NCBI GenBank assembly: GCA_003132025.1 | Contig: PKWJ01000009.1 | Span: 631 to 64,630 of the forward strand | Source: Gammaproteobacteria bacterium | GTDB taxonomy: Bacteria; Pseudomonadota; Gammaproteobacteria; Steroidobacterales; Steroidobacteraceae | Length of the DNA: 64,000 bases | Reading direction: 5' to 3' | Shown here: piece by piece, positions 1 to 64,000 of the stretch | Position numbering within the stretch: the stretch's first letter is position 1 | Layout: the number at the start of each line of letters is the position of its first letter | Translations under genes and position numbers: made by a program | The notes under the pieces: model-generated | The model's input: only the letters and a program-made list of their open reading frames with translations | What the model was told of the DNA's origin: nothing | Databases searched by the model: none

Positions 1-2
1 GA

Positions 3-212
3 GGGGTCAACGGGTTGATTGTCAGATCATGGGTATGCTGCCACTGTGGTGACTGGCACGACCGGGACGTGAATGCGGCCCGGAATATTCTGATCGGGTC
101 CAGGTGGCGGACCTCCGTGAGCGGGAACGAGCTTTCCTACTGGCTGATCCCGCCGAGCAACGCGCATCATGTTCGCGAGGCAGGGAAAGAAACAGCCATA
201 GCGGCAGCGTGA
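3..212 (+). CDS. tnpB: IS200/IS605-family TnpB, C-terminal end (partial at left edge)
   Basis: The frame is open from the first bases of the window and ends at 212, so only the last ~69 residues are present. The peptide has a CxxC pair followed by HDRDVNAARNIL, which is the C-terminal zinc ribbon and final RuvC aspartate block of TnpB/IS1341-type proteins. The tail after it (GNEL...PPS...REAG) also resembles the usual end of this family. TnpB is an RNA-guided nuclease carried by these elements, and its guide (omega) RNA normally overlaps the 3' end of the gene and the element right end, so that RNA should lie around the stop codon, but I cannot define its end. The element stops only about 35 bp before the next gene. 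The ORF-track start is an internal TTG, not the true start. Confidence 0.85.
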   Translation, partial: GVNGLIVRSWVCCHCGDWHDRDVNAARNILIGSRWRTSVSGNELSYWLIPPSNAHHVREAGKETAIAAA

Positions 213-246
213 GCATCGGCATAGCGCCCATGAGCCGGATATTGAC

Positions 247-870
247 ATGAGCAGCCGTAGTCGAGCGACGCTGCACGCGATCGTTCTGGCCGCTGGCGCT
301 TCGAGCCGTTTCGGGTCGCCGAAACAACTGGTCCGATTTGAAGGCCAACCGCTGATCCAGCGCGTGATCGCCGGCGCCACCGAGCTCGCAGGCAGCGCCG
401 TGACGGTGGTGCTCGGCGCCTATGCGGCCGAGATCGCCTCCACGCTGCCGCCTGGCAGCGCCAGCATCATCCTCAACCGTGATTGGCAACAGGGTATCGC
501 CAGTTCCATCCGCGCCGCGGTCACTCGCCTGCCCGGCGCCTGTGACGGCGTGCTGCTGCTGCTCGCCGACCAGCCGCTGGTTGGCAGCCACAGCCTCGGC
601 CGACTCGCTGCGGCCTGGCGCCGCCAGCCGCGCAGTATCGTCGCCTCACGCTATGGCGCCGTTACCGGCGTGCCGGCGATCTTTCCGCGTTGGTGCTTCA
701 GCGACCTCGGGGCGTTGCGCGGCGACCAGGGCGCGCGCGTGGTGCTGCGTCGCTACGCCGATCATGTGGTGCGCCTGGCCCACCCGGAGGCGGAGGTCGA
801 CATCGACTACCCGGAAGACCTGCTGGAGCTACGCACCGACGAGGCCCCGAACATCGACGTCGGCCAGTGA
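247..870 (+). CDS. MocA-like molybdenum cofactor cytidylyltransferase / NTP transferase
   Basis: A 207-aa cytosolic protein of the MobA-like NTP-transferase fold. The nucleotide-binding signature LAAGASSRFGSPKQ lies near residues 14-27, the metal-binding LADQP near residue 100, and the C-terminal DIDYPEDL matches the DIDTPEDL end motif of MocA-type enzymes. Length is normal for the family. Such enzymes transfer CMP (or another NMP) to molybdopterin or a related cofactor and usually sit beside molybdenum hydroxylase genes. None is visible here, so the substrate is uncertain. The gene begins just downstream of the tnpB end, so its native promoter may have been replaced or displaced by the insertion. 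The ATG has only a weak ribosome site. Confidence 0.8.
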   Translation: MSSRSRATLHAIVLAAGASSRFGSPKQLVRFEGQPLIQRVIAGATELAGSAVTVVLGAYAAEIASTLPPGSASIILNRDWQQGIASSIRAAVTRLPGACDGVLLLLADQPLVGSHSLGRLAAAWRRQPRSIVASRYGAVTGVPAIFPRWCFSDLGALRGDQGARVVLRRYADHVVRLAHPEAEVDIDYPEDLLELRTDEAPNIDVGQ

Positions 871-898
871 AGCCTGCCTCAGGATAAAGCGTCGCGCG

Positions 899-1606
899 CT
901 ATTTCTTTTCGCCGGGCCGCGTCTCCTGCTGCACTAACCATTTCACCAGCTCGATTGTTTCGTTGTAGCCGCCGGCGGACACCGGATTGAGTCGATACTT
1001 GCCGTTGACGATGATACTCGGCGTCTCGCTGACACCGTAGCTCCTGATGAGTTCATCCGCCTGCCTGACCTTAACGTCGACCGCGAACGAGCCCGCGGTT
1101 GCAAGAAAGGCCTCCGCCTTCACGCCGGCAGCCTTGGCATAGAACTCAGCGGCATCAGCTATGGTCGGCGCCGGCCGCTTGACGCGCTGCGTAGCCGGAT
1201 CAAACACCGCCAGCTCACCGGTCTTCCAGACGGCATCGAACATCGCGTGATGGGTGCGTTGGTCGATGCCCAGCTCCCGGGCGGCCAGATAGGCGCGCTG
1301 AAACATCGGCCAGTCCTCGTCCGGGCGAAACGAGGCCGGCAGGTAGTCCATGATCGCATTGGGCGGCAGGCTGCTCTGCAGCTGCTCCGCCACCGGATAG
1401 AAGCGATTGCAGCCCGGGCAGGCGTAAGAAAACACCTCGGTGACTTCGATCTTGCCCGCAGGCAGTCCGGTGGGCTGCACCGGGTTGATCAGGAAATAAT
1501 GCACGCCAGCAGTCCAGCGCGAATCGGCCTCAGCTCTCGGGGCGGCTGCGAGCAGCACCAGCACAATCGTCATCATCATCTGTACATGGAATGCGCGTTG
1601 TCGCAT
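899..1606 (-). CDS. dsbA: DsbA/DsbL-type thiol:disulfide interchange protein
   Basis: A 235-aa periplasmic thioredoxin-fold protein. I place the start at 1606, because the ATG there has a GGAGAA ribosome site about 10 bases upstream and opens a clear signal peptide (MRQRAFHVQMMM...AAAPRAEA). The active site is CPGC (C63/C66) in the context EVFSYACPGCNRFYP. The cis-proline loop is SETPSIIVNGKYR, near residue 195. CPGC differs from the CPHC of E. coli DsbA, and the intervening dipeptide tunes redox potential in this family. The middle part (YLPASFRPDEDWPMFQRAY...MFDAVWKTGELAV) is typical of gammaproteobacterial DsbA/DsbL. The track's longer 336-aa ORF includes an unrelated upstream segment described separately. 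Confidence 0.88.
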   Translation of the reverse strand: MRQRAFHVQMMMTIVLVLLAAAPRAEADSRWTAGVHYFLINPVQPTGLPAGKIEVTEVFSYACPGCNRFYPVAEQLQSSLPPNAIMDYLPASFRPDEDWPMFQRAYLAARELGIDQRTHHAMFDAVWKTGELAVFDPATQRVKRPAPTIADAAEFYAKAAGVKAEAFLATAGSFAVDVKVRQADELIRSYGVSETPSIIVNGKYRLNPVSAGGYNETIELVKWLVQQETRPGEKK

Positions 1607-1909
1607 GGGTTTCTCCGCTGACGTTGATCGGCGGCGGCGTGCACCGACGGCGAGCGCGGCCAGCGCTGCGAGCGCCGCGAATGCCTGGTGGTCCAGCTGT
1701 GACTGGCGCTGCATCCGGTCGGCAGACAGCGGCGTCGGGCTAGCGACCGTGCGCAGCTTGAGGATGATGCGGTGTGTCGCAGCCGGCACAGGCGCTGGCG
1801 GTGCATTGGGCGGGTTGACAGGCGCCGCGCCGACGCCGAACGCCAGCCAGATCGCCGCCGACCAACCCAACAGCCCGGCCCGTACCCGCATCAGCTCTCC
1901 CCTGAGCAA
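1607..1909 (-). pseudogene. N-terminal remnant of a secreted protein, in frame with dsbA
   Basis: About 100 codons that run in frame into dsbA without a stop. They begin with a second, complete signal-peptide-like stretch (MRVRAGLLGWSAAIWLAFGVGA) followed by a Pro-rich linker and THRIILKLRTV, which resembles the start of an S8-peptidase inhibitor-type propeptide. The segment ends in low-complexity Ala/Leu and Arg runs. Because dsbA has its own ribosome site and signal peptide, I read this as the 5' remnant of another secreted protein whose remainder was lost, not as a real N-terminal extension. The peptidase assignment is weak. Confidence 0.35.
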
Positions 1910-2106
1910 ACAATGGATCTTACGGGTTCAGCCGGCATGATGCTTGTGGCGCAAGTCCGGAGCCAGGCGCGGTTCGTGGTGGCTGGCGTCAGGCTGAGCC
2001 TTATGTCTGGCATCAGCACTGGGTCACTTCGGGAGCCGGGCGGGCAAAACCGCAGGTCGACGCTGGCCGACCGCCGACGACGCTTGCGGTCGGAGCGCAT
2101 CGCGCA

Positions 2107-2583
2107 TTACGCGCGGCGCGTACCCGATTGCAGGTAATTGGCAAGACCGGCGATGCAACCCTCCCAACCCTGCTCATGGCGCCGGCGAATGGGGACTGTG
2201 GGGATGCCCTCGTGCGTGACGATGACTTCCGTGGCCTCGCCCTGCGGCCTGAACTGCACTGTCACTCTCTCGGTCGGGCCCGACACCGGTTCCAGTGCCC
2301 AGGTGTAGACCAGCTTATAGGGAGCTTCGACGGTTTCGAATTCCCCGGCAATCCACAGTATCCTTCCGTCCGGCAAGCGATTGGCGATGCGATAGCGGCC
2401 GCCGACGCGCAAATCCACCGTGGCATCGATACACACCACCCCTTCCGGTCCCCACCAGTGCCGCAGCTGTGCTGCTTGCGTCCAGGCCTCGAACAGCCTT
2501 GCGGCACTGGCCCGGATGGTTCTGCGGACGATGAGAGTGGGGATCGGCGCGGCAGCCTCGCGTTCAGTGCGATCAGCGGCCAT
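2107..2583 (-). CDS. SRPBCC (AHSA1-like) domain protein
   Basis: A 158-aa START-like/SRPBCC protein of the Hsp90-ATPase-activator-homolog (AHSA1) type. It has the characteristic opening VRRTIRASAARLFEAWTQAAQLRHWWGPEG, a middle LRVGGRYRI, and an ending HEGIPTV...HEQGWEGCIAGLANYL. These small proteins form a hydrophobic ligand cavity and have no single known reaction. The ATG at 2583 lies inside the end of the upstream arsR-type gene (11-bp overlap), which argues for translational coupling and against the longer track start at 2652. ArsR plus AHSA1 pairs are a common arrangement in bacteria, in which the ArsR protein controls both genes. The ligand is unknown. Confidence 0.85.
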   Translation of the reverse strand: MAADRTEREAAAPIPTLIVRRTIRASAARLFEAWTQAAQLRHWWGPEGVVCIDATVDLRVGGRYRIANRLPDGRILWIAGEFETVEAPYKLVYTWALEPVSGPTERVTVQFRPQGEATEVIVTHEGIPTVPIRRRHEQGWEGCIAGLANYLQSGTRRA

Positions 2584-2965
2584 GCCTGCCCCGCGCTGCA
2601 GTCCGGCGGCCGGCGCCACCTTCGCTATCAACATAGCGCTCCAGCGCCTCAAGGTTGCCCTGCCAGAACCGCCGGTAGTAGACCAGCCAAGCGTCGGCCC
2701 TCTTCAGCGGAGCGGCGGCCAGGGAACACTCATGCACGCGGCCATCGACATTGCGCGCCACCAGCCCGGCGTCTTCCAGCACCCGGATGTGCCTGGATAC
2801 GGCCGGCAACGACATGTCGAATGGTTTGGCAAGCTCGGTGATCATCGCCGGCCGAACGGCCAGCCGGGCCAGCAGCGTTCGTCGCGTCCGATCAGCTAGC
2901 GCGTGGAATACGGCGTCCAGCCGAGCATCGGCCGAGCCGCCTCTAGCGCCAGCACTTGACTGCAT
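2573..2965 (-). CDS. ArsR-family winged-helix repressor
   Basis: A 130-aa ArsR/SmtB-type regulator. The winged helix-turn-helix covers roughly residues 12-90, with LDAVFHALADRTRRTLLARL, ITELAKPFDMSLPAVSRHIRVLEDAGLV as the recognition region, and a wing at RNVDGRVHECSL. No metal-binding cysteine cluster is visible, so it belongs to the non-metal subgroup that is usually coupled to AHSA1/SRPBCC genes. It is followed by such a gene with an 11-bp overlap, and a second SRPBCC gene is transcribed divergently. A perfect 20-bp palindrome between the two transcription units is the obvious operator, so autorepression and control of both SRPBCC genes are likely. Confidence 0.9.
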   Translation of the reverse strand: MQSSAGARGGSADARLDAVFHALADRTRRTLLARLAVRPAMITELAKPFDMSLPAVSRHIRVLEDAGLVARNVDGRVHECSLAAAPLKRADAWLVYYRRFWQGNLEALERYVDSEGGAGRRTAARGRHGR

Positions 2966-2991
2966 CGCACCTCTCCATTACAAAGACCAAA

Positions 2992-3011
2992 ATTAAACAT
3001 TAATGTTTAAT
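2992..3011. promoter_or_regulatory. Perfect 20-bp palindrome, probable ArsR operator
   Basis: The sequence ATTAAACATTAATGTTTAAT is identical to its reverse complement. It sits 27 bp upstream of the arsR-type start and 46 bp before the divergent SRPBCC gene, in an AT-rich patch within otherwise GC-rich DNA. Size, symmetry and position fit an ArsR-family operator that controls both directions. The regulator-site link is inferred from position. Confidence 0.75.
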
Positions 3012-3056
3012 ATTATAAGGTCCGTTACGGCGACGCCAGCACCTGGAGATCATCTC

Positions 3057-3626
3057 ATGTCTACCCACGGCTTTACGCGCAGAAATCTGGTGTTCAGTAT
3101 CGCGACGATGCCGACCGCGCTCGGCCTGGCCGCACCTGCCGTCAAAGCTGAGGACAACGCGGACTCCGAGCAGGAGATCATTCACAGCGCCGAGGCGATC
3201 CATCAGCAGATGCTGTTCCTGGCCAGCCGCGATCGCGTCTACCGCGCATTGACCGACAGCGTCGCCTTCGACCGCGTGGTACGCCTCAGCGAGGCCGTGG
3301 CATCCGGCATGGTTCCCGCCACCGCCAAACCGAGTCGGATCAGCCGCAGCGTCGGGGGCGCCTTTTCCTTGTTTGGCGGCTACATTAGCGGACTACAGGT
3401 GGAACTGTTGCGCGATCAGCGGATCGTGCAGGCGTGGCGCGCGGCCAGCTGGAATCGCGGTGAATATTCGATTGCGAGCTTTGTGCTGGCCGATGAAGGC
3501 TCAGCGACTCGATTGATTTTCGACCACCGGGGTTTTCCGGCCGGCGCGGCGCAACACCTGGCGGCAGGCTGGCACGGCAACTATTGGCAGCCGCTGGCGA
3601 AGGTCCTGGCCCAGGCGGGACACTGA
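3057..3626 (+). CDS. Exported SRPBCC-like protein with twin-arginine-type signal
   Basis: A 189-aa protein. I prefer the ATG at 3057, because GGAG lies 8 bases upstream and the track start at 3003 falls within the operator. The N-terminus MSTHGFTRRNLVFSIATMPTALGLAAPAVKAED carries an RR pair before a hydrophobic core and an A-x-A-like cleavage site, so Tat or Sec export is expected. The mature part (IHQQMLFLASRDRVYRALTDSVAFDRVV ... RLIFDHRGFPAGAAQHLAAGWHGNYWQPL) follows the SRPBCC/AHSA1 pattern. It is transcribed divergently from the ArsR/SRPBCC pair across the palindrome, so it is probably in the same regulon. An exported member of this fold is less usual than a cytosolic one. Ligand and role are unknown. 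Confidence 0.75.
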   Translation: MSTHGFTRRNLVFSIATMPTALGLAAPAVKAEDNADSEQEIIHSAEAIHQQMLFLASRDRVYRALTDSVAFDRVVRLSEAVASGMVPATAKPSRISRSVGGAFSLFGGYISGLQVELLRDQRIVQAWRAASWNRGEYSIASFVLADEGSATRLIFDHRGFPAGAAQHLAAGWHGNYWQPLAKVLAQAGH

Positions 3627-3671
3627 CTACTACGCGACGTCCTCCGCTGCGGCGAGCGCCGGCAGATCCGA

Positions 3672-4658
3672 TTAGCGCGTCGGGCCGTCGCAATCATCGC
3701 CGCAGGCCACGGTCTCGATCTGTACCGTGGCATGCACGATATCGAGCTGGGTACGCAGCGCTCCGTGGACCCCGGCGAGGCAGGCCATGGTATCCGTACC
3801 CTCGCGAACCACCACATGCAGCGTCAGCATCGGCCGCTCGTCGTTCAGCGACCAGGCGTGCACGTGATGCACCGCCGTCACCGTCGGCACTGCCGCTTTG
3901 ATCTGCCGCTCTACCTCGGCGGCGTCGAACGCCGCCGGCGTGCCTTCCAGCAGGATGTGGGCCGATTCGCGCGTAATGCGATAGCCGCCGCGCACGATCA
4001 GTATCGCCGTGATCATCGACAGGATTGGATCGATCGGCGTCCAGTGGGTGAGCCAGATCAGCAATCCCGCCACCAGGGCGCCGATGTTGCCGAGGATGTC
4101 CGCGGCCACGTGCAGCAACGCACTGCGCACATTGAGGGTGCGCTCGCCGCGCGACAGCACCAGGTAGCTGAGCACGTTGGCGGCCACGCCGAGTGCCGCC
4201 ACCGCCATCATGGTGCGCGCCTGGATCGCCGCCGGCGACACCAGTCGATGCGCCGCCTCCAACACGATCCACGCGGACAGCAGCAGCAGCGCCAGGCCGT
4301 TGACGAATGCTGCCAACACCTGCCAGCGATGATGACCGTAACTCATCACCTGGCTCACCGGCCGGCGCGCGGCGCGCACCGCCGCGTAACTCATGGCCAG
4401 CGCCCCGGCATCGGCCAGCATGTGCGCAGCATCGGCGATCAGTGCGAGCGATCCGGCGAGCCAGCCGCCGATCGCCTCGGCGATCATGAACCCGGCAGTG
4501 ATCCACAGCGCCAACAGCAGCGCGGTCTCGCTGGCACCCTTGCCATGAGCATGACCGGCGTGCGCATGGTGGCCATGCGAGCGGTCACGACCATGCGCAT
4601 GGTCATGATCATGGTGGTGCCCATGATCATGTGGGCGCACCGTGCTGCGTAACGACAT
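3672..4658 (-). CDS. Cation diffusion facilitator (Zn/Cd efflux, CzcD/ZitB type)
   Basis: A 328-aa inner-membrane CDF antiporter that exports Zn2+, Cd2+ or similar ions in exchange for protons. The N-terminus is strongly His-rich (about 13 His in the first 40 residues), as is usual for Zn/Cd members. Six membrane spans follow. The paired metal sites D76/H79-D83 in TM2 and H183-D187 in TM5 are visible in ADAAHMLADAG and LLHVAADILG. A cytosolic C-terminal metal-binding domain ends in VACGDDCDG. The gene is divergent from a CadR-type MerR regulator, and its promoter has the elongated spacer typical of MerR-activated metal efflux genes. Confidence 0.93.
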   Translation of the reverse strand: MSLRSTVRPHDHGHHHDHDHAHGRDRSHGHHAHAGHAHGKGASETALLLALWITAGFMIAEAIGGWLAGSLALIADAAHMLADAGALAMSYAAVRAARRPVSQVMSYGHHRWQVLAAFVNGLALLLLSAWIVLEAAHRLVSPAAIQARTMMAVAALGVAANVLSYLVLSRGERTLNVRSALLHVAADILGNIGALVAGLLIWLTHWTPIDPILSMITAILIVRGGYRITRESAHILLEGTPAAFDAAEVERQIKAAVPTVTAVHHVHAWSLNDERPMLTLHVVVREGTDTMACLAGVHGALRTQLDIVHATVQIETVACGDDCDGPTR

Positions 4659-4690
4659 TGTGCGGCTCCCGCGGCTGCAGATTGCCGATT

Positions 4691-4725
4691 AAGAACCCTG
4701 TAGCTACTATAGAGTCAAATCAAAC
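4691..4725 (-). promoter_or_regulatory. MerR/CadR-type operator-promoter for the CDF gene
   Basis: Read on the minus strand, TTGACT is followed by a 20-bp spacer and TTAATC. The spacer contains the interrupted dyad ACTCTATAGTAGCTACAGGGT, which is very close to the CadR/PbrR operator pattern. The overlong 20-bp spacer is the hallmark of promoters that MerR proteins activate by underwinding DNA. The site lies in the 82-bp gap between the divergent CDF and cadR genes, so the regulator is probably controlled from the same site. Confidence 0.85.
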
Positions 4726-4740
4726 CATCGGAGTCGCGGC

Positions 4741-5235
4741 ATGAGTCACGGAATCACCATCGGCGTGCTCGCCAAGCGCACTCAGTGCCAGGCCGAGACC
4801 ATCCGCTACTACGAGCGCGAAGGCCTGTTGCCAGCCCCGGCGCGATCACAGGGCAACTACCGCCAGTACGACACGACGCATGTCGAGCGACTGTCATTCA
4901 TCCGCCATTGCCGCTCGCTGGATATGACGCTGGAGGAGATTCGTGCGCTGCTGGATTTTCGCGATGCGCCGACCCGCAATTGCGCCGAAGTCAGCGCGCT
5001 GCTGGATGAACACGTGCGCCACGTCGCCGATCGAATTGCCGAGTTGCGGCGACTGCAGCGGCAACTCGGGCACCTGCGCGGATTGTGCGCACAGCCCGGG
5101 CAGGCGGAGCGCTGCGGAATTCTCAATGCGATGTCGCGCGCCTCCAAGCGTGCAGGCACGGCTGGCGCGTCAGCACACGTGCACGGCACCCATCGCCGCC
5201 GCGGCTCTGGTGCCAGTCGGGGAACGGACAAGTAA
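4741..5235 (+). CDS. cadR: CadR/PbrR-type Cd(II)/Pb(II)-responsive MerR regulator
   Basis: A 164-aa MerR-family activator. The N-terminal helix-turn-helix with IGVLAKRTQCQAETIRYYEREGLL is followed by the coiled dimerisation helix. Cysteines that match the CadR metal site are C81 (NCAEVSALLDEH), C116 (LRGLCAQPG) and C125 (ERCGIL). The tail contains HVHGTHRR, comparable to the His-rich end of CadR. Divergence from the CDF gene across a matching operator makes metal-dependent activation of the exporter the probable role. Cd, Pb and Zn specificity cannot be separated from sequence alone. Confidence 0.9.
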   Translation: MSHGITIGVLAKRTQCQAETIRYYEREGLLPAPARSQGNYRQYDTTHVERLSFIRHCRSLDMTLEEIRALLDFRDAPTRNCAEVSALLDEHVRHVADRIAELRRLQRQLGHLRGLCAQPGQAERCGILNAMSRASKRAGTAGASAHVHGTHRRRGSGASRGTDK

Positions 5236-5553
5236 CACACCTTAAAACAATTAGTTATGCATACTTTCTAAAATTGACATCAGAACGTAGTGATGCTGCC
5301 TCGCCCACGACGAACTGGCGGCTCAGCACGTTCACGATCCGGTGCCCATGCCGCCGCTCTGCTTCTATCCGTGCCTCGCGAACGCAATAGGCGCCGCGAT
5401 GACTCGTTCCGCGCACACGATCACTCTGCCGGCGTCGATATCAGAAACGCCCCCTGGCAGGATCAACCCGGCCGCGTGAACTCGGTCGCATACAGGCAAT
5501 GGATTTCGGTTAACTATTCCCGGTGGCAACGTCCGTGCGGAGCTGATTCAGCG
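5236..5553. other. Intergenic stretch without recognised gene
   Basis: About 320 bp between cadR and a small phage-like gene. The frames open here (track entries at 5085 and 5290) have no family resemblance and read as shadows or as a 5' overextension. No hairpin with a T-run and no tRNA was noticed. Confidence 0.5.
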
Positions 5554-5976
5554 ATGATCAAGACCTACAGCCTGTATGAAGCAGCCACTGGATTGTTTAC
5601 GGGCAAGCGCCTGCATTGTGACGACGAAGGGCTGCTCGCCGTCAGATTGCCCGCCGGTACACTGGCGCTGGAAGGGGCCTACGACCACCGCAGCCAGCGA
5701 ATGGATCTGAGCACCGGCGCGGTGGTGGGCTACCGACCGCCGGCGCCCTCGGGCGATCATGAATGGGACAACGTCGGCAAGCGCTGGCAGGTCAAGGCCG
5801 CCGTTCGCGGTGCCGAGAGCCGCACCGCGGTGATCTATGCGCGAATCCAGGCACTGGAGGCAACCCAGGGCCGCGCGGTCCGCGAGGCCACCCTGGGTGA
5901 TGCCGCAGCGATGAAGCGTCTTAAGGAGATCGACGCCGAAATCAACGACCTCAGGAAGGAACTCGCCCGCGGCTGA
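5554..5976 (+). CDS. Orphan phage-tail-assembly-like hypothetical protein
   Basis: A 140-aa protein if the internal ATG at 5554 is used. The upstream part of the track ORF is Arg-rich and unlike a protein start. The segment YDHRSQRMDLSTGAVVGYRPPAP followed by a WDNVGKRW motif resembles short proteins found beside tail-fibre genes in phages and prophages, where a DHxSQRVD...TGxVVxYQPP pattern is common. The C-terminal third (ALEATQGRAVREATLGDAAAMKRLKEIDAEINDLRKEL) is a predicted amphipathic coiled coil, also usual there. No other phage gene adjoins it, so it is either a relic of a lost prophage or a domesticated gene. I do not assign a function. Confidence 0.55.
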   Translation: MIKTYSLYEAATGLFTGKRLHCDDEGLLAVRLPAGTLALEGAYDHRSQRMDLSTGAVVGYRPPAPSGDHEWDNVGKRWQVKAAVRGAESRTAVIYARIQALEATQGRAVREATLGDAAAMKRLKEIDAEINDLRKELARG

Positions 5977-6120
5977 TCCGGCGAGTCGTAGCGCCGGCGA
6001 AAACGGGAATGGGCGCGCTAATGCAAGGCATTGCGCCGCAGCATGGACCTATTGCGATAACTGCGCGCACTATGCAATTGCGCTCCTGGCGTGAGCACGT
6101 CGTTGATCGGAGAGTTAAGG

Positions 6121-7161
6121 GTGGCGTCGTCCGCATCGTGGCGCCCCTGGCCATCATTTCCCGGCGTTTCGCGTCGGCAGTTCGTGGGCTGCGGTGTGTC
6201 CTCGCTGGCGCTCGCCCCGATGACCGGATGGCCACAGAGCGCACCCCAGGATCGCAGCGTCGGCCAAGCCCCCGGCACGCCCGCGCCGGAGCAAGCCGTC
6301 GATAGGATGGCCGCCGCCACCGATGCCGACCAGCATCTCACGGTCGAAGTACGGATCGATGGCGCTGGACCATTTCAATTCGTCGTCGATACCGGCGCCG
6401 ATCGCACCGTGATTTCTGAGGAAGTCGCCGCGTCCCTGGGCCTGCAGCGCGGGCCGCAGGTCAAGCTCAACGGCATCGTGCGCTCGCTAGCCGCCGATAC
6501 GGTGCTGATCGCCAATTTTTCGCTAGGGTCGGTGGTGCGCAATAACCTGAAGTTGCCGGTGTTGCCGCGCTCCCTGCTGCAAGCCGACGGCTATCTTGGC
6601 CTGGACACGCTCGATGGACTGCGGGTGACTTTCGATTTCAGGAATCATGCGCTGGAGATTGATAGGGCGCGTTCCAGATTCGCCTCTTCATCTTCACCTT
6701 CCGCCTATAAGGTTGGATCCAACGACGCGCGCGTGCTCGCCGAAGGCTCGTCCGGGCACCTGCGGACGGTCGACTGCCACGCCGGCGGTGTCCCGGCGGC
6801 GGCCTTCATCGACAGCGGCGCCGAAGTGTCGATCGGCAACACGGCGCTGCTCGACGCAATGTTGGCTCGTCATGCCACTCGTCTCGACCTCGCTACCGTG
6901 CAGGTGAGCGGCATCACCGGCGGACAGATTGCGGGGCGTTTGGCGTTGATCGACAAGATCCAACTGCAGCGGCTCAAATTCACCAACTGCCCGCTGGTGA
7001 TCGTGGATCTGCGGGTGTTCGACATCTGGGGCCTGAGCAATAAACCGGCACTGCTGATCGGGATGAATTACCTGCGGGAATTCGCCAGCGTAGCGATCGA
7101 CTACCGCCTCAAGGAAATCCGCTTCGATCTGGCCAGCCTGCTGGTCGCCGGGCCGGCCTGA
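6121..7161 (+). CDS. Exported retropepsin-like aspartic protease with two catalytic motifs
   Basis: A 346-aa protein if the GTG at 6121 is used, which follows GGAGAGTTAAGG. The track start, GTG at 6091, is also possible. The N-terminus contains SRRQFVGCGVSSLALAP, a Tat-like or Sec signal. Two clan AA aspartyl motifs are present, FVVDTGADRTVIS and AFIDSGAEVSIGN, about 140 residues apart, each followed by a hydrophobic stretch typical of the retropepsin fold. Tandem motifs imply a single-chain pseudo-dimer, as in other bacterial clan AA proteins, since one active site needs two aspartates. Likely periplasmic, substrate unknown. The gene is isolated between a phage-like gene and a convergent TIR-like gene. 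Confidence 0.75.
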   Translation: MASSASWRPWPSFPGVSRRQFVGCGVSSLALAPMTGWPQSAPQDRSVGQAPGTPAPEQAVDRMAAATDADQHLTVEVRIDGAGPFQFVVDTGADRTVISEEVAASLGLQRGPQVKLNGIVRSLAADTVLIANFSLGSVVRNNLKLPVLPRSLLQADGYLGLDTLDGLRVTFDFRNHALEIDRARSRFASSSSPSAYKVGSNDARVLAEGSSGHLRTVDCHAGGVPAAAFIDSGAEVSIGNTALLDAMLARHATRLDLATVQVSGITGGQIAGRLALIDKIQLQRLKFTNCPLVIVDLRVFDIWGLSNKPALLIGMNYLREFASVAIDYRLKEIRFDLASLLVAGPA

Positions 7162-7172
7162 TATGCCGGCAG

Positions 7173-8471
7173 TTAACGCGGCCGCCCCGGAGGAAATCCA
7201 TGCAGCGCTGCGGGGCGCGGCGCTCCTATTGCCTCGTGCAGCAAGCCAAAGAACTCCAGCAGGAATTTGTCCATGGCGCCCTCGTCCTGGGTCTTCAGGG
7301 TGCGCCGCAGCGTGACGTCGGCCTTGCGCACCGGCCCGCGGATATCGTCCGGGGACAGCCCCAGATGAAGTCCCAGGACGCCCACCAGCCCGCATTCGAC
7401 CTGCCAGGGCGGACTCAGGGACAGCGACTGCTGTGCGAACGTCATGAGCGCCCGCAGGTTGTCATAGAAAACACGCTCAAACACTACCGAGGACAGGAAT
7501 GGCAGTTTGATCCACGCCGGACGTTCGCCGCGTTCGTGCGCCACCAGGGCCGCACTCAGGCTCCACAGCTCACCGCTCGGGAACAGCTGGGTCGACGCGG
7601 CGAGTCTTCCACGCCCGCGTCCGGGTTGTGCGCCGACCTCGAAGCCTAAGGCTCCATAGCTGTTGCTGCCGCTCAGCGCGCCTCCCGGCTGGCGGCTGAG
7701 CAGTGGAGCCTTCCCGACCACTGCCATTAGAGTCGCCAGCGGCAACTCGCTCTGCAGTGTCGGAATTGGAATCAATCGCAGATAGCAAAACGTGTCGGCC
7801 GAATACGCGTACGAGGTGCCCGAACCGTGCGACTCTCCCGCCTGCGCCAGAACCTCACCAGCCTGGAAATACACTGCCTTGTTGAAGGTCGCGGGCGTGG
7901 CGGCCGACAGCTCCGGCCCCGGTACGGGTTCCTGGATGCATCGATCAATAGCGCTGACCAGCCTCGCACTCAGCTTCTTCCTCTCCGACTCGATTTCCGG
8001 TCGCCCGGCATTCGGCGCCAGAGTGAAGGTGATGGCATCTTCCCGGCTGCGGACATCGAACGGCAACTCGTTCTGCCATCCATAGTGGGCATTGAATAGA
8101 ACGATCAGCTTCAGATCGCCCAGTGCGCGCAACGCGTAACCCAGTTCCATCGCCACGTTGGAGTTGATGAGCCTGTGACCGACGGTCTCCGCCTGCATGT
8201 CGGCTCCGCTTCCCACCTTACCGATGGCGGTCACGTCGGCAACGAACATGTCCGCGACATCGATGCTCTTCAGAATCGCGCGTAGCGGTCCGACTCCGCC
8301 CGAGATTCGTTCCGGATCGTGATCGATCATCGGCGCGTCGCGTTCCGGCTCATCGATTTCGGCTGTGATCTTGAGTTGATCGATCGCTTCCTTCAGGGCA
8401 TCGCGAACAAGAACGCGCCCGATTCTTTGGGGTGTTTCCGATTGCCACGACCAGAAGACCTTTATCGCCAC
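7173..8471 (-). CDS. TIR-like/nucleotide-binding N-terminal domain protein, candidate defence effector
   Basis: A 432-aa cytosolic protein beginning with GTG, preceded by GGAAGGA. The first ~150 residues open with IKVFWSWQSETPQRIGR and contain FVADVTAIG and INSNVAMELGYALRALGDLKLIVLFN. This Rossmann-like pattern, with a conserved Glu in the ELGYAL helix (E109), resembles TIR-like and predicted nucleotide-binding domains whose glutamate is catalytic in NAD+-cleaving members. Residues 160-432 are not recognised. They have no membrane span and may be a sensor. Proteins with this N-terminus are often found in defence or accessory regions, and this one stands alone between small orphan genes. NADase or antiphage function is inference. 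A plain hypothetical protein remains possible. Confidence 0.6.
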   Translation of the reverse strand: MAIKVFWSWQSETPQRIGRVLVRDALKEAIDQLKITAEIDEPERDAPMIDHDPERISGGVGPLRAILKSIDVADMFVADVTAIGKVGSGADMQAETVGHRLINSNVAMELGYALRALGDLKLIVLFNAHYGWQNELPFDVRSREDAITFTLAPNAGRPEIESERKKLSARLVSAIDRCIQEPVPGPELSAATPATFNKAVYFQAGEVLAQAGESHGSGTSYAYSADTFCYLRLIPIPTLQSELPLATLMAVVGKAPLLSRQPGGALSGSNSYGALGFEVGAQPGRGRGRLAASTQLFPSGELWSLSAALVAHERGERPAWIKLPFLSSVVFERVFYDNLRALMTFAQQSLSLSPPWQVECGLVGVLGLHLGLSPDDIRGPVRKADVTLRRTLKTQDEGAMDKFLLEFFGLLHEAIGAPRPAALHGFPPGRPR

Positions 8472-9146
8472 CGCGTCCTTCCCGGTCGCTGCTGCCGCAT
8501 AGCTTCGGCCCCCGTATTCTCCGCCAATGGCGCAATCGGCGTTATGCCGATTTGCCGGGCAATACAGAGGCCAATAGTGCCGGGGACGCAGTGCCAGCGT
8601 CCAGGTATCCTTGGCACGGCGGACGCAGCAGTCGCATCAACCAGCGTTCGCATCCCGGCCGACGCGACACATCAAACGGCGCGAGCGCGCGTCATTAACG
8701 ATTCCCTGCTCAGCGGCGGCATCGAAGTAGATGAGTTGTCGCGGCGCCCCAGGCGCCGCATGTGGTCGTCCGAGCATGGCAGCATCTAAGTCTGATCGGG
8801 ATTGCCGAGTCGCTTCGCCGTAGCTGCAGACACAATCGGAGGCTAGACCAAAATCACGCGACGTATCGCGGCAGAAATCGCGAAGACTCATGGCGAATAT
8901 TCTTGGAGCGCGGCTTACCGACTGCATCGAGTGATCTTCAATTCAAAAGATATAGTGCTGCGAGTCAGCTTTAACGTGCCGTCCGAGGCCTATCGTTGCG
9001 AACCGTCAGAATCGCCAGAGGGCTGTCGATCTCCACGCACGTAAACGATGTTCAACGAACGTTCCGCTGCTACATGCATCACTCTGCTCAGGTCTATAGT
9101 TCGGCCTAGGACACGCGATCGCGATGTAACTTTCGAGCACAAGAAA
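8472..9146. other. Gap with no supported gene
   Basis: About 675 bp upstream of the TIR-like gene and downstream of the repeat protein. The track ORFs here (8319, 8432, 8637, 8762) overlap one another on both strands, lack ribosome sites and resemble no family I know. Base composition is lower in GC than in the flanking genes. It could be eroded coding DNA. Confidence 0.5.
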
Positions 9147-9167
9147 AAGGGCCGGATTTCGGCCCTT
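9147..9167 (-). terminator. Rho-independent terminator for the repeat-protein operon
   Basis: An 8-bp perfect stem (AAGGGCCG / CGGCCCTT) with a 5-base loop. On the minus strand it is followed by TTTCTTG, a T-rich tract, so it ends minus-strand transcription coming from the gene that stops at 9320. Confidence 0.7.
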
Positions 9168-9290
9168 CGTAGCATTCGACAACAAGTTTCTTTTTTTGAA
9201 TTCTTCGATTTCTGATGCGCGGCATCAACGCCTATACAGATGTTCCGGTCAATGAGCGTACGCTCGGTCGTGCAGCGTTACTGCCAGCGA

Positions 9291-9590
9291 TGCCTTCGGT
9301 GTGCGTTGCTTCCCGTGACTCACATGGTTCCAGAGTTGCTACCCGTGATGCCCATGGTCCCGGCATTGCTGCCAGTGATTCCCATAGTCCCGGCATTGCT
9401 GCCGGTGATGCCCATGGTCCCGGCGTTGCTGCCGGTGATACCCATGGTCCCGGCATTGCTGCCAGTGATTCCCATAGTCCCGGCATTGCTGCCGGTGATG
9501 CCCATGGTCCCGGCGTTGCTGCCGGTGATGCCCATGGTCCCGGCGTTGCTACCCGTGATGCCCATGGTTCCGGCATTGCTTCCCGTGATT
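9291..9590. repeat. 30-bp tandem repeat array, about 9 good units plus one degenerate
   Basis: Consensus on the plus strand is close to cccatggtcccggc followed by attgctgccggtgatg. Eight units from 9351 to 9590 match closely, one from 9321 is diverged, and a tenth degenerate unit (from about 9291) lies beyond the stop codon of the host gene. Units 9351-9440 and 9441-9530 form a 90-bp higher-order duplication that I read as differing at one base. The array encodes the decapeptide GITGSNAGTM on the minus strand. There are no spacers, so it is not a CRISPR array. Confidence 0.95.
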
Positions 9591-10165
9591 CCAGCGGACC
9601 GCACTCTACTGCCCGTCATGGCTGCGACCCCGGCCATACCGGCACCGGGAATTGCCATTGCGGCTCCTGCAGTTCCAGCACGTGTAGTAGATCCCAGAAC
9701 GAGCCCACCAATTTCCGGCTGGATACCTGCTACGGCGACCATGTCGCCCTTATTGGGCACAGTCGCGCCCTGTTCGGACAGGGCTGCGGTGTAATCAATC
9801 TCACTGTCACCGATAGACAAACGGCCAGAGGTTTCATCGACGCTCGTAACAATGCCGGTCTCGAATACGCGATCGGAACCTGCAACATACGAGCCCAACG
9901 GTTCCGCCCACGCGTAGGCCACTGACCCGTCCGGCATCAGAGACCCATGTATGGCCACCTTGTCTCCCGACTCGAGCCCAGCGGTGTCGTCGATATGATA
10001 GGAACGACCAAGCACCGTGACGCCACTTGCCTCAACTAATTCCACAGGCCCTACTGCCACCACGTCGGCGGCGGCGTTCGATGAATCGGCGTTAGCCGCA
10101 GACACCAGGCCCATTGCTAATAGAGACGACACGCAAAGTCTAATTGTTGTTGAATAGTCAGCCAT
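9320..10165 (-). CDS. Secreted DUF5666-like protein with C-terminal GITGSNAGTM repeats
   Basis: A 281-aa exported protein. The ATG at 10165 follows AAGGGGA and opens a signal peptide (MADYSTTIRLCVSSLLAMGLVSAANA). The track's extra 34 residues lie in the upstream gene. Residues ~30-150 contain two beta-rich units (VELVEASGVTVLGRSYHIDDTAGLESGDKVAIHG and GIVTSVDETSGRLSIGDSEIDYT) like the DUF5666 barrel repeat. After a Gly/Ala linker, nine copies of a decapeptide GITGSNAGTM (the last GITGSNSGTM) run to the stop codon. Such short Gly/Ser/Thr repeats often make extended or beta-solenoid surfaces. The gene starts 10 bp after the DUF6502 gene and should be cotranscribed with it. Function is unknown. 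A surface or adhesin-like role would be a guess. Confidence 0.75.
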   Translation of the reverse strand: MADYSTTIRLCVSSLLAMGLVSAANADSSNAAADVVAVGPVELVEASGVTVLGRSYHIDDTAGLESGDKVAIHGSLMPDGSVAYAWAEPLGSYVAGSDRVFETGIVTSVDETSGRLSIGDSEIDYTAALSEQGATVPNKGDMVAVAGIQPEIGGLVLGSTTRAGTAGAAMAIPGAGMAGVAAMTGSRVRSAGITGSNAGTMGITGSNAGTMGITGSNAGTMGITGSNAGTMGITGSNAGTMGITGSNAGTMGITGSNAGTMGITGSNAGTMGITGSNSGTM

Positions 10166-10175
10166 AGTCGTCCCC

Positions 10176-11042
10176 TTAAAGATTCGCCGCAGCGCGGGCG
10201 TCGGTCGCAATTGAAGGCTCGTTTGGCGCGTCATACATGAAAATGTCGACACCAACTCGTTGACCATCCAACGCCTCTAGTTCCGGTCTGCTGGAGGTCA
10301 TCCATGCATCTAAAGTCTCAAGAAATCTGGCGCCGTCGATCGCGAGCCACTCTCTGATGGCTCTCCGACCGTCTTCAGATACTGGAAAATCCGTTTGAAC
10401 GGCGCGCTCGAGGTAGCCAACGGACGACTCCTCGAGAAGGTTATGAGTCAACGTCCCGGCCAATGCTCCCAGCACAGTCCCGATACGTGAAATGCGCTCG
10501 ACGCTTACTCCGGCGGGAATGTACGCACGGTTAGTACAGCGGACGAACTCCTGGTCGTGAACTTCGACACAGCCGGCAGCCAGCAACTGATCCAGTACAG
10601 CATCTGGATCGGATTCAGGTGCAGACGTGTTCACGAGCTCACTGAAAGTGCGATGCCGGCCACTCGGAGTCAGTGACAGATCAACCGCCACACCGTATGG
10701 AGTCGAGAAGCGCGTGTCGGTGTTCCAGGCTGTTAGGACTGCGGCCGGTGTCATCAGAGCGGACGTCTTCAGCTCGCGCCGTCTCGTTGAGGCACTTCGC
10801 TCGTTGAGATGCTTCTCGACCTCGCCGCGCGTTAGTCCCGTCATGAGAGCCAAACGTGAAGCAGTGGTGGGACGACCCTCATCCGTCAGAATTTCGGCGG
10901 TGTCATAGACGAATAGGCGTGCCAGCGTTTGCGATAGATCGTGGTGAGTGACGCCGTAATTGCGAAAAAGCGGCATCAGCGGCCGAAGCAATGCTTCGAT
11001 CGCGTCGATCAACGCTGCTCCCTGTGCGTCCCTGTTGTCCAA
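10176..11042 (-). CDS. DUF6502 family protein
   Basis: A 288-aa cytosolic protein that matches my knowledge of DUF6502: an N-terminal helical region with LLRPLMPLFRNYGVTHHDLSQTLARLFVYDTAE, then a helix-turn-helix-like block TTASRLALMTGLTRGEVEKHL, then a less conserved C-terminal part ending with a FLETLDAWM helix. The middle block suggests DNA binding, but no function is established. It lies 10 bp upstream of the secreted DUF5666-like repeat protein on the same strand, and the two probably form an operon. A TTGACATAAG inverted repeat lies just upstream and may include the -35 region. A regulatory role towards its secreted neighbour is inference. Confidence 0.7.
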   Translation of the reverse strand: MDNRDAQGAALIDAIEALLRPLMPLFRNYGVTHHDLSQTLARLFVYDTAEILTDEGRPTTASRLALMTGLTRGEVEKHLNERSASTRRRELKTSALMTPAAVLTAWNTDTRFSTPYGVAVDLSLTPSGRHRTFSELVNTSAPESDPDAVLDQLLAAGCVEVHDQEFVRCTNRAYIPAGVSVERISRIGTVLGALAGTLTHNLLEESSVGYLERAVQTDFPVSEDGRRAIREWLAIDGARFLETLDAWMTSSRPELEALDGQRVGVDIFMYDAPNEPSIATDARAAANL

Positions 11043-11098
11043 GCTCTGCCCTGTTCCGGGTCGGTATTTCTTGCCCGTTAAGGTAAATTGCGATGACG

Positions 11099-11170
11099 CT
11101 TATGTCAATTAAAGATATGTTTCATCGTGCCTACGCAACCCTTTGATTGAGAGGGTCTCTTTGACATAAG
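11099..11170. promoter_or_regulatory. Inverted repeat TTGACATAAG upstream of the DUF6502 operon
   Basis: CTTATGTCAA at 11099-11108 and TTGACATAAG at 11161-11170 are exact inverted copies separated by 52 bp. On the minus strand the proximal copy supplies a consensus -35 hexamer (TTGACA) about 60 bp before the DUF6502 start, though the matching -10 is poor. The symmetry may be a regulator site or divergent promoters. No plus-strand gene follows. Confidence 0.4.
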
Positions 11171-12047
11171 GAGGCGATAGTCGGAGACGTAGGTCACATT
11201 TTAGATTTTACGTACGGCAAACGAAGTTGCGTGGAAGCAACAACCTGGCGAATTGCAGCTGTTCCGACTTGGGGCCGTCGCCAAGGCGTGTCGCCGCACT
11301 AAGCGACAGACCATCTAATCCGTAGCGTGTATTAGGAGGCAGACGCCGACAAAGCCTGGACAAGCCACGCTAAATCTACGTCGCTCAATCTTCCACGCGA
11401 CCGTCAATCCAATAAATCTAGATTCAACTGATCCCTTGTCGACATCCCTATCTGCGCACGTGTCTTTAATGGTCCGACCACTCCTTTGTGCGCAGGGCAA
11501 GCTCGCAATTACGCTGCGACGGCTGGGTCCAAGGAACCCTCAATTGCTGTAGCTCACACGCACCACCCTGCATCGACGTTGCCTATACCGCGTTCATCAA
11601 TCGATACACAGGGCGTTTGGCATCAGTTCTACTTCGAGCCGATGTGCCGCTAGTTCTGGCGGTTTTCGTCTGCGTTCCGCACGGGGAAAGTCTAAGCATC
11701 AAAGGGCGAGCAAAAGTCCCATCCGGGCGGCGTCCTTGAAATGCCCTCCGCTGCTCCGACCAGCCAGACCATGGCGGCAGCAACTTCACTGCCACGCGCC
11801 GTTGTCGCGCGGGCACCATCAAGTGGGCCCAGGCTATAAACGACGCCATCACAGTGGTGCCGACAGCTCAGGAAAAGTATTGGCGGCTTAGCGGCTTACG
11901 ACGATAATGACGAATCCGCCCCAGGCGCCGAAGTCGCTCTGTGCGGCGTCGCGGCGGCGGCCGGGTGCCGGCCCGGATCGCTGGCGGTGAGCGCGAAACA
12001 TAGCGAAGCGCTAGTCTTGCGCGCCGAATCACTGTTTGGAGCACGTG
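11171..12047. other. Long gap without recognised gene
   Basis: About 880 bp. Track ORFs on both strands (11315, 11488, 11583, 11868) overlap each other and show no family motif or ribosome site. The final ~30 bases supply the ribosome site of the Rieske gene. I see no tRNA, no strong hairpin with a T-run and no transposase motif. Together with the 8.5-9.1 kb gap it marks this as an accessory segment. Confidence 0.5.
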
Positions 12048-13148
12048 ATGTCTGAAGACAGTGCGAACCTGGTCCACCTGCGGCCGGCAAATTCGCCTAA
12101 CGCATTCGATCTGCGCCGGATTGGCGCGCATCCGGACTACTGGTATCCGCTCGCCTGGTCACATGAGCTGAAGGTTGGCCGTACCCTCGGGCGCCGCTTC
12201 GCCGGCCAGCCCATCGTGCTCTATCGCGGCAACAGCGGGCGGGTGTTCGCGCTCGAGGACCGCTGCGCGCATCGGCAGGTGCCACTGCACCTTGGCGTCG
12301 TGAACGCCGATCAGATCAAATGCCATTACCACGGCTGGACCTATGAGGGCGGCGGCAAGTGCGTGGACGTTCCGTATCTGGGCAAGGAGCGGCTGCCCAA
12401 TGGTGTCAGAGGCTACCCGGCGTGCGAGGTGGACGGCCTGATCTTCGTATTCCCGGGCGATCCGGCACTGGCGGCAAGCCGCCTGCCAACCAGCCTCGGC
12501 TCCTCCCAACGTAAGGACTACAAGACCCGGCAGCTGAATCGCGAGGTGGCCTGCCACTACACCTTCATGCACGAGAATCTGTTCGACATGAACCACCAGT
12601 TCATGCACCGCAAGCAGATGGGATCGATCCGGGCCATGTGCCTCGGGCGCAAGCACGGCGAAGACTGGGCGCAGGTCGAATACAGCTTCAGCCGTTCCGC
12701 CGGCGCTCCTTCCATGGGCGAGAAGGTGATCGTGAACCTGGTGCGCAATCACGAAGGGCGGAAGAAGGACTTCTCCGACCACATGCGTATCCGCACCGAC
12801 TACCCGAGCCAGAATCTGAAGGTATGGATCGGACGCGACATCAAGGAGAGCAATGATCCGGTGCTCGATGTGTGGCTGTGCTACACGCCGCTGGATGCCG
12901 AGCAGCGGACCAACCGCACCTATGGCTATCTGTCGGTGAAGAAACCGCCGGTGCCGGGCCTGATCCACGCGGTGTGGCCGTTCGTAGTCTGGTTCACCGA
13001 GAATATCTTTCGGGAGGACAAGGAGATCGTGGAGTTTGAGCAGCGCGCCTACGACCAACAGGGTGCGGACTGGAACAACGAGGTATTCCCGGCGCTACGT
13101 GACCTGCGGGCGGTACTGGCACGCTGCGGCAAACTCATCGGCAGTTAA
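12048..13148 (+). CDS. Rieske [2Fe-2S] aromatic-ring-hydroxylating oxygenase-type protein
   Basis: A 366-aa oxygenase. The ATG at 12048 follows GGAG. The Rieske cluster ligands are C73-H75 (CAHRQVPLHLG) and C92-H95 (CHYHGW), with normal spacing. The mononuclear iron site is HENLFDMNHQFMH, giving D180, H183 and H187, and the third ligand should lie further downstream. The class adds oxygen to aromatic rings or steroid-like substrates with electrons from a separate reductase. No ferredoxin or reductase gene is adjacent, so the partner is elsewhere. Substrate cannot be told from sequence: relatives include phenylpropionate-type and ketosteroid-9-alpha-hydroxylase-type enzymes. It is the only gene of its kind in the window. 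Confidence 0.88.
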   Translation: MSEDSANLVHLRPANSPNAFDLRRIGAHPDYWYPLAWSHELKVGRTLGRRFAGQPIVLYRGNSGRVFALEDRCAHRQVPLHLGVVNADQIKCHYHGWTYEGGGKCVDVPYLGKERLPNGVRGYPACEVDGLIFVFPGDPALAASRLPTSLGSSQRKDYKTRQLNREVACHYTFMHENLFDMNHQFMHRKQMGSIRAMCLGRKHGEDWAQVEYSFSRSAGAPSMGEKVIVNLVRNHEGRKKDFSDHMRIRTDYPSQNLKVWIGRDIKESNDPVLDVWLCYTPLDAEQRTNRTYGYLSVKKPPVPGLIHAVWPFVVWFTENIFREDKEIVEFEQRAYDQQGADWNNEVFPALRDLRAVLARCGKLIGS

Positions 13149-13161
13149 GGCACAGCAATCG

Positions 13162-14829
13162 TCAGCCGCCGCCCGGACACTGCTCGACACCGGTTAAGGC
13201 GCCAGCGGCGGGATAGAGCGCCATGAGTTTTCTGAGCACGCCGTTGGTCCAGCCAAACCCGTCCTGCAGCGGGTATTCCCCGCCGGCACCGCCCTGCCCG
13301 GTGTGGATCACGTCGTATTTCTCGACCAGTTTGCCGCTGCGGCGGTAGCCATCATTGACGTTGACGATCCAGCGACACGCCACCGTTGCGGCCAGCGCCA
13401 CCTGGTTGTAGCGGCGTAGTCCAGTGACGGCGATCCACTGCAACGGCGCCCAACCGTTGGGGGCGTCCCACTGCTGGCCGGTATCGAGCGTCGTCGTCGC
13501 GACGCCGCCCGGCTTGAGCAATTGCTGCGCGACGATCCTCGCCACCGACGCCGCCTGCGCGTCGGAAGCCAGTCCGACGAATAACGGATATAAAGTCGCC
13601 GCCGAGCTGCGCCCAACGCGCATCTGCTGCGTCCAGCGGTAGTCGAGAAATGCGCCCGCGGCCGCATCCCACAGGTAACGATCGATGGCGGCGTGGCGTG
13701 CCGCCGCACGGCGCGCAAATTCCCTCACACAGGCCCGATCGGCCGTCCGCTGACAGCCGCTGCGTATTGCATTCTCGAGCCCGAACAGCAGGCTGTTGAG
13801 ATCGATCGGCACGATTTCGGTGGTGTCGATGCTGGCGCGGGTGTGCCCATCGGCAAACCAGCGCGAGCTGAAGTCCCAGCCGCTCTCCGCGGCGGCGCGA
13901 ACGTCGCGGTACAGCTGCGGCGCCGCACGGCCGCTGCTACGGGCCAGTTCCGTGTCTTCCCGATAGGACTCGTCGCGCGGAGTGTCGCGATCGTCCCAGT
14001 AGCGATTGAGAATCGATCCGTCCGGCATCCCGATCACGCGCCGGCGAGCGCCGCCGCGGCGCAGCCCGGCCGCCCCGTCCATCCAGAACGCATACTCGCG
14101 CTTGAGCTGCGGCAGATACTGCGCATAGGCCTGCGCCGGATCCCCCGTCGAGAGCAGTCCGACCATCTCGAAGAAGAACGGCGGTTGCGATCGGCTCAGG
14201 TAGTAGGTGCGCGTGCCGTTGGGAACGTGCCCGTAGGTATCGATCAGGTAGGCGAAATCGCGCACCATGTCCTGAATTAGATCGTGCCGTCCGCTTTGAT
14301 CCAAGCCGAGCATGGTGAAGTACGAATCCCAGTAGTAAATCTCGCGAAATCGCCCGCCCGGGACCACGTAGGGCAGCGGTAACGACAGTAGCGACCCATA
14401 GGCCGGTACGCGAGTCGTGCTGCGAGTCAACGAGTCCCACAAGCCGTCGATATGCGCGCTCACCGACCCCTGCTGCGGCGTTGCTGGCGCCGCGCTGCCC
14501 GACGTGGGCAGCGCGAAGTGCGCCTCGACAAAGTCTCGCAGCGCCAGCGGTGAATCGGGCTGGGATGCGCGGTATTGCGCCAGGATGACGTCAGGCGCAG
14601 CTTCAGGCACCGCGTCCGCAAAATCCTTGCTGTCGGCGTAGATCGCGGCGGATTGCACCGCGACGAACAGTTCCTTGAATAGCGCCTGCGGCGGCTCTGG
14701 ATAGGCACTAAGCGGGGCTGGCGCGGGCTGCGTCGTGGCGATCGGCAGCGACAGTACCAGCAGCACTGCAAACCACGCGCGCGGCGCAGTATGGTTTCCC
14801 CCTGGTGCCCTGAGCCGACTCATTTGCAT
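13162..14829 (-). CDS. treA: Periplasmic alpha,alpha-trehalase (GH37)
   Basis: A 555-aa enzyme that hydrolyses trehalose to two glucose molecules. A signal peptide covers about residues 1-35 (AWFAVLLVLSLPIATTQPAPA). Both trehalase signatures are present: PGGRFREIYYWDSYF, and QWDAPNGWAPLQW near the C-terminus. DSYFTMLGL and DGFGWTNGVL are also family blocks. Length matches periplasmic TreA. It is 52 bp downstream of a YdcZ-type transporter gene on the same strand, and a GH1 beta-glucosidase lies just beyond, so the segment is concerned with disaccharide use. Glucose released in the periplasm could feed the glucokinase encoded further downstream. Confidence 0.95.
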   Translation of the reverse strand: MQMSRLRAPGGNHTAPRAWFAVLLVLSLPIATTQPAPAPLSAYPEPPQALFKELFVAVQSAAIYADSKDFADAVPEAAPDVILAQYRASQPDSPLALRDFVEAHFALPTSGSAAPATPQQGSVSAHIDGLWDSLTRSTTRVPAYGSLLSLPLPYVVPGGRFREIYYWDSYFTMLGLDQSGRHDLIQDMVRDFAYLIDTYGHVPNGTRTYYLSRSQPPFFFEMVGLLSTGDPAQAYAQYLPQLKREYAFWMDGAAGLRRGGARRRVIGMPDGSILNRYWDDRDTPRDESYREDTELARSSGRAAPQLYRDVRAAAESGWDFSSRWFADGHTRASIDTTEIVPIDLNSLLFGLENAIRSGCQRTADRACVREFARRAAARHAAIDRYLWDAAAGAFLDYRWTQQMRVGRSSAATLYPLFVGLASDAQAASVARIVAQQLLKPGGVATTTLDTGQQWDAPNGWAPLQWIAVTGLRRYNQVALAATVACRWIVNVNDGYRRSGKLVEKYDVIHTGQGGAGGEYPLQDGFGWTNGVLRKLMALYPAAGALTGVEQCPGGG

Positions 14830-14880
14830 CGACCGAAGATTTCAGCTGCCGCTGCGCGCCGATGGCCGCCGCAGCGCCGG

Positions 14881-15351
14881 TTATCGTGTGCCGCCGATCT
14901 GCCGGTCGCTCAGCTGCGTTATCACCACGCCGGTAACCACGATCAGCAGTCCCACCGCTCGCATCGACGTTACAGGGCGCAGCGTTGCTCCCGCCAGCGC
15001 GAAATGATCGATCAGCGCGGAGGTCATCAACTGCGCCGCCACGGCGAACAAAATGGCATTGCCGGTGCCAAACCGCGGCGCCAGAAACGTAATACTCAGG
15101 ACGTAGAACCCGACGATGAGGCCGCCCGCATACTGGTACGGGGCAACGCGAGCCAGGGCATGAAGATCGGGCAGGCGCACCATCGATATCAGCGCCAGCA
15201 GCAGCGACGCGGCTAATCCGATCGCAAACAGCACCACCGTCGCCTGTATCTGGCCGCCCACGGTGCGCGCGACGCCAGCGTTCAACAGGGCCATCAGCGG
15301 GATCAGGGCGCCGGCGGCGAAGGCCCAAATGGCATAGGAAACGCTGGACAT
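14881..15351 (-). CDS. YdcZ/DUF606-type DMT superfamily membrane protein
   Basis: A 156-aa inner-membrane protein with five predicted hydrophobic spans and almost no loops. The beginning (AIWAFAAGALIPLMALLNAGVARTVGGQIQATVVLFAIGL) and the GNAILFAVAAQLMTSALIDHFALAG block are typical of the DUF606/YdcZ half-size DMT family. Such half-size proteins probably act as dimers or pairs. Substrate is unknown. It starts 33 bp after the GH1 gene's stop on the same strand and precedes the trehalase gene, which hints at sugar transport, but this is context only. Confidence 0.8.
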   Translation of the reverse strand: MSSVSYAIWAFAAGALIPLMALLNAGVARTVGGQIQATVVLFAIGLAASLLLALISMVRLPDLHALARVAPYQYAGGLIVGFYVLSITFLAPRFGTGNAILFAVAAQLMTSALIDHFALAGATLRPVTSMRAVGLLIVVTGVVITQLSDRQIGGTR

Positions 15352-15384
15352 CCGTCACTCCTTAATTTTTCGGCCGATGGAAAA

Positions 15385-16845
15385 TCAGGCGGGCAGCACG
15401 CGGTTGTCCGCCGCTACCGTGGCATACCAGCGGCCGGAATCCTTGATGGTTCGTTGCTGACCGTGGGCGAAGTCGACGTACACCACACCGAAGCGCTGCG
15501 AGTAGCCCTCGGCCCACTCAAAGTTGTCCATCAGGCTCCAGCAATAGTAGGCGCGCACCGGCGCGCCATCGCGGATGGCGCGTGCCAGTTCGCGCAAGTG
15601 GCTCTGCAGATACGCGACTCTCGGTGCGTCATGGACAGCTCCCCGGGCATCGGGTCCGATGTTGCAGGCAGCGCCATTTTCGGTGATCTCGATCGGAAGG
15701 TTGCCGGTCTCGTAGGCCATGCGCAGCACGATGTCGTGAAATCCTGAAGGATAGATGTCCCAGCCGATGTCGGTCTTGGGTGTAACGCCTGGAGCCTTGG
15801 CCCACTGGCCGCGGGTGTTGAGTCCGGGTATGCCGTTGCCCTGCGGTGCATCGCTCACCAGCCACGGGGAGTAATAATTCAATCCGATGAAGTCCAGCGG
15901 TGCGCGCATGATCTTCTCATCGCCCGCGTGCCAGTCCAGCAGATCCGCCTGCCGATCGGCTGGTAGCACACCCTCGGGATAGTGCCCGCGCAGCGCCGGG
16001 TATACGAACCACAGGTTCTGGAATTTGTGCCAGCGCTCGGCCGCCGCGAGGTCAGCATAGGACGCGGTCGCGGCAAACATCGGCGCCACGTCGAAGGCGC
16101 TGCCGGCCTGCAGCTTCGGGTTGGCCGCTTTCAACACTCGAAACGCGCTGCCCTGGGCGAGGTTCACGGTGTGCGTCGCGCGCAGGAATGCCAGCGGCTC
16201 GGTGCGGCCCGGAGCATGTGTGCCTTGCCAGTAGCCCGCGCTGGTGAAGGTCTTGGGTTCGTTCAAGATGCACCAGTGCCCGATCCGATCGCCCAGCGCC
16301 CTGGCAACGATACCGGCATAGTCGGCAAAGCGCTCCGCGGTGTCGCGATTGGGCCAGCCGCCCGCATCCTCCAGCGGCTGCGGCAAGTCCCAGTGATAGA
16401 GAGTCGCCAGCGGCCGCATGCCCGCTTGCAGCACGGCGTCCGTGAGCCGCTGGTAGTAGTCCAGGCCCTTGGCGTTGGCCGGCCCGCGCCCAACCGGCTG
16501 GATGCGCGGCCAGGCGATCGAGTAGCGATACGACTTCAGGTTGAGCTGTCGCAGCAGTGCGATGTCATCGCCAAAGCGGTGATAGCTGTCGCAGGCGACG
16601 TCGCCGTTGTCGCCGTTCTTGATCTTGCCGGGCGTGTGTGCAAATCGGTCCCACACCGACTCGCCCCGTCCGTCCTGCCGCCAGGCGCCCTCCACCTGAT
16701 AGGCCGCGGTGGCTGCGCCCCAGAGAAAACCCGGTGGAAACGGCTCGCCGGCCCCTGCCCCGTCGGCATCGCCCCCGATGGCCGTACGCGCCGCCACCAG
16801 GCTGGCCAGCGTGGACCGTATGACCTGCCTGCGATCCATGCTCAT
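15385..16845 (-). CDS. GH1 beta-glucosidase with Tat-like signal
   Basis: A 486-aa family 1 glycoside hydrolase. The N-terminus MSMDRRQVIRSTLASLVAARTAIGG looks like a twin-arginine leader, so a periplasmic location is likely, which is unusual since most GH1 enzymes are cytosolic. The fold begins at FPPGFLWGAATAAYQVEGAW. The acid/base is E196 (CILNEPKTF) and the nucleophile is E389 (IEITENGAA). It retains by a double displacement at a beta-glycosidic bond, probably on cellobiose or aryl-glucosides. The ATG overlaps the end of the upstream TraB/GumN gene by 4 bp, so the two should be translated together. Confidence 0.93.
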   Translation of the reverse strand: MSMDRRQVIRSTLASLVAARTAIGGDADGAGAGEPFPPGFLWGAATAAYQVEGAWRQDGRGESVWDRFAHTPGKIKNGDNGDVACDSYHRFGDDIALLRQLNLKSYRYSIAWPRIQPVGRGPANAKGLDYYQRLTDAVLQAGMRPLATLYHWDLPQPLEDAGGWPNRDTAERFADYAGIVARALGDRIGHWCILNEPKTFTSAGYWQGTHAPGRTEPLAFLRATHTVNLAQGSAFRVLKAANPKLQAGSAFDVAPMFAATASYADLAAAERWHKFQNLWFVYPALRGHYPEGVLPADRQADLLDWHAGDEKIMRAPLDFIGLNYYSPWLVSDAPQGNGIPGLNTRGQWAKAPGVTPKTDIGWDIYPSGFHDIVLRMAYETGNLPIEITENGAACNIGPDARGAVHDAPRVAYLQSHLRELARAIRDGAPVRAYYCWSLMDNFEWAEGYSQRFGVVYVDFAHGQQRTIKDSGRWYATVAADNRVLPA

Positions 16846-17732
16846 TCCTGTACCGCGGTGTAGCCCTGGCGTTGCAGCAGATCGATGACCCCGTCGTGTC
16901 CGATCAGATGCAGCGCGCCGACGATGACCAGGTAGTTATCGTCGGCGCTCAGCAGCTGTGTGATTTTGGGCAGCCACCTGCGATTGCGCTCGGTGGTGAG
17001 CAGGCGATACAGCTCGGGGGATTCATTGGTGCCTTCGCGCAGCAGCTGCTCGAGCTTGGCCGTATCGCCGTGTTGCCAGGCACGCACCACGGCGTCGGTC
17101 TCGCTCTGGACGCTGGCGGAATCCTCCAGCGTCGTACGCAGGAATTCGCGCTGCTGCTCGAGCGACAGGTGCGCAAAGAAGCCGAGCTGCTCGTCGATGG
17201 TCTCCAGGCCGATGATCGGCTTTTGATCTTCCTGCGCCAGCAGTGCGAACTGCTCGTCTACGCCGGCGGCGGAATCGAAGCCGGATTGCGCCAGCTCGAG
17301 CTGCTGCAGCATCAGCGCGGCGAACCAGGGCTGGAAATGGTCCATGACTTCCGGCCCGAGCCCGAGCGGCTGCGTGCGCGCCATAAGCTTGGCGTACAGC
17401 TGCGGACCGATGACACTGGCCAGGGTCTGTCCCTCCGGCAGCGATTCCAGCTCGCCGCTGGAGTCGAGCAGCGAATCGGCGCCGGCACCGTTCAGATCCA
17501 GTTCCATCACCAGGATCTTTGATGCCGCGTAGGCATGCATGGCTTCGGACGGCAGCGCGCTGTCGCCGGCCTTGAGCATGTGCACCGAGCCCAGCAGGTA
17601 GACGGTGTTGTGCTTGCCTTTGACCTCCCACAGGATGTGATGCGCCGGCTCGGCGCGCGCGCCCAGGCAGGCGCCGAACAGTAGCCAGCCCGCGGCAATG
17701 AGTCGGTAGGCCAGGCGGCGCGGCGTCACCAC
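16842..17732 (-). CDS. TraB/GumN family protein
   Basis: A 296-aa TraB/GumN-family protein with a signal peptide (LIAAGWLLFGACLGARA). Family landmarks are HHILWEVKGKHNTVYLLGSVHML near the start (GxxH motif), then FFAHLSLEQQREFL, RNRRWLPKITQLL and a terminal VIVGALHLIGHDGVIDLLQRQGY (second GxxH). The paired GxxH and a conserved Glu are taken to bind metal in a Tiki-like protease fold, though activity in bacteria is mostly unproven. It lies between a DUF2058 gene (7-bp overlap) and the GH1 gene (4-bp overlap), which indicates one transcript. A link to beta-glucosidase function is not established. Confidence 0.85.
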   Translation of the reverse strand: MVTPRRLAYRLIAAGWLLFGACLGARAEPAHHILWEVKGKHNTVYLLGSVHMLKAGDSALPSEAMHAYAASKILVMELDLNGAGADSLLDSSGELESLPEGQTLASVIGPQLYAKLMARTQPLGLGPEVMDHFQPWFAALMLQQLELAQSGFDSAAGVDEQFALLAQEDQKPIIGLETIDEQLGFFAHLSLEQQREFLRTTLEDSASVQSETDAVVRAWQHGDTAKLEQLLREGTNESPELYRLLTTERNRRWLPKITQLLSADDNYLVIVGALHLIGHDGVIDLLQRQGYTAVQE

Positions 17733-18274
17733 ATCAGATCGTCTGGAACGCCGAAGGCCTGGTAGGCGTCGTCGCTGTGCCCGGTGTCCGCGGCGCTATC
17801 CTGCGCCACGATCGCGCGCTCGTCGCGTTCACGAATGCGCGCCGCCGTGGCGGCCGGCACCCATTCATATCCGGCGTCGTAGCGCGCGATGGCGATCTCC
17901 CCGCGATGCAGTCGCTCGCGCAGCGACGCGTCAACGGCGATGCGCCGGATCTTGTTGCCGTCGACGAAATTGTAGTATTCGCCGGTGTCGCCCTTCGGCA
18001 GTCGACTCTGCTCGATCAATTGCCGGATCTGTGCCAGGCGTGCTTTGCGCTCGGCCTTGTGCTGCTTGTTTCGGTTGAGCTCCTGGTCGCGGGCCAGCTT
18101 GGCCTGCTGCGCCTGCTGCACGGCGAGCTGCTGCTCGGAAGGCCGTGAGCGCTGCTGTTTTGGTAATTTCTGCCGCTCCTGCTGTTGCTGTTGCTGTTGT
18201 CGCTCCGCCTCCCTGGTTTGCTTCTCATTGACCAGCCCGGCCTGCAGCAGTTGATCGCGTAACGACATGCTCAT
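17726..18274 (-). CDS. DUF2058 (YaiL-like) protein
   Basis: About 182 aa if started at the ATG at 18274 (or 18268, two codons later). The track start at 18355 adds 27 unlikely residues. The opening MSLRDQLLQAGLVNEKQ is the DUF2058/YaiL hallmark. A long Gln/Arg/Lys-rich coiled coil follows (residues ~20-85, with runs of Gln), then YYNFVDGNKIRRI and a basic region, then ERDERAIVA near the C-terminus. Cytosolic, probably nucleic-acid or ribosome-associated judging by charge, but no role is proven. It overlaps the TraB/GumN gene by 7 bp and is the first gene of that transcript. Confidence 0.85.
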   Translation of the reverse strand: MSMSLRDQLLQAGLVNEKQTREAERQQQQQQQERQKLPKQQRSRPSEQQLAVQQAQQAKLARDQELNRNKQHKAERKARLAQIRQLIEQSRLPKGDTGEYYNFVDGNKIRRIAVDASLRERLHRGEIAIARYDAGYEWVPAATAARIRERDERAIVAQDSAADTGHSDDAYQAFGVPDDLMW

Positions 18275-18511
18275 GAACGCTGCCCACCGGAGAGGACCAT
18301 AGTGACGGCATTTTAGCGCGCCCTCCCCGGCGCGACCGGTCTGATAGCGGCCCACTGGCCGTATGCCCCCTTAAACCATTGAATGTTCAGCCCGTCGGTC
18401 CCGCCAACCGCATGGCTCTACGGTGAAAATCAACAGAACTTCACTGTGCAGCCGCCCGCGAAGCTGATAGAAGAGTCGGCTGGCGCGCGCGAGGTCATTC
18501 ATCACAGTCAA

Positions 18512-19729
18512 ATGCCGGCTCTTCCTGACACTGACGACTCTGACTCCGACCTGCGTACTCGCCTCCAACGGCGGCGCTGGCTGTGGATCGGGGCGATCGC
18601 CCTGGTGCTGATTATCGGCGGCCTGTGGCTGTGGCACCGACACGAGGCCGCTGTGGCCGCCGCCGCCGCCGCGAAGCGCGCCGCCGTCGGGGTCACGATC
18701 ACCACGGCGACCGCCAGGAAAGGCGACATCGGCATCTACCTGGAGGCTATCGGGACCGTCACGCCGGTCTATACCGCATCGATCGCCAGCCAGGTCAATG
18801 GTGTGGTGACCGGGGTGCTGTTCAAGGAGGGTCAGCAGGTACGCAAGGGCGATGCGCTGATCGACATCGATCCGCGCCCCTATCAGGCGACGCTGCTGCA
18901 GGCACAGGGCGCCCTGGAGCGCGACCAGAACGTACTTGCGCAGGCGCAGATGGATCTGGAGCGCTACCGCAATGCCCTGGCAAAGAATGCCGTTGCATCG
19001 CAGACCGTCGACGATCAGGAAAAGCTGGTGCTGCAGGACCAGGGCACCGTCAAGAACGATCAAGGCAGCGTTCAGTACGACCAGGTGCAGCTGGAATACT
19101 GCCATATCATCGCTCCAATCAGCGGCCAGGTCGGATTGCGGCTGGTCGATCCGGGCAATGTGGTGCAGTCCAGTGGCGCCGCCACGCTCGCGGTGATCAC
19201 CCAGATGCAGCCGATCACCGTGATCTTCACGTTGTCGGAAGACTCCCTGGGCCCGGTCTTGGCCCGCCTGCGGCAACAGGCCCAGCTCAGTGTCGACGTG
19301 TTCGACCGCAGTGCGCAGAAGAAGATCGCCAGCGGGGAGCTGCTGGCGCTCGATAATCAGATCGACACCACCACCGGAACGGTAAAGGTGCGGGCGCAGT
19401 TCGACAACAAGGACAATGCGCTGTACCCGAATCAGTTCGTCAACACCCGCCTGCTGGTCAATACCCTGCAGGGCGTCACGCTGATTCCGGCGGCCGCCGT
19501 GCAGCAGAACGGCTCGGCATCGTTCGTCTACGTGATCCAGAACAATATCGCCGCGCTGCGCACCATCAAGACCGGCGTGACCGACGGCGGGGTGACGCAG
19601 GTCGACGGCATCCAGCCAGGCGATGTGGTCGCGACCAGCGGCTTCGACAAGTTGCAGGACAAGGCCAAGGTGGCGATCACCACGACCCCACCCGCACCTG
19701 CCACCACGAGCGGGACGCAGGCGCCATGA
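18512..19729 (+). CDS. mdtA: RND efflux periplasmic adaptor (MdtA-like)
   Basis: About 405 aa from the ATG at 18512, chosen because the acidic cytosolic start MPALPDTDDS and one membrane anchor (WLWIGAIALVLIIGGLWLW) follow. The upstream part of the track ORF is implausible. The biotinyl-lipoyl half-motif GVLFKEGQQVRKGDALIDIDPRPYQ, an alpha-hairpin with Gln/Asp-rich helices, and AGQ-type barrel text (PISGQVGLRLVDPGNVV) identify a membrane-fusion protein that joins the inner-membrane pump to the outer-membrane channel. The C-terminal tail is Thr/Pro/Ala-rich. First gene of a four-gene efflux operon; mdtB begins 36 bp later. Confidence 0.92.
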   Translation: MPALPDTDDSDSDLRTRLQRRRWLWIGAIALVLIIGGLWLWHRHEAAVAAAAAAKRAAVGVTITTATARKGDIGIYLEAIGTVTPVYTASIASQVNGVVTGVLFKEGQQVRKGDALIDIDPRPYQATLLQAQGALERDQNVLAQAQMDLERYRNALAKNAVASQTVDDQEKLVLQDQGTVKNDQGSVQYDQVQLEYCHIIAPISGQVGLRLVDPGNVVQSSGAATLAVITQMQPITVIFTLSEDSLGPVLARLRQQAQLSVDVFDRSAQKKIASGELLALDNQIDTTTGTVKVRAQFDNKDNALYPNQFVNTRLLVNTLQGVTLIPAAAVQQNGSASFVYVIQNNIAALRTIKTGVTDGGVTQVDGIQPGDVVATSGFDKLQDKAKVAITTTPPAPATTSGTQAP

Positions 19730-19765
19730 ATCCGGCGCCGGGGTCAGGCTAGCGCTTCGCACGCC

Positions 19766-22700
19766 GTGAATCCGTCGCGCCAATTCATCCTGCGGCCGGT
19801 GGCCACCTCGCTGCTGATGGCGGCGATCTTTCTGGTTGGCGCGGTCGGCTACACGCAGCTGCCGGTGTCGGCACTGCCACAGGTGGACTACCCGACCATC
19901 CAGGTCGTGACGTTCTATCCCGGCGCCAGTCCCGATGTGGTGGCCACCACGGTGACCGCGCCACTGGAGCGTCAGTTCGGCCAGATCCAGGGCTTAAGCC
20001 AGATGACCTCCACCAGCTCCGGCGGCACCTCGGTGATCGTGCTGCAGTTTAACCTGACGCTGAACATCGACGTCGCCGAACAGGAGGTGCAGGCGGCGAT
20101 CAACGCATCGCAGAGCCTGTTGCCGTCCAATCTGCCCACGCCCCCGGTCTACAGCAAGACCAATCCGGCCGATGCACCGGTGCTGACGCTGGCGGTCACC
20201 TCCAGCTCGGTCCCGCTGTCGCAGGTCGAGGACATGGTGGACACGCGCCTGGCGCCGAAGATCTCACAGCTCAGCGGCGTCGGCCTGGTCACCATCAGCG
20301 GCGGCCAGAAACCGGCGGTGCGCATCCAGGCCAATCCGTCGGCGCTGTCCTCCTACGGCATCAACCTGGAGGATCTGCGCACCGCGCTGACGCAGGCCAG
20401 CGTGAACGCCGCCAAGGGTAACTTCGACGGACCGCGCCAGGACTACCAGATCGATGCCAATGACCAGCTGGTCACCAGCAATGACTACCGCAGCGTCGTC
20501 GTGGCCTATCGCAACGGTGCACCGGTGATGCTGACCGACGTCGCCAGGGTCATCGATGGAATCGAGAACACCAGCCAGGCCGCCTGGATGAACCAGACCC
20601 CCGCGGTCATCGTGAATGTGCAGCGCCAGTCGGGCGCCAACACCATCAGCGTCGTCAGGAGCATCAAGCAGTTGTTGCCGCAGCTGCAGGTCAACCTGCC
20701 CAAGGGCGTGCAGGTCACCACGCTCACCGATCTGACTACCGGAATCAAATCCTCGATTTCCGACGTCGAGTTCGAACTGCTGTTGGCGATCGCCCTGGTG
20801 GTGCTGGTGATCTTCGTGTTCCTGCGCAGCGTCAGCGCCACGATCATTCCCAGCGTCGCCGTACCGCTGTCGCTGATCGGCACGCTGGCGGTGATGTACG
20901 CATTCGGCTACAGCCTCGACAACCTGTCGCTGATGGCGCTGACCATCGCCACCGGCTTCGTCGTCGACGATGCGATCGTGATGATCGAGAACATCTCGCG
21001 CTACATCGAGAACGGCGACAAGCCACTCGAGGCGGCGCTCAAGGGTGCGGAGCAGATCGGCTTTACCATCATGTCGCTCACGGTCGCTCTGATCGCGGTA
21101 CTGATCCCGCTGCTGTTCATGGGCGATGTCGTCGGCCGCCTGTTCCGCGAGTTCGCGGTCACGCTCGCCGTCACCATCGGATTTTCGGCCATAGTCTCGT
21201 TGACACTCACGCCGATGATGGCGGCGCGCATCCTGCGCCACAGGGATGAGGCGCATCAGGGTCGGCTGTTTCGCGCCTCGGAACGCATGTTCAACAATGT
21301 GATTGCATTCTATGGCCGCACGCTCAAACGCGTACTCGAATTCCAGACCCTCACGCTGCTGGTGGCGGTGGCGACGCTTATGCTTACGATATTCCTCTAC
21401 ATCATCATCCCCAAGGGCTTCTTCCCGGTGCAGGACACCGGCGTCATCCAGGGCATCTCGCAGGCGCCGCCAACCATCAGTTCGAGCGCGATGGCGGCTA
21501 AGCAGCAGCAGCTGGCCCGCGTGGTACTGGCCGACCCCGCAGTCGCCAGTCTGTCGTCATTCATTGGCGCCGATGGCACCAACACCACCACCAACAGCGG
21601 CCGCATGTCGATCAATCTCAAGCCGCTGGGTCAGCGTGGCATCAGCGCCAGCGGCGTCATCCGCCGGTTGCAGCAGCAGTTGCAGCAGGTCCAGGGCATA
21701 CAGCTGTTCATGGAGCCGGTACAGAACATCACGGTGGACGATCGGGTCAGCCGCTCGCAGTACCAGTACAGCCTCGAGGACCCCGATATCAATGAACTGA
21801 GCGACTGGACGCACCGCTTCGTCGCGCGGTTGCGCCAGTTGCCGCAGCTGGAGAACGTCGCCACCGATGAGCAGCCCGGCGGGCTGGCGGTATACCTGCG
21901 GGTTGATCGCGTCACCGCGTCGCGGCTCGGCATCGCCCCGGCAACCATCGACAACACGCTGTATGACGCCTTTGGCCAGCGCCAGATCAGCACCATGTAC
22001 ACCCAGATCAATCAATACCACGTGATTCTCGAGAGCGATCCGAGGTTCCAGCAGGATCCGGACATGCTCGATCATCTGTACATCCAGGCCAACGCTTCTT
22101 CCGGCACCAGCGGCGCTGCCGCCGCCGCATCGTTTTCAGCGATCGGTTCGTCCTCCGCCGGCTCCAATGCACTCACCGGCTCGGCGCTATATACCCCGTC
22201 GGCAAATGTGCTCAGCGCGCCGGCGAACGTGCTGGCGGCGCGCAGCGTCACGTCGATCTCCAACCAGGGCGCCGGCTCGGCCGGCGCCACCAGTTCCACC
22301 CCGAGCAGCGCGGTACCGCTGAGCGCGTTCGCCCATTTTCAGAAAACCACCGAGCCGCTCACGATCGCGCACCAGGGCCAGTTCCCGGCCATCACGGTGT
22401 CCTTCGACCTGTCGCCCAGCGGCTCGCTGGGCAGCGCCATCAAGGCGGTCAACCATGTCCAGCAGGACCTGCACATGCCGGCCAGCGTGCAAGCCGGCTT
22501 TCAGGGCACGGCACAATCATTCACCGCCTCACTGTCGAACGAGCCATTGCTGATTCTCGCCGCGCTGGTCGCGGTCTATATCGTGCTCGGCGTTTTGTAC
22601 GAGAGTTTCATCCACCCGGTGACCATCCTGTCGACGCTACCGTCGGCGGGCGTGGGCGCGCTGCTGGCGCTGATCCTGTTCGGCCAGGGCCTCAATGTGG

Positions 22701-23110
22701 TGGGACTGATCGGCATCATCCTTCTGATCGGCATCGTGACCAAGAACGGCATCATGATGGTGGACTTCGCGCTCGAATCCGAGCGCAAGCGCGGCAAGAG
22801 TTCGACCGACGCCATCTACGAGGCCTGTCTGCTGCGCTTTCGCCCGATCCTGATGACCACGATGGCCGCGATGCTGGCCGGCCTGCCGCTGGCCCTGGGT
22901 ACCGGCATCGGCTCGGAACTGCGCAAGCCGCTGGGCATTGCCATGGTCGGTGGACTGCTGCTCAGCCAGGCGCTCACGCTCTACACCACGCCAGTCATCT
23001 ACATCTTCTTCGACCGGCTGTCACAGCGCTTCGCGCCAAAATCGGCTGCACCGACCGGCGATAGCGACCCGCCAGCTCCGGCACCTCAGGCACCTGCGGC
23101 ACCAGCATGA
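19766..23110 (+). CDS. mdtB: RND multidrug efflux permease (MdtB-like) with Ser/Ala-rich insertion
   Basis: A 1114-aa inner-membrane RND transporter; GTG start. Twelve membrane spans and two large periplasmic loops are visible, with [38 protein letters not shown] at the start. The proton-relay region [19 protein letters not shown] carries the two aspartates of TM4. It is ~70 residues longer than its partner MdtC because of a low-complexity Ser/Ala/Gly segment between about residues 773 and 850 in the second periplasmic loop. It ends ATGA with mdtC (4-bp overlap), as expected for a heteromeric MdtBC pump. Substrates in relatives include bile salts and novobiocin. Confidence 0.93.
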
Positions 23111-26100
23111 ACATCTCGGCGCCTTTCATCCATCGGCCGGTGGCCACGACGCTGATTACGGCGGCGGTCGCGCTCGCCGGTGCGCTCGCCTTCAGCGTGC
23201 TGCCGGTGTCGCCGCTGCCGCAGGTGGACTTTCCCACCATCGCGGTCGGCGCCAGCCTGCCCGGCGGCAGCGCCGACATCATGGCCTCCTCGGTGGCAAC
23301 GCCCCTGGAGCGCCAGTTCGGCCATATCGCCGGGGTGACGGAGATGACCTCGGCGAGTTCGCTCGGCACCACGTCCATCACCATTCAGTTCGATCTGAGC
23401 CGCGACATCGATGGCGCGGCGCGCGATGTGGAAGCCGCGATCAATGCTGCGCGCGCCTACCTGCCGGCCAACCTGCCCTCCAATCCGACCTATCGCAAGG
23501 TCAATCCGGCCGACTCCCCGATCATGATCATCGGCCTGACATCGGACAAATACACTCCGGGCCAGCTGTATGATCAGGCCTCCACGGTCATGCAGCAGAA
23601 GTTGTCGCAGATCTCCGGCGTCGGGCAGGTCAACGTCGGCGGCGGCGCACTGCCCTCGGTACGGGTGGATGTGAACCCGACGCAACTGGCCAGCTACGGC
23701 CTGACGCTGGCCCAGGTGCAGGCGGCGCTGAGCCGGCAGAACAGCGATCTTGCCAAGGGCCAGCTGTCCGACGGCACCACCACCGCCGATATCCTCGCCA
23801 ACGACCAGATCTCGCGGGCGGTGGATTACCAGCCGCTGGTGATCGGCTACAACAATGGCAGCGCGGTGCGCCTGTCCGACATCGCGCAGGTCACCGACTC
23901 GGTGCAAAACGTGCGCGCCGCCGGCTATCTGAACGGCAAGCGCGCCGTGATGCTGATCATCTTCCGCCAGCCGGGCGCCAACATCATCCAGACCGTGGAC
24001 GCGATCCGGGCACAACTGCCCTACATCAAGGCGTCCATTCCGTTCGGCACCGATACCACCATCGTTCTGGATCGCACCACGACCATCCGCGCCTCGGTCA
24101 GCGACGTCGAGCGCACGCTCATGATCTCCATGTGCCTGGTGATCGCGGTGGTATTCATCTTCCTGCGCAACGGCCGGGTAACGTTGATTCCCGCGGTCGC
24201 GATGCCGGTGTCCCTGATCGGCACCTTCTCGGTGATGTACCTGTTCGGCTACAGCATCGACAACCTGTCGCTGATGGCGATTACCATCGCCACCGGATTC
24301 GTGGTCGATGACGCCATCGTGGTGATGGAAAACGTCTCGCGCCATCTGGAACAGGGCATGAAGCCGGTCGCGGCGGCGCTCAAGGGCGCCCAGGAGATCG
24401 GTTTTACGGTGCTGACCATCAGCATCTCGCTGGTGGCGGTCTTCATTCCGCTGCTGTTCATGGGCGGCATCGTCGGGCGGCTGTTTCGCGAGTTCGCCGT
24501 GACGCTGTCCACCGCCATCATGGTGTCGATGCTGGTGTCGCTGACCACAACGCCGATGATGTGCGCCCTACTGCTCAAAAATGAGCGTGAGCAGAAGCAC
24601 GGCCGCATCTATCAGGCCAACGAGCGCGCCTTCGACTGGGTGCTGTCGAGATATCGGCGCAGCCTGCACTGGGTGCTGGATCACCCAGCGCTGACGCTCA
24701 CGGTGCTGTTCCTGACCATCGCCTTGAACGTGCTGCTCATCATTATCATACCGAAGGGCTTCTTCCCGCAGCAGGACACCGGCGCCATCACCGGCGGCAT
24801 GCAGGGACCGCAGGACGCCTCGTTTCCGGCCATGAACGATTCGATTCAGCAGATCGTCGGGGTGATCAGGAAAGATCCGGCGGTCGCCAATGTGATCGCG
24901 TTCACCGGCGGCGGCGGTGCCACCAACACCGGCTTTATCTACATCGCGCTCAAACCGCTGGCGCAACGCAAGGTCAACGCTGCCCAGGTGATCGGCCGCC
25001 TGCGCCCGCAGCTGAACCGCCTGCCGGCGGCGGCCGCGTTTTTGCAGGCGGCGCAGGATCTGCGCATCGGGGGCCGCTCCGGCAATGCGATGTATCAGTA
25101 CACCCTGCAGGCCGACAACTCGCAGGACCTGTTCAAGTGGGGGCCGATCCTGCTGCGCGAGATGAAGCGCCTGCCGGGGCTGCAGGACGTGAGCTCGGAT
25201 CAGCAGAACGGCGGCCTTGATCAGATGTTGACCTATGATCGGCTCAACGCCGCCAAACTCGGCCTGACGGTCCAGGCGCTGGATTCCAGCCTCTACAACG
25301 CTTTCGGCCAATCGGAGGTCTCGGTCATCTATACCCAGTTGAACTACTACTACGTGGTGCTGGAAGTCGCGCCACAGTACTGGCAGAGCCCTGAAGGGTT
25401 AAAGGATATCTACCTGCAATCGGCCGCCGGAAACAGCATTCCGCTGCTCGCCGTGGCGCAGCCGCATACCACCACAACGGCGCTCGCGGTCAACCACACC
25501 GGCCTGTTTCCCTCGGTGACCACATCGTTCAATCTGGCGCCGAATGTCTCCTTGAGCGACGCCACACTGCGCATCAATCAGATGCAACAGCGCATGGGCA
25601 CACCCTCGACCATTCATGGATTCTTTGCCGGCACGCTGCTGGCATACCAGCAATCACTCAGCACCGAGCCGATACTGGTGCTGGCGGCGCTACTGTCGGT
25701 CTACATCGTTCTGGGAGTTTTGTACGAAAGCCTGGTGCATCCGCTGACCATCATCTCCAGCCTGCCGCCAGCCAGCGTGGGCGCGATGCTGGCGATGATG
25801 CTGTTCGGGCAGGACCTGAACGTCATTTCGATCATCGGTATCGTGCTGCTGATCGGCATCGTGAAGAAGAACGCCATCATGATGATCGACTTCGCGCTGC
25901 AGGGGGAGCGCCAGGAACACAAGAGCACCGTTGATGCGATCTTCGATGCCTGCATGCTGCGTTTTCGCCCGATCCTGATGACCACGATGGCGGCGCTGTT
26001 TGGTGCGGTGCCGCTGGCGTTCGGTACCGGAACCGGCTCGGAGTTGCGGCGGCCGCTGGGCATCGCGATCATCGGCGGACTGATTGTCAGCCAGATGCTG

Positions 26101-26235
26101 ACGCTCTACACCACGCCGGTGGTGTACCTGTATATGGATCGCTTCAGCCTGTGGTGGGCGCGGCGGCACCGCGGCGGAAACGATGGCGCGGTGCGCGGCG
26201 CGGTCCCCGGTCCGCTGCAGCCGGTCGGCGATTGA
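23107..26235 (+). CDS. mdtC: RND multidrug efflux permease (MdtC-like)
   Basis: A 1042-aa RND permease of normal length. It starts within the stop of mdtB (ATGA), so coupling is tight. Features are [39 protein letters not shown], a TM4 block [21 protein letters not shown] with paired aspartates, and a C-terminal region [40 protein letters not shown]. MdtB and MdtC work as a mixed trimer with MdtA. The loop insertion present in MdtB is absent here, which makes MdtC a useful internal comparison. Confidence 0.93.
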
Positions 26236-26250
26236 CACGGAGTACTGCCT

Positions 26251-27798
26251 ATGCGCCCATCAATCCGCGAATCCACGGCCCGGCTGCTGCTGCTCACGCT
26301 GCTGACCGGCTGTACCGTGGGACCGAAGTATGATCGCCCGTCCGCGCCCACGGCTCCGAGCTACAAGGAGCTGACCGCGGCTGATGACACTGACGCGGCA
26401 GGCTGGAAACCGGCGCAGCCCAATGACGCCGCGATTCGCGGCGACTGGTGGCAGCTGTTCAATGACCCACAGTTGAGCGCGCTGGAACAGCAGGTCAACG
26501 TCTCGAACCAGAATATCGCGGCCTCGTTTGCCGCCTTCCTGGAGGCCCGGACACTGGTCAGGGAGGCGCGCGCGCAGTATTACCCGACCCTCACGACCAC
26601 TCCGAGCGTCACCCGCGGCCGCCAACCGGTCGCAAAGGCGGCTCACGGCGCCACCGTCGTGACCGGCACTACTGGTACTACCGGTACTACCGGCACCTCG
26701 GCGATTTCACCCGACGGCCTGTATACCGACTTTTCGCTGCCGTTCGACGCTTCCTGGACGCCCGATCTGTGGGGTCGCGTGCGCAACACGGTCAAGGGGA
26801 ACGTCGCGGCCGCCCAGGCCAGCGCCGCCGACCTGCAGAACACGCGCCTGACCGCGCAGGCGGAAGTCGCCGTCGACTACTATGAACTGCGCAGCCAGGA
26901 TGCGCTGAAGCAATTGCTCGATGCGACCGTGGTGGCCTATCAGAAATCGCTCGAGCTGACGCAGGCGCTGTACGAGACCGGAATCGACGACGATGAAGCC
27001 GTGGCGCAAGCCGAGGTCCAGCTGCAAACCACTCAGGCCCAGGCCACAAACCTCGGTATCGCGCGCGCGCAGTACGAACATGCGATCGCGCTGCTGGTCG
27101 GCCAGCCGGCGTCAACTTTCTCGATTGCGGTCGCGCCCGAGCCCCCGCAGGTGGATCTGCCGGGCATTCCGGTCGGCGTGCCATCGCAGCTGCTCGAGCG
27201 ACGGCCCGATGTTGCCGCCAGCGAACGGCTCATGGCCCAGGCCAACGCGCAGATCGGGGTCGCGACCAGCGCCTATTACCCGACCCTGACCTTGAGCGCC
27301 ACGGCCGGATTTGAAAGCAATTCGCTCAGCAACTGGCTCACCTGGCCCAATCGTTTCTGGTCGGTCGGCCCGTCGCTGGCGGAGACCCTGTTCGACGCCG
27401 GGCTGCGCGGTGCGACCGTACAGCAATATCAGGCGGCCTACGATCAGACCGTGGCCAGCTACCGGGAGACCGTATTGACGGCGTTTCAACAGGTGGAAGA
27501 CAACCTGGCCGCGCTGCGCATCCTGGCGCAGGAAATCAAGCAACAGGACACGGCGGTTGCATCGGCCGAGCGGCTGCTGGCGATCGCCACCGACCGTTAC
27601 CAACTCGGGCTCGATCCTTACCTGGACGTGATCACCGCCCAGACCGCGCTGCTGAGCGCTCGCCAGACCGCGGTGACGCTGCGCATGCAGCAGTTGACGA
27701 GCGGGGTACAGCTGATCGAGGCGCTCGGCGGCGGCTGGGATGTCTCGCAGCTGCCGACGTCGAAGGACGTCGCATCGCGATCGACCCCCGCACCGTAG
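26251..27798 (+). CDS. NodT-family outer-membrane efflux lipoprotein
   Basis: A 515-aa TolC-like channel. A lipoprotein signal with lipobox LTGC (LLLLTLLTGCTVGPKYDRP) targets it to the outer membrane. Two OEP repeats follow, with helices such as WWQLFNDPQLSALEQQVNVSNQNIAAS and AQIGVATSAYYPTLTLSATAGFES. A short tract of Gly-Thr-Thr repeats (VVTGTTGTTGTTGT, from a 9-bp DNA repeat near 26660) lies in the loop before the first beta region. It starts 15 bp after mdtC and completes a dedicated MdtABC-NodT tripartite pump. Confidence 0.92.
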   Translation: MRPSIRESTARLLLLTLLTGCTVGPKYDRPSAPTAPSYKELTAADDTDAAGWKPAQPNDAAIRGDWWQLFNDPQLSALEQQVNVSNQNIAASFAAFLEARTLVREARAQYYPTLTTTPSVTRGRQPVAKAAHGATVVTGTTGTTGTTGTSAISPDGLYTDFSLPFDASWTPDLWGRVRNTVKGNVAAAQASAADLQNTRLTAQAEVAVDYYELRSQDALKQLLDATVVAYQKSLELTQALYETGIDDDEAVAQAEVQLQTTQAQATNLGIARAQYEHAIALLVGQPASTFSIAVAPEPPQVDLPGIPVGVPSQLLERRPDVAASERLMAQANAQIGVATSAYYPTLTLSATAGFESNSLSNWLTWPNRFWSVGPSLAETLFDAGLRGATVQQYQAAYDQTVASYRETVLTAFQQVEDNLAALRILAQEIKQQDTAVASAERLLAIATDRYQLGLDPYLDVITAQTALLSARQTAVTLRMQQLTSGVQLIEALGGGWDVSQLPTSKDVASRSTPAP

Positions 27799-27813
27799 GG
27801 CTCGAACGCGCTG

Positions 27814-28296
27814 CTAGAAGCTCCAGCCCGGATTCGCCCAGGAGCCGCGCCAGTGGCTGCCGCCGGCATCGCGACGCTCAAGCTCCGAACCCATCGTCAA
27901 CCGGTTCAGGGAGGTACTGTTGGCATCGGCTCCGAACAGCGAATAGGTACGCTGGCGCAAGGGCCCGATGATCGGACCGGACGTCACCGCCTGCCACGCA
28001 TCCACATCGTAAAGATAGTAACCCGCCTGGCCGAAGACCTGGATCGGATCGCGCACTGTCACCCCATCGCTGGCGCCGTCGCCAGGGTCCGCCTGCAGCT
28101 TGTAGAGGTCGTAGGAGTCGGCGGCTTTGGAGCTGTCGGAGGGAAGGCGACCGAAGTCGCGATAGGCGGCGTTCCGGTTCGGTTGCGTTGCGGCATCAAA
28201 TGCCATGAATGGCTGCCACGCGTCGTCGGCCCCGGATGCCAGCACTGAGGCCATCAACAGCGATACTGCGACCGCTGACCCAATCAGATGTCTCAT
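27814..28296 (-). CDS. Small secreted protein of unknown function
   Basis: A 160-aa protein with a signal peptide (MRHLIGSAVAVSLLMASVLASGADD). The mature sequence has no family I recognise. It contains FGRLPSDSSKAADSYDLYKLQADPGDGA, then VFGQAGYYLYDVDAWQAV, and ends with a Trp/Gly-rich HWRGSWANPGWSF tail. It is convergent with the efflux operon (16-bp gap) and divergent from a histidine kinase, so it could be controlled by that kinase. Periplasmic or exported location is the only supported inference. Confidence 0.6.
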   Translation of the reverse strand: MRHLIGSAVAVSLLMASVLASGADDAWQPFMAFDAATQPNRNAAYRDFGRLPSDSSKAADSYDLYKLQADPGDGASDGVTVRDPIQVFGQAGYYLYDVDAWQAVTSGPIIGPLRQRTYSLFGADANSTSLNRLTMGSELERRDAGGSHWRGSWANPGWSF

Positions 28297-28463
28297 CGGA
28301 TACCACCTTGGAAGTCGGCACGCGGCTTAATGTGCAGCTGCCGGTCGAACACTATCGCACCATCGTTGTGCGCCTGTCTGTGCGTTACCGAACATTAGAA
28401 ATTTAGCGCTCCTATCGCGCTAACCGAGGCTTTATCCGCTTGGATTGGGAGTATTCTTCAGAA

Positions 28464-29630
28464 ATGCTGCACGACTTCCTGACTGCCCAGCGCGCTGAAC
28501 TGATCGAACGCTGTCGATTGAAAGTCGCCGGGCGGCGTGCACCCCAGGCGACCGACGTCGAGCTGGAACATGGCATACCGCTGTTCATCGATCAGCTCAT
28601 CAAGACGCTGAGGGTGGAGCAGACTTCGGACCCGATGCGCAGCCTTAGAGTGTCCGGACCGGCGGGCGGCGGGCAACCGGTCTTGTCCGAGATCGGCGGC
28701 ACGGCAGCGCAGCACGGGCGCGAACTGCTGCAGCACGGTTTTACCGTCGACCAGGTGGTGCACGACTATGGTGACCTGTGTCAGGCAGTCACCGATCTGG
28801 CGCTCGAGTACGGTTCGCCGATTCAGGCGGACGAATTTCGCACCCTCAATCGCTGCCTGGACAATGCGATCGCCGATGCGGTCACCGAATATGCCTACCG
28901 CCACGACGTGATCCTGGCGGAAAAAGGCGTGCGGGCCCTGAACGAGCGGCTCGGCATGCTGGCGCACGAACTGCGTAACCTGATTCAAACCGCATCGCTC
29001 GCGCTGACAGCGATCAGGGCCGGCCAGGTGGGCATGAGCGGCGCCACCGGCGCGCTGCTACACCGCAGCCTGATCGGCCTGCGCACGCTGGTCGATCATT
29101 CGCTGGCCGACGTACGCGTGAGCGCCGGGATGCCGGCGCGACAGCGGGTGATCTCGGTTGCCGAACTGATCGGCGAGGTCAAGATCGCCGCCAGCCTCGA
29201 GGCGCAGGCGCGCCGCTGCCGCTTCACGGTGCCGGTGGTCGATCCGGGACTGGCGCTGGATGCCGATCGGGAAGCGCTGATCTCGGCCGTCGGCAACCTG
29301 CTCCAGAACGCGTTCAAGTTCACGCGCGAGCACACCGAAGTTACATTGAGCGCTTATGCGGCCGCCGATCGCATCCTGATCGAGGTCGAGGACAGCTGCG
29401 GCGGCCTTCCGCCCGGCGACTTTGAGAAAATGTTCATGCCGTTCACGCAGGGTGCGTCCGACCGCTCCGGACTGGGGCTTGGGTTGTCGATCTGCCGCCG
29501 CAGCGTCGAGGCCAATAACGGCGTGCTGCGCGTACGCGATATACCTGGCAGCGGCTGCATCTTCACCATCGACCTGCCGCGGCACTCACTGCCCGAGCAT
29601 ACCGAGGCGCCGGTCGCGGTAGAGGCTTAA
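28464..29630 (+). CDS. Soluble sensor histidine kinase
   Basis: About 388 aa from the ATG at 28464; the track start is an upstream TTG. No membrane span is visible. Residues ~1-150 form an all-helical sensor of RsbR or globin-like type (MLHDFLTAQRAELIERCRLKV ... HGRELLQHGFTVDQVVHDYGDL). The HisKA phospho-acceptor is near residue 168 (MLAHELRNLIQTA). The ATP-binding domain has an N-box LLQNAFKFTREH, a G1 box DSCGGLPPG and a G2 box GLGLGLSICRR. No response regulator adjoins it. The stop codon overlaps that of the convergent glucokinase gene (shared TTAA). Confidence 0.88.
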   Translation: MLHDFLTAQRAELIERCRLKVAGRRAPQATDVELEHGIPLFIDQLIKTLRVEQTSDPMRSLRVSGPAGGGQPVLSEIGGTAAQHGRELLQHGFTVDQVVHDYGDLCQAVTDLALEYGSPIQADEFRTLNRCLDNAIADAVTEYAYRHDVILAEKGVRALNERLGMLAHELRNLIQTASLALTAIRAGQVGMSGATGALLHRSLIGLRTLVDHSLADVRVSAGMPARQRVISVAELIGEVKIAASLEAQARRCRFTVPVVDPGLALDADREALISAVGNLLQNAFKFTREHTEVTLSAYAAADRILIEVEDSCGGLPPGDFEKMFMPFTQGASDRSGLGLGLSICRRSVEANNGVLRVRDIPGSGCIFTIDLPRHSLPEHTEAPVAVEA

Positions 29631-30385
29631 AGCGGCGGCGGCCTGCCGGGACGCCACAGCGCCGCACCGCCGTCGATGCCGGCATCGTTGGACACCAGGG
29701 TCGCATTGGCAGGCAGGCGCACATTGACCCTGGAGGCGTTGCCGCCGCCGATGAACAGATGATCGTAATTGAGCAGCGCGCGCAGAACATCGATGGTGTG
29801 CGCGACGCGCTTGTTCCAGCGCTTCCTGCCGATGCGCTTGCGCGCCGCGTCCCCTAGATAGTCATTGTAGGTGTCGCCCTTGTGCAGCGGGTGATGCGCC
29901 AATTCAAGATGCGGCATGATCTGGCCATCGCGGAACAGGCCGGTACCCGCACCGGTGCCGAGCGTCAGCACCAGTTCCAGCCCCCGGCCCCGGATCACGG
30001 CCAGGCCCTGCATCTCGGCATCGTTGATGAGCCGCGCGGGTACATCGCCCAGCCGCTGCGACAGCGTGCTTGCGAGCGCAAAGTTGGCCCATTTGCTGTT
30101 GTCCCAATGGGGCGCCGTCAGCACCCTGCCGCCGCGCACCACGCCCGGAAAGCCGATGGCGAGGTGGTTGTAACCGGTCAGCGGCCGCACCAACTGCAGC
30201 AGCGCGCGCACCATGACCTTCGGCGGACACGGATCGGGCGTGTTCAGCTTGAGCCTGCCGGTCAGCATCCTTCCGGTGGCATCAACCACCGCCGCCTTCA
30301 GATAGGAGCCGCCGATGTCCATGCCGAGGACACGCAAGGCCGCTGCAGCCCGCCGCCGCTTGCGGCGGCCGGGCGCGCTGCTCAT
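29627..30385 (-). CDS. ppgK: ROK-family kinase, polyphosphate glucokinase-like
   Basis: About 252 aa from the ATG at 30385, which overlaps the transaldolase stop by 4 bp. The N-terminal phosphate loop LGMDIGGSYLKAAVVDATG, the LAIGFPGVVRGGRV and TAPHWDNSKWANF blocks, and LTLGTGAGTGLF fit the polyphosphate-dependent glucokinase branch of the ROK family, which phosphorylates glucose with polyphosphate or ATP. The zinc-binding Cys cluster of ROK repressors is absent. Its place right after transaldolase suggests entry of glucose into the pentose phosphate pathway. Phosphate donor is not certain from sequence. Confidence 0.85.
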   Translation of the reverse strand: MSSAPGRRKRRRAAAALRVLGMDIGGSYLKAAVVDATGRMLTGRLKLNTPDPCPPKVMVRALLQLVRPLTGYNHLAIGFPGVVRGGRVLTAPHWDNSKWANFALASTLSQRLGDVPARLINDAEMQGLAVIRGRGLELVLTLGTGAGTGLFRDGQIMPHLELAHHPLHKGDTYNDYLGDAARKRIGRKRWNKRVAHTIDVLRALLNYDHLFIGGGNASRVNVRLPANATLVSNDAGIDGGAALWRPGRPPPL

Positions 30386-31488
30386 CGCGGATGAACCGTG
30401 GGCGCAGCGGCGCGTGACAGCCGCGCGCTCTTGGAGCCGAGGCACTCCAGCAGATCATTCCATGACTTGGTGAACGCCCGGGCGCCCTCACGCTGCAGTT
30501 GTGCCGCCAGCGCCGTCAGGTCCACGCCCGAGCGGGCGAATTCGGCCAGCAGTGCTTCGGCGTCGCCGCCGGCGGCCGGCAGCTCGCCGCTCATTTTTCC
30601 ATGATCGGCGAAGGCCAGCAGCGTCGCCTCAGGCATGGTGTTGACCGTATCGGGCGCCGCCAGCGCTTCCACGTACAGCGTGTCCGAAGCCTTTGGATCC
30701 TTGGTGCCGGTGCTGGCCCAGAGTACCCGCTGCGGGTGCGCTCCGGCATCGGCCAGTTTGCGCCAGCGCGGCGATGCCAGCAGTTCGCGATAGGCGCGGT
30801 AGGTGCGCCTGGCGACGGCGATTCCGAGCCGGTTGCGCAGCGGCGCTGCGACCTTGTCCTGCACCGCGGTGTCCCAGCGGCTGACGAATATCGACGCCAC
30901 GGACTGCACCTTCGGGTCGAGCCCGGCCGCGACGCGCCGTTCGATACCGCGGATAAAGGCTTCGGCGGCGGCCAGGTACTGCTCGCACGAGAACAGCAGC
31001 GTCACGTTCACCGGCACGCCGGCGAAAATCGTCTCCTCGATCGCGGGGATGCCGGCGGGGGTGCCCGGAATCTTGATGAAAAGATTGGGCCGCTGCGCGC
31101 GCCAGTGCAACCCGGCGGCGGCCTCGATGGTGCCGGCGGTGTCATCGGCCAGCAGCGGCGAGACCTCGAGCGATACAAAGCCGTCGACGCCGCCGGTGGC
31201 GTCGTGCACCGGCCGGAACAGGTCCGCCGCCTGCGTCAGGTCCTCCAGCGCCAGTTCGAAGAACAGCTCCTCGCCCGACTTGCCGGCGGCGGCTTTGTCG
31301 TGGATGGCATCGTCATAAAAATTGGATTCCTTGATCGCCTTGTCGAAAATGGTGGGGTTGGACGTCAGTCCAGTCACCGAATACTCGGCGATATAGCGCG
31401 CCAGCGTACCGCTGGTCAGCAATCCGCGCGTGATGTTGTCGAGCCACAGGCTCTGACCCAGATCGTGCAACTGCTTCGTGGCCTTCAT
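30382..31488 (-). CDS. tal: Transaldolase
   Basis: A 368-aa transaldolase of the longer TalB-like mycobacterial/cyanobacterial type. The ATG at 31488 is preceded by AGGAG, which excludes the track start at 31515. SLWLDNITRGLLTSGTLARYI, the SVTGLTSNPTIFDKAI block, GFVSLEVSPLLADDT and FIKIPGTPAGIPAIEE, which carries the Schiff-base lysine, are visible. It transfers a dihydroxyacetone unit between sugar phosphates in the pentose phosphate pathway. It is cotranscribed with the polyphosphate-glucokinase-like gene. Confidence 0.93.
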   Translation of the reverse strand: MKATKQLHDLGQSLWLDNITRGLLTSGTLARYIAEYSVTGLTSNPTIFDKAIKESNFYDDAIHDKAAAGKSGEELFFELALEDLTQAADLFRPVHDATGGVDGFVSLEVSPLLADDTAGTIEAAAGLHWRAQRPNLFIKIPGTPAGIPAIEETIFAGVPVNVTLLFSCEQYLAAAEAFIRGIERRVAAGLDPKVQSVASIFVSRWDTAVQDKVAAPLRNRLGIAVARRTYRAYRELLASPRWRKLADAGAHPQRVLWASTGTKDPKASDTLYVEALAAPDTVNTMPEATLLAFADHGKMSGELPAAGGDAEALLAEFARSGVDLTALAAQLQREGARAFTKSWNDLLECLGSKSARLSRAAAPTVHPR

Positions 31489-31569
31489 GATCAACTCCTG
31501 GTCGGAAATGGCCAATGTCGCCCCGTCACGCCATCGGCATGATTGTACGGCTTCCGGCCCGCCGGCGGT

Positions 31570-31725
31570 TCAATGCAAATGCAGCGACCCGGTGCCAAAC
31601 AGGCCCACAAGGCCAATCAGGATCAGATAGAAGGCGACGATATAGTTCAGCAGGCGCGGCACGATCAAAATGAGTATGCCCGCGATCAGCGCTATCACCG
31701 GACCAATGCTTAGACTGATATTCAT
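31570..31725 (-). CDS. DUF3096 small membrane protein
   Basis: A 51-aa protein that starts at the ATG at 31725; the track hides it inside a 135-aa ORF. The sequence MNISLSIGPVIALIAGILILIVPRLLNYIVAFYLILIGLVGLF is two hydrophobic spans joined by an IVPRLLNY turn, the pattern of DUF3096. No activity is known. Similar mini-membrane proteins (DUF1328) and stress proteins lie elsewhere in the window. It stands alone between the transaldolase promoter and a divergent SDR. Confidence 0.8.
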   Translation of the reverse strand: MNISLSIGPVIALIAGILILIVPRLLNYIVAFYLILIGLVGLFGTGSLHLH

Positions 31726-31854
31726 TTTCGAGTTATCTCCAGCTGGTGACCCTAGGATGATGGTAAAAAGGCGCGCATGCGCGCCACCGCAGCATTTCAA
31801 TATACTCGCTCGCATGCCGGATCGTGACAATTGCCATGATGGCGCATTGCTGCC

Positions 31855-32622
31855 ATGAAACTTGCTGACACGCGCGCAGTCATCAGTGGCGGAGTGTCCG
31901 GCCTGGGCCTGGCGACGGCCGGCCGGATTGTGGCGGCCGGCGGCCAGGTAGTTCTGCTCGACGTCGATCAGGCCCACGCGGCGGCGGCACTGGCGGACTT
32001 AGGGCCGCGCGCCTCGTTCATCGCCGTCGACGTCACCCGCGAGGATCAGGTCGATGCGGCCGTCGGCCAGGCACGCGCCGCCATGGGAAGCATCAATGCC
32101 GCCGTCAATTGCGCCGGCATCGGCCCCGCGGCGCGCTTTGTCGGCAAGCAGGGCGCGATGGCGGGAGCATTTTTTCGCCGCCTGATCGAAGTGAACCTCA
32201 TCGGCACCGCGCTGCTGTGCAAGAGCGCCGCGGTTGCCATGCAGGGAAATGCTCCTGGCATCGACGGCGAGCGCGGCGTCATCGTGATGACCGCGTCGGT
32301 CGCCGCGTTCGAGGGCCAGATCGGACAGGTGGCCTACGCGGCTTCGAAAGGCGGCATCGTCGCGATGACGCTGCCGATGGCGCGCGAGCTGGCCTCCTCC
32401 GGCATCCGTGTGGTCACGATCGCGCCCGGAGTTTTTCTCACCCCGATGGCGCAATCGCTGCCGCCTGAGGTGCAGCAGTCACTCGCCAAACAGGTGCCGT
32501 TCCCCGCGCGTCTCGGCCACCCCGAGGAGTATGCGTCGCTGGTGGCGCAGATCGTCGAGAACGTCATGCTCAACGGCGAGACCATTCGTCTGGACGGAGC
32601 GATTCGGATGCCGCTGCGCTGA
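31855..32622 (+). CDS. SDR dehydrogenase, 3-hydroxyacyl-CoA dehydrogenase type-2-like
   Basis: A 255-aa short-chain dehydrogenase/reductase. The NAD-binding motif SGGVSGLGLATAGRIVAAGG, an NCAGIGPA strand, the catalytic Ser in TASVAAFEGQIGQ and the YAASKGG active-site motif are all present. The FARLGHPEEYASLVAQIVEN and GETIRLDGAIRM ending resemble the HSD17B10/type-2 3-hydroxyacyl-CoA dehydrogenase branch, which oxidises short branched acyl-CoA or steroid alcohols. Substrate remains open. Monocistronic by context. Confidence 0.88.
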   Translation: MKLADTRAVISGGVSGLGLATAGRIVAAGGQVVLLDVDQAHAAAALADLGPRASFIAVDVTREDQVDAAVGQARAAMGSINAAVNCAGIGPAARFVGKQGAMAGAFFRRLIEVNLIGTALLCKSAAVAMQGNAPGIDGERGVIVMTASVAAFEGQIGQVAYAASKGGIVAMTLPMARELASSGIRVVTIAPGVFLTPMAQSLPPEVQQSLAKQVPFPARLGHPEEYASLVAQIVENVMLNGETIRLDGAIRMPLR

Positions 32623-32810
32623 GATCTGCGCGCCGATGTCGCAGTTCGGCGACAGCACCGTAGCGTAACGCCGGCGGCGCTAATGCGGCATCGTCTGACG
32701 GCGGCGCCATTGATCCCGTGTCATAAATGGCTTTACTGCCGTTGCACTCGTGGTGCGAGCTGTGCGGCAGGACGTACATTTGCGCTGGCACAACATAATG
32801 CATCCGGAGT

Positions 32811-34520
32811 TTGAGTACTCGCGTGAACCTGCAGATGGACGACGAGCCCACGGTCCAGTTATGGCCCGACCAACGGCAGCTTGCGGCACCAGGCCCAATG
32901 GATCTGGAACCGGCGCCGGGCTCGATTCTATGCTCCCGCTACGTACTCGAACGGGTCATCGGGCGTGGCGGCACCTCGATGATTTTTCGTGCCCGGGACC
33001 TGCGACGCGGGGCATCCCGGAACCCGGCGGCCAATAGCGTCGCCATCAAACTGCTGCATGCCGGACGGCGCGCTGACCCGGTCGCGCTTACGCGCCTGAG
33101 CCGTGAGTTTCACCAGATGCAATGCCTGTCGCACCGCGGCATCGTCCGGGTGTTCGACATGGATTGCGACGATGAACTCTGGTTCATCAGCATGGAACTG
33201 GTCGCGGGCCGGACGGTGAACAGCTGGATGCACTCGCGCGCTGCCGATACCGATGCGCTGCGAATTATTGATGAGTGCTGCGAAGCGCTCGAGCACGCGC
33301 ACTCATTTGGCATCCTGCACGGCGACCTCAAACCCACCAACGTCATCGTGGCCAGCGATGGCGCGGCGAAACTGATCGATTTCGGGGCCACAGCCAGTCC
33401 CGGTCATGGTATCGCCAGAGCATTCGATGCCAGCGTTGGCATGACCCCTCTGTACGCAAGTCCACAAGTCCTTTCCGGCATGGCGGCCGAACGACGCGAT
33501 GACGTTTTCAGTCTCGCCTGTCTGAGCTACGGCCTGCTAAGCAGGGGTCGGCACCCATTTGGAGGGCGGCCATCGTTCGAGGATGGGCGGGCGAAATCGG
33601 CGCCGACCTACGTGCGCACGATTCCAGCGCCCCTGTTCGAAGTCATCGAATGCGGCCTGTCTGCCGAGCGTGAGCGACGACCGGCGTCCGTCAGGGAGTT
33701 CCAGAGGCTATTGACCGCTGCCGACCAGCGTCGGTCGATGCACCGGACAGCCACCGCAGTGGTCGCTGCGGATACCCCGCCGCGTTCCACCTCGCCGCGG
33801 CTGTTCAGGCGCATCCGGCTGACGACACGCAGCCTGGTGCCAACCCCCGCGACTGGAATCGCGCTGGTGGGATTTGATGAATTCGAGGGCCGTGGCCCTA
33901 AGCGGCAGGCACCGTCGGTGGTGCGACTGATCGTTGCCGTACTGGCAATCGTGGGCGCTACCGAGTTTCTCCAGCTCAACACCGGCCGGCAGACGACTGC
34001 AGCCGCCGCATTCCTGCCGACAGCTGCCTCCACAGCTGCCGAACCGGCGTCGGCGCTGCACCCGCAAACCGACACCATTTTGCAGTCCGAGCCCCTGGTG
34101 CGTGATTCCGGGGTGATTTCATTCGAGACTCCGACCGTCCACGCCACCGCGGCGCAAACGATGGTCGCGATTTCCGTGAAGCGGCTGCAAGCCACCACCG
34201 GCAGCGCGGCATTCGTGTGGCGCGTGGAACGCGGCACCGCGCAGCCCGGTATCGACTATGAACGCGTACCGCCCCGGATGGCGCGATTTATTGAAGGTCA
34301 AGCAGTCCGGACGCTGTTTATTCCGCTGATCAACGCCCACGAGCCGTTGGAACCGCATGGCCCGCTGACGTTTACTGTGGCGCTGGAGCGGGTGGCAGGC
34401 GGACCGGCGTTGGGTCGCTTCGCCCGCGTGACCGTCGCTATCGATCCGCCGCTGAGCTTGAGCCGTATCGCAGCCTGCTGCCGGGGCAGCGAACAGGTTT
34501 CAATGAACGTTGCCCGATAA
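32811..34520 (+). CDS. Membrane Ser/Thr protein kinase with extracytoplasmic Calx-beta domain
   Basis: About 569 aa. The start is uncertain: TTG 32811 (track), GTG 32823 or ATG 32835. The N-terminal kinase domain has a glycine loop VIGRGGTSMIFRARD, a catalytic loop ILHGDLKPTNVIV (HGD in place of HRD, as in many bacterial kinases) and a DFGA metal motif. After about residue 300 comes a basic linker, then one membrane span near residue 368 (VVRLIVAVLAIVGATEF). The C-terminal ~130 residues (SGVISFETPTVHATAAQTMVAISVKRL ... GTAQPGIDYERVPPRMARFIEGQA) match a Calx-beta/Na-Ca-exchange repeat, which often binds Ca2+. The topology puts that sensor domain outside the cytoplasm. Confidence 0.85.
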   Translation: MSTRVNLQMDDEPTVQLWPDQRQLAAPGPMDLEPAPGSILCSRYVLERVIGRGGTSMIFRARDLRRGASRNPAANSVAIKLLHAGRRADPVALTRLSREFHQMQCLSHRGIVRVFDMDCDDELWFISMELVAGRTVNSWMHSRAADTDALRIIDECCEALEHAHSFGILHGDLKPTNVIVASDGAAKLIDFGATASPGHGIARAFDASVGMTPLYASPQVLSGMAAERRDDVFSLACLSYGLLSRGRHPFGGRPSFEDGRAKSAPTYVRTIPAPLFEVIECGLSAERERRPASVREFQRLLTAADQRRSMHRTATAVVAADTPPRSTSPRLFRRIRLTTRSLVPTPATGIALVGFDEFEGRGPKRQAPSVVRLIVAVLAIVGATEFLQLNTGRQTTAAAAFLPTAASTAAEPASALHPQTDTILQSEPLVRDSGVISFETPTVHATAAQTMVAISVKRLQATTGSAAFVWRVERGTAQPGIDYERVPPRMARFIEGQAVRTLFIPLINAHEPLEPHGPLTFTVALERVAGGPALGRFARVTVAIDPPLSLSRIAACCRGSEQVSMNVAR

Positions 34521-34694
34521 TGGCGGGGCTTTGTCCGACAGGGCCGGTGCGCGGGCGTGCGGCCCCTGCTGCCTGAGAAACGCCATGGCCTCCACGCCAT
34601 CGGCAGCCACACTCACGTGAACATTGTTGTTGGCGGCACGGAAGGCCTCGCGCGTCAGCCGTACGTCGCCGGGATTGTCTTCGACCAGCAGCAC
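34500..34694 (-). pseudogene. Truncated CheY-like receiver (Rcp1 type) remnant
   Basis: Only the first ~45 residues of a response-regulator receiver remain (LLVEDNPGDVRLTREAFRAANNNVHVSVAADGVEAMAFLRQQGPHARAP). The phospho-acceptor block (LILLDLNLP) that should follow is missing, and the frame runs into unrelated residues and stops. The start shown is a GTG; a stop (TAG) lies 9 codons upstream, so the true start is unclear. The 3' end overlaps the kinase gene by 21 bp in the opposite direction. It looks like the 5' remnant of a deleted gene. Confidence 0.8.
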
Positions 34695-34910
34695 TTCTAT
34701 CGATATGCGCGATTTCTACCGGCACGGCAGGCCCTGCTCTGTACGATGGCCAACGCAAGGCGCGCGTTTGCCTGCGGAATTCAGTAACTGGGATGCTGTT
34801 CATACCGGCAGCGATGCTCCCGGCTGTGCGGCTTTCAGGGGATCAGGGCCGCGTGCATTGGCATAAGGTGCAGCGCTGACAGCGGCCCGCGGCGACTGGC
34901 GCGTTAGCCG

Positions 34911-34947
34911 CTGCGGGAGCAGCACCTTTGCGCCGCTGCTCCCGCAG
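34911..34947 (-). terminator. Strong 13-bp hairpin downstream of the BON gene
   Basis: CTGCGGGAGCAGC and its exact complement GCTGCTCCCGCAG are separated by an 11-base loop just after the BON gene stop (minus strand). No T-run follows on either strand, so it may be a factor-assisted terminator or a mobile inverted repeat. Confidence 0.55.
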
Positions 34948-34960
34948 TTCTTCGGACACT

Positions 34961-35581
34961 TTAGCCCGCAGCGGACTTGAGCTGCGAGGTCTTGACGCTC
35001 TTCACGCCCTCGACTTTCTCCGCCAGGTCCTTGACGTGCGCGACCGCGTCATCATTCGGCAGCACGCCACTGAGCATGACCACGCCATTGACGGTCTTCA
35101 CGCTGACCTTGAAGCCCTTGCTGACGCTGTCGACCATGATCTCCGACTTCACCTTGGTGGTGATCCAGCTATCTGAGCCGACACGCTCGGTAGTCGCCAT
35201 GGCTTTGTGTGCCGAGCCCTGGCTCGCGGAGGTCACGAGCTCATCGTCGACGCTCTTGACGCCGTTCACTTCCTTGGCCAGCTCCTCGGCGGCGCTCTTG
35301 GAGTCTGCACCCAAGGCTGATCCAGTCAGCGTGACCACGCCGTTGGTAGTCGTGACCTTGATGTGCGAGCCCTTGAGGCGATCGTCACCAAGATATTTCG
35401 CCTTCACCTTGGTGGTGATTGCGGCGTCGCCGATCGCGGCACCGGCGCTGTCGCTGTGGGCCGTCGGCGTGGTGTCGTCCGCCGCAGCAGCACCCGCCGC
35501 CAGGCAAACACTCAGACTGGCGGCTACGCCGATCGCCGTCAGCGCACGACGAATTCGAGCGGAACCTGAGGCTGTATCCAT
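34961..35581 (-). CDS. Periplasmic protein with two BON domains (OsmY-like)
   Basis: A 206-aa protein from the ATG at 35581, preceded by AAGGAG. The track's longer version adds 54 residues of Cys/Arg-rich shadow. A signal peptide (ALTAIGVAASLSVCLAAGAAAA) is followed by two BON repeats, each with ITTKVKAKYL/ITTKVKSEIM, then GVVTLTG/GVVMLSG and GVKSVDDEL/GVKSVKTSQL. BON proteins such as OsmY act in the periplasm under osmotic or envelope stress and may bind phospholipid. A DUF1328 gene lies 58 bp upstream on the same strand, and a CsbD gene is divergent, which gives a small stress cluster. Confidence 0.88.
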   Translation of the reverse strand: MDTASGSARIRRALTAIGVAASLSVCLAAGAAAADDTTPTAHSDSAGAAIGDAAITTKVKAKYLGDDRLKGSHIKVTTTNGVVTLTGSALGADSKSAAEELAKEVNGVKSVDDELVTSASQGSAHKAMATTERVGSDSWITTKVKSEIMVDSVSKGFKVSVKTVNGVVMLSGVLPNDDAVAHVKDLAEKVEGVKSVKTSQLKSAAG

Positions 35582-35639
35582 ACAATTTATCTCCTTCCGT
35601 TTGAAACTGTGATCTCTCCGCGCCTTCCCGCCGGCGGTG

Positions 35640-35810
35640 CTAGATCGTCGGTGGCGCGCGCCGTCCAAGCAGCAGCGACACCACGAACAGCACCAGGAAC
35701 ACGAAGAACAGGATCTTCGCAATCCCGACGGCCGCGCCGGCAACGCCGAAGAAACCGAGTGCCCCGGCGATGAGAGCGATGACCAGAAACACTACAGCGT
35801 AATAAAGCAT
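35640..35810 (-). CDS. DUF1328 (YtjA-like) small membrane protein
   Basis: A 56-aa membrane protein, starting at the ATG at 35810 after a GGGAG. The sequence [49 protein letters not shown] is the DUF1328 pattern, two hydrophobic spans with a GFFGVAGAA turn. It is hidden in a 217-aa track ORF. Same strand as the BON gene 58 bp downstream. Role is unknown; it recurs next to stress-response genes. Confidence 0.85.
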
Positions 35811-36077
35811 GTCGATCTCCCGCGTACCGTCCAGGTACTGTTGTTGCACAATACGGCGGCAGTTATACCGGCTGTAGTTTCTGCACGCCCTCCCCCCATA
35901 CCCGCATAGCCCTGTCGGCGCCGTCTGATATGCACAGACGCGCGCCATTTGTCGCATTGCACGAGGCGTTTGCGACACACCGGTCGGATAACTCTTACGA
36001 GCTAAGCTCAATCGGCGCGCATGGAATGCTGGGCATGCGTGGTCATACTTGCTGTGCCTGTTAACCAAGGAGATGAC

Positions 36078-36266
36078 ATGAACAAGGACCAAGTCAAAGG
36101 CCGCGTAGAGGAAGCGAAAGGCAAGATCAAGGAAACTGCCGGTCGCACGGTCGGCAATCCGGATCTGGAAGATCGCGGCACCGCGCAGAAAATCGGCGGT
36201 ACGGTGCAGAAGAGCTACGGCGATCTGAAAGAAAACGTCAAGGACGAGCTGAAGAAGCAGCGCTAA
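36078..36266 (+). CDS. CsbD-family stress protein
   Basis: A 62-aa CsbD-like protein from the ATG at 36078, which follows AAGGAGAT. The sequence ([60 protein letters not shown]) is the standard charged, alanine/lysine-rich CsbD module. In Bacillus CsbD is controlled by the general stress sigma factor; in proteobacteria its homologues are stress- and stationary-phase-induced. Divergent from DUF1328 and BON, so all three may respond together. A terminator follows directly. Confidence 0.92.
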
Positions 36267-36279
36267 TCGTTCCGTAAGT

Positions 36280-36330
36280 ACCGGTCGAGGCACGCGCTCC
36301 GTCGGCCCGTGCCTCGCGCCGGTTTCTTTT
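36280..36330 (+). terminator. Rho-independent terminator after csbD
   Basis: A 9-bp stem CGAGGCACG / CGTGCCTCG with an outer ACCGG / CCGGT pairing, followed by TTTCTTTT on the plus strand. It ends the csbD transcript and meets the convergent peptidase gene stop at 36329, so it may work in both directions. Confidence 0.8.
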
Positions 36331-38629
36331 ACGGCTGCAGCCGATACACGCTAGTTATCAGCGTGACATCGCCGTCCTGTGACGGCCCCGCGGTGTGAGG
36401 ACGCGCCAACTGCAGGAATTGACCTTCGCGCGGCAAACCGTAACTCTCATCCATCAGTTGCACGGCGAAGGCTGAGGCCGAGGCATCGAAGTCCAGGTCC
36501 AGTCCTTGAGGCGGCACGCCGAACAAGCGCAGCCGCGACCAGCCATTGCCCAGGCGCCGCGGCGAGGCCGCCACGGGAGCGGCATCGGCCATCAGCTGCA
36601 GCCCCGAGACCCGCGCCTCGGGCGCGAACGCCAGCGTAACGATCGGTGCGGCGCGCGCCGAGGCGACATGAATCCGGTAGTGCAACCGCGCCCCGCTGCG
36701 CTTGCTGCCCAGGACAGTCAGTTGCGGCGCCGGCAGTGGCAGCAGCGGCGCGACGCTGACCCATGCCGGCACGCCTGCTGCCGCCGGCGATTGCACGCCT
36801 GGCATGAATGGCGCTGCATGCAGCAGCAAGGTGGGCAAGGATCCTGCCACCGGATCGGCGATCCATTGCGCTCGTTGGCTGTTGGCATCAAGCTCATATT
36901 GAAGATCCAGACGCTGCGGGGACTCGCTGCTGTAGCGCGGTAGCAGAGTCGCGATGATGACGCCGCTGGCCAGGCACAGCGCCGTGACTGCGATCAGCCG
37001 GAGCTGCAGCCCGTTGCCCGCGGCCGCCACCAATGCCGCCAGCCCGAAACTGCTGTAGATCAGCAGCAGCGTCAGCACTGGCAGCCCATCCGCGCCGAGC
37101 GCGCCGTACAGCGGCAGCACGAGCGGCAATGCCAGCACGAAGCTGACCACGCACGGCAGCAGCGCGGCAAACCCGGCGCCCGATTGGCGATCTGGTCGCA
37201 TCGCTGGTATCAGCACCAACAGCGCCACCAGCGCCGCGAGCGTGGGCAGCAGCGCGAGATAACTGGCGCCCGGAAGCCACAGGGCCAGCGCCACAGCCAG
37301 CAGCGCGCACAGCAGGGTTCCAGCGCACCATAAACCCCAGAAGCCCGCACGGCGCTGCAGCCACGCGGCGATGACTGCCGTGACGAAAAACGCCAGCGAT
37401 GCAAAGCCGCACTCCAGCGCCCACGGATGCGCCACCTCGGCGCTGGCACCGCCGGCGCCGACGGCTCCGATCGCGCGCAGCGCTGCCATCAGCGCCGCGG
37501 CGGCTGCAGCGCCAAGCAGCAGCGCACCCGCCAGACCCGCGCTACCCCACAGCACTGCCTGCCAGCGTAGCAGCCGCAGTCGCAGCAATTGCGCGCCCGC
37601 GATCAGCGCCAGCAGCAACTCCATCAGCGCCGCCGGCATGACCCAGGCCTGCGGGATCTGCACCAGCGTGCGGCCAAACAGATCGAAGTACACCGCCTCG
37701 CCGGCGGGCGCGGGCGGCGCGCTGGCATTGGCCAACGCCAGCAGCGTTGACAGCGCGTTATCGCCTTGCTGCTGCAGGCTGCCGCTATCGGCATGGGCGA
37801 TGTCGTCGAGCGGCGTGTGGTAGTGCGCGACATCGCCGATGAACGCGAAATTGAAGCCCTGGAAGCCGGCGGCCTTGAACACGCTGAAATCGGTGTCGTT
37901 CGGCAGCAGCTTGTAGACCGCGTAATACACCGAGTTGGCCAGCGGCTGCGCGACGGCGCGCGCATACAGGCGCATGAGCCAGCGATTGGCACTGCCGGTC
38001 TCGAACATCAGGCTCGGCCCGGAGCTGCCGCGGGCGTCGAGGTTCACCGCCGCCGTCACCGTGGCGGCCCAGGGATGGTGCTCGACGAAGGCATGGGCGC
38101 CGAGCAGATCCACCTCCTCGCCATCGTCGAACAGCAGGATGATCGACTGCCGCGCTCGCGGCAGCTGTTGCAGGATCCTGGCGATCTCCAGCAGTGCTGC
38201 GACTCCGGAGCCATTGTCGGAGGCGCCGGGGCCCGCGCCCACCGAATCGTAGTGCGCGCACAGCAGCACCGCCCGATCGCCCGGCTCCGAGCCCTGGATG
38301 CGCGCGAGAATATTGATCGGCGCGCCGCAGACGCCGTAGGACGTGCAGACCGTGATGCCGCTCTGCAGTTCGGGCGCCAGTCCCAGCCCGGAGAGCGCGC
38401 CGACGATGCGCGCGCGCAGCTCGCCATTGGCGGGGCTGCCGAGTGGATGCGGCGCATTGTCGCCCACCAGCGCCTGCAGCAGCGCCCGGGCGCGCTCACC
38501 GGAAAACTCTGTCGGCGGCGCATCGAGCCGCCGCGGTGCCGGCGTGCGCTCGGCGGCGAGCGTGGCCAGCCACGCGGCGGCCAACAGCACCAGCGTGAGC
38601 GCCAAAGCGCGCGGCCAATCGCGACTCAT
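36329..38629 (-). CDS. Membrane-anchored M28 family metallopeptidase
   Basis: About 766 aa from the ATG at 38629, which overlaps the MIP gene stop by 4 bp. The track start at 39019 would read through that gene. A signal anchor ([19 protein letters not shown]) precedes the M28 zinc aminopeptidase domain: [25 protein letters not shown] gives the His and bridging Asp, and [15 protein letters not shown] gives the catalytic Glu pair. The C-terminal half has 7-9 hydrophobic spans and a beta-rich end, like ER metallopeptidase/Fxna-type proteins. It is the last gene of the SDR-GH15-MIP-M28 operon. Its link to glucan use is unclear. Confidence 0.88.
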
Positions 38630-39402
38630 GGGAAATGAAACAGCCGAGCGATCTGGACCCGATGCTGGCCGAACAGCTCCAGTCGCAGCAGCGCCACCGC
38701 CAGTCCCGCTCCGAGCAGCGGCCCAAGCAGGTAGATCCAGAAGTTGCTCCAGTCCCCGGTCAAGAGTGCCGGCCCCAGACTGCGCGCCGGATTGGTGCTC
38801 GCGCCCGACCACGGAGCCTCCCACCACACCAGCCACGCGAACAGCGGCGGCAACGTCCAGGGCGTGAAGCGGCGCGTACGCGCGTGCGCCGCGGTCATGA
38901 ATATGGCCAGCACCAGCGCGGCGGTGGCCAGCACCTCGCCGGCGAGCGCAGTCCAGACCGAAATTCCCGGTCCGACGGTGGTGGCGGCAAACTGAACGCC
39001 GCGTCCCGTCGCTCCCCACAGCAGCAGCCCCGCCGCGCCGAGCGCCGCGCCCGACATCTGCGCCACGACATAGCCCACTGCATCGCGCCAGGCGAGCTTG
39101 TGTTCCAGCCAGAACGCAAAGCTGACCGCCGGATTGATGTGCGCACCGCTGATGCGGCCCAGTGGCGAGATCGTGATCAGCGCCCCTACGGTGCCGAAGC
39201 AGGCGCCGGCCAGCGCTCGGCGCAGCGCCGCCGATGGCAGCAGCGTCGCCAGCGCACCGCTCGGGGAAAAAAATGCGATCACCACCGACAACCCAAAGAA
39301 CAACAGCAGCGCGGTGCCCGCGCCTTCCGCCAGGTACAAGCGCGGATGCAACCGGTTGTACGGCACCGGCCGGCCATGCAATGGATGATCGACGCCGTGC
39401 AC
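38626..39402 (-). CDS. MIP-family channel (aquaporin/glycerol-facilitator-like)
   Basis: A 258-aa inner-membrane protein with six spans. The two NPA loops are ISGAHINPAVSFAFW and GASTNPARSLGPALL; the second carries the Arg of the selectivity filter. A GTG start is used, two bases after the glucoamylase stop, and its end overlaps the peptidase start. The small ratio of loop to membrane and the NPAR ending are usual for aquaporins. A water or small polyol channel is expected, and osmotic handling next to a sugar-releasing enzyme is plausible. Confidence 0.88.
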   Translation of the reverse strand: MHGVDHPLHGRPVPYNRLHPRLYLAEGAGTALLLFFGLSVVIAFFSPSGALATLLPSAALRRALAGACFGTVGALITISPLGRISGAHINPAVSFAFWLEHKLAWRDAVGYVVAQMSGAALGAAGLLLWGATGRGVQFAATTVGPGISVWTALAGEVLATAALVLAIFMTAAHARTRRFTPWTLPPLFAWLVWWEAPWSGASTNPARSLGPALLTGDWSNFWIYLLGPLLGAGLAVALLRLELFGQHRVQIARLFHFP

Positions 39403-39405
39403 GCT

Positions 39406-41823
39406 TCAGCCGTGCAGGCCAAGCGCCCGTTCCTGGTCCGCATGACCAAGACTGACCCGATTATCGGTACCCTCCCAGCCCTGCTGGTAGCGGCGGGTGA
39501 AATTGAGTTCAGCCGCACCGGCCAGCTCCGCGGCCGACAGGCGCACCGCCCACAGGCCGAACGGCTGGGCGCTGGCCGCGCGTTCCTCGACGCGTTGCCA
39601 GCCGTCGAAGCCAAAATGCAGCGTGAATGCGCTTCGATCCTCGATCAGCAGCGCGCGGCCGATTTCGTGCTGCAGCACCGGCACTTCAGTGCGCCAGTGC
39701 CAGGCGGCCGCCTGGCGCGCGTCGTACTGATCGCCGCTGACGCGGTAGCGCTGCTCGACTGCCTGCAGCAGCTCGATCGGCCGTCGATCCTCGCGCGCAA
39801 TCAGCAGCTTCAGGAACTCCGCGTGCGACCACAGCAGCGGCATGGCGCTGCCCGACGGACGGCCGGGCTCGAGTCCGAGCGCCGCGATCGGTGCACTGTC
39901 CCACACCTGCTCCGGCAGCAGGCCGCCGATGCTCGAGCAGCGCCACATGGTTCGCAGATACGAAATCGGATCCTCGCCACTCTGCATCGCCAGGTGACCA
40001 CGTTCGCCGACCAGCAGCGGCCAGCCGCGGCCGACGCCATTGCCGTCGAACGGTCGTCCGTCCGGGTACTCGCCGTAACCATCCTCGTTGTAGCGGTGAT
40101 AGACCGCTCCCGAAGGCGTCATCACCTTGAGCACCTGGTCGACCACCTTGATGGTGTCCTGGACGCGCGGGTCGTGCGCGCTGCGCAATCCCAGGCGCAC
40201 CAGGTAGGAAAAATCCATGCTCACCAGCGCCGAAGCCACGATCGACTCGCCTTCGCGATTGCGCAGCTGCACCTGGCCGGCGAGCGCGCCGCAGCGCTCG
40301 GCGCTGCCCAGGCGCACGTAGTAACCCTTGACGCCGATGCTGTGCGACAGCTGCGTGTCGCACACATAGCACCAGAACTCCAGCCGCTCGTTCCAGTCAT
40401 CGGCCAGACTGAGCGCGTACTGGCGCTCGTCGTCCGCAAGCCACGGCACGGCCGCGACCAGCGCGCTGACCGCCGCCGCCAGCGTGAACGGGCTCACGCC
40501 CGGATTCTCCTCCCAGCGATCCTGCGGGCTCGAGGGGCCGGTACGCGCGATGAAGCCGACCGCCGCGCGCACCATGTTCCTGGTCCCCGGCAGCTCGGCC
40601 TCGCCTATCTCGCGCAGCTTCGCCGCCAGCAGCACCGGAAACGCGGCCTCATCGAGCTGCACCCCGACCCAGAACGGCTCGCCGCTGGGAAAATAGTTCT
40701 GTGGCCAGCGGCCATCGCGGCGCTGCGATGCCGTCAGATGCGCCAGCATATGACGCGCGTCGATCATCTGATGCGCGGCCAGCAAGGCAAATGCGGTGAG
40801 CGTCGCATCGCGCGGCCACACCAGGTGATAGCCGCCCAGATTGTCGGTGCTATTGCCCCACGGCACGCTCAGGCTGGCGACCACCGCTCCAGGATATGCG
40901 CGATCCTCGTGAATCTTCAGCACCGCGGCCGACAGCAGCCCCGCATCGCCGAGGATATCGTCCGGACGCGGCAGTTGCAGCTGCGCACCCCAGTCGTTCC
41001 AGTCCTGCAGAAATTCGGCGCGCAGCGCAGCGAACGACGCCGCCAGCGCAGTGCGCGCCCGGGTAAAGGCACCATAAGCGCTGCCGGCGAAACCAAGCGC
41101 GAGGATGCCGGCATCGTCCGCGAGCTCAGCGGTGAGCGCCACGCTGCCGTTCTCGGCGCTGGTGAAACCATAGGTGAGCTGGCCATGACGATCCAAGTCC
41201 TGCCAGCCGTCGGATGCCCCTACATAACCGCAGCTGAGCTTGCCGAGCGGTGCGTCCGCCGCGAGGCACATGCAGAAATCCCCGTGCCTGGCATATCCGT
41301 AGCCGCGCTCGAGCCAGGCGCTGTTGTGGCGGCCGGTGCTGCCCAGGTGCGGCGCGACGATCACCACCAGCCGATACGGCCCGATGATCTTGAAACGTAC
41401 CAGCAGCACATCGCGTTGCGGTGCCGGCAGCACTTCCAGGGCGAGCTCATAGTCATCGCCGTGATGCGTGATCGTCAGTGCCGGCAGGTACGGCCCCGGC
41501 GTCGACAACGTGTACTCGCGTACGCGCTTGAGATCGATCCAGCGCCCGCCGCCGACCAGATAGAAGCCGAAGTCGCGGATCTGCGGCTGGCCGGTGGATG
41601 GCCAGTAGATCTCGTTGATGATGCCGTGTCCGACCGTGACCCACAGGCGCGAACCGCCGAGCGCGGTGCTGACGTAATCCTTGTCGCTCGAGGACCAGGT
41701 GGGTGCGATGCCCGGTGCGCCGAACGCCGCGCCGCCGGGATCCTCGGCATCCGCCGCCGGCGCGCCATCGCCCACGTTGTCGTCGTCCGAGCCGCCGCCA
41801 GACGTACCCTCGCTATCCGCCAT
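39406..41823 (-). CDS. GH15 glucoamylase (glucan 1,4-alpha-glucosidase)
   Basis: An 805-aa GH15 enzyme that releases beta-glucose from non-reducing ends of alpha-glucans, by inversion. The N-terminal beta-sandwich runs to about residue 280 (TWSSSDKDYVSTALGGSRLWVTVGHGIINEIYWPSTGQPQIRD). The alpha/alpha barrel follows. GGYHLVWPRDATL, DRWEENPGVSPFTLAAA (acid) and GLLPEQVWD (base) are the conserved blocks. No signal peptide is present and the first 45 residues are Gly/Asp-rich, so a cytosolic location is likely. It overlaps the SDR gene by 11 bp. Trehalose- or dextrin-type specificity cannot be excluded. Confidence 0.92.
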   Translation of the reverse strand: MADSEGTSGGGSDDDNVGDGAPAADAEDPGGAAFGAPGIAPTWSSSDKDYVSTALGGSRLWVTVGHGIINEIYWPSTGQPQIRDFGFYLVGGGRWIDLKRVREYTLSTPGPYLPALTITHHGDDYELALEVLPAPQRDVLLVRFKIIGPYRLVVIVAPHLGSTGRHNSAWLERGYGYARHGDFCMCLAADAPLGKLSCGYVGASDGWQDLDRHGQLTYGFTSAENGSVALTAELADDAGILALGFAGSAYGAFTRARTALAASFAALRAEFLQDWNDWGAQLQLPRPDDILGDAGLLSAAVLKIHEDRAYPGAVVASLSVPWGNSTDNLGGYHLVWPRDATLTAFALLAAHQMIDARHMLAHLTASQRRDGRWPQNYFPSGEPFWVGVQLDEAAFPVLLAAKLREIGEAELPGTRNMVRAAVGFIARTGPSSPQDRWEENPGVSPFTLAAAVSALVAAVPWLADDERQYALSLADDWNERLEFWCYVCDTQLSHSIGVKGYYVRLGSAERCGALAGQVQLRNREGESIVASALVSMDFSYLVRLGLRSAHDPRVQDTIKVVDQVLKVMTPSGAVYHRYNEDGYGEYPDGRPFDGNGVGRGWPLLVGERGHLAMQSGEDPISYLRTMWRCSSIGGLLPEQVWDSAPIAALGLEPGRPSGSAMPLLWSHAEFLKLLIAREDRRPIELLQAVEQRYRVSGDQYDARQAAAWHWRTEVPVLQHEIGRALLIEDRSAFTLHFGFDGWQRVEERAASAQPFGLWAVRLSAAELAGAAELNFTRRYQQGWEGTDNRVSLGHADQERALGLHG

Positions 41824-42595
41824 GGCTGAACGCCGGATAATCGGTCATGCCGCCGTCGACCAGCACGCTGCTGCCGGTCACGTAGGCTGCCACATCGGAT
41901 GCCAGCACCACCGCCATGCCGGCCACGTCTTCGGGCTCTCCAACCCGACCGATCGCGATCTTGCTGATCAAGTCCTGCTGCCCGGCCGCGTCCTGCCAGA
42001 CCGTGGCGTTGATCGGCGTGCGGATCGCCCCCGGGGCGATACACAGCACGCGCACGCCATAGGGCCCGGCCTCCTGTGCCAGCGTCTTCGACATCATCGA
42101 TACTCCGGCCTTGCTGGCCGCGTAGGCGCTGTAGCCGCTCCACGCGATCAGTTCGTGCACGCTGCTGGTGTTGATGATCACGCCCGAGCGTTGCGGCACC
42201 ATGCGTTTGAGCGCTTCGCGCGCGCACAGGAATGCGCCGACCAGGTTGATCTGCAGCACCCGGTTCCATGCTGCCGTGTCAGCCTCCCAGGCCATGGCGC
42301 GCGTACCGTCGATGCCGGCATTGTTGACCAGCACGTCCAGACCGCCCCAGGCGCCGTCGATCTTCCGGAACATCGCCGCAACGTCATTCGCCTGGGTGAC
42401 ATCGGCGGCAAGCTCCAGCACTTCACCGCCGCCGGCACGCAACTGACCGGCCAGCTGCGCGGTCTGTTCCGGATGCACCACATAGTTGATCGCCACGCGC
42501 GCATGCTCGGCGGCAAAGGCGCGCACCATCGCCGCACCCAGTCCGGAATTTCCGCCGGTGACCAATACCCGCTTGCCGGTGAGTTTCAGATCCAT
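41813..42595 (-). CDS. SDR oxidoreductase, glucose 1-dehydrogenase-like
   Basis: A 260-aa short-chain dehydrogenase from the ATG at 42595. VTGGNSGLGAAMVRAFAAEHARVAINYVVHPEQ is the nucleotide-binding region, NNAGIDGTRA the stabilising strand, and SSVHELIAWSGYSAYAASKAG the catalytic Ser-Tyr-Lys. The ending YVTGSSVLVDGGMTDYP is characteristic of the glucose 1-dehydrogenase branch. Overlap with the glucoamylase gene by 11 bp suggests that glucose released from alpha-glucan is oxidised to gluconolactone by this protein. Substrate is inferred from context. Confidence 0.88.
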   Translation of the reverse strand: MDLKLTGKRVLVTGGNSGLGAAMVRAFAAEHARVAINYVVHPEQTAQLAGQLRAGGGEVLELAADVTQANDVAAMFRKIDGAWGGLDVLVNNAGIDGTRAMAWEADTAAWNRVLQINLVGAFLCAREALKRMVPQRSGVIINTSSVHELIAWSGYSAYAASKAGVSMMSKTLAQEAGPYGVRVLCIAPGAIRTPINATVWQDAAGQQDLISKIAIGRVGEPEDVAGMAVVLASDVAAYVTGSSVLVDGGMTDYPAFSHGG

Positions 42596-42669
42596 GTTGG
42601 CCTCCGTTCGGGCCAGCATAGCGATCTTTAGTGCCGTGCAGAAGTCGGCGCGGCGATAATGCCGCTGCC

Positions 42670-43565
42670 ATGTCGATGCGGAACTTTCTACATTACGTGC
42701 TGTTAATCGCGCACCCGACGGTCGTGTTCCTGGTCGCCGCGCTGACGCTGGGCTTTCTGCTCGCCATGTACGCTGGACTGGCCGGGATCGTGCTGGCACT
42801 ACTGCTGCTGATGTGGCTGTTCAACTACGCCTACGTGCTGCTGGAACACATCGCCAACGGCGCGCGCGAGCCGCCGGTGCTGGCGATCGAGATGCTCAAT
42901 CCGCTGAACGAGCAGCGGCCACCGCTGCAGCTGGCAATCGTGCTGCTGGTGTGCGCCGCGCTGTCGTGGCTCGCGCATTATCTGAGCACCGCACTCGCGA
43001 TCGCGCTCGCGGTACTGGCGTTCATTGCGTTGCCGGCCTCGATCGCCGCGCTGGGCGTCGGCACCAGTTTCCTGCAGGCCATCAACCCGATGGCGCTGTG
43101 GCACATCGTGCGGTCGCTGCGCATGGTGTATGCCGCCATCGTGGTGCTGGTCCTCGGCTATGGCCTGGGACTGTCGCTGCTCGCCAGCCGCTCGCTGCTG
43201 CCGTTCCCGCTTCATGGATACCATTTATGGCGAGGCGCGCGGCGGCAACCTGTCCGGCGCCTGGCAGACCATCGAGCTCGAACTGGCGCGGCAGAATTAC
43301 GCCTTCGAGTACTACGACTGGCTGTTGGAACGCCTGGGCGGGCTCGACAACCGGCGGCTGGCCTCGCGCCTGGCGCAGGATTACATCACGCGTGCGCTGG
43401 CTCGCGACAACGCGCGCGTCACGCGGCTGGTGCAGCGCTGCCTGGCCGCCGATCCACAGTTCCGGCCGCGCTCAGGCGCTGCTGGTCGACTTCGAGCAGC
43501 ACTTTCCCGGCGACCTGGCGACTGCCCAGGCCGCGGCCATGGCCGAACAGCTCCGGCGCAGCTGA
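42670..43565 (+). pseudogene. Frameshifted membrane protein gene (two +1 shifts)
   Basis: The first frame (from the ATG at 42670) gives ~180 residues with four to five hydrophobic spans (NFLHYVLLIAHPTVVFLVAALTLGF). After LLASRSLLPFP, near 43212, the frame changes and the sequence continues as FMDTIYGEARGGNLSGAWQTIELELARQNYAFEYYDWLLERLGGLDNRR. Near 43470 a second change gives AQALLVDFEQHFPGDLATAQAAAMAEQLRRS and a stop. Both shifts are equivalent to one extra base. The joined product would be ~297 aa, membrane anchor plus a TPR-like helical tail. It could be a pseudogene or two sequencing errors. Role is unknown. Confidence 0.75.
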
Positions 43566-43567
43566 CC

Positions 43568-44290
43568 TCATCTGCCGGCGTTGCCGGCTGCACCCGGCAG
43601 GTCGAACACCAGCACCTCGGCCGCTCGCGCGTCGCGCAGCACCAGCGTGTCGCTGCCGCTGAGCTTCAGCGCATCGCCACCGCCCAGTTGCACGTCGTCG
43701 GCCTTGATCTGTCCGCGGGCAACATGGACATAAATGCGCCGATGCGGCGCGATCTGCAGCCGCGCACTCTCAGCGCCATCGAACAGGCCGGCATAGACAC
43801 GCGCGTCCTGGTGAATCAGCACCGATCCGTCTGCGCGATCCGGCGATGCGATCAGGCGCAGCCGGCCGCGCCGCTCCTGCTCACTTAAGTGCCGCTCCTC
43901 ATAACCGGGTTCGATGCCGCGCTCACTGGGCATGATCCAGATCTGCAGAAAGTGCACCGGCTCAGTGTTCGAGGCATTGAACTCGCTGTGCTGCACCCCG
44001 CGACCGGCGCTCATGCGCTGCACGTCGCCCGGCCCAATGGTCGAGCCATTGCCCATGGAGTCCTTGTGCGCCAGGGCGCCCGATAGTACGTAGCTGATGA
44101 TCTCCATGTCGCGGTGGGAGTGCGTACCGAAACCCGCCCCCGGCTGCACGCGATCCTCGTTGATCACCCGCAGCGCACCGAAATCGACGTGCTCGGGATC
44201 GAAGTAGTCGGCGAACGAGAAGGTGTGGAACGACTTCAACCAGCCGTGATCGGCAACCCCGCGCTCGTGGCTGCGTCTGATTTCCTGCAT
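43568..44290 (-). CDS. Pirin-family bicupin (YhhW-like quercetinase)
   Basis: A 240-aa pirin. The metal-binding cupin motif is GFGTHSHRDMEIISYVLSGALAHKDSMGN with QHSEFNAS, giving the three His and one Glu of the iron site. The N-terminus MQEIRRSHERGVADHGWLKSFHTFSFADYFDP is highly typical. Relatives such as E. coli YhhW open the flavonoid quercetin, and others act as redox or regulatory proteins. Cytosolic. Convergent with the frameshifted membrane gene; 2 bp separate their stops. Confidence 0.93.
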   Translation of the reverse strand: MQEIRRSHERGVADHGWLKSFHTFSFADYFDPEHVDFGALRVINEDRVQPGAGFGTHSHRDMEIISYVLSGALAHKDSMGNGSTIGPGDVQRMSAGRGVQHSEFNASNTEPVHFLQIWIMPSERGIEPGYEERHLSEQERRGRLRLIASPDRADGSVLIHQDARVYAGLFDGAESARLQIAPHRRIYVHVARGQIKADDVQLGGGDALKLSGSDTLVLRDARAAEVLVFDLPGAAGNAGR

Positions 44291-44419
44291 CGCGCTCTCC
44301 TTGAGGCAATCCCCGACAGATGGGGCCGGCGCCGCCGGAAAACAAGCGCCGGCGGCAGTGCCAAATTGCGCTAAAGTCAGCGCTGCCCTGGACCATCGTC
44401 ACCCCAGGAATCAGAGCCG

Positions 44420-45136
44420 ATGCTGATGACCACGGTACTCAACGGCTTGCTGCATTTCGGTTCGGTCGTGCTGCTGGCCGTGGGCGCACTGTTACCGATC
44501 GTGGATCCACTCGGCGGTGCGCCCATTTACCTTGCGATGACCGCGTCCCTCACCCACGAGGAGCGCGGCCGCATGGCGAAAGCAGTCGCGATCAACAGCT
44601 TCCTGCTGCTGATCGCCTCGGCCCTGATTGGCGCCTACGTGCTCGATTTTTTCGGGCTGTCGATTCCCGCGGTACAGGTCGCGGGCGGCATCGTGGTGTG
44701 CTCCATCGGCTGGTCACTGCTGAATAGTCCCAACTCGCCGCCGGCCCTGCAGCGCAACAGCCCATCGGCGACGCAGCCTGCGCCGGCAAACCCCGACGAT
44801 CTGAATCAGCGCGCCTTCTATCCGATGACGATGCCGCTGACCGTGGGCCCGGGTTCGATCTCGGTGGCCCTGACGCTCGGCGCCAATCCGGCGCCTGGCT
44901 TTCGCTCATTGCTGGCGACGTCGCTGGCGCAGGCGATCGGAATCCTGATCGTCGCGATCGGCGTCTACCTGTGCTATCGCTACGCCGATCGCATCCTGCA
45001 GAAGCTCGGCCCTACCGGTACCGGTGTGGTGGTGCGCCTGTCGGCATTCATCCTGCTGTGCATCGGCGTTCAGATCTGCTGGAACGGCATCCACGGACTG
45101 GTCGCCGCCGGCTTTCACCTCACGCCCCCGACCTAG
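44420..45136 (+). CDS. MarC-family inner-membrane protein
   Basis: A 238-aa MarC/YchE-type protein with six membrane spans. ALLPIVDPLGGAPIYLAMT and the FYPMTMPLTVGPGSISVALTLGA block are the two internally related motifs of the family. The central loop (SPNSPPALQRNSPSATQPAPANPDD) is longer and more Pro/Ser-rich than usual. Starts at ATG 44420 or 44426. Function of the family is unproven; the original link to multiple antibiotic resistance has been withdrawn. Convergent with ppc. Confidence 0.9.
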   Translation: MLMTTVLNGLLHFGSVVLLAVGALLPIVDPLGGAPIYLAMTASLTHEERGRMAKAVAINSFLLLIASALIGAYVLDFFGLSIPAVQVAGGIVVCSIGWSLLNSPNSPPALQRNSPSATQPAPANPDDLNQRAFYPMTMPLTVGPGSISVALTLGANPAPGFRSLLATSLAQAIGILIVAIGVYLCYRYADRILQKLGPTGTGVVVRLSAFILLCIGVQICWNGIHGLVAAGFHLTPPT

Positions 45137-45157
45137 CCCCGCGCCCTGGCCCCTGTT

Positions 45158-47845
45158 TTAGCCGCTGTTGCGCAGCGCCGTCGCCACGGCGTTGATCGAC
45201 AGCTGCAGGCCTTCGCGGATACGCGGATCCTTCTCGCCCGCCCGATGTCGCTTGAGCAGCTCGACCTGCAACCAGTTCAGCGGCTCGATGTACGGCAGGC
45301 GCAGCCGGATCGCGGCGTCGAGGGCCGGGTGTTTCTCCAGCAGCCGCGTCTGTCCGGTCAACGACAGCAGCGCATCATGCGTCGCCTGCCAGCCATCGCG
45401 GATGCGCCCGAAGATGACCTCCGCCAGCGCACGGTCCTGCACCAGGCCGGCATAGCGTGCGGCGATGCTCATATCGGATTTCGACAGCACCATCTCCAGA
45501 TTATCCAGCGTAGCGCGCAGGAACGGCCAGCCCTCGACCATTTCGCGCAGCAGCGCGGTGTCGCCAAAAGAGCGCAGCGCATGACCGACGCCATACCAGC
45601 CCGGAAGCATGACGCGCGCCTGCGCCCAGCTGAACACCCACGGTATCGCCCGCAGGTCCTCGATGCGGTCGGAATTGGTGCGCGACGCGGGCCGCGAACC
45701 AATCTTGAGTTCCGCGATCTCGCGCAGCGGCGTCATCTGCTTGAACACGGTGGCGAAGCCCTCGGTCTCGTACACCAGCGAGCGATAGGCCTGGAACGCC
45801 GCCTGCGACAGCGCGTCCATCGCCGCGGCGAACCGCGGCCGATCGTGCGCCGAGACGCTGTCGCCCTCCAGCGATGCCATCAGCGTGGCCGAGGTGATGG
45901 CCTCGAGGTTGCTGCTGGCGCTCTCGGCGGTGGCATATTTCGCGGCGATGACTTCGCCCTGCTCGGTAATTCGAATGCGGCCGTTCACGGTGCCGTGCGG
46001 CTGCGCGCGAATCGCGGCCACCGATGAGCCACCGCCGCGGCCCACGGCACCGCCGCGGCCGTGGAACACCTGCATCCTCGTGCCGCGCTGCTCGAACACC
46101 TCGGCCAGGGTGCGCGTGCCTTCGTGCAGGCTCCACACCGAGGTGAGATAGCCGCCGTCCTTGTTGGAATCGGAGTAGCCGACCATGACTTCCTGGTACC
46201 CGTGCGATGAGGTGACGACCGCCACCTCCGGCAGCGACAGCCAGTCGCGCATGATCTGCGAGGAATTCTTAAGATCCGCGATGGTTTCAAACAGCGGCAC
46301 CACCATGATCGAGGCGCGCCGGGCGCCGTGGCCGCGGTACAGGCCGGCCTCCTTGAGCAGAATGTTGACCTCGAGCAGGTCGGACACGCTGTCGCATTTG
46401 GACACGATGTAGGTGGTGATGCATGCCGGGCCATACATCTCGTGTCCGCGCGCCGCGGCGCGAACGATGGCGAGCTCCGACAGCGTTTCGGCGCCGTAGC
46501 TGGCGAACGGACTTGCCAGCAGGCGCTCGCTGGCCAGCTCGCGACGCAGCAGCTCGACCCGCGCGGCCTCGTCCAGCGCCTGGTAATTCGCCTCCACTCC
46601 GGCGACCTGCAGCAGCTCCATCACCACGCGCGCGTGCACGTCGGAGTTCTGCCGCAGATCCAGCGTCGCCAGATGAAAGCCGAAGGTCTCCACGGCGCGG
46701 ATCAGCCGTGCCAGCGCCCCGCCGCGCCCGAGCCAGCCGCGGCGGCTGGTCTCGAGCGACTGTTCCAGCGCCAGCAGGTCCGAGCGCAGGCTCTCGGCAT
46801 CCGGGTACGCCTCACCGCTCACCGATGCCGGACGCGGCGGCGCCCGGCCGGTCAGATTCTTGTAGGTCGCCGCCAGCCGTGCATAGCAGCCGGTGATGGC
46901 GCGCCGGTACGGTTCATCGCGCCGCGTCGGATTGTTGTCACCGCTTGCCTCGGCCAGCCGGTCCACCGCCTTGGTGACCGACGCCAGCTCGCTCGAGATC
47001 GAAAGCTCGGCGCCCATCGCATGCAGTCGCTCCAGGTAGTCGGCCAGCACCGTCTGCGACGCGCGCCCCAGCGCCTTGTGCAGCGAGTCTGCGGTCACGT
47101 TCGGATTGCCGTCACGGTCGCCGCCGATCCAGCTGCCCAGTCGCAGGAAGCTCTTCGGCCGATGCTTGAGCACCCGCTCCCAGCGCGCGTACAGCGACGG
47201 CAGCAGCGGCAGGAATATATCGCGCATGTACGCCAGTGCCGCTTCCACTTCGTCGGTCACGTACAGCCGCTCGCGCCGCAGCGCCCGCGTCTGCCACAGC
47301 AGCGCAATCTGGCGCGCGATCGCGTGCTCGATCAGCTCGCCTTCGGGTGTCTCGCTCGCACCGGCATCGCGCATGCGCATCATCACGGCGATGCGGTTGC
47401 GGTGGTCAAGCATGCTCTTGCGCATCACTTCGGTGGGATGCGCTGTCAGCACCGGCACGATCAGCGCGCGATTGAGCAGCGCCACCGCCTGCTGGACATC
47501 GATACCCAGCGAAGCCAGGCGCTGCAGAGCGCCAGCCAGATCCCCGCCTTCCTGCTCGGCCTGACTGCCGTGCAGATCCTCGGCCAGGTTCGCCAGCATC
47601 GAAAACAGCATGAAGCTGCGCACAAAGGCGACAGTCTCATCGAGTGTCAGCGTGTCCAGGCCCGGTCCGACGCCGCGTACGTCGCCCACACCACGATAGC
47701 GATCGACCGAGGTGGCGCGGATGAATTCGATGCGCTGGAACAGCGCCTCGCTGCCGTATTCGCGGATTACGTCGCCGAGCAGCTTGCCGAGGAAACGCAC
47801 ATCGGCGTTCTGGGTGATGACCAGGGTCGATTGGGACATGAGCAT
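45158..47845 (-). CDS. ppc: Phosphoenolpyruvate carboxylase
   Basis: An 895-aa cytosolic enzyme that adds bicarbonate to phosphoenolpyruvate and gives oxaloacetate, refilling the TCA cycle. The catalytic-His motif VLTAHPTEV lies near residue 160. VMVGYSDSNKDGG and the glycine loop FHGRGGAVGRGGG follow, and the C-terminus ends QLSINAVATALRNSG in place of the usual QNTG. Length is normal. The start may be ATG 47845 or the ATG two codons later (47839). Monocistronic. Confidence 0.96.
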   Translation of the reverse strand: MLMSQSTLVITQNADVRFLGKLLGDVIREYGSEALFQRIEFIRATSVDRYRGVGDVRGVGPGLDTLTLDETVAFVRSFMLFSMLANLAEDLHGSQAEQEGGDLAGALQRLASLGIDVQQAVALLNRALIVPVLTAHPTEVMRKSMLDHRNRIAVMMRMRDAGASETPEGELIEHAIARQIALLWQTRALRRERLYVTDEVEAALAYMRDIFLPLLPSLYARWERVLKHRPKSFLRLGSWIGGDRDGNPNVTADSLHKALGRASQTVLADYLERLHAMGAELSISSELASVTKAVDRLAEASGDNNPTRRDEPYRRAITGCYARLAATYKNLTGRAPPRPASVSGEAYPDAESLRSDLLALEQSLETSRRGWLGRGGALARLIRAVETFGFHLATLDLRQNSDVHARVVMELLQVAGVEANYQALDEAARVELLRRELASERLLASPFASYGAETLSELAIVRAAARGHEMYGPACITTYIVSKCDSVSDLLEVNILLKEAGLYRGHGARRASIMVVPLFETIADLKNSSQIMRDWLSLPEVAVVTSSHGYQEVMVGYSDSNKDGGYLTSVWSLHEGTRTLAEVFEQRGTRMQVFHGRGGAVGRGGGSSVAAIRAQPHGTVNGRIRITEQGEVIAAKYATAESASSNLEAITSATLMASLEGDSVSAHDRPRFAAAMDALSQAAFQAYRSLVYETEGFATVFKQMTPLREIAELKIGSRPASRTNSDRIEDLRAIPWVFSWAQARVMLPGWYGVGHALRSFGDTALLREMVEGWPFLRATLDNLEMVLSKSDMSIAARYAGLVQDRALAEVIFGRIRDGWQATHDALLSLTGQTRLLEKHPALDAAIRLRLPYIEPLNWLQVELLKRHRAGEKDPRIREGLQLSINAVATALRNSG

Positions 47846-48051
47846 CCGGCACTTAGGTCGGGCTGCTACTGAAACACACCGGGTCGTTCGCTGTCGACGT
47901 GCGGTGGCGGGCGGCGCTGCCCTGAATGCGCGAGCTGCCGCTGCCGCCCTGCCCCGTTAGCGGGCGGCGCCGCGCTGCCGCCCGATGCAGGCGGCCCGGC
48001 CCACGGGTGGCGGCCCACAGCTGGCCGCCACGTGGGCCTGCGTTCAGCCCG

Positions 48052-49695
48052 TCAGAACAGGGCCGCTGCCTTCTGGATTGCGATGTAGACGCCGATCAGG
48101 AACGGAATGCCGATCGCCGCCCAGGCCAGCACGCCGGCGAAGCCAAAGCTGCCGCGGGCGGCGAGCTCGGCGCCGGCGGCGGTGCGATCCTCGCGCTGCA
48201 ACGCTTTCTCGCGCGCCAGTTGCTCCGCGCTCATGTAGTGTTTTGGATTTACCGGGCGCACCAGCAGGTTGCACACCAGTCCCACCAGCAGCAGACCTGC
48301 CAATATATAAAGTGTGCGGTCGTACACCAGCGTGTGGGGGATGCCGGCATCGATCTGCGCCTGACGCACGGCGGCGATCAGGAACGGGCCGGCGATGCCG
48401 GCCACCGACCAGGCGGTAAGCAACCGGCCATGGATAGCGCCGACCATTTGCGTGCCGAACACGTCTGCCAGGTATGCCGGGATGGTCGCGAATCCGCCGC
48501 CATACATCGTCAGGATCAGGCATACCGCGGCCACGAACAGACCGGCCTGTCCCAGGTGTCCGAACGTGGGCAGGCTGATGTACAACGCCATGCCGAGCAC
48601 AAAGAACACCATGTAAGTGACCTTGCGACCGATGTAGTCGGAGATCGACGCCCAGAATATTCGCCCCACACTGTTGAACAGGCTGATCAGGCCGACCAGA
48701 CCGGCGGCGGAAGCCACCACTGCCGCTTTCTGCGCCGCGGTCAGCGCAGCGGCCGTATCCAGCCCGATCAGATGACCGCCGAACACGTCCTGTAGCATCG
48801 GGCTGGCCATCGAGATGACGCCGATGCCGGCCGTCACGTTCATGCACAGCACGCCCCACAGCAGCCAGAACTGCGGCGTCTTCCAGGCTACATTCAGGTG
48901 TACCTGCTGCGCGGTGATCATCGCCTTGCTGAGACCACTGGCCGGCGGGCTCCATCCCGTGGGCCTCCAGCCGCTGGGCGGGATGCGCATGCCAAAGGCA
49001 CCGGCCGACATCACCAGGAAGTACAAAATACCCATTGCGATGAGCGTTGCAGCCACACCGTGGGCCGGAACGCCGGCGCCGAAGTGCTTCATCAGGGCGA
49101 CGGCAATCGGCGCTCCGATCATCGCGCCGCCGCCATAGCCCATGATCGCGAAGCCGGTGGCCATGCCGCGTCGGTCGGGAAACCATTTAATCAGCGTCGA
49201 TACCGGGCTGATGTAGCCGAGGCCCTGGCCGACCCCGCCCAGGATCCCGGCGCCCAGCCATAGCAGCCATAACTGGTGCATCGACACGCCGATGCCTCCG
49301 AGTATCAGACCGCCACCCCAGCACAGCGCAGCGATGAATCCGGCCTTGCGAGGCCCGGCGCGCTCGAGCCAGCCGCCCCACAGCGCCGCGGAAATGCCGA
49401 GCACGGCGATGAAGAATTCGAACGTGTGAGTGACCAGCGGAACACTCCAGTTGCAAGTCGTGCTCGTCAGCATGGCTGACAGGCCCAGGGCCTTGCAGGC
49501 CGCGTCGTCGGTGCCGCTGAGCAGCCTGCTCATCGGCAGCCAGAACACCGAAAATCCGTAGGCCATGCCGATGCACAGATGAATCGCCAGGGCCGCGGGC
49601 GGCACCAGCCAGCGGTTGAAATTCGGCCCGGCGACAGAGCGATCGCGGTCCAGCAGTCCCGCGGACGCTGCGGAAGTGGTTAGCGCTTCAGCCAT
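48052..49695 (-). CDS. MFS transporter, OFA (oxalate/formate antiporter) family
   Basis: A 547-aa inner-membrane transporter with 12 spans and an extra C-terminal span. The AIHLCIGMAYGFSVFWLPMSRLL start, LGYISPVSTLIKWFPDRRGMATGFAIMGYGGGAMIG, and NSVGRIFWASISDYIGRKVTYMVFF are typical of the OFA family (OxlT, YhjX). Substrates are probably small carboxylates such as oxalate, formate or pyruvate. The C-terminal ~60 residues (NPKHYMSAEQLAREKALQREDRTA...) match longer OFA members. No oxalate-degrading genes are nearby. Confidence 0.88.
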   Translation of the reverse strand: MAEALTTSAASAGLLDRDRSVAGPNFNRWLVPPAALAIHLCIGMAYGFSVFWLPMSRLLSGTDDAACKALGLSAMLTSTTCNWSVPLVTHTFEFFIAVLGISAALWGGWLERAGPRKAGFIAALCWGGGLILGGIGVSMHQLWLLWLGAGILGGVGQGLGYISPVSTLIKWFPDRRGMATGFAIMGYGGGAMIGAPIAVALMKHFGAGVPAHGVAATLIAMGILYFLVMSAGAFGMRIPPSGWRPTGWSPPASGLSKAMITAQQVHLNVAWKTPQFWLLWGVLCMNVTAGIGVISMASPMLQDVFGGHLIGLDTAAALTAAQKAAVVASAAGLVGLISLFNSVGRIFWASISDYIGRKVTYMVFFVLGMALYISLPTFGHLGQAGLFVAAVCLILTMYGGGFATIPAYLADVFGTQMVGAIHGRLLTAWSVAGIAGPFLIAAVRQAQIDAGIPHTLVYDRTLYILAGLLLVGLVCNLLVRPVNPKHYMSAEQLAREKALQREDRTAAGAELAARGSFGFAGVLAWAAIGIPFLIGVYIAIQKAAALF

Positions 49696-50030
49696 GGTGT
49701 CCCCTCGCTAGCGGTTATGGTTTTATTCAATGTTCCCAGACCCTGGTACATGATAATTCATGTCGCGGCCGAGCCAGCGAAATTACCGGTCCCGCGGCAA
49801 TTATGTCGTCGGCTGCGCCGCTTGTATGCACTGCACAATTGACCGCTCGTGGGGAAACAGCCGTCTTATTGCCGCAGCTTTTGCGCCTTCGCCATAGGTG
49901 CCGTCGCGCCTCCGGCCGGCCGCATCGGCTTTCGTTATCCGCAGATTCCTACAGTGCGAGCCGGCCGTCGGCCAATGACGCGCGGCGCTGCCTGCGAGAT
50001 GCTGCAGGCCTCAAAGGCACGGAGCAGCTA

Positions 50031-50363
50031 ATGACCAGTAATTTGCGGTCGACCAACACTGACGAAGGTATCCAATGCGCCGCCGACGGCCCGGGCGCGG
50101 CGCAACCGCCCGAGCGGCAGCGGCGCCCGGCGCCGGCGCCTAATCGCCCGGTGGCTGCTCGCGTTGCGTCCGGGTTGTCGACGCGACTCGAGCCTTCGAC
50201 CAAGGCCCCCGCCAACTTTGACCCGTCCTCGTCACGTCAGGCCCTGATCGCAACCGCAGCCTACTACCGCGCCGAAACGCGGGGCTTTCAGCCGGGGCAC
50301 GAATTGCAGGATTGGCTGGCGGCTGAACGCGAAATCGATGGCGTCGGCAGCGATCCGCTCTGA
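50031..50363 (+). CDS. DUF2934 domain protein
   Basis: A 110-aa protein from the ATG at 50031, which follows GGAGCAG. The first ~65 residues are Pro/Arg/Ala-rich and disordered. The C-terminus (SRQALIATAAYYRAETRGFQPGHELQDWLAAEREID) is the DUF2934 helical motif, usually found in short stress-associated proteobacterial proteins. The upstream 76 residues of the track ORF are discarded. Convergent with the hybrid kinase gene, 3 bp apart. Confidence 0.8.
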   Translation: MTSNLRSTNTDEGIQCAADGPGAAQPPERQRRPAPAPNRPVAARVASGLSTRLEPSTKAPANFDPSSSRQALIATAAYYRAETRGFQPGHELQDWLAAEREIDGVGSDPL

Positions 50364-50366
50364 TCT

Positions 50367-52325
50367 TCAGCCCTGCGCCGGCGGCGTTTCAAACTGCGAC
50401 GCAGGGCGCCCGAGCCTGGCCACCGCCGCGCACAGCGCTTCGGTATTGACCGGCTTGGCCAGGTGCATCTGGAAACCGGCACCGATGGCATCGAGCCGAT
50501 CCGCAGTGCGTGTAAACGCGGTCAGCGCGATGGCCGGAAGCCGCTCGGCCGGATAACCGCCGGCGCGCAATGCCCGCATCAATTGATAGCCGTCGCGCTT
50601 GGCCATGCCGATGTCGCTCACCAGCACATCCGGGACCGCCTGACCGAGCTGTGCCAGTGCTTCGTCGGCCCCTGACGCTTCGCTGACCCGCGCGCCGGAA
50701 TCGTGCAGCAGACGCGCAATCAGCGCGCGGGCGTCCGGGTCGTCTTCGACCACCAGCACGTGAATGCCGGATAGCAGCGCGGCTTCTGCCACTGGGCGGG
50801 GCGACGCCTGCTCGCGCGTAATCGGCAGGCGTACGGTAAAGCTCGAGCCGAAACCTTCCCCAGGGCTGCTCGCCTCGATCGTCCCGCGATGCGCTTCCAC
50901 CAGGTGCCTGACGATTGTCAGACCGATGCCCAATCCGGCGAAGCTCTTGCTGGCTCCGGAATCCTGCTGGCTGAAGCGATCGAAGATGCGCGGCAGGAAG
51001 TCAGCACTGATGCCCTGACCGGTATCTGTCACTTCGATCTCGAAGGACTCGTCGAGCGCACGCGCGGTGAGGTCGATGCGTCCGCCCTTGGCGGTGAACT
51101 TGATTGAATTGCTCAACAGGTTCCACACCACCTGCTGCAGGCGCGACTCATCGCTCAGTACCTTGACGCCGCGATCGCTGATGTGCGAATCGATCTTGAC
51201 GCCCTTCGCCAGTGCTTGCGGCGCCACCACATCCAGCGCGGCATCAATGGCTGAGGATGGATCGATGACTTCCAGATCGAAGCGCATCTTGCCAAATTGA
51301 ATCCCGGCGAAATCCAGCAGATCCGCGATCAGGTGTGACTGGACGCGCGAATTTCGCTCGATGGCTTCGATACCCTGCGCGATCAGCGGCGTGGTCCCGG
51401 GCAGGCGGCCCAGCACCTTGGCCCAACCCAGTATGGCATTGAGCGGGTTACGCAGCTCGTGCGACAGCATGGCCAGGAATTCGTCCTTCAGCCGGTTGCT
51501 GCGCTCGGCTTCGGCGCGCGCCGCGCGCTCACTCGCCAGCAGCCGCTCGCGCTCGGCTTCGGCGCGCCGACGCTCGGTGATGTCGGTGGCGATCGCTATT
51601 CGGGCGCCGCTCTCCGCTTCGCTGGCGATGCGCCATTCCACATCGGCGAAGCTGCCGTCTAACCGGACCACCGACAGCGTCCCTTCCCAGTGCCCGCACT
51701 GCTGCAGCTCGATCCGAAGACGATTGAGATCGGCGGCTTGCACCGCCGCTATCAGGCTCCCCATCGGACGATCGACAATGTCGCCGCGCTCCCGGCCAGC
51801 AAGGGTACAGAACGCCGGATTCACGTCCCGGTAGTTCAGCTCCGAGTCGAGCAGCGCGATGCCGCTGGAGGCCAGTTCGAATACGGTGCGGAAGCGGGCG
51901 TCGGCGGCACGCTTGATGATGTCTGCCCTGCGCGCGAACAGCAGCGCTTTCACGGTGGCGATCAGTACCGCCGGATCGGCCGGGTGGGTCAGATAGCTGT
52001 CTGCCCCCGCGGCCAGACCCTGCGCCATGTCGCTGCTTTCCATAAAGGTAGCCGACAGGTGAACGATCGGCAGATACGCGGTGCGGCTGCGCGCTCGCAG
52101 CTGCCGGCAGATCTCAAATCCGTCGATGTCCGGCAGGTTGATGTCGAGCACCAGCAGACTGATATCTTCCTCCGCCAGCGCCATGGCCCGACTGCCGTTG
52201 TCGGCCTCGATGACATCGAAGCCCGCCGAACGAAGAATGCGCGAGGTCGCATACAGCGACGCCGGGTTGTCGTCGACCACCAGTATCTTCTGCGCGCGCA
52301 CCTGCTCGGGCATCTGCTGGCTCAT
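50367..52325 (-). CDS. Hybrid sensor histidine kinase (REC-PAS-HisKA-HATPase-REC)
   Basis: A 652-aa cytosolic kinase. Residues ~10-130 form a receiver (KILVVDDNPASLYATSRIL, acceptor in LLVLDINLPD). A PAS domain (TVFELASSGIALLDSELNYRDVNPAF) and a short coiled coil follow. HisKA has FLAMLSHELRNPLNAILGWAKV; the ATPase has NLLSNSIKFT, DTGQGISADFLPRIFDRF and GLGIGLTIVRHLV. A C-terminal receiver (HVLVVEDDPDARALIARLL, acceptor in LVSDIGMAKRDGY) ends the protein. Multi-step phosphorelay is expected. The ATG overlaps the upstream kinase gene by 4 bp. Confidence 0.92.
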   Translation of the reverse strand: MSQQMPEQVRAQKILVVDDNPASLYATSRILRSAGFDVIEADNGSRAMALAEEDISLLVLDINLPDIDGFEICRQLRARSRTAYLPIVHLSATFMESSDMAQGLAAGADSYLTHPADPAVLIATVKALLFARRADIIKRAADARFRTVFELASSGIALLDSELNYRDVNPAFCTLAGRERGDIVDRPMGSLIAAVQAADLNRLRIELQQCGHWEGTLSVVRLDGSFADVEWRIASEAESGARIAIATDITERRRAEAERERLLASERAARAEAERSNRLKDEFLAMLSHELRNPLNAILGWAKVLGRLPGTTPLIAQGIEAIERNSRVQSHLIADLLDFAGIQFGKMRFDLEVIDPSSAIDAALDVVAPQALAKGVKIDSHISDRGVKVLSDESRLQQVVWNLLSNSIKFTAKGGRIDLTARALDESFEIEVTDTGQGISADFLPRIFDRFSQQDSGASKSFAGLGIGLTIVRHLVEAHRGTIEASSPGEGFGSSFTVRLPITREQASPRPVAEAALLSGIHVLVVEDDPDARALIARLLHDSGARVSEASGADEALAQLGQAVPDVLVSDIGMAKRDGYQLMRALRAGGYPAERLPAIALTAFTRTADRLDAIGAGFQMHLAKPVNTEALCAAVARLGRPASQFETPPAQG

Positions 52326-53053
52326 CTGGCCTCCACGGCGGTGACCCCGGCCTCATAACGCAACGGTATGGCCACCCAGAAGCGCGAACCTTTTCCCAGC
52401 ACGCTGGTGGCACCAACGCTGCCGCCCAGCAGGCCAGCGAATTTGCGCGCCAGCGACAGCCCCAGTCCCGTGCCGCGCGGGCGCCGCTGCAGCCGGGTAT
52501 CGATCTGGACAAAATCGGAAAACAATGAAGGCAGATGTTCACTCGCAATGCCGATGCCGGTGTCGGTGACCGAGAACTCGACCTCGGCTTCGGCGATCAT
52601 CTGCGCGACGATACGCACTTCGCCTTCGGTGGTAAATTTGAGCGCGTTGGAGATGTAATTGCGAAGTATCTGCGACAGTTTTTTGTCGTCGGTGTAGATA
52701 CGCGGGATCGCCTCGGGTTCCTCGAAGATCAGCGACACCGAGCTCGAGGCGATAATCGGCTTGAACATGCCGCGCAGCGCTGAGAACAGATGCACCATTT
52801 CGAACCATTCGGGCGATATCGTGATCCGGCCCGCTTCCACCTTGGCCAGATCGAGCAGGTCGTTGACCATTTCGGTCAACTCGAGGGCGGCGCCGCGCAC
52901 CAACTCGACCTGCCGGGCCTGTTCGCCGGTGAGCGGTCCATCCATGCGCGCCAGCACCAAGTTGGTCAGGCTGGTGATGGAAGTCAACGGAGTGCGAAAC
53001 TCATGGCGCATGTACGACGGAAAACGGCTCTTGAGATTCGCGGCGCACGCCAT
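52322..53053 (-). CDS. N-terminally truncated histidine kinase
   Basis: About 243 aa from ATG 53053; the frame stays open to 53185. It begins almost at the phospho-acceptor (LKSRFPSYMRHEFRTPLTSI) and has NYISNALKFTTEGE, DTGIGIASEHLPSLF and GTGLGLSLARKFAG, so HisKA and ATPase domains are complete. No sensor domain precedes them. Residues 1-45 of the 287-aa ORF are Arg/Ala-rich and not sensor-like, and they overlap the PfpI gene. The normal sensory part seems to have been lost. It shares ATGA with the hybrid kinase, so it may still supply phosphate or be an expressed fragment. Confidence 0.7.
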   Translation of the reverse strand: MACAANLKSRFPSYMRHEFRTPLTSITSLTNLVLARMDGPLTGEQARQVELVRGAALELTEMVNDLLDLAKVEAGRITISPEWFEMVHLFSALRGMFKPIIASSSVSLIFEEPEAIPRIYTDDKKLSQILRNYISNALKFTTEGEVRIVAQMIAEAEVEFSVTDTGIGIASEHLPSLFSDFVQIDTRLQRRPRGTGLGLSLARKFAGLLGGSVGATSVLGKGSRFWVAIPLRYEAGVTAVEAR

Positions 53054-53114
53054 TCCCGCGTTGCATAATTTACAAACCCGCAGTCGAGCACCCGCCGCGG
53101 GTTGGCGCCGCCAG

Positions 53115-53720
53115 TCAGGCACCGCTCGCCGCAGCGACCACCGCATACCCATTGCTGTAGATGACCGCGGGACGGGAGCGCCCAAACAGGGCGAGCATTT
53201 CCCGATTGAAGGCCGGCAGATCGTCGGGCTTGCGGCTGGTCACGAGATTGCCGTCCACCACCACCTCCGCGTCGGTCCAGTGCCCGCCCGCGTTCTCGAT
53301 ATCCGTCCTGAGCGATGGCCATGAGGTCATGAGCCGGCCGCGCGCCGCGCCGCTCTCGATCACGGTCCACGGGCCGTGACAGATGGCGGCCACCGGCTTG
53401 TCGGCATCGAAGAACGATTTGACGAAGGCCACGGCTTTGGGCTGCATGCGCAATGCGTCGGGGTTCATCACCCCACCCGGCAGCACCAACGCGTCGAAGT
53501 CATCCGGCTCGGTGTCGTCGAGTGTCAGATCGACTCGCACTTCATCCTCGGCCCAGTTCTTGTGCTGCCAGCCGCGCAAAGTCCCGCTCTTCGGCGATAC
53601 TATCCAGATGTTTGCTCCCGCCCGGCTCAGCGCCTTGAGGGGCTCCATCAGCTCGGACTGCTCGAAGCCGTCGGTCGCCAGAATGGCTACATTCAGATCG
53701 GTAAGCGCTTGCTCTGCCAT
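53115..53720 (-). CDS. PfpI/DJ-1 type-1 glutamine amidotransferase-like protein
   Basis: A 201-aa cytosolic protein of the PfpI/YhbO group. The nucleophile elbow AAICHGPWTVIESGAARGR holds the catalytic Cys. NVAILATDGFEQSELMEPLKAL at the start and DALVLPGGVMNPDALR, with the Glu partner, are family blocks. Relatives are proposed proteases, chaperones or deglycases for glycated proteins under stress. The gene lies upstream of the truncated histidine kinase on the same strand. Confidence 0.9.
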   Translation of the reverse strand: MAEQALTDLNVAILATDGFEQSELMEPLKALSRAGANIWIVSPKSGTLRGWQHKNWAEDEVRVDLTLDDTEPDDFDALVLPGGVMNPDALRMQPKAVAFVKSFFDADKPVAAICHGPWTVIESGAARGRLMTSWPSLRTDIENAGGHWTDAEVVVDGNLVTSRKPDDLPAFNREMLALFGRSRPAVIYSNGYAVVAAASGA

Positions 53721-53855
53721 AAGGGTCTCCTGCGTTGCCGGGCCCGGCTATTGCTTCGGACCTGTACCCTCTTCCAAACGGGGGTCGAAGTGACATCGGA
53801 GCGTTGCAGCGTATTTCGATCAGACGGCGCTGACAGCGGGCTGCGCACCGCAGGC

Positions 53856-55208
53856 ATGCTGCATGCTTTGGCCCGGACGCTGGTCTGTGGCACGCTGCTG
53901 GCCATCGCGGTTTCCAGCCGCGCGGACATCATCGACTCGGCGGCGGCCGCAGGTCCGGCCACGGGACTGGCCGACTCCGCGGCGCTGCGTGCGACGGTTT
54001 ACGGCACCCCGCCGCAGGACATCGCCCCGATGCCCGAGCGCGTGCCGCTGGAGGAAATCAATATCGCCCTAGCCTGGGCGCAACCGGTGCCGGCGGTGTT
54101 CTGGTTCGATCGCCGGCTGCGCGTGTGGTTTTCCCCGCAGCCCAAACCCGCGCCGCTGGCGATCGTGATTTCCGGCGCCGGCAGCGACGGCAACACCTCG
54201 AAGCTGGCGCTGCTGCGTGGGGCGCTGTACGGGGCCGGCTACCACGTACTGACGATGCCATCGCCGACCTTCCCGGGCTTCATCGTCTCGGCCTCCAGCA
54301 CCGGCGTCGCCGGCGATCTGCGCCAGGACAGCCGCGATCTGTACGCAGCGATGCAGCAGATCATCGCCCAGCTCGCGCACGGCGTTCAGATCACCGATAT
54401 CGATGTGGTGGGGTACAGCCTTGGCGGCGCGAACGCCGGCATGGTCAAGTCAATCGATTCGGTCGAGGGCAAACTGAAAATCCACCGTGCGGTCATGATC
54501 AATCCGCCGGTCGGCCTGTTTACCTCACTCGCCCGCCTCGACCGGCTGTTCACCGTCAGCATCGGTTCCGGCGACACCGGCGTCGAGCGGCTGTATGCCA
54601 GGCTCTACGCCCGGATCGCAAATGTCTATCGGACCTCGGACCAGATCGCCGTCGGCGACAGCGACCTGCTGGTCGCCGCCACCACGGTGCTGAAGACCGA
54701 CGCGGATTTCTCCGCCGCCATTGCACTCAGCTTTCGCATCTCACTGGTCAATGTGTTCTTTGCCGGAGATCTGTATGCGCGCACCGGAGTGGTAGTGGAT
54801 CCAAATCATCCGCCGGGCGTCGGCGACTCGCTTGAGAACATCGCGCGGGAGCTGCGGGGCAAGCCATTTTCGGAATACTTCGAGAAAGTATTCGCGCCTT
54901 ACTACCTGGCGCACCGGCCCGGCTCGACGCGCGAATCGCTGCTGGCCGAGAACCGCCTGCAGATCATCGGCAGCGAGCTGCACAATAACGCCGACTACTA
55001 CGTGCAGACCAATAGCGATGATCCGATATTAATCCAGCCCGAACTGGCATGGCTGCGCTCGACGCTCGGCGACCGGATTGTGGTCTACGATCACGGCGGG
55101 CACCTGGGCAATCTCGGCGAGCGGCGTCAAATCGCCGACATGCTCGACATGCTGGCCGGGCACTGGGGACCCGCGCATGACCCGGTGTCGGTCAATGGGT
55201 CGAGGTGA
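53856..55208 (+). CDS. Secreted serine alpha/beta-hydrolase
   Basis: A 450-aa protein from the ATG at 53856, where a signal peptide begins (MLHALARTLVCGTLLAIAVSSRADI). The longer track start passes through the divergent PfpI gene. LAIVISGAGSDGNTSKLALLRGALYGAGYHVLTMPSPTF is the oxyanion strand, DVVGYSLGGANAG the GxSxG nucleophile elbow, and VVYDHGGHLGNLGERRQ the catalytic His. An Asp is likely in ILIQPELAWLRS. Periplasmic esterase or lipase-like; I do not recognise a substrate. Divergent from PfpI. Confidence 0.75.
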   Translation: MLHALARTLVCGTLLAIAVSSRADIIDSAAAAGPATGLADSAALRATVYGTPPQDIAPMPERVPLEEINIALAWAQPVPAVFWFDRRLRVWFSPQPKPAPLAIVISGAGSDGNTSKLALLRGALYGAGYHVLTMPSPTFPGFIVSASSTGVAGDLRQDSRDLYAAMQQIIAQLAHGVQITDIDVVGYSLGGANAGMVKSIDSVEGKLKIHRAVMINPPVGLFTSLARLDRLFTVSIGSGDTGVERLYARLYARIANVYRTSDQIAVGDSDLLVAATTVLKTDADFSAAIALSFRISLVNVFFAGDLYARTGVVVDPNHPPGVGDSLENIARELRGKPFSEYFEKVFAPYYLAHRPGSTRESLLAENRLQIIGSELHNNADYYVQTNSDDPILIQPELAWLRSTLGDRIVVYDHGGHLGNLGERRQIADMLDMLAGHWGPAHDPVSVNGSR

Positions 55209-55497
55209 ATGTACATGCCACGCCGCGTGCTATGGCGTCGGCGCAGTCGACCGCCTCGTACGGATTGCTGTTTCCCTGCAGCGGAATGAACGCGACCATG
55301 GCAGCGGGCTGATCTGCGCAACGATATTCCACTACATAGCGCTTGCGGTTGTCCTCCTGTCCGATCATCCGGATCTGGTCGATCCGGCAGGACACGCCAT
55401 GCTGCGCGAGCGCGTCCTGTCCCGAATACGAGTCGGTCGCGCGCTTCCGGCATTTCCTCGCGAGCAGTCCGACCCTGGCGGATTTACAATTCGTGCC
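55192..55497 (-). pseudogene. C-terminal fragment of an unrecognised protein
   Basis: An open frame of 101 codons with no start other than internal GTG/ATG. The translated stretch (SYSGQDALAQHGVSCRIDQIRMIGQEDNRKRYVVEYRCADQPAAMVAFIPLQGNSNPYEAVDCADAIARG) looks protein-like, with five or six cysteines and a balanced composition, unlike its alternative frames. A stop lies just upstream at 55498. The track begins it at 55395 (ATG inside). It is convergent with the hydrolase gene (17-bp overlap). I read it as a 5'-truncated gene for an exported or Cys-rich protein; the family is not known to me. Confidence 0.45.
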
Positions 55498-55781
55498 TTA
55501 TCGCACGCGCGCCGCTGGAGACCACGTCGAGTAAAGCGCGATTGACCTCCCGCTCTGGCGCTCGCAGCGCCCGCATCTCGGATGAGAGCGTGGTGCGGGA
55601 ATAACTAAATTCGAGGTCAGTGTTCTCACGCAAGGCACGGGGGCTGTTTTTCCGACAGCGCTGGCTCGACGTGATGGTGGAGTGTCCGCAGGTCAACGAG
55701 AAGGCACCATCGTCACCTTGCGTCTAAAGTTTGAAAAGGCTGCGAACGAGCCCGCGCAATGAGGTGACAGTATTGCTTAAG

Positions 55782-56050
55782 CTAGTCGGAGAAGGGTTCC
55801 ACAAGCTCCGTGCGACCCTGCAGGAACGCGTCGGCAACGAGCTGCAACGGCGCCAGATCGACATCGGTCGTGCGGTCACGGACAAGTTGCGCAAATTGGC
55901 GATAAAGCGCGGGATGTTCAGTGCCTGGCACAGCCTCGACCGTAAACCCTTCAACCTGCATCGTCGAGCCGCCGTGCCGTAATGTTGGTCTCTGGCAATT
56001 TTGCCGAGCCCGACGATGCCAATGTTGATTCGGTTCTCTATGTCTGACAA
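55782..56050 (-). pseudogene. Deleted Gfo/Idh/MocA sugar dehydrogenase (galactose 1-dehydrogenase-like) remnant
   Basis: The first 23 codons read SDIENRINIGIVGLGKIARDQH, the N-terminal Rossmann motif of Gfo/Idh/MocA dehydrogenases of the D-galactose/L-arabinose 1-dehydrogenase type. Then, in another frame, MQVEGFTVEAVPGTEHPALYRQFAQLVRDRTTDVDLAPLQLVADAFLQGRTELVEPFSD and a stop follow, which is the C-terminal end of the same type of protein. About 200 residues between them are missing and the frame is shifted. The start codon is a TTG that overlaps the presumed operator. It lies divergent from the GntR regulator of the galactose locus. The oxidation step is therefore lost here. Confidence 0.8.
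56040..56050. promoter_or_regulatory. Operator-like ATGTCTGACAA upstream of gntR and the dehydrogenase remnant
   Basis: Matches TTGTCNGACAA with one mismatch at the outer base. It lies in the divergent region between the dehydrogenase remnant and gntR, and overlaps the remnant's start. The pattern (inverted GTC/GAC around one central base) is the usual form for FadR-subfamily GntR operators. Confidence 0.6.
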
Positions 56051-56157
56051 ATGATATCAGAACCCGAGTCGATCAGAAGCACCTCCCGATCGCGGAAGAC
56101 ACGAAGTGCAATTGGACATATAATTCAAAGCGATGGTCTACAGCTTCACCTTTACAG

Positions 56158-56916
56158 ATGTCGACTAGGACCGTACTCACGCGATCCAACGCAAAAACCC
56201 GTCGCAAGTCCTTGCGTATTCCGGCGAGGATTGCCCGCGATCTCGGGGTGCAGATCGTGTCGGGTCGTTTCAAACCGGGCGACATATTGATCGGCGAAAT
56301 CGAGACCAGCGATCGGTTGCAGGTATCCCGAACCGCCTATCGCGAGGCGGCGCGAATCTTGGCGGCCAAGGGACTCGTCAAGGCGCTCCCCAAAGTCGGA
56401 ACCCGGGTCAGTCCGCAGGTGCAGTGGCATTTGCTGGATCCCGATGTCCTAGGGTGGATATTCGAATTCGACCCGGACGAAAAGATGCTCGCGAATCTTT
56501 TTGAGTTGCGCCGGATAGTAGAACCCGAAGCGGCTGCTCTAGCCGCCGCGAGGCGCACGGACAAGGATCTTCGTGCAATGGGCGATGCCCTCAAAGGCAT
56601 GTCCCGATACACCCTCGCTTCGAAAGCGGGCCGTGCCGCCGACCAGGAGTTTCATGCGGCCTTGCTGCGGTCGACCGGCAATGCCTTCGTCGAGTCCTTG
56701 ATAGCCAGCGTGGGTGCGGCCGTTACTTGGACGACGATTTACAAGGGCCACCACAGTTCCCATCTGCGCGATTCTGTGCCCGACCACCAGCGCGTCTACA
56801 ACGCCGTGGACGCCCAGGATGCCCCGGCGGCACGCTCGGCCATGGCCAACTTGATCGATCTAGCGCTCCGCGACACGACCAACGCGCGCAGAGCCAGCAA
56901 GAAGAAATCAAAGTAG
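56158..56916 (+). CDS. GntR-family (FadR/FCD subfamily) transcriptional regulator, DgoR-like
   Basis: A 252-aa regulator. The winged helix-turn-helix spans about residues 20-85 (RDLGVQIVSGRFKPGDILIGEIETSDRLQVSRTAYREAARILAAKGLVKALPKVGTRV). An all-helical FCD effector domain follows, with FELRRIVEPEAAALAA and a metal-ligand pattern spread through ADQEFHAALLRSTGN and a later DHQRVYNAV. It resembles regulators of galactonate and related sugar-acid operons. It heads the locus with galM, dgo remnants and the TonB receptor, and repeated TTGTCNGACAW sites before these genes support autoregulation and regulon control. The effector is probably galactonate or a related sugar acid. Confidence 0.88.
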   Translation: MSTRTVLTRSNAKTRRKSLRIPARIARDLGVQIVSGRFKPGDILIGEIETSDRLQVSRTAYREAARILAAKGLVKALPKVGTRVSPQVQWHLLDPDVLGWIFEFDPDEKMLANLFELRRIVEPEAAALAAARRTDKDLRAMGDALKGMSRYTLASKAGRAADQEFHAALLRSTGNAFVESLIASVGAAVTWTTIYKGHHSSHLRDSVPDHQRVYNAVDAQDAPAARSAMANLIDLALRDTTNARRASKKKSK

Positions 56917-57000
56917 GCGAGCAGCCTAGGTCATTTCATCCGCGGAAGCCAAACGAGCACAGCACGCCGCTCATGGCGGCAAGCTTGCTTTTCCTACTAG

Positions 57001-57011
57001 TTGTCAGACAA
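57001..57011. promoter_or_regulatory. Operator-like TTGTCAGACAA before galM
   Basis: A perfect 11-bp inverted repeat (TTGTC-A-GACAA), 49 bp before the galM start. It has the same core as the sites before gntR and the TonB receptor. Proposed GntR operator. Confidence 0.7.
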
Positions 57012-57049
57012 AATAGATCGTACTCTGCGGGGACCCGGTGAGAGGACCA

Positions 57050-58192
57050 ATGCATAAGCCTTCATCTGCCGTTGCCTTCTGCTTGTCATTCGTGGGTCTA
57101 TGCAACGTGACGATCGCAGCCGACTATGCCCGGTCGTCATTCGGGACGCTTGCGAACGGCCAGTCCGTCGAGGCCGTTACGCTGACCAACAATCATGGAG
57201 TCACGGTGCGAATCATCGCGCTCGGCGCAAGTGTGCAGACGCTGGAGGTCCCGGACCGCCACGGCAAGCCGGCCGACATCGTTCTCGGATACGCGAATCT
57301 CGAAGACTATTTGGCGAAGCCACAATATTTTGGTGCGACGGTTGGGCGATATGCAAACCGAATCGCGAACGGGCGCTTTACCCTCGACGGAAAGGCCTAC
57401 CAACTGGCGACGAACAACGGACCGAACTCCCTGCACGGCGGCGTGCGGGGGTTCGACAAAGTTGTTTGGGGGGTCGATCGAGTGAGCCGCGGGCCGACCG
57501 CCGGCGTCACGCTCGGCTACGTAAGTCCGGACGGCGAGGAAGGGTATCCGGGAACGCTGACCGTGACGGTTGCTTATACGTTGAACGAAAACAATGAACT
57601 GTCCGTCGAATATCGCGCGACCGCCAATAAACCCACCATCGTCAACATAACCAACCACAGCTACTTCAATCTCGCGGGCGAAGGGTCTGCGGACGGAGTC
57701 ATGAGCCACGTGCTAATGCTGCCGGCCGAGGAGTACACGCCGGTCGATCCGACGTTGATTCCGACCGGCGAGTTCCGCCGCGTCGCCGGTACCGCATTCG
57801 ATTTTCGTGATCCAAAGCCGATCGGTCGCGACATACGCGATGGCCGCGACCCCGAGATCCTCAATGGGAAGGGTTACGACCACAACTGGGTGATAAGCCG
57901 GCTGCCGGAACAGAAGTCGCGGCTGGTGGCGCGCGTCGAGGATCCGAACTCCGGACGAGTCATGGAAATCCTATCCAATCAGCCCGGAGTGCAGTTTTAT
58001 TCCGGAAACTTTCTGGATGGAACCGTCGTCGGGAAATCGGGTCACGTCTATCGACAGGGCGACGGCCTCGCCCTGGAGCCCCAGCTTTTCCCCGATACGC
58101 CCAATCGGCCGGCGTTCGGCTCCGCACGGTTACAGCCGGGCGAGACGTACGTGAATCAAATCATTTATCGATTTTCCGTTGCGGCTTCGTGA
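57050..58192 (+). CDS. galM: Exported aldose 1-epimerase (mutarotase)
   Basis: A 380-aa mutarotase that interconverts alpha and beta anomers of galactose or glucose. The start at 57050 follows AGAGG and opens a signal peptide (AVAFCLSFVGLCNVTIAAD), so a periplasmic location is expected. RYANRIANGRFTLDGKAYQLATNNGPNSLHGG contains the His at the sugar site, NHSYFNLAGEG the catalytic His, and GVQFYSGNFLDG the catalytic Glu region (LEPQLFPD). The 3' end overlaps the dgoK remnant by 4 bp, which shows an ancestral operon. Intact. Confidence 0.93.
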   Translation: MHKPSSAVAFCLSFVGLCNVTIAADYARSSFGTLANGQSVEAVTLTNNHGVTVRIIALGASVQTLEVPDRHGKPADIVLGYANLEDYLAKPQYFGATVGRYANRIANGRFTLDGKAYQLATNNGPNSLHGGVRGFDKVVWGVDRVSRGPTAGVTLGYVSPDGEEGYPGTLTVTVAYTLNENNELSVEYRATANKPTIVNITNHSYFNLAGEGSADGVMSHVLMLPAEEYTPVDPTLIPTGEFRRVAGTAFDFRDPKPIGRDIRDGRDPEILNGKGYDHNWVISRLPEQKSRLVARVEDPNSGRVMEILSNQPGVQFYSGNFLDGTVVGKSGHVYRQGDGLALEPQLFPDTPNRPAFGSARLQPGETYVNQIIYRFSVAAS

Positions 58193-58533
58193 TAAGTGCG
58201 CGACGTAGAGTGCTTTGCGACTGGGGCAGTAGCCGCTTGCGGGCATTTTTGGAGGTCGACGGAACCATCGTCGATCGCCGCGCCGTCGACCCCTGGCGCA
58301 CATCCGGGGACTTCGATCCAGTCGTTGCGAGCGGAATGGTCGGGTCTCGCAACGGAGTGGTTGAAGTACCGTATATGGCAGCCCCGGTCGACTCGCAGGT
58401 ATGGGCGGACGGCAGTGTAGTGCATCGAGCGGGCGAGTTTGCCCTGACCATCGCCGCAGGTGTGCGAGGCATCAATTACTTGGGTGCCCCGGATGTCATG
58501 CGGGGCGAAGAAAACTGGCGGGTGGTCGAATAA
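58189..58533 (+). pseudogene. dgoK: 2-dehydro-3-deoxygalactonokinase (DgoK) N-terminal remnant
   Basis: 114 codons. The family start is seen in VLCDWGSSRLRAFLEVDG, then GMVGSRNGVVEVPYM and GINYLGAPDVMRGEEN, which match the phosphate and sugar blocks of DgoK. Full DgoK is ~300 aa; this one stops at residue 114. About 40 residues also seem missing between VDPWR and GDFDPVVASGMVGS. It runs directly into the dgoA remnant. The gene can no longer make a working kinase, judging by length. The GTG start overlaps the galM stop. Confidence 0.8.
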
Positions 58534-58916
58534 TCGTCTTGCCTCACGTCGACGTCCGGGTCATCGCGCGCACGGTGGAACTGGGCCTCGAGTCGCTGCC
58601 CGGCTTCCTGTCGGCGACCGAAGCGTTTTGCGCCATCGGCGCAGGGGCATCGCGGCTGAAATTATTTCCCGCGAGCTCGCTTCAGAGATCTCACCTGCGA
58701 GCGATTCGCGAAGTTCTCCCCGGACGTGTCGAGATCTGGGCCGTCGGTGGAACCGGCACGCACGATTTGGCAGAGTGGATGGATTCAGGCGCGCGCGGTA
58801 TCGGAGTCGGCGGATCGCTGCATCAGCCGAGTGACCCGCCACAAATCGTCGGCCAACGCGCAAGGGCGCTGATTGACACCTGGCTCGCGGCGACAGGTCG
58901 GCGGGCGCGCAAATGA
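58527..58916 (+). pseudogene. dgoA: 2-dehydro-3-deoxy-6-phosphogalactonate aldolase (DgoA) C-terminal remnant
   Basis: Beginning at RIIVLPHVDVRVIARTVELGL, in a frame different from the dgoK remnant, this matches the C-terminal half of KDPGal aldolases: LPGFLSATEAFCAIGAGASRLKLFPAS contains the Schiff-base lysine, and WAVGGTGTHDLAEWMDSGARGIGVGGSLHQPSD closes the barrel. The N-terminal half, with the general base and early barrel strands, is absent. No start codon fits. The junction with dgoK lies between about 58512 and 58527, so one deletion joined the two genes. Its stop overlaps the GH5-like gene start (ATGA). Confidence 0.8.
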
Positions 58917-60058
58917 GAGCCGCGGCGAATTGGGCGGGAATCTGCCTGGCGCTCGTCGCGCTGACGTCCAATGCCGCGCCGCGTGACCGATGGACGGTTC
59001 AAGAGGCCAATGAATGGTATGCGGGGCAGCCCTGGCCGCTCGGCAGCAACTACATTCCGTCCAATGCCATCAATCAGCTTGAGATGTGGCAGGCGGAGAC
59101 GTTCGATCCTCAGCGGATCGACGTCGAACTCGGCTGGGCGCAGCAGCTCGGCATGAATACGATGCGCGTGTTTCTCCACGATTTGCTGTGGCAGCAGGAT
59201 CCGCGCGGCTTCAAACAGCGCATCGGCGTGTTCCTGGATATCGCTGCCAAACACGGTATCAGGCCGGTTTTCGTCCTGTTCGATTCCTGCTGGGACCCCC
59301 AGCCCAGGCTCGGTCCCCAGCATCCGCCCATTCCCGGCGTCCATAACTCCGGTTGGGTGCAAAGCCCGGGTGCGTCGGAGCTCGCCGATCCGGCAAGCTA
59401 TTCGAAACTTCGCGCCTACGTGGAGGGTGTCGTCGGTGCCTTTGCCGCAGATCCGCGCATCCTCGCCTGGGATGTCTGGAACGAGCCCGACAACCACGGG
59501 CCGCCCGACTACGAAGCGCACGAGGCGCACGATAAATTCATTTTAGTCGCCGCCTTGTTGCCTCAGGTGTTCTCATGGGCGCGCGCGCAGCACCCGATCC
59601 AGCCGTTGACGAGCGGCCTCTGGAAACACGACGACTGGACGCCGGCGGCATCGCTCAACGCCATCGAAGCCGTGCAGATTGCACAGTCCGACATAATCTC
59701 CTTCCACGACTATAACTGGCCCGAAAAATTCGAATCCCGGATCGCGCAACTCGTCCAGTACGGCCGCCCCATCATTTGCACGGAATACATGGCGCGCGGC
59801 GCCGGTTCTACGATCGACGGCTCGCTCCCCGTCGGCAAGCGGGCCAACGTGGGCATGATCAACTGGGGTTTTGTCGTCGGCAAGATACAGACCAATCTGC
59901 CATGGGACTCTTGGCAACGACCCTATACGCTGCAGCAGCCAGCCGTCTGGTTCCACGATCTGTTGCATGAGGACGGCATCCCCTACCGTACGCGCGAGGC
60001 CGAGACTCTACGCGCCATGAGCTCACTGCCCAAGGGCGTCGTTCCGCCCACACCCTGA
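58913..60058 (+). CDS. Secreted GH5-like (cellulase-superfamily) glycoside hydrolase
   Basis: A 381-aa secreted enzyme with a short signal peptide (AANWAGICLALVALTSNAA). The TIM-barrel of clan GH-A is supported by SNYIPSNAINQLEMWQAETFDPQRIDVELGWAQQLGMNTMRVFLHDLLW, the acid/base ILAWDVWNEPDN and the nucleophile RPIICTEYMARG. Length and motifs suit GH5-type or related beta-glycosidases. Substrate is probably a galactoside or mannan, given its place in a galactose-type locus, but this is context only. It is coupled to the dgoA remnant (4-bp overlap) and appears intact. Confidence 0.82.
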   Translation: MRAAANWAGICLALVALTSNAAPRDRWTVQEANEWYAGQPWPLGSNYIPSNAINQLEMWQAETFDPQRIDVELGWAQQLGMNTMRVFLHDLLWQQDPRGFKQRIGVFLDIAAKHGIRPVFVLFDSCWDPQPRLGPQHPPIPGVHNSGWVQSPGASELADPASYSKLRAYVEGVVGAFAADPRILAWDVWNEPDNHGPPDYEAHEAHDKFILVAALLPQVFSWARAQHPIQPLTSGLWKHDDWTPAASLNAIEAVQIAQSDIISFHDYNWPEKFESRIAQLVQYGRPIICTEYMARGAGSTIDGSLPVGKRANVGMINWGFVVGKIQTNLPWDSWQRPYTLQQPAVWFHDLLHEDGIPYRTREAETLRAMSSLPKGVVPPTP

Positions 60059-60133
60059 AGAAACGTTGGCCAGAATCGCGCCGCCGCCGTGACGGCCCCG
60101 AAGCTCTTTTCGGCCCATAAACGTTCTATTTTC

Positions 60134-60162
60134 TTGTCGGACATAAATTACTTGTCCGACAT
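60134..60162. promoter_or_regulatory. Two operator-like sites upstream of the TonB receptor
   Basis: TTGTCGGACAT (60134-60144) and TTGTCCGACAT (60152-60162) lie 18 bp apart centre to centre, about 305 bp before the receptor start. Both share the TTGTCNGACAW core with the galM and gntR sites. Spacing near two helical turns would suit paired dimers. The gap 60059-60466 otherwise holds no gene; the ribosome site GGAGGG is at 60454-60459. Confidence 0.65.
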
Positions 60163-60466
60163 GAGAAACACGTATATCATCTGATTTATAATATCGGCTC
60201 GACAGGGCTGGCAGACGAGCAACGGGGGTTAGCATCGCAACATTAGCAGCGCCTGCATCGGCGTCCCGTACCCGATTGTCTGGCGAAGACACGCCGCACA
60301 ATCCGAAGCCCCGCCTTGCAGACCGGGCTTGCGGAATGACGTGGGCGGCGAAGAAGTTGTTTATGCGAAAGGTCTCCAATCCATCGAGTCGAGAAAGCGA
60401 GCTGCTGGGAGCCGGCTCGACGCCGGAATACCACAGAGGCATCACACATTCACGGAGGGTATTTGA

Positions 60467-63163
60467 ATGAATCGCTATCGTTTTCAGCAATCCTTGCTTG
60501 CTGCGATGACCGCTGCGGCGTTGCTACCGGCCGCGTATGCGTCCGCGGCCGACTCCCCATCGCCGGCTGTCGAGAAATCGGCCGACAACGAGACCGAATT
60601 GACCGAGATTATCGTGACCGGCATCGTGGCCAGCTTACAAAGCGCGCAGACCATCAAACAGGATTCGCAGATGGTCGTCGATTCGATCGTCGCGGAAGAT
60701 ATCGGCAAGCTGCCCGATACCAGCGTGGCCGATGCACTGCAGCGCATACCCGGCGTCCAGGTCGCTCAGCAGAATCAAGGCGGTGAGACCGATACGGTAG
60801 TGATTCGCGGCCTGCCGAATGTGGTAACAACTTTGAATGGCAATGAGACATTCAGCGGTATCGGCCGAAGCTTCGCCTTCCAAAATATGCCCGCCACAGC
60901 AGTCAGAACGATCGAGGTATACAAAACCAGTGACGCCAGTCTTCCGCTCGGCGGTATCGCGGGCTACGTCGATATGGAATTGTTCAAGCCATTCGACTTC
61001 CCTGGGCTCAAGGTTGCGGGAACCGTTACGGGCACCTATTCCGACTATGCCAAGCACACCGATCCCTCCGGAAGCATCTTGTTGAGCGATCGCTGGGACA
61101 CCGGAATTGGCGACGTCGGCGCACTGGTAAATTTCGGCGAAAATACTCAGCACTACAACGACAGCATCGTCTGGGATTACATTCCGCAAGTGATGAACGG
61201 CGCCTCGGGAACTCCAATTCGAACGGCGAGCGGAGATCTCATCGCCGCGCCGCAAAATATCGGCTCGAACTACAACATCGGGTATCGCACGCGCCCGGAG
61301 ATGAACTGGGCGTTGCAATGGAGGCCAACTGACAATACGGAAGCTTATCTGACTGGCGTAACGGATTGGTACGAAGACAAGTTAAACGACTCGTTTTTTT
61401 TCTCTCAACCGGTGGCGCAGAACATTCCGCCGACAGCGTATACCGTTTCCAACCATTGTTATGCCGACCAGCTTCAAGGCCAATACTTTGGGCAAACAAT
61501 CTGCAATCTCGCTAGCGCAACCTTTGTTGGCGACAATTTTGCCGATTCGAGCCCGCATGCCATAGAAGACTGGGGAAGCGACAGACAGTACAATGCTGGA
61601 CTCAAATGGCACGAAGGTTCATTGAAGCTATCGACCGAATTTAGTCGTACCACGTCTTCGTCAATCTACGAAGAGTTAGGGATCGATACGCCTCTAAACG
61701 GGTCGGTGACGACCAACTGGAGCAGTAACGGTCAGCAGCTCACCTGGAATTTAGGCGGTGCGCCACAGTTGCAAGCCAACAGTTTCTACCTGAGCGGGCT
61801 ATTCGAGCCATGGAATATGGCCCAAGCTTCGGAAAACGCATGGCGAGGCGATGGCGTGTGGAGTATGAATTTCGGTCCGCTGAAGGACCTGCAATTCGGC
61901 GTTCGCTACGCCGACCACACGGCCGACTATATCGCTGGCAATAACGGTTACACCCAACCCCCAATGTCGGTGCCCAACTACAACGCGGCATTTCCTAACT
62001 CGCAGTGTTTGATACCGGGCACATCGCTGGCGCCCAGCTATTTGTCGACCTGTCTTAACTATGTCTTGAACAACGCCGACGGACTTCGCTCGTTTTACGG
62101 ACTCCCCTCCGGCCTGTATCCGTACAATCCGACCGCGGGCAGTTTGTTCAACATCGTGGAAAAACGTTTGGCGGGCTATCTACAAACCTCGTACAGCACG
62201 GCATTATTCGGCATACCGGTCAGCGGTCTGATTGGGGTTCGCGCCGAGCACCTCACGCGCGACTTGAGTGCATATGCGTACAATAATGCGACAGGGGTCA
62301 ATTCACCGTTGAACCTGTCCACGAATGGCGATGTGTATCTGCCGAATTTCAGCGCTGTTTTCCTGCTGACCAAGACCCTTCAGGCGCGCGTGATTTGGGC
62401 AAAGACTGTAACGTACCCGGATTTCTCGCAGTTAAATCCGTCATTGAGCTTTACGCCTCCGCAAATCAACACGGAAGGCTTTGGCAACAGCGGTAACGCT
62501 AATTTGGCGCCGACGAAATCAAACAACACCGATGCGACACTGGAATGGTATTTCTCCCAGGTTGGCTCTCTCACGGCAGGCGTGTTTTATCGCAGCATCA
62601 ATGGTTATATCGAGCAATTCAATACGCGAGAACCGATCGATGGCTACGAAATTACCGTTACCCACCCAGAGAGTGCGGGCAGTGGGCATCTGGAAGGCCT
62701 AGAAACTGCGTATCAGCAAAGCTATAGCTTTCTGCCGGGACTGTGGAGCGGATTGGGCACCGAACTGAACTATACCTACATCACCGGCTCGACGTTGGGA
62801 CCGCAGTCGACCGGCGGTCCAATCGTCAGTGGTCCGTTGCAAAATGTATCCAGGAACAACTACAACGCCGTACTTTTCTATGAAAAGTATGGCATTGCCG
62901 CACGCCTGGCCTATGGCTATCGAGGACAGTACATCGCAGGTTTCGCAACGCCGAATGTTGCGGGTATCTATGAAATAGATAAGCCCGCCAATAAATTAGA
63001 TTTATCCATCGGCTACGATCTCGAGAAGTATATGACGGTGGTTTTCCAGGCGACAAATCTAACCGGCGCAAACAACCTCTCGTATTGGGGTCGAACGGAC
63101 ATTCCTCAGAACGTGGAATTCGTCGACAAGACTTATAGCCTGGGTTTGCGATTCAAATTTTAG
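60467..63163 (+). CDS. TonB-dependent outer-membrane receptor
   Basis: An 898-aa receptor. A signal peptide (LLAAMTAAALLPAAYASAA) is followed by a TonB-box-like ELTEIIVTGIVASL, then the plug domain with KLPDTSVADALQRIPGVQVAQ and VVIRGLPNVVTTLNG. A 22-strand barrel follows and ends with the terminal strand TYSLGLRFKF. This is the sort of receptor used for oligosaccharides, and its neighbours suggest galactose-containing glycans. It uses an ATG after GGAGGG. The upstream region carries two copies of the locus operator. The GC content is lower than in the core genes, as is common for such receptors. Confidence 0.93.
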   Translation: MNRYRFQQSLLAAMTAAALLPAAYASAADSPSPAVEKSADNETELTEIIVTGIVASLQSAQTIKQDSQMVVDSIVAEDIGKLPDTSVADALQRIPGVQVAQQNQGGETDTVVIRGLPNVVTTLNGNETFSGIGRSFAFQNMPATAVRTIEVYKTSDASLPLGGIAGYVDMELFKPFDFPGLKVAGTVTGTYSDYAKHTDPSGSILLSDRWDTGIGDVGALVNFGENTQHYNDSIVWDYIPQVMNGASGTPIRTASGDLIAAPQNIGSNYNIGYRTRPEMNWALQWRPTDNTEAYLTGVTDWYEDKLNDSFFFSQPVAQNIPPTAYTVSNHCYADQLQGQYFGQTICNLASATFVGDNFADSSPHAIEDWGSDRQYNAGLKWHEGSLKLSTEFSRTTSSSIYEELGIDTPLNGSVTTNWSSNGQQLTWNLGGAPQLQANSFYLSGLFEPWNMAQASENAWRGDGVWSMNFGPLKDLQFGVRYADHTADYIAGNNGYTQPPMSVPNYNAAFPNSQCLIPGTSLAPSYLSTCLNYVLNNADGLRSFYGLPSGLYPYNPTAGSLFNIVEKRLAGYLQTSYSTALFGIPVSGLIGVRAEHLTRDLSAYAYNNATGVNSPLNLSTNGDVYLPNFSAVFLLTKTLQARVIWAKTVTYPDFSQLNPSLSFTPPQINTEGFGNSGNANLAPTKSNNTDATLEWYFSQVGSLTAGVFYRSINGYIEQFNTREPIDGYEITVTHPESAGSGHLEGLETAYQQSYSFLPGLWSGLGTELNYTYITGSTLGPQSTGGPIVSGPLQNVSRNNYNAVLFYEKYGIAARLAYGYRGQYIAGFATPNVAGIYEIDKPANKLDLSIGYDLEKYMTVVFQATNLTGANNLSYWGRTDIPQNVEFVDKTYSLGLRFKF

Positions 63164-63179
63164 TGGGACGCGAAGCGAG

Positions 63180-63211
63180 GCTGATGGCTTCGCCTTCTTG
63201 AAGCCATCAGC
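63180..63211 (+). terminator. Hairpin after the TonB receptor gene
   Basis: A 12-bp perfect stem GCTGATGGCTTC / GAAGCCATCAGC with an 8-base loop starts 16 bp after the stop. No T-run follows, so termination may be weaker or factor-assisted. Confidence 0.6.
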
Positions 63212-63746
63212 TTCGTGTGCCGCATGAGGGATGGGGCAGGGCGCCCGCGGTCAGTGTGCAGATATAGGGATCTCAGTCTGCCCGAGGGTGCTTCCATGAT
63301 GCCGATGGCTGCTACGATCAGGCGGACTTCAACGATGGCCTATTGTTGGGCTCAAACGCACGATGGCGCAAGGGGAAGCGCATGTTCTGCGCGCGCGCCT
63401 CGTCGGCGGTAGACTCACCAAGGCGCAGAAAGGGGGACCTACTCCATCCCCTTCCCGTCGGATATGCGTACGACGATGAGAACCGCGGCCTTCTGGAGCG
63501 CGCCGCTGAGATCTCCGGCGCCATCGCGCTGGCGTTCCACGTCTACTATCGGGCGAAGCGCGGCATGATCAAATCTCGCGGAGTCAATGGCGGTTCGCCG
63601 ACCTGGGTCAGGCTCGGCGATGTCAAGATGCAAGAGCCGCGCGATCGCGTAAGTCGTTCGCGAAGATTGCAAAGGCGTTCCAATGGGTAAACCTTTACTG
63701 AGTGAGGGTGCGGTATGAAGGCATCATATTCGTACCGAGCATCGGT
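63212..63746. other. Gap before the GH43 gene, no supported gene
   Basis: About 535 bp. Track ORFs 63343 (+) and 63439 (-) oppose each other, lack ribosome sites and show no motifs. I see no operator of the TTGTCNGACAW type here. Confidence 0.5.
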
Positions 63747-64000
63747 ATGCGCGCATTAATAGTCCAAGCGATTGTTCTAGTTGGCAGTTTGTTCGGTTTG
63801 CAATCTGCCGATGCGATTTCCACATTCACCAATCCCATCTTCACCGGCCAGGATCCCTGGGTGACCTTGGTCCGCGGCACCTACTACTACTCCGAATCCC
63901 ACTGCGGCGTGGCGGACGTTTGCGTTAAGGCATCGCCAACCTTGACGGGGCTCGCCTCCGCACGCTGGGTCGGGGTTTGGAATCACGGCCAGAATACCGA
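63747..64000 (+). CDS. GH43-like glycoside hydrolase (partial at right edge)
   Basis: The ATG at 63747 opens a frame that runs off the window and so is missing from the track. A signal peptide (MRALIVQAIVLVGSLFGLQSADA) is followed by STFTNPIFTGQDPWVTLVRGTYYYSES. The Asp in GQDPWV is the position of the catalytic base in family 43, whose members cut arabinosides, xylosides and galactans. It is the next gene after the TonB receptor, so it fits a galactan or arabinogalactan locus. Only 84 codons are seen. Confidence 0.8.
   Translation, partial: MRALIVQAIVLVGSLFGLQSADAISTFTNPIFTGQDPWVTLVRGTYYYSESHCGVADVCVKASPTLTGLASARWVGVWNHGQNT

Follow-up and report, generated by a model that had tools for sequence, protein, structure and literature searches.

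The TIR gene and its neighbourhood

The locus lies within a 64,000-nucleotide stretch of a gammaproteobacterial contig (the window) and carries an open reading frame that reads on the minus strand from a GTG at 8471 to a stop at 7173, encoding 432 residues; the coordinates, strand, length and motifs given for it in the original prediction were all correct. Because the frame is open and its product is 74% and 53% identical to homologues in two other genomes of the genus, 7173-8471 is, judged from its sequence, a gene rather than a chance frame. At 62.4%, its GC content differs little from the 63.7% of the window. Positions of its parts are collected in Table 1.

Table 1. Features of the TIR gene, in window coordinates
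Feature	Position	Strand	Basis
Full gene from GTG start to stop, encoding 432 aa; protein with TIR domain and C-terminal module	7173..8471	-	ORF, homologues
Purine-rich, Shine-Dalgarno-like GGGAAGGA, few bases 5' of the GTG start (putative)	8476..8483	-	sequence; inference
CAP12/Pycsar-type TIR domain, residues 1-182 (motifs FWSWQSE, DVT, NSNVAMELGYAL, LPFD)	7926..8471	-	relatives, structure, motif
Codon of E109, predicted catalytic glutamate (motif spacing matches SfSTING E84)	8145..8147	-	alignments
Linker, residues 183-191, low-confidence	7899..7925	-	AF2 model
Alpha+beta module without a model, residues 192-432 (YLR..P, N.YGA, TQLF..GE.W, GFPPG)	7176..7898	-	profiles, alignments

The gene is patchily distributed: among 14 further genomes of the genus 2 carry it, and it is missing from every other genome sampled in the family. 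A scan of genome contigs with strict patterns recovered the two known congeners and nothing further. Full-length homologues were found on plasmids, in Alphaproteobacteria and in viral contigs, and those recovered from plasmids by tblastn include proteins annotated 'TIR domain-containing'. Gene order around the TIR gene in G008 is the same as in the window; in G011 the TIR gene is placed elsewhere, and the DUF6502-DUF5666 pair, its flanking genes in the window, is about 10 kb off.

By Pfam, the neighbours of the gene encode aspartyl protease, DUF5666-like, DUF6502, MerR and Rieske proteins. None of the neighbours tested matched PHROGs, no recognisable defence or phage gene was found in the gene's own neighbourhood with Pfam or PHROGs, and the window contains no N letters, so that the 'phage-like genes and gaps' reported earlier around the gene are not borne out. 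A search of the neighbours revealed no nucleotide cyclase gene, and the window protein gave no CNBD, STING or SAVED match; membership of a CBASS or Pycsar system was rejected for want of a cyclase neighbour and of a cyclic-nucleotide receptor domain in the protein, and membership of Thoeris for want of a ThsA partner gene among the neighbours.

Several features of the flanks were recorded in passing. Convergent with the TIR gene lies a retropepsin-like aspartyl protease gene (6091-7161, plus strand; PF13650, E 1.8e-25), and at 5290-5976 (plus strand) an ORF without Pfam or NCBIfam match is kept in G008 (86%) only after about residue 83, so that its true start is probably internal, near MIKTYSLYEAATGLFTG. 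Upstream of the TIR gene, 848 bases (8472-9319) are without an evident conserved gene, and are followed by a minus-strand gene (9320-10267) with a weak, below-cut-off DUF5666 match and then about ten almost identical copies of a 9-residue repeat of the GTMGITGSN type; this gene and the DUF6502 gene at 10176-11042 form a pair kept in two congeners, with the repeat varied in G008.

N-terminal TIR domain

No direct match to the window protein was found in Pfam, NCBIfam, PADLOC, PHROGs or PDB sequences, and the TIR family assignment was made through relatives and structure, since the protein itself matches no TIR model. The CAP12/Pycsar TIR model (PF10137, cut-off 24.7 bits) was exceeded by two relatives (L009, 30.4 bits, E 4e-7; L010, 27.0 bits), with four more below the cut-off (L005, L006, L007, L011), and it outscored PF05014, whose matches to relatives were weak, in all relatives matching both. 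The catalytic motif N-V-x-x-E-x-G is present, with E109 as its glutamate, which is invariant in every alignment made; ten diverse full-length homologues share F6, W9, Q10, R19, D79, V106, E109 and G111 without exception, and the predicted NAD-cleaving residues S8, N105 and E109 are invariant or nearly so. In SfSTING the active site is lined by S10, R78 and N80, with E84 catalytic (PMC9402430); the spacing of N105 and E109 equals that of N80 and E84, and S8 stands in place of S10. A 12-member TIR profile aligned to the solved PycTIR structure 8jsj around the NV..E.G motif, weakly (E 0.13).

Structure prediction and search, as proposed with the original prediction, used an AF2 model from ten sequences (pLDDT 76.2, pTM 0.53, moderate confidence) that replaced a six-sequence one (pLDDT 70.6). 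Its best match in the viral library BFVD was a Cap12/Pycsar TIR protein (E 1.5e-8), and TIR-STING (9lmq) was among the top PDB matches; in the PDB structure search, flavodoxin and nucleoside-deoxyribosyltransferase (NDT) folds reached scores similar to those of TIR. NDT, flavodoxin-like and TIR domains are related Rossmann-like folds, so similar structure scores are expected; hence the fold alone does not settle the matter, and sequence family and motif do. Taken from its relatives and the model, the N-terminal half is assigned as a TIR domain of CAP12/Pycsar type. The earlier TIR call therefore stands on the PF10137 matches of relatives, the structure matches and the conserved catalytic motif, and its SLOG alternative is not supported, no SLOG family having been matched. 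The TIR- and PNP-associating SLOG, TPALS (PF18178), was likewise rejected as a candidate, with no match in the window protein or the homologues scanned. Separately, five viral contigs (L031, L032, L035, L041 and L043) encode the same type of TIR with several other, unrelated C-terminal domains, which indicates that the TIR clade as a whole is modular.

C-terminal module

The C-terminal part, described beforehand as unrecognised and 270 residues long, indeed matched nothing in Pfam, NCBIfam, PADLOC or PHROGs, but its length is about 240 residues. The AF2 topology is that of a two-part alpha+beta unit without a recognised ligand pocket, and its fold is left undecided by Foldseek because the matches listed are mostly Rossmann-like proteins aligned to the N-terminal half. 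A suspected likeness to the C-termini of some Schlafen AlbA_2 proteins was tested on collected AlbA_2 loci, on which the TIR-linked C-terminal profile matched L061 (32.7 bits) and L055 (17.9 bits) across the greater part of its length and L065 marginally (6.8 bits), the other AlbA_2 proteins scoring below zero bits. The C-termini of other TIR families also scored below zero bits against the module profile, from which the match is taken to be specific. Diverged copies of the module may be present in L065 and L067, and no conclusion here draws on them.

A tblastn search with L061 added further plasmid proteins (TIR_2, AlbA_2, and archaeal with a weak Mrr_cat match). Profile-profile comparison of the TIR-linked with the AlbA_2-, TIR_2- and Mrr-linked C-termini gave a probability of 98.8 (E 6.6e-17) and a score of 112.5 over 181 columns, compared with 199 column shuffles that averaged 12.8 and reached at most 20.9, and with 12.8 for the reversed profile. 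By these sequence comparisons, TIR- and AlbA_2-linked proteins have a C-terminal module in common. The domain was found most often behind AlbA_2; a phylum-wide search covering 399 genomes recovered the module from 12, where several of the proteins were AlbA_2 proteins, and viral scans with the C-terminal alignment alone returned only the query.

An effector-associated domain (EAD) was considered as an identity for the module and rejected. EADs, as described by Kaur et al. (2020, PMC7159879), are small domains that recur on a protein of the core system, which is mostly encoded in the same operon; the module is about 200-240 residues long and present as a single copy in the window's genome, with no second copy found there.

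Exchange of the enzyme domain

The module stands behind enzymes of several kinds. In a Planococcus protein it follows a canonical TIR_2 domain (PF13676, E 2e-32), and possibly it also follows an Mrr-like nuclease, as an archaeal plasmid protein with the module gives a weak, below-cut-off Mrr_cat match (E 0.0055). On the Bradyrhizobium plasmid p172_1 (L008), a C-terminal domain 36.9% identical to that of the window protein (E 2e-30) follows PNP_UDP_1 (E 2e-16); this fusion is represented by that one frame-broken locus, no intact example having been found. A tree of the domain puts the PNP-linked copy inside the TIR-linked group as neighbour of the window's genus (91/88 support). On the Schlafen-linked side, the TIR_2- and Mrr-linked copies group with one another (96/93). 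Long branches and open forks limit the detail that can be read. All N-terminal labels together require five changes on this tree, which indicates more than one exchange of the enzyme at the N-terminus. That an unnamed domain is joined to such different enzymes suggests a common and previously undescribed part for sensing infection or triggering.

Mobile and defence context of homologues

Homologues of the window protein were found in mobile and defence surroundings, with plasmids, prophages and conjugative elements among their carriers. On a viral contig (L037) the homologue lies near PtuA/PtuB of Septu (E 2e-127, 8e-71) and PD-T4-7, and in L008 it adjoins AbiEi/AbiEii; in L050 it is surrounded by genes of a T4SS and a relaxase, and a SIR2_2 gene is close by. 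Taken as a group, the C-termini of L037 and L050 belong to the module family with a probability of 99.0 (E 7e-18); by itself L037 matches weakly (9.8 bits). Other homologues lie near a probable prophage integrase (L026, viral contig), near a recombinase and a DNA methyltransferase (L036), and between a Tn3 transposase and an integrase (L007). This context is an association and not proof of function.

Two gene arrangements beside homologues were also noted. On an Agrobacterium plasmid a 294-aa gene without Pfam match (L006:9242-10126) starts two bases past the stop of the TIR homologue, and is a possible partner in that lineage. Downstream of the homologue in L036, a gene with a weak HATPase match and an adjacent 609-aa protein without match (L036:2410-5331) could be an undescribed defence pair.

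Comparison with known systems

With the CAP12/Pycsar effector TIRs (TIR-STING, PycTIR), the window protein shares the TIR fold and the N-V-x-x-E motif, and its relatives pass the PF10137 cut-off, whereas the protein itself falls short of that model, carries its TIR at the N-terminus without a STING or cyclic-nucleotide-binding domain, and has no cyclase gene alongside. Its C-terminal domain is homologous over about 180 columns to that of bacterial Schlafen AlbA_2 proteins (PF04326), but its own enzyme is a TIR and gives no PF04326 match. PNP effectors (PF01048; Cap17 of CBASS, Detocs; PMC10952713) are approached by L008, in which PNP_UDP_1 takes the place of the TIR ahead of the most closely related C-terminal domain; the domains that accompany known Cap17 systems are different ones, for example the SLOG domain PF18178, which was not found here. 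Swarozyc (DUF4062; PMC13174449) likewise combines a TIR-like NADase with an additional domain and acts with a phage portal, but the window protein has no DUF4062 match in Pfam and belongs to a different TIR clade. The single-protein NADases SpbK and DSR2 are triggered by a phage protein (PMC12847820, PMC11087589), and the likeness to them lies in the proposed scheme, by which a single protein senses a phage protein directly and NAD+ is lost; no relation by sequence was seen.

Alternative explanations

The TIR domain might make a signalling nucleotide, a cyclic ADP-ribose isomer, to which a separate effector encoded elsewhere in the genome responds, instead of depleting NAD+. Bacterial TIRs of Thoeris signal in this way (PMC11204291, PMC11312562), and the catalytic glutamate would be the same; yet no ThsA-like or other effector gene adjoins the window gene or appears in the annotated tables of those homologues that were read, TIRs of the CAP12/Pycsar clade are known as NAD-depleting effectors, and exchange with a PNP or nuclease domain fits a terminal effector. 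With no partner gene beside the window gene, Thoeris-like signalling is improbable. A housekeeping enzyme of nucleotide metabolism, NDT-like or of flavin type and unrelated to defence, would account for NDT, DNPH1 and flavodoxin-like proteins among the structure matches and for the weak PF05014 matches of relatives, but not for the higher PF10137 score wherever both models match, the very patchy distribution, the mobile and defence context of homologues, or a C-terminal module common to other effector families, and we regard it as very improbable.

The C-terminal domain could instead be an oligomerisation or substrate-binding scaffold (for RNA or ribosomes, for example, as in Schlafen), with the trigger coming from another cell component. 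Its being commonest behind AlbA_2, an RNase family, and its two-part topology lacking a recognised ligand pocket are in keeping with this; a substrate-specific role is, however, hard to reconcile with a domain that has moved between effectors whose substrates are unrelated, and the homologues stand alone with no constant partner gene. On balance a scaffold of this kind is rather unlikely.

Proposed mechanism and implications

The window gene by itself probably constitutes an abortive-infection system: its C-terminal domain would sense or assemble, and the TIR domain would destroy NAD+. The solitary effector-plus-sensor reading advanced in the original prediction gains from the independent placement in G011, the defence and mobile context of homologues and the swapping of the C-terminal domain between effectors. 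In an uninfected cell the protein would be kept inactive; a phage component, or a change caused by infection, would engage the C-terminal domain (192-432), upon which the protein would oligomerise, a step proposed by analogy with known TIR biology, and the TIR domains (1-182) would build composite active sites around E109 and cleave NAD+ until growth or phage production ceases. NADase activity, C-terminal sensing and phage protection are what we infer for this protein. The C-terminal domain would serve as a receptor or assembly module of general use, coupled in the course of evolution to a TIR, a Schlafen-type RNase, a PNP and possibly a restriction-type nuclease.

More tentatively, at somewhat short of even confidence, the C-terminal domain may be a universal prokaryotic infection receptor or activation module, of one fold and responding to the same class of trigger, carried on at least three to five enzymes (CAP12-type TIR, TIR_2, Schlafen RNase, PNP and possibly Mrr) across Proteobacteria, Bacillota and Archaea, each fusion being a one-gene immune system. 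TIR NADase, Schlafen and PNP effectors are all well known already; the novelty appears to lie in a common C-terminal module without a model that links them, and a literature search of incomplete coverage found no paper naming this domain. To our knowledge, little has been established about the way in which lone TIR and Schlafen proteins of bacteria recognise phage. A homologous module behind enzymes with unrelated targets predicts a common, testable trigger, and one profile of the module would reveal many unannotated one-gene systems.
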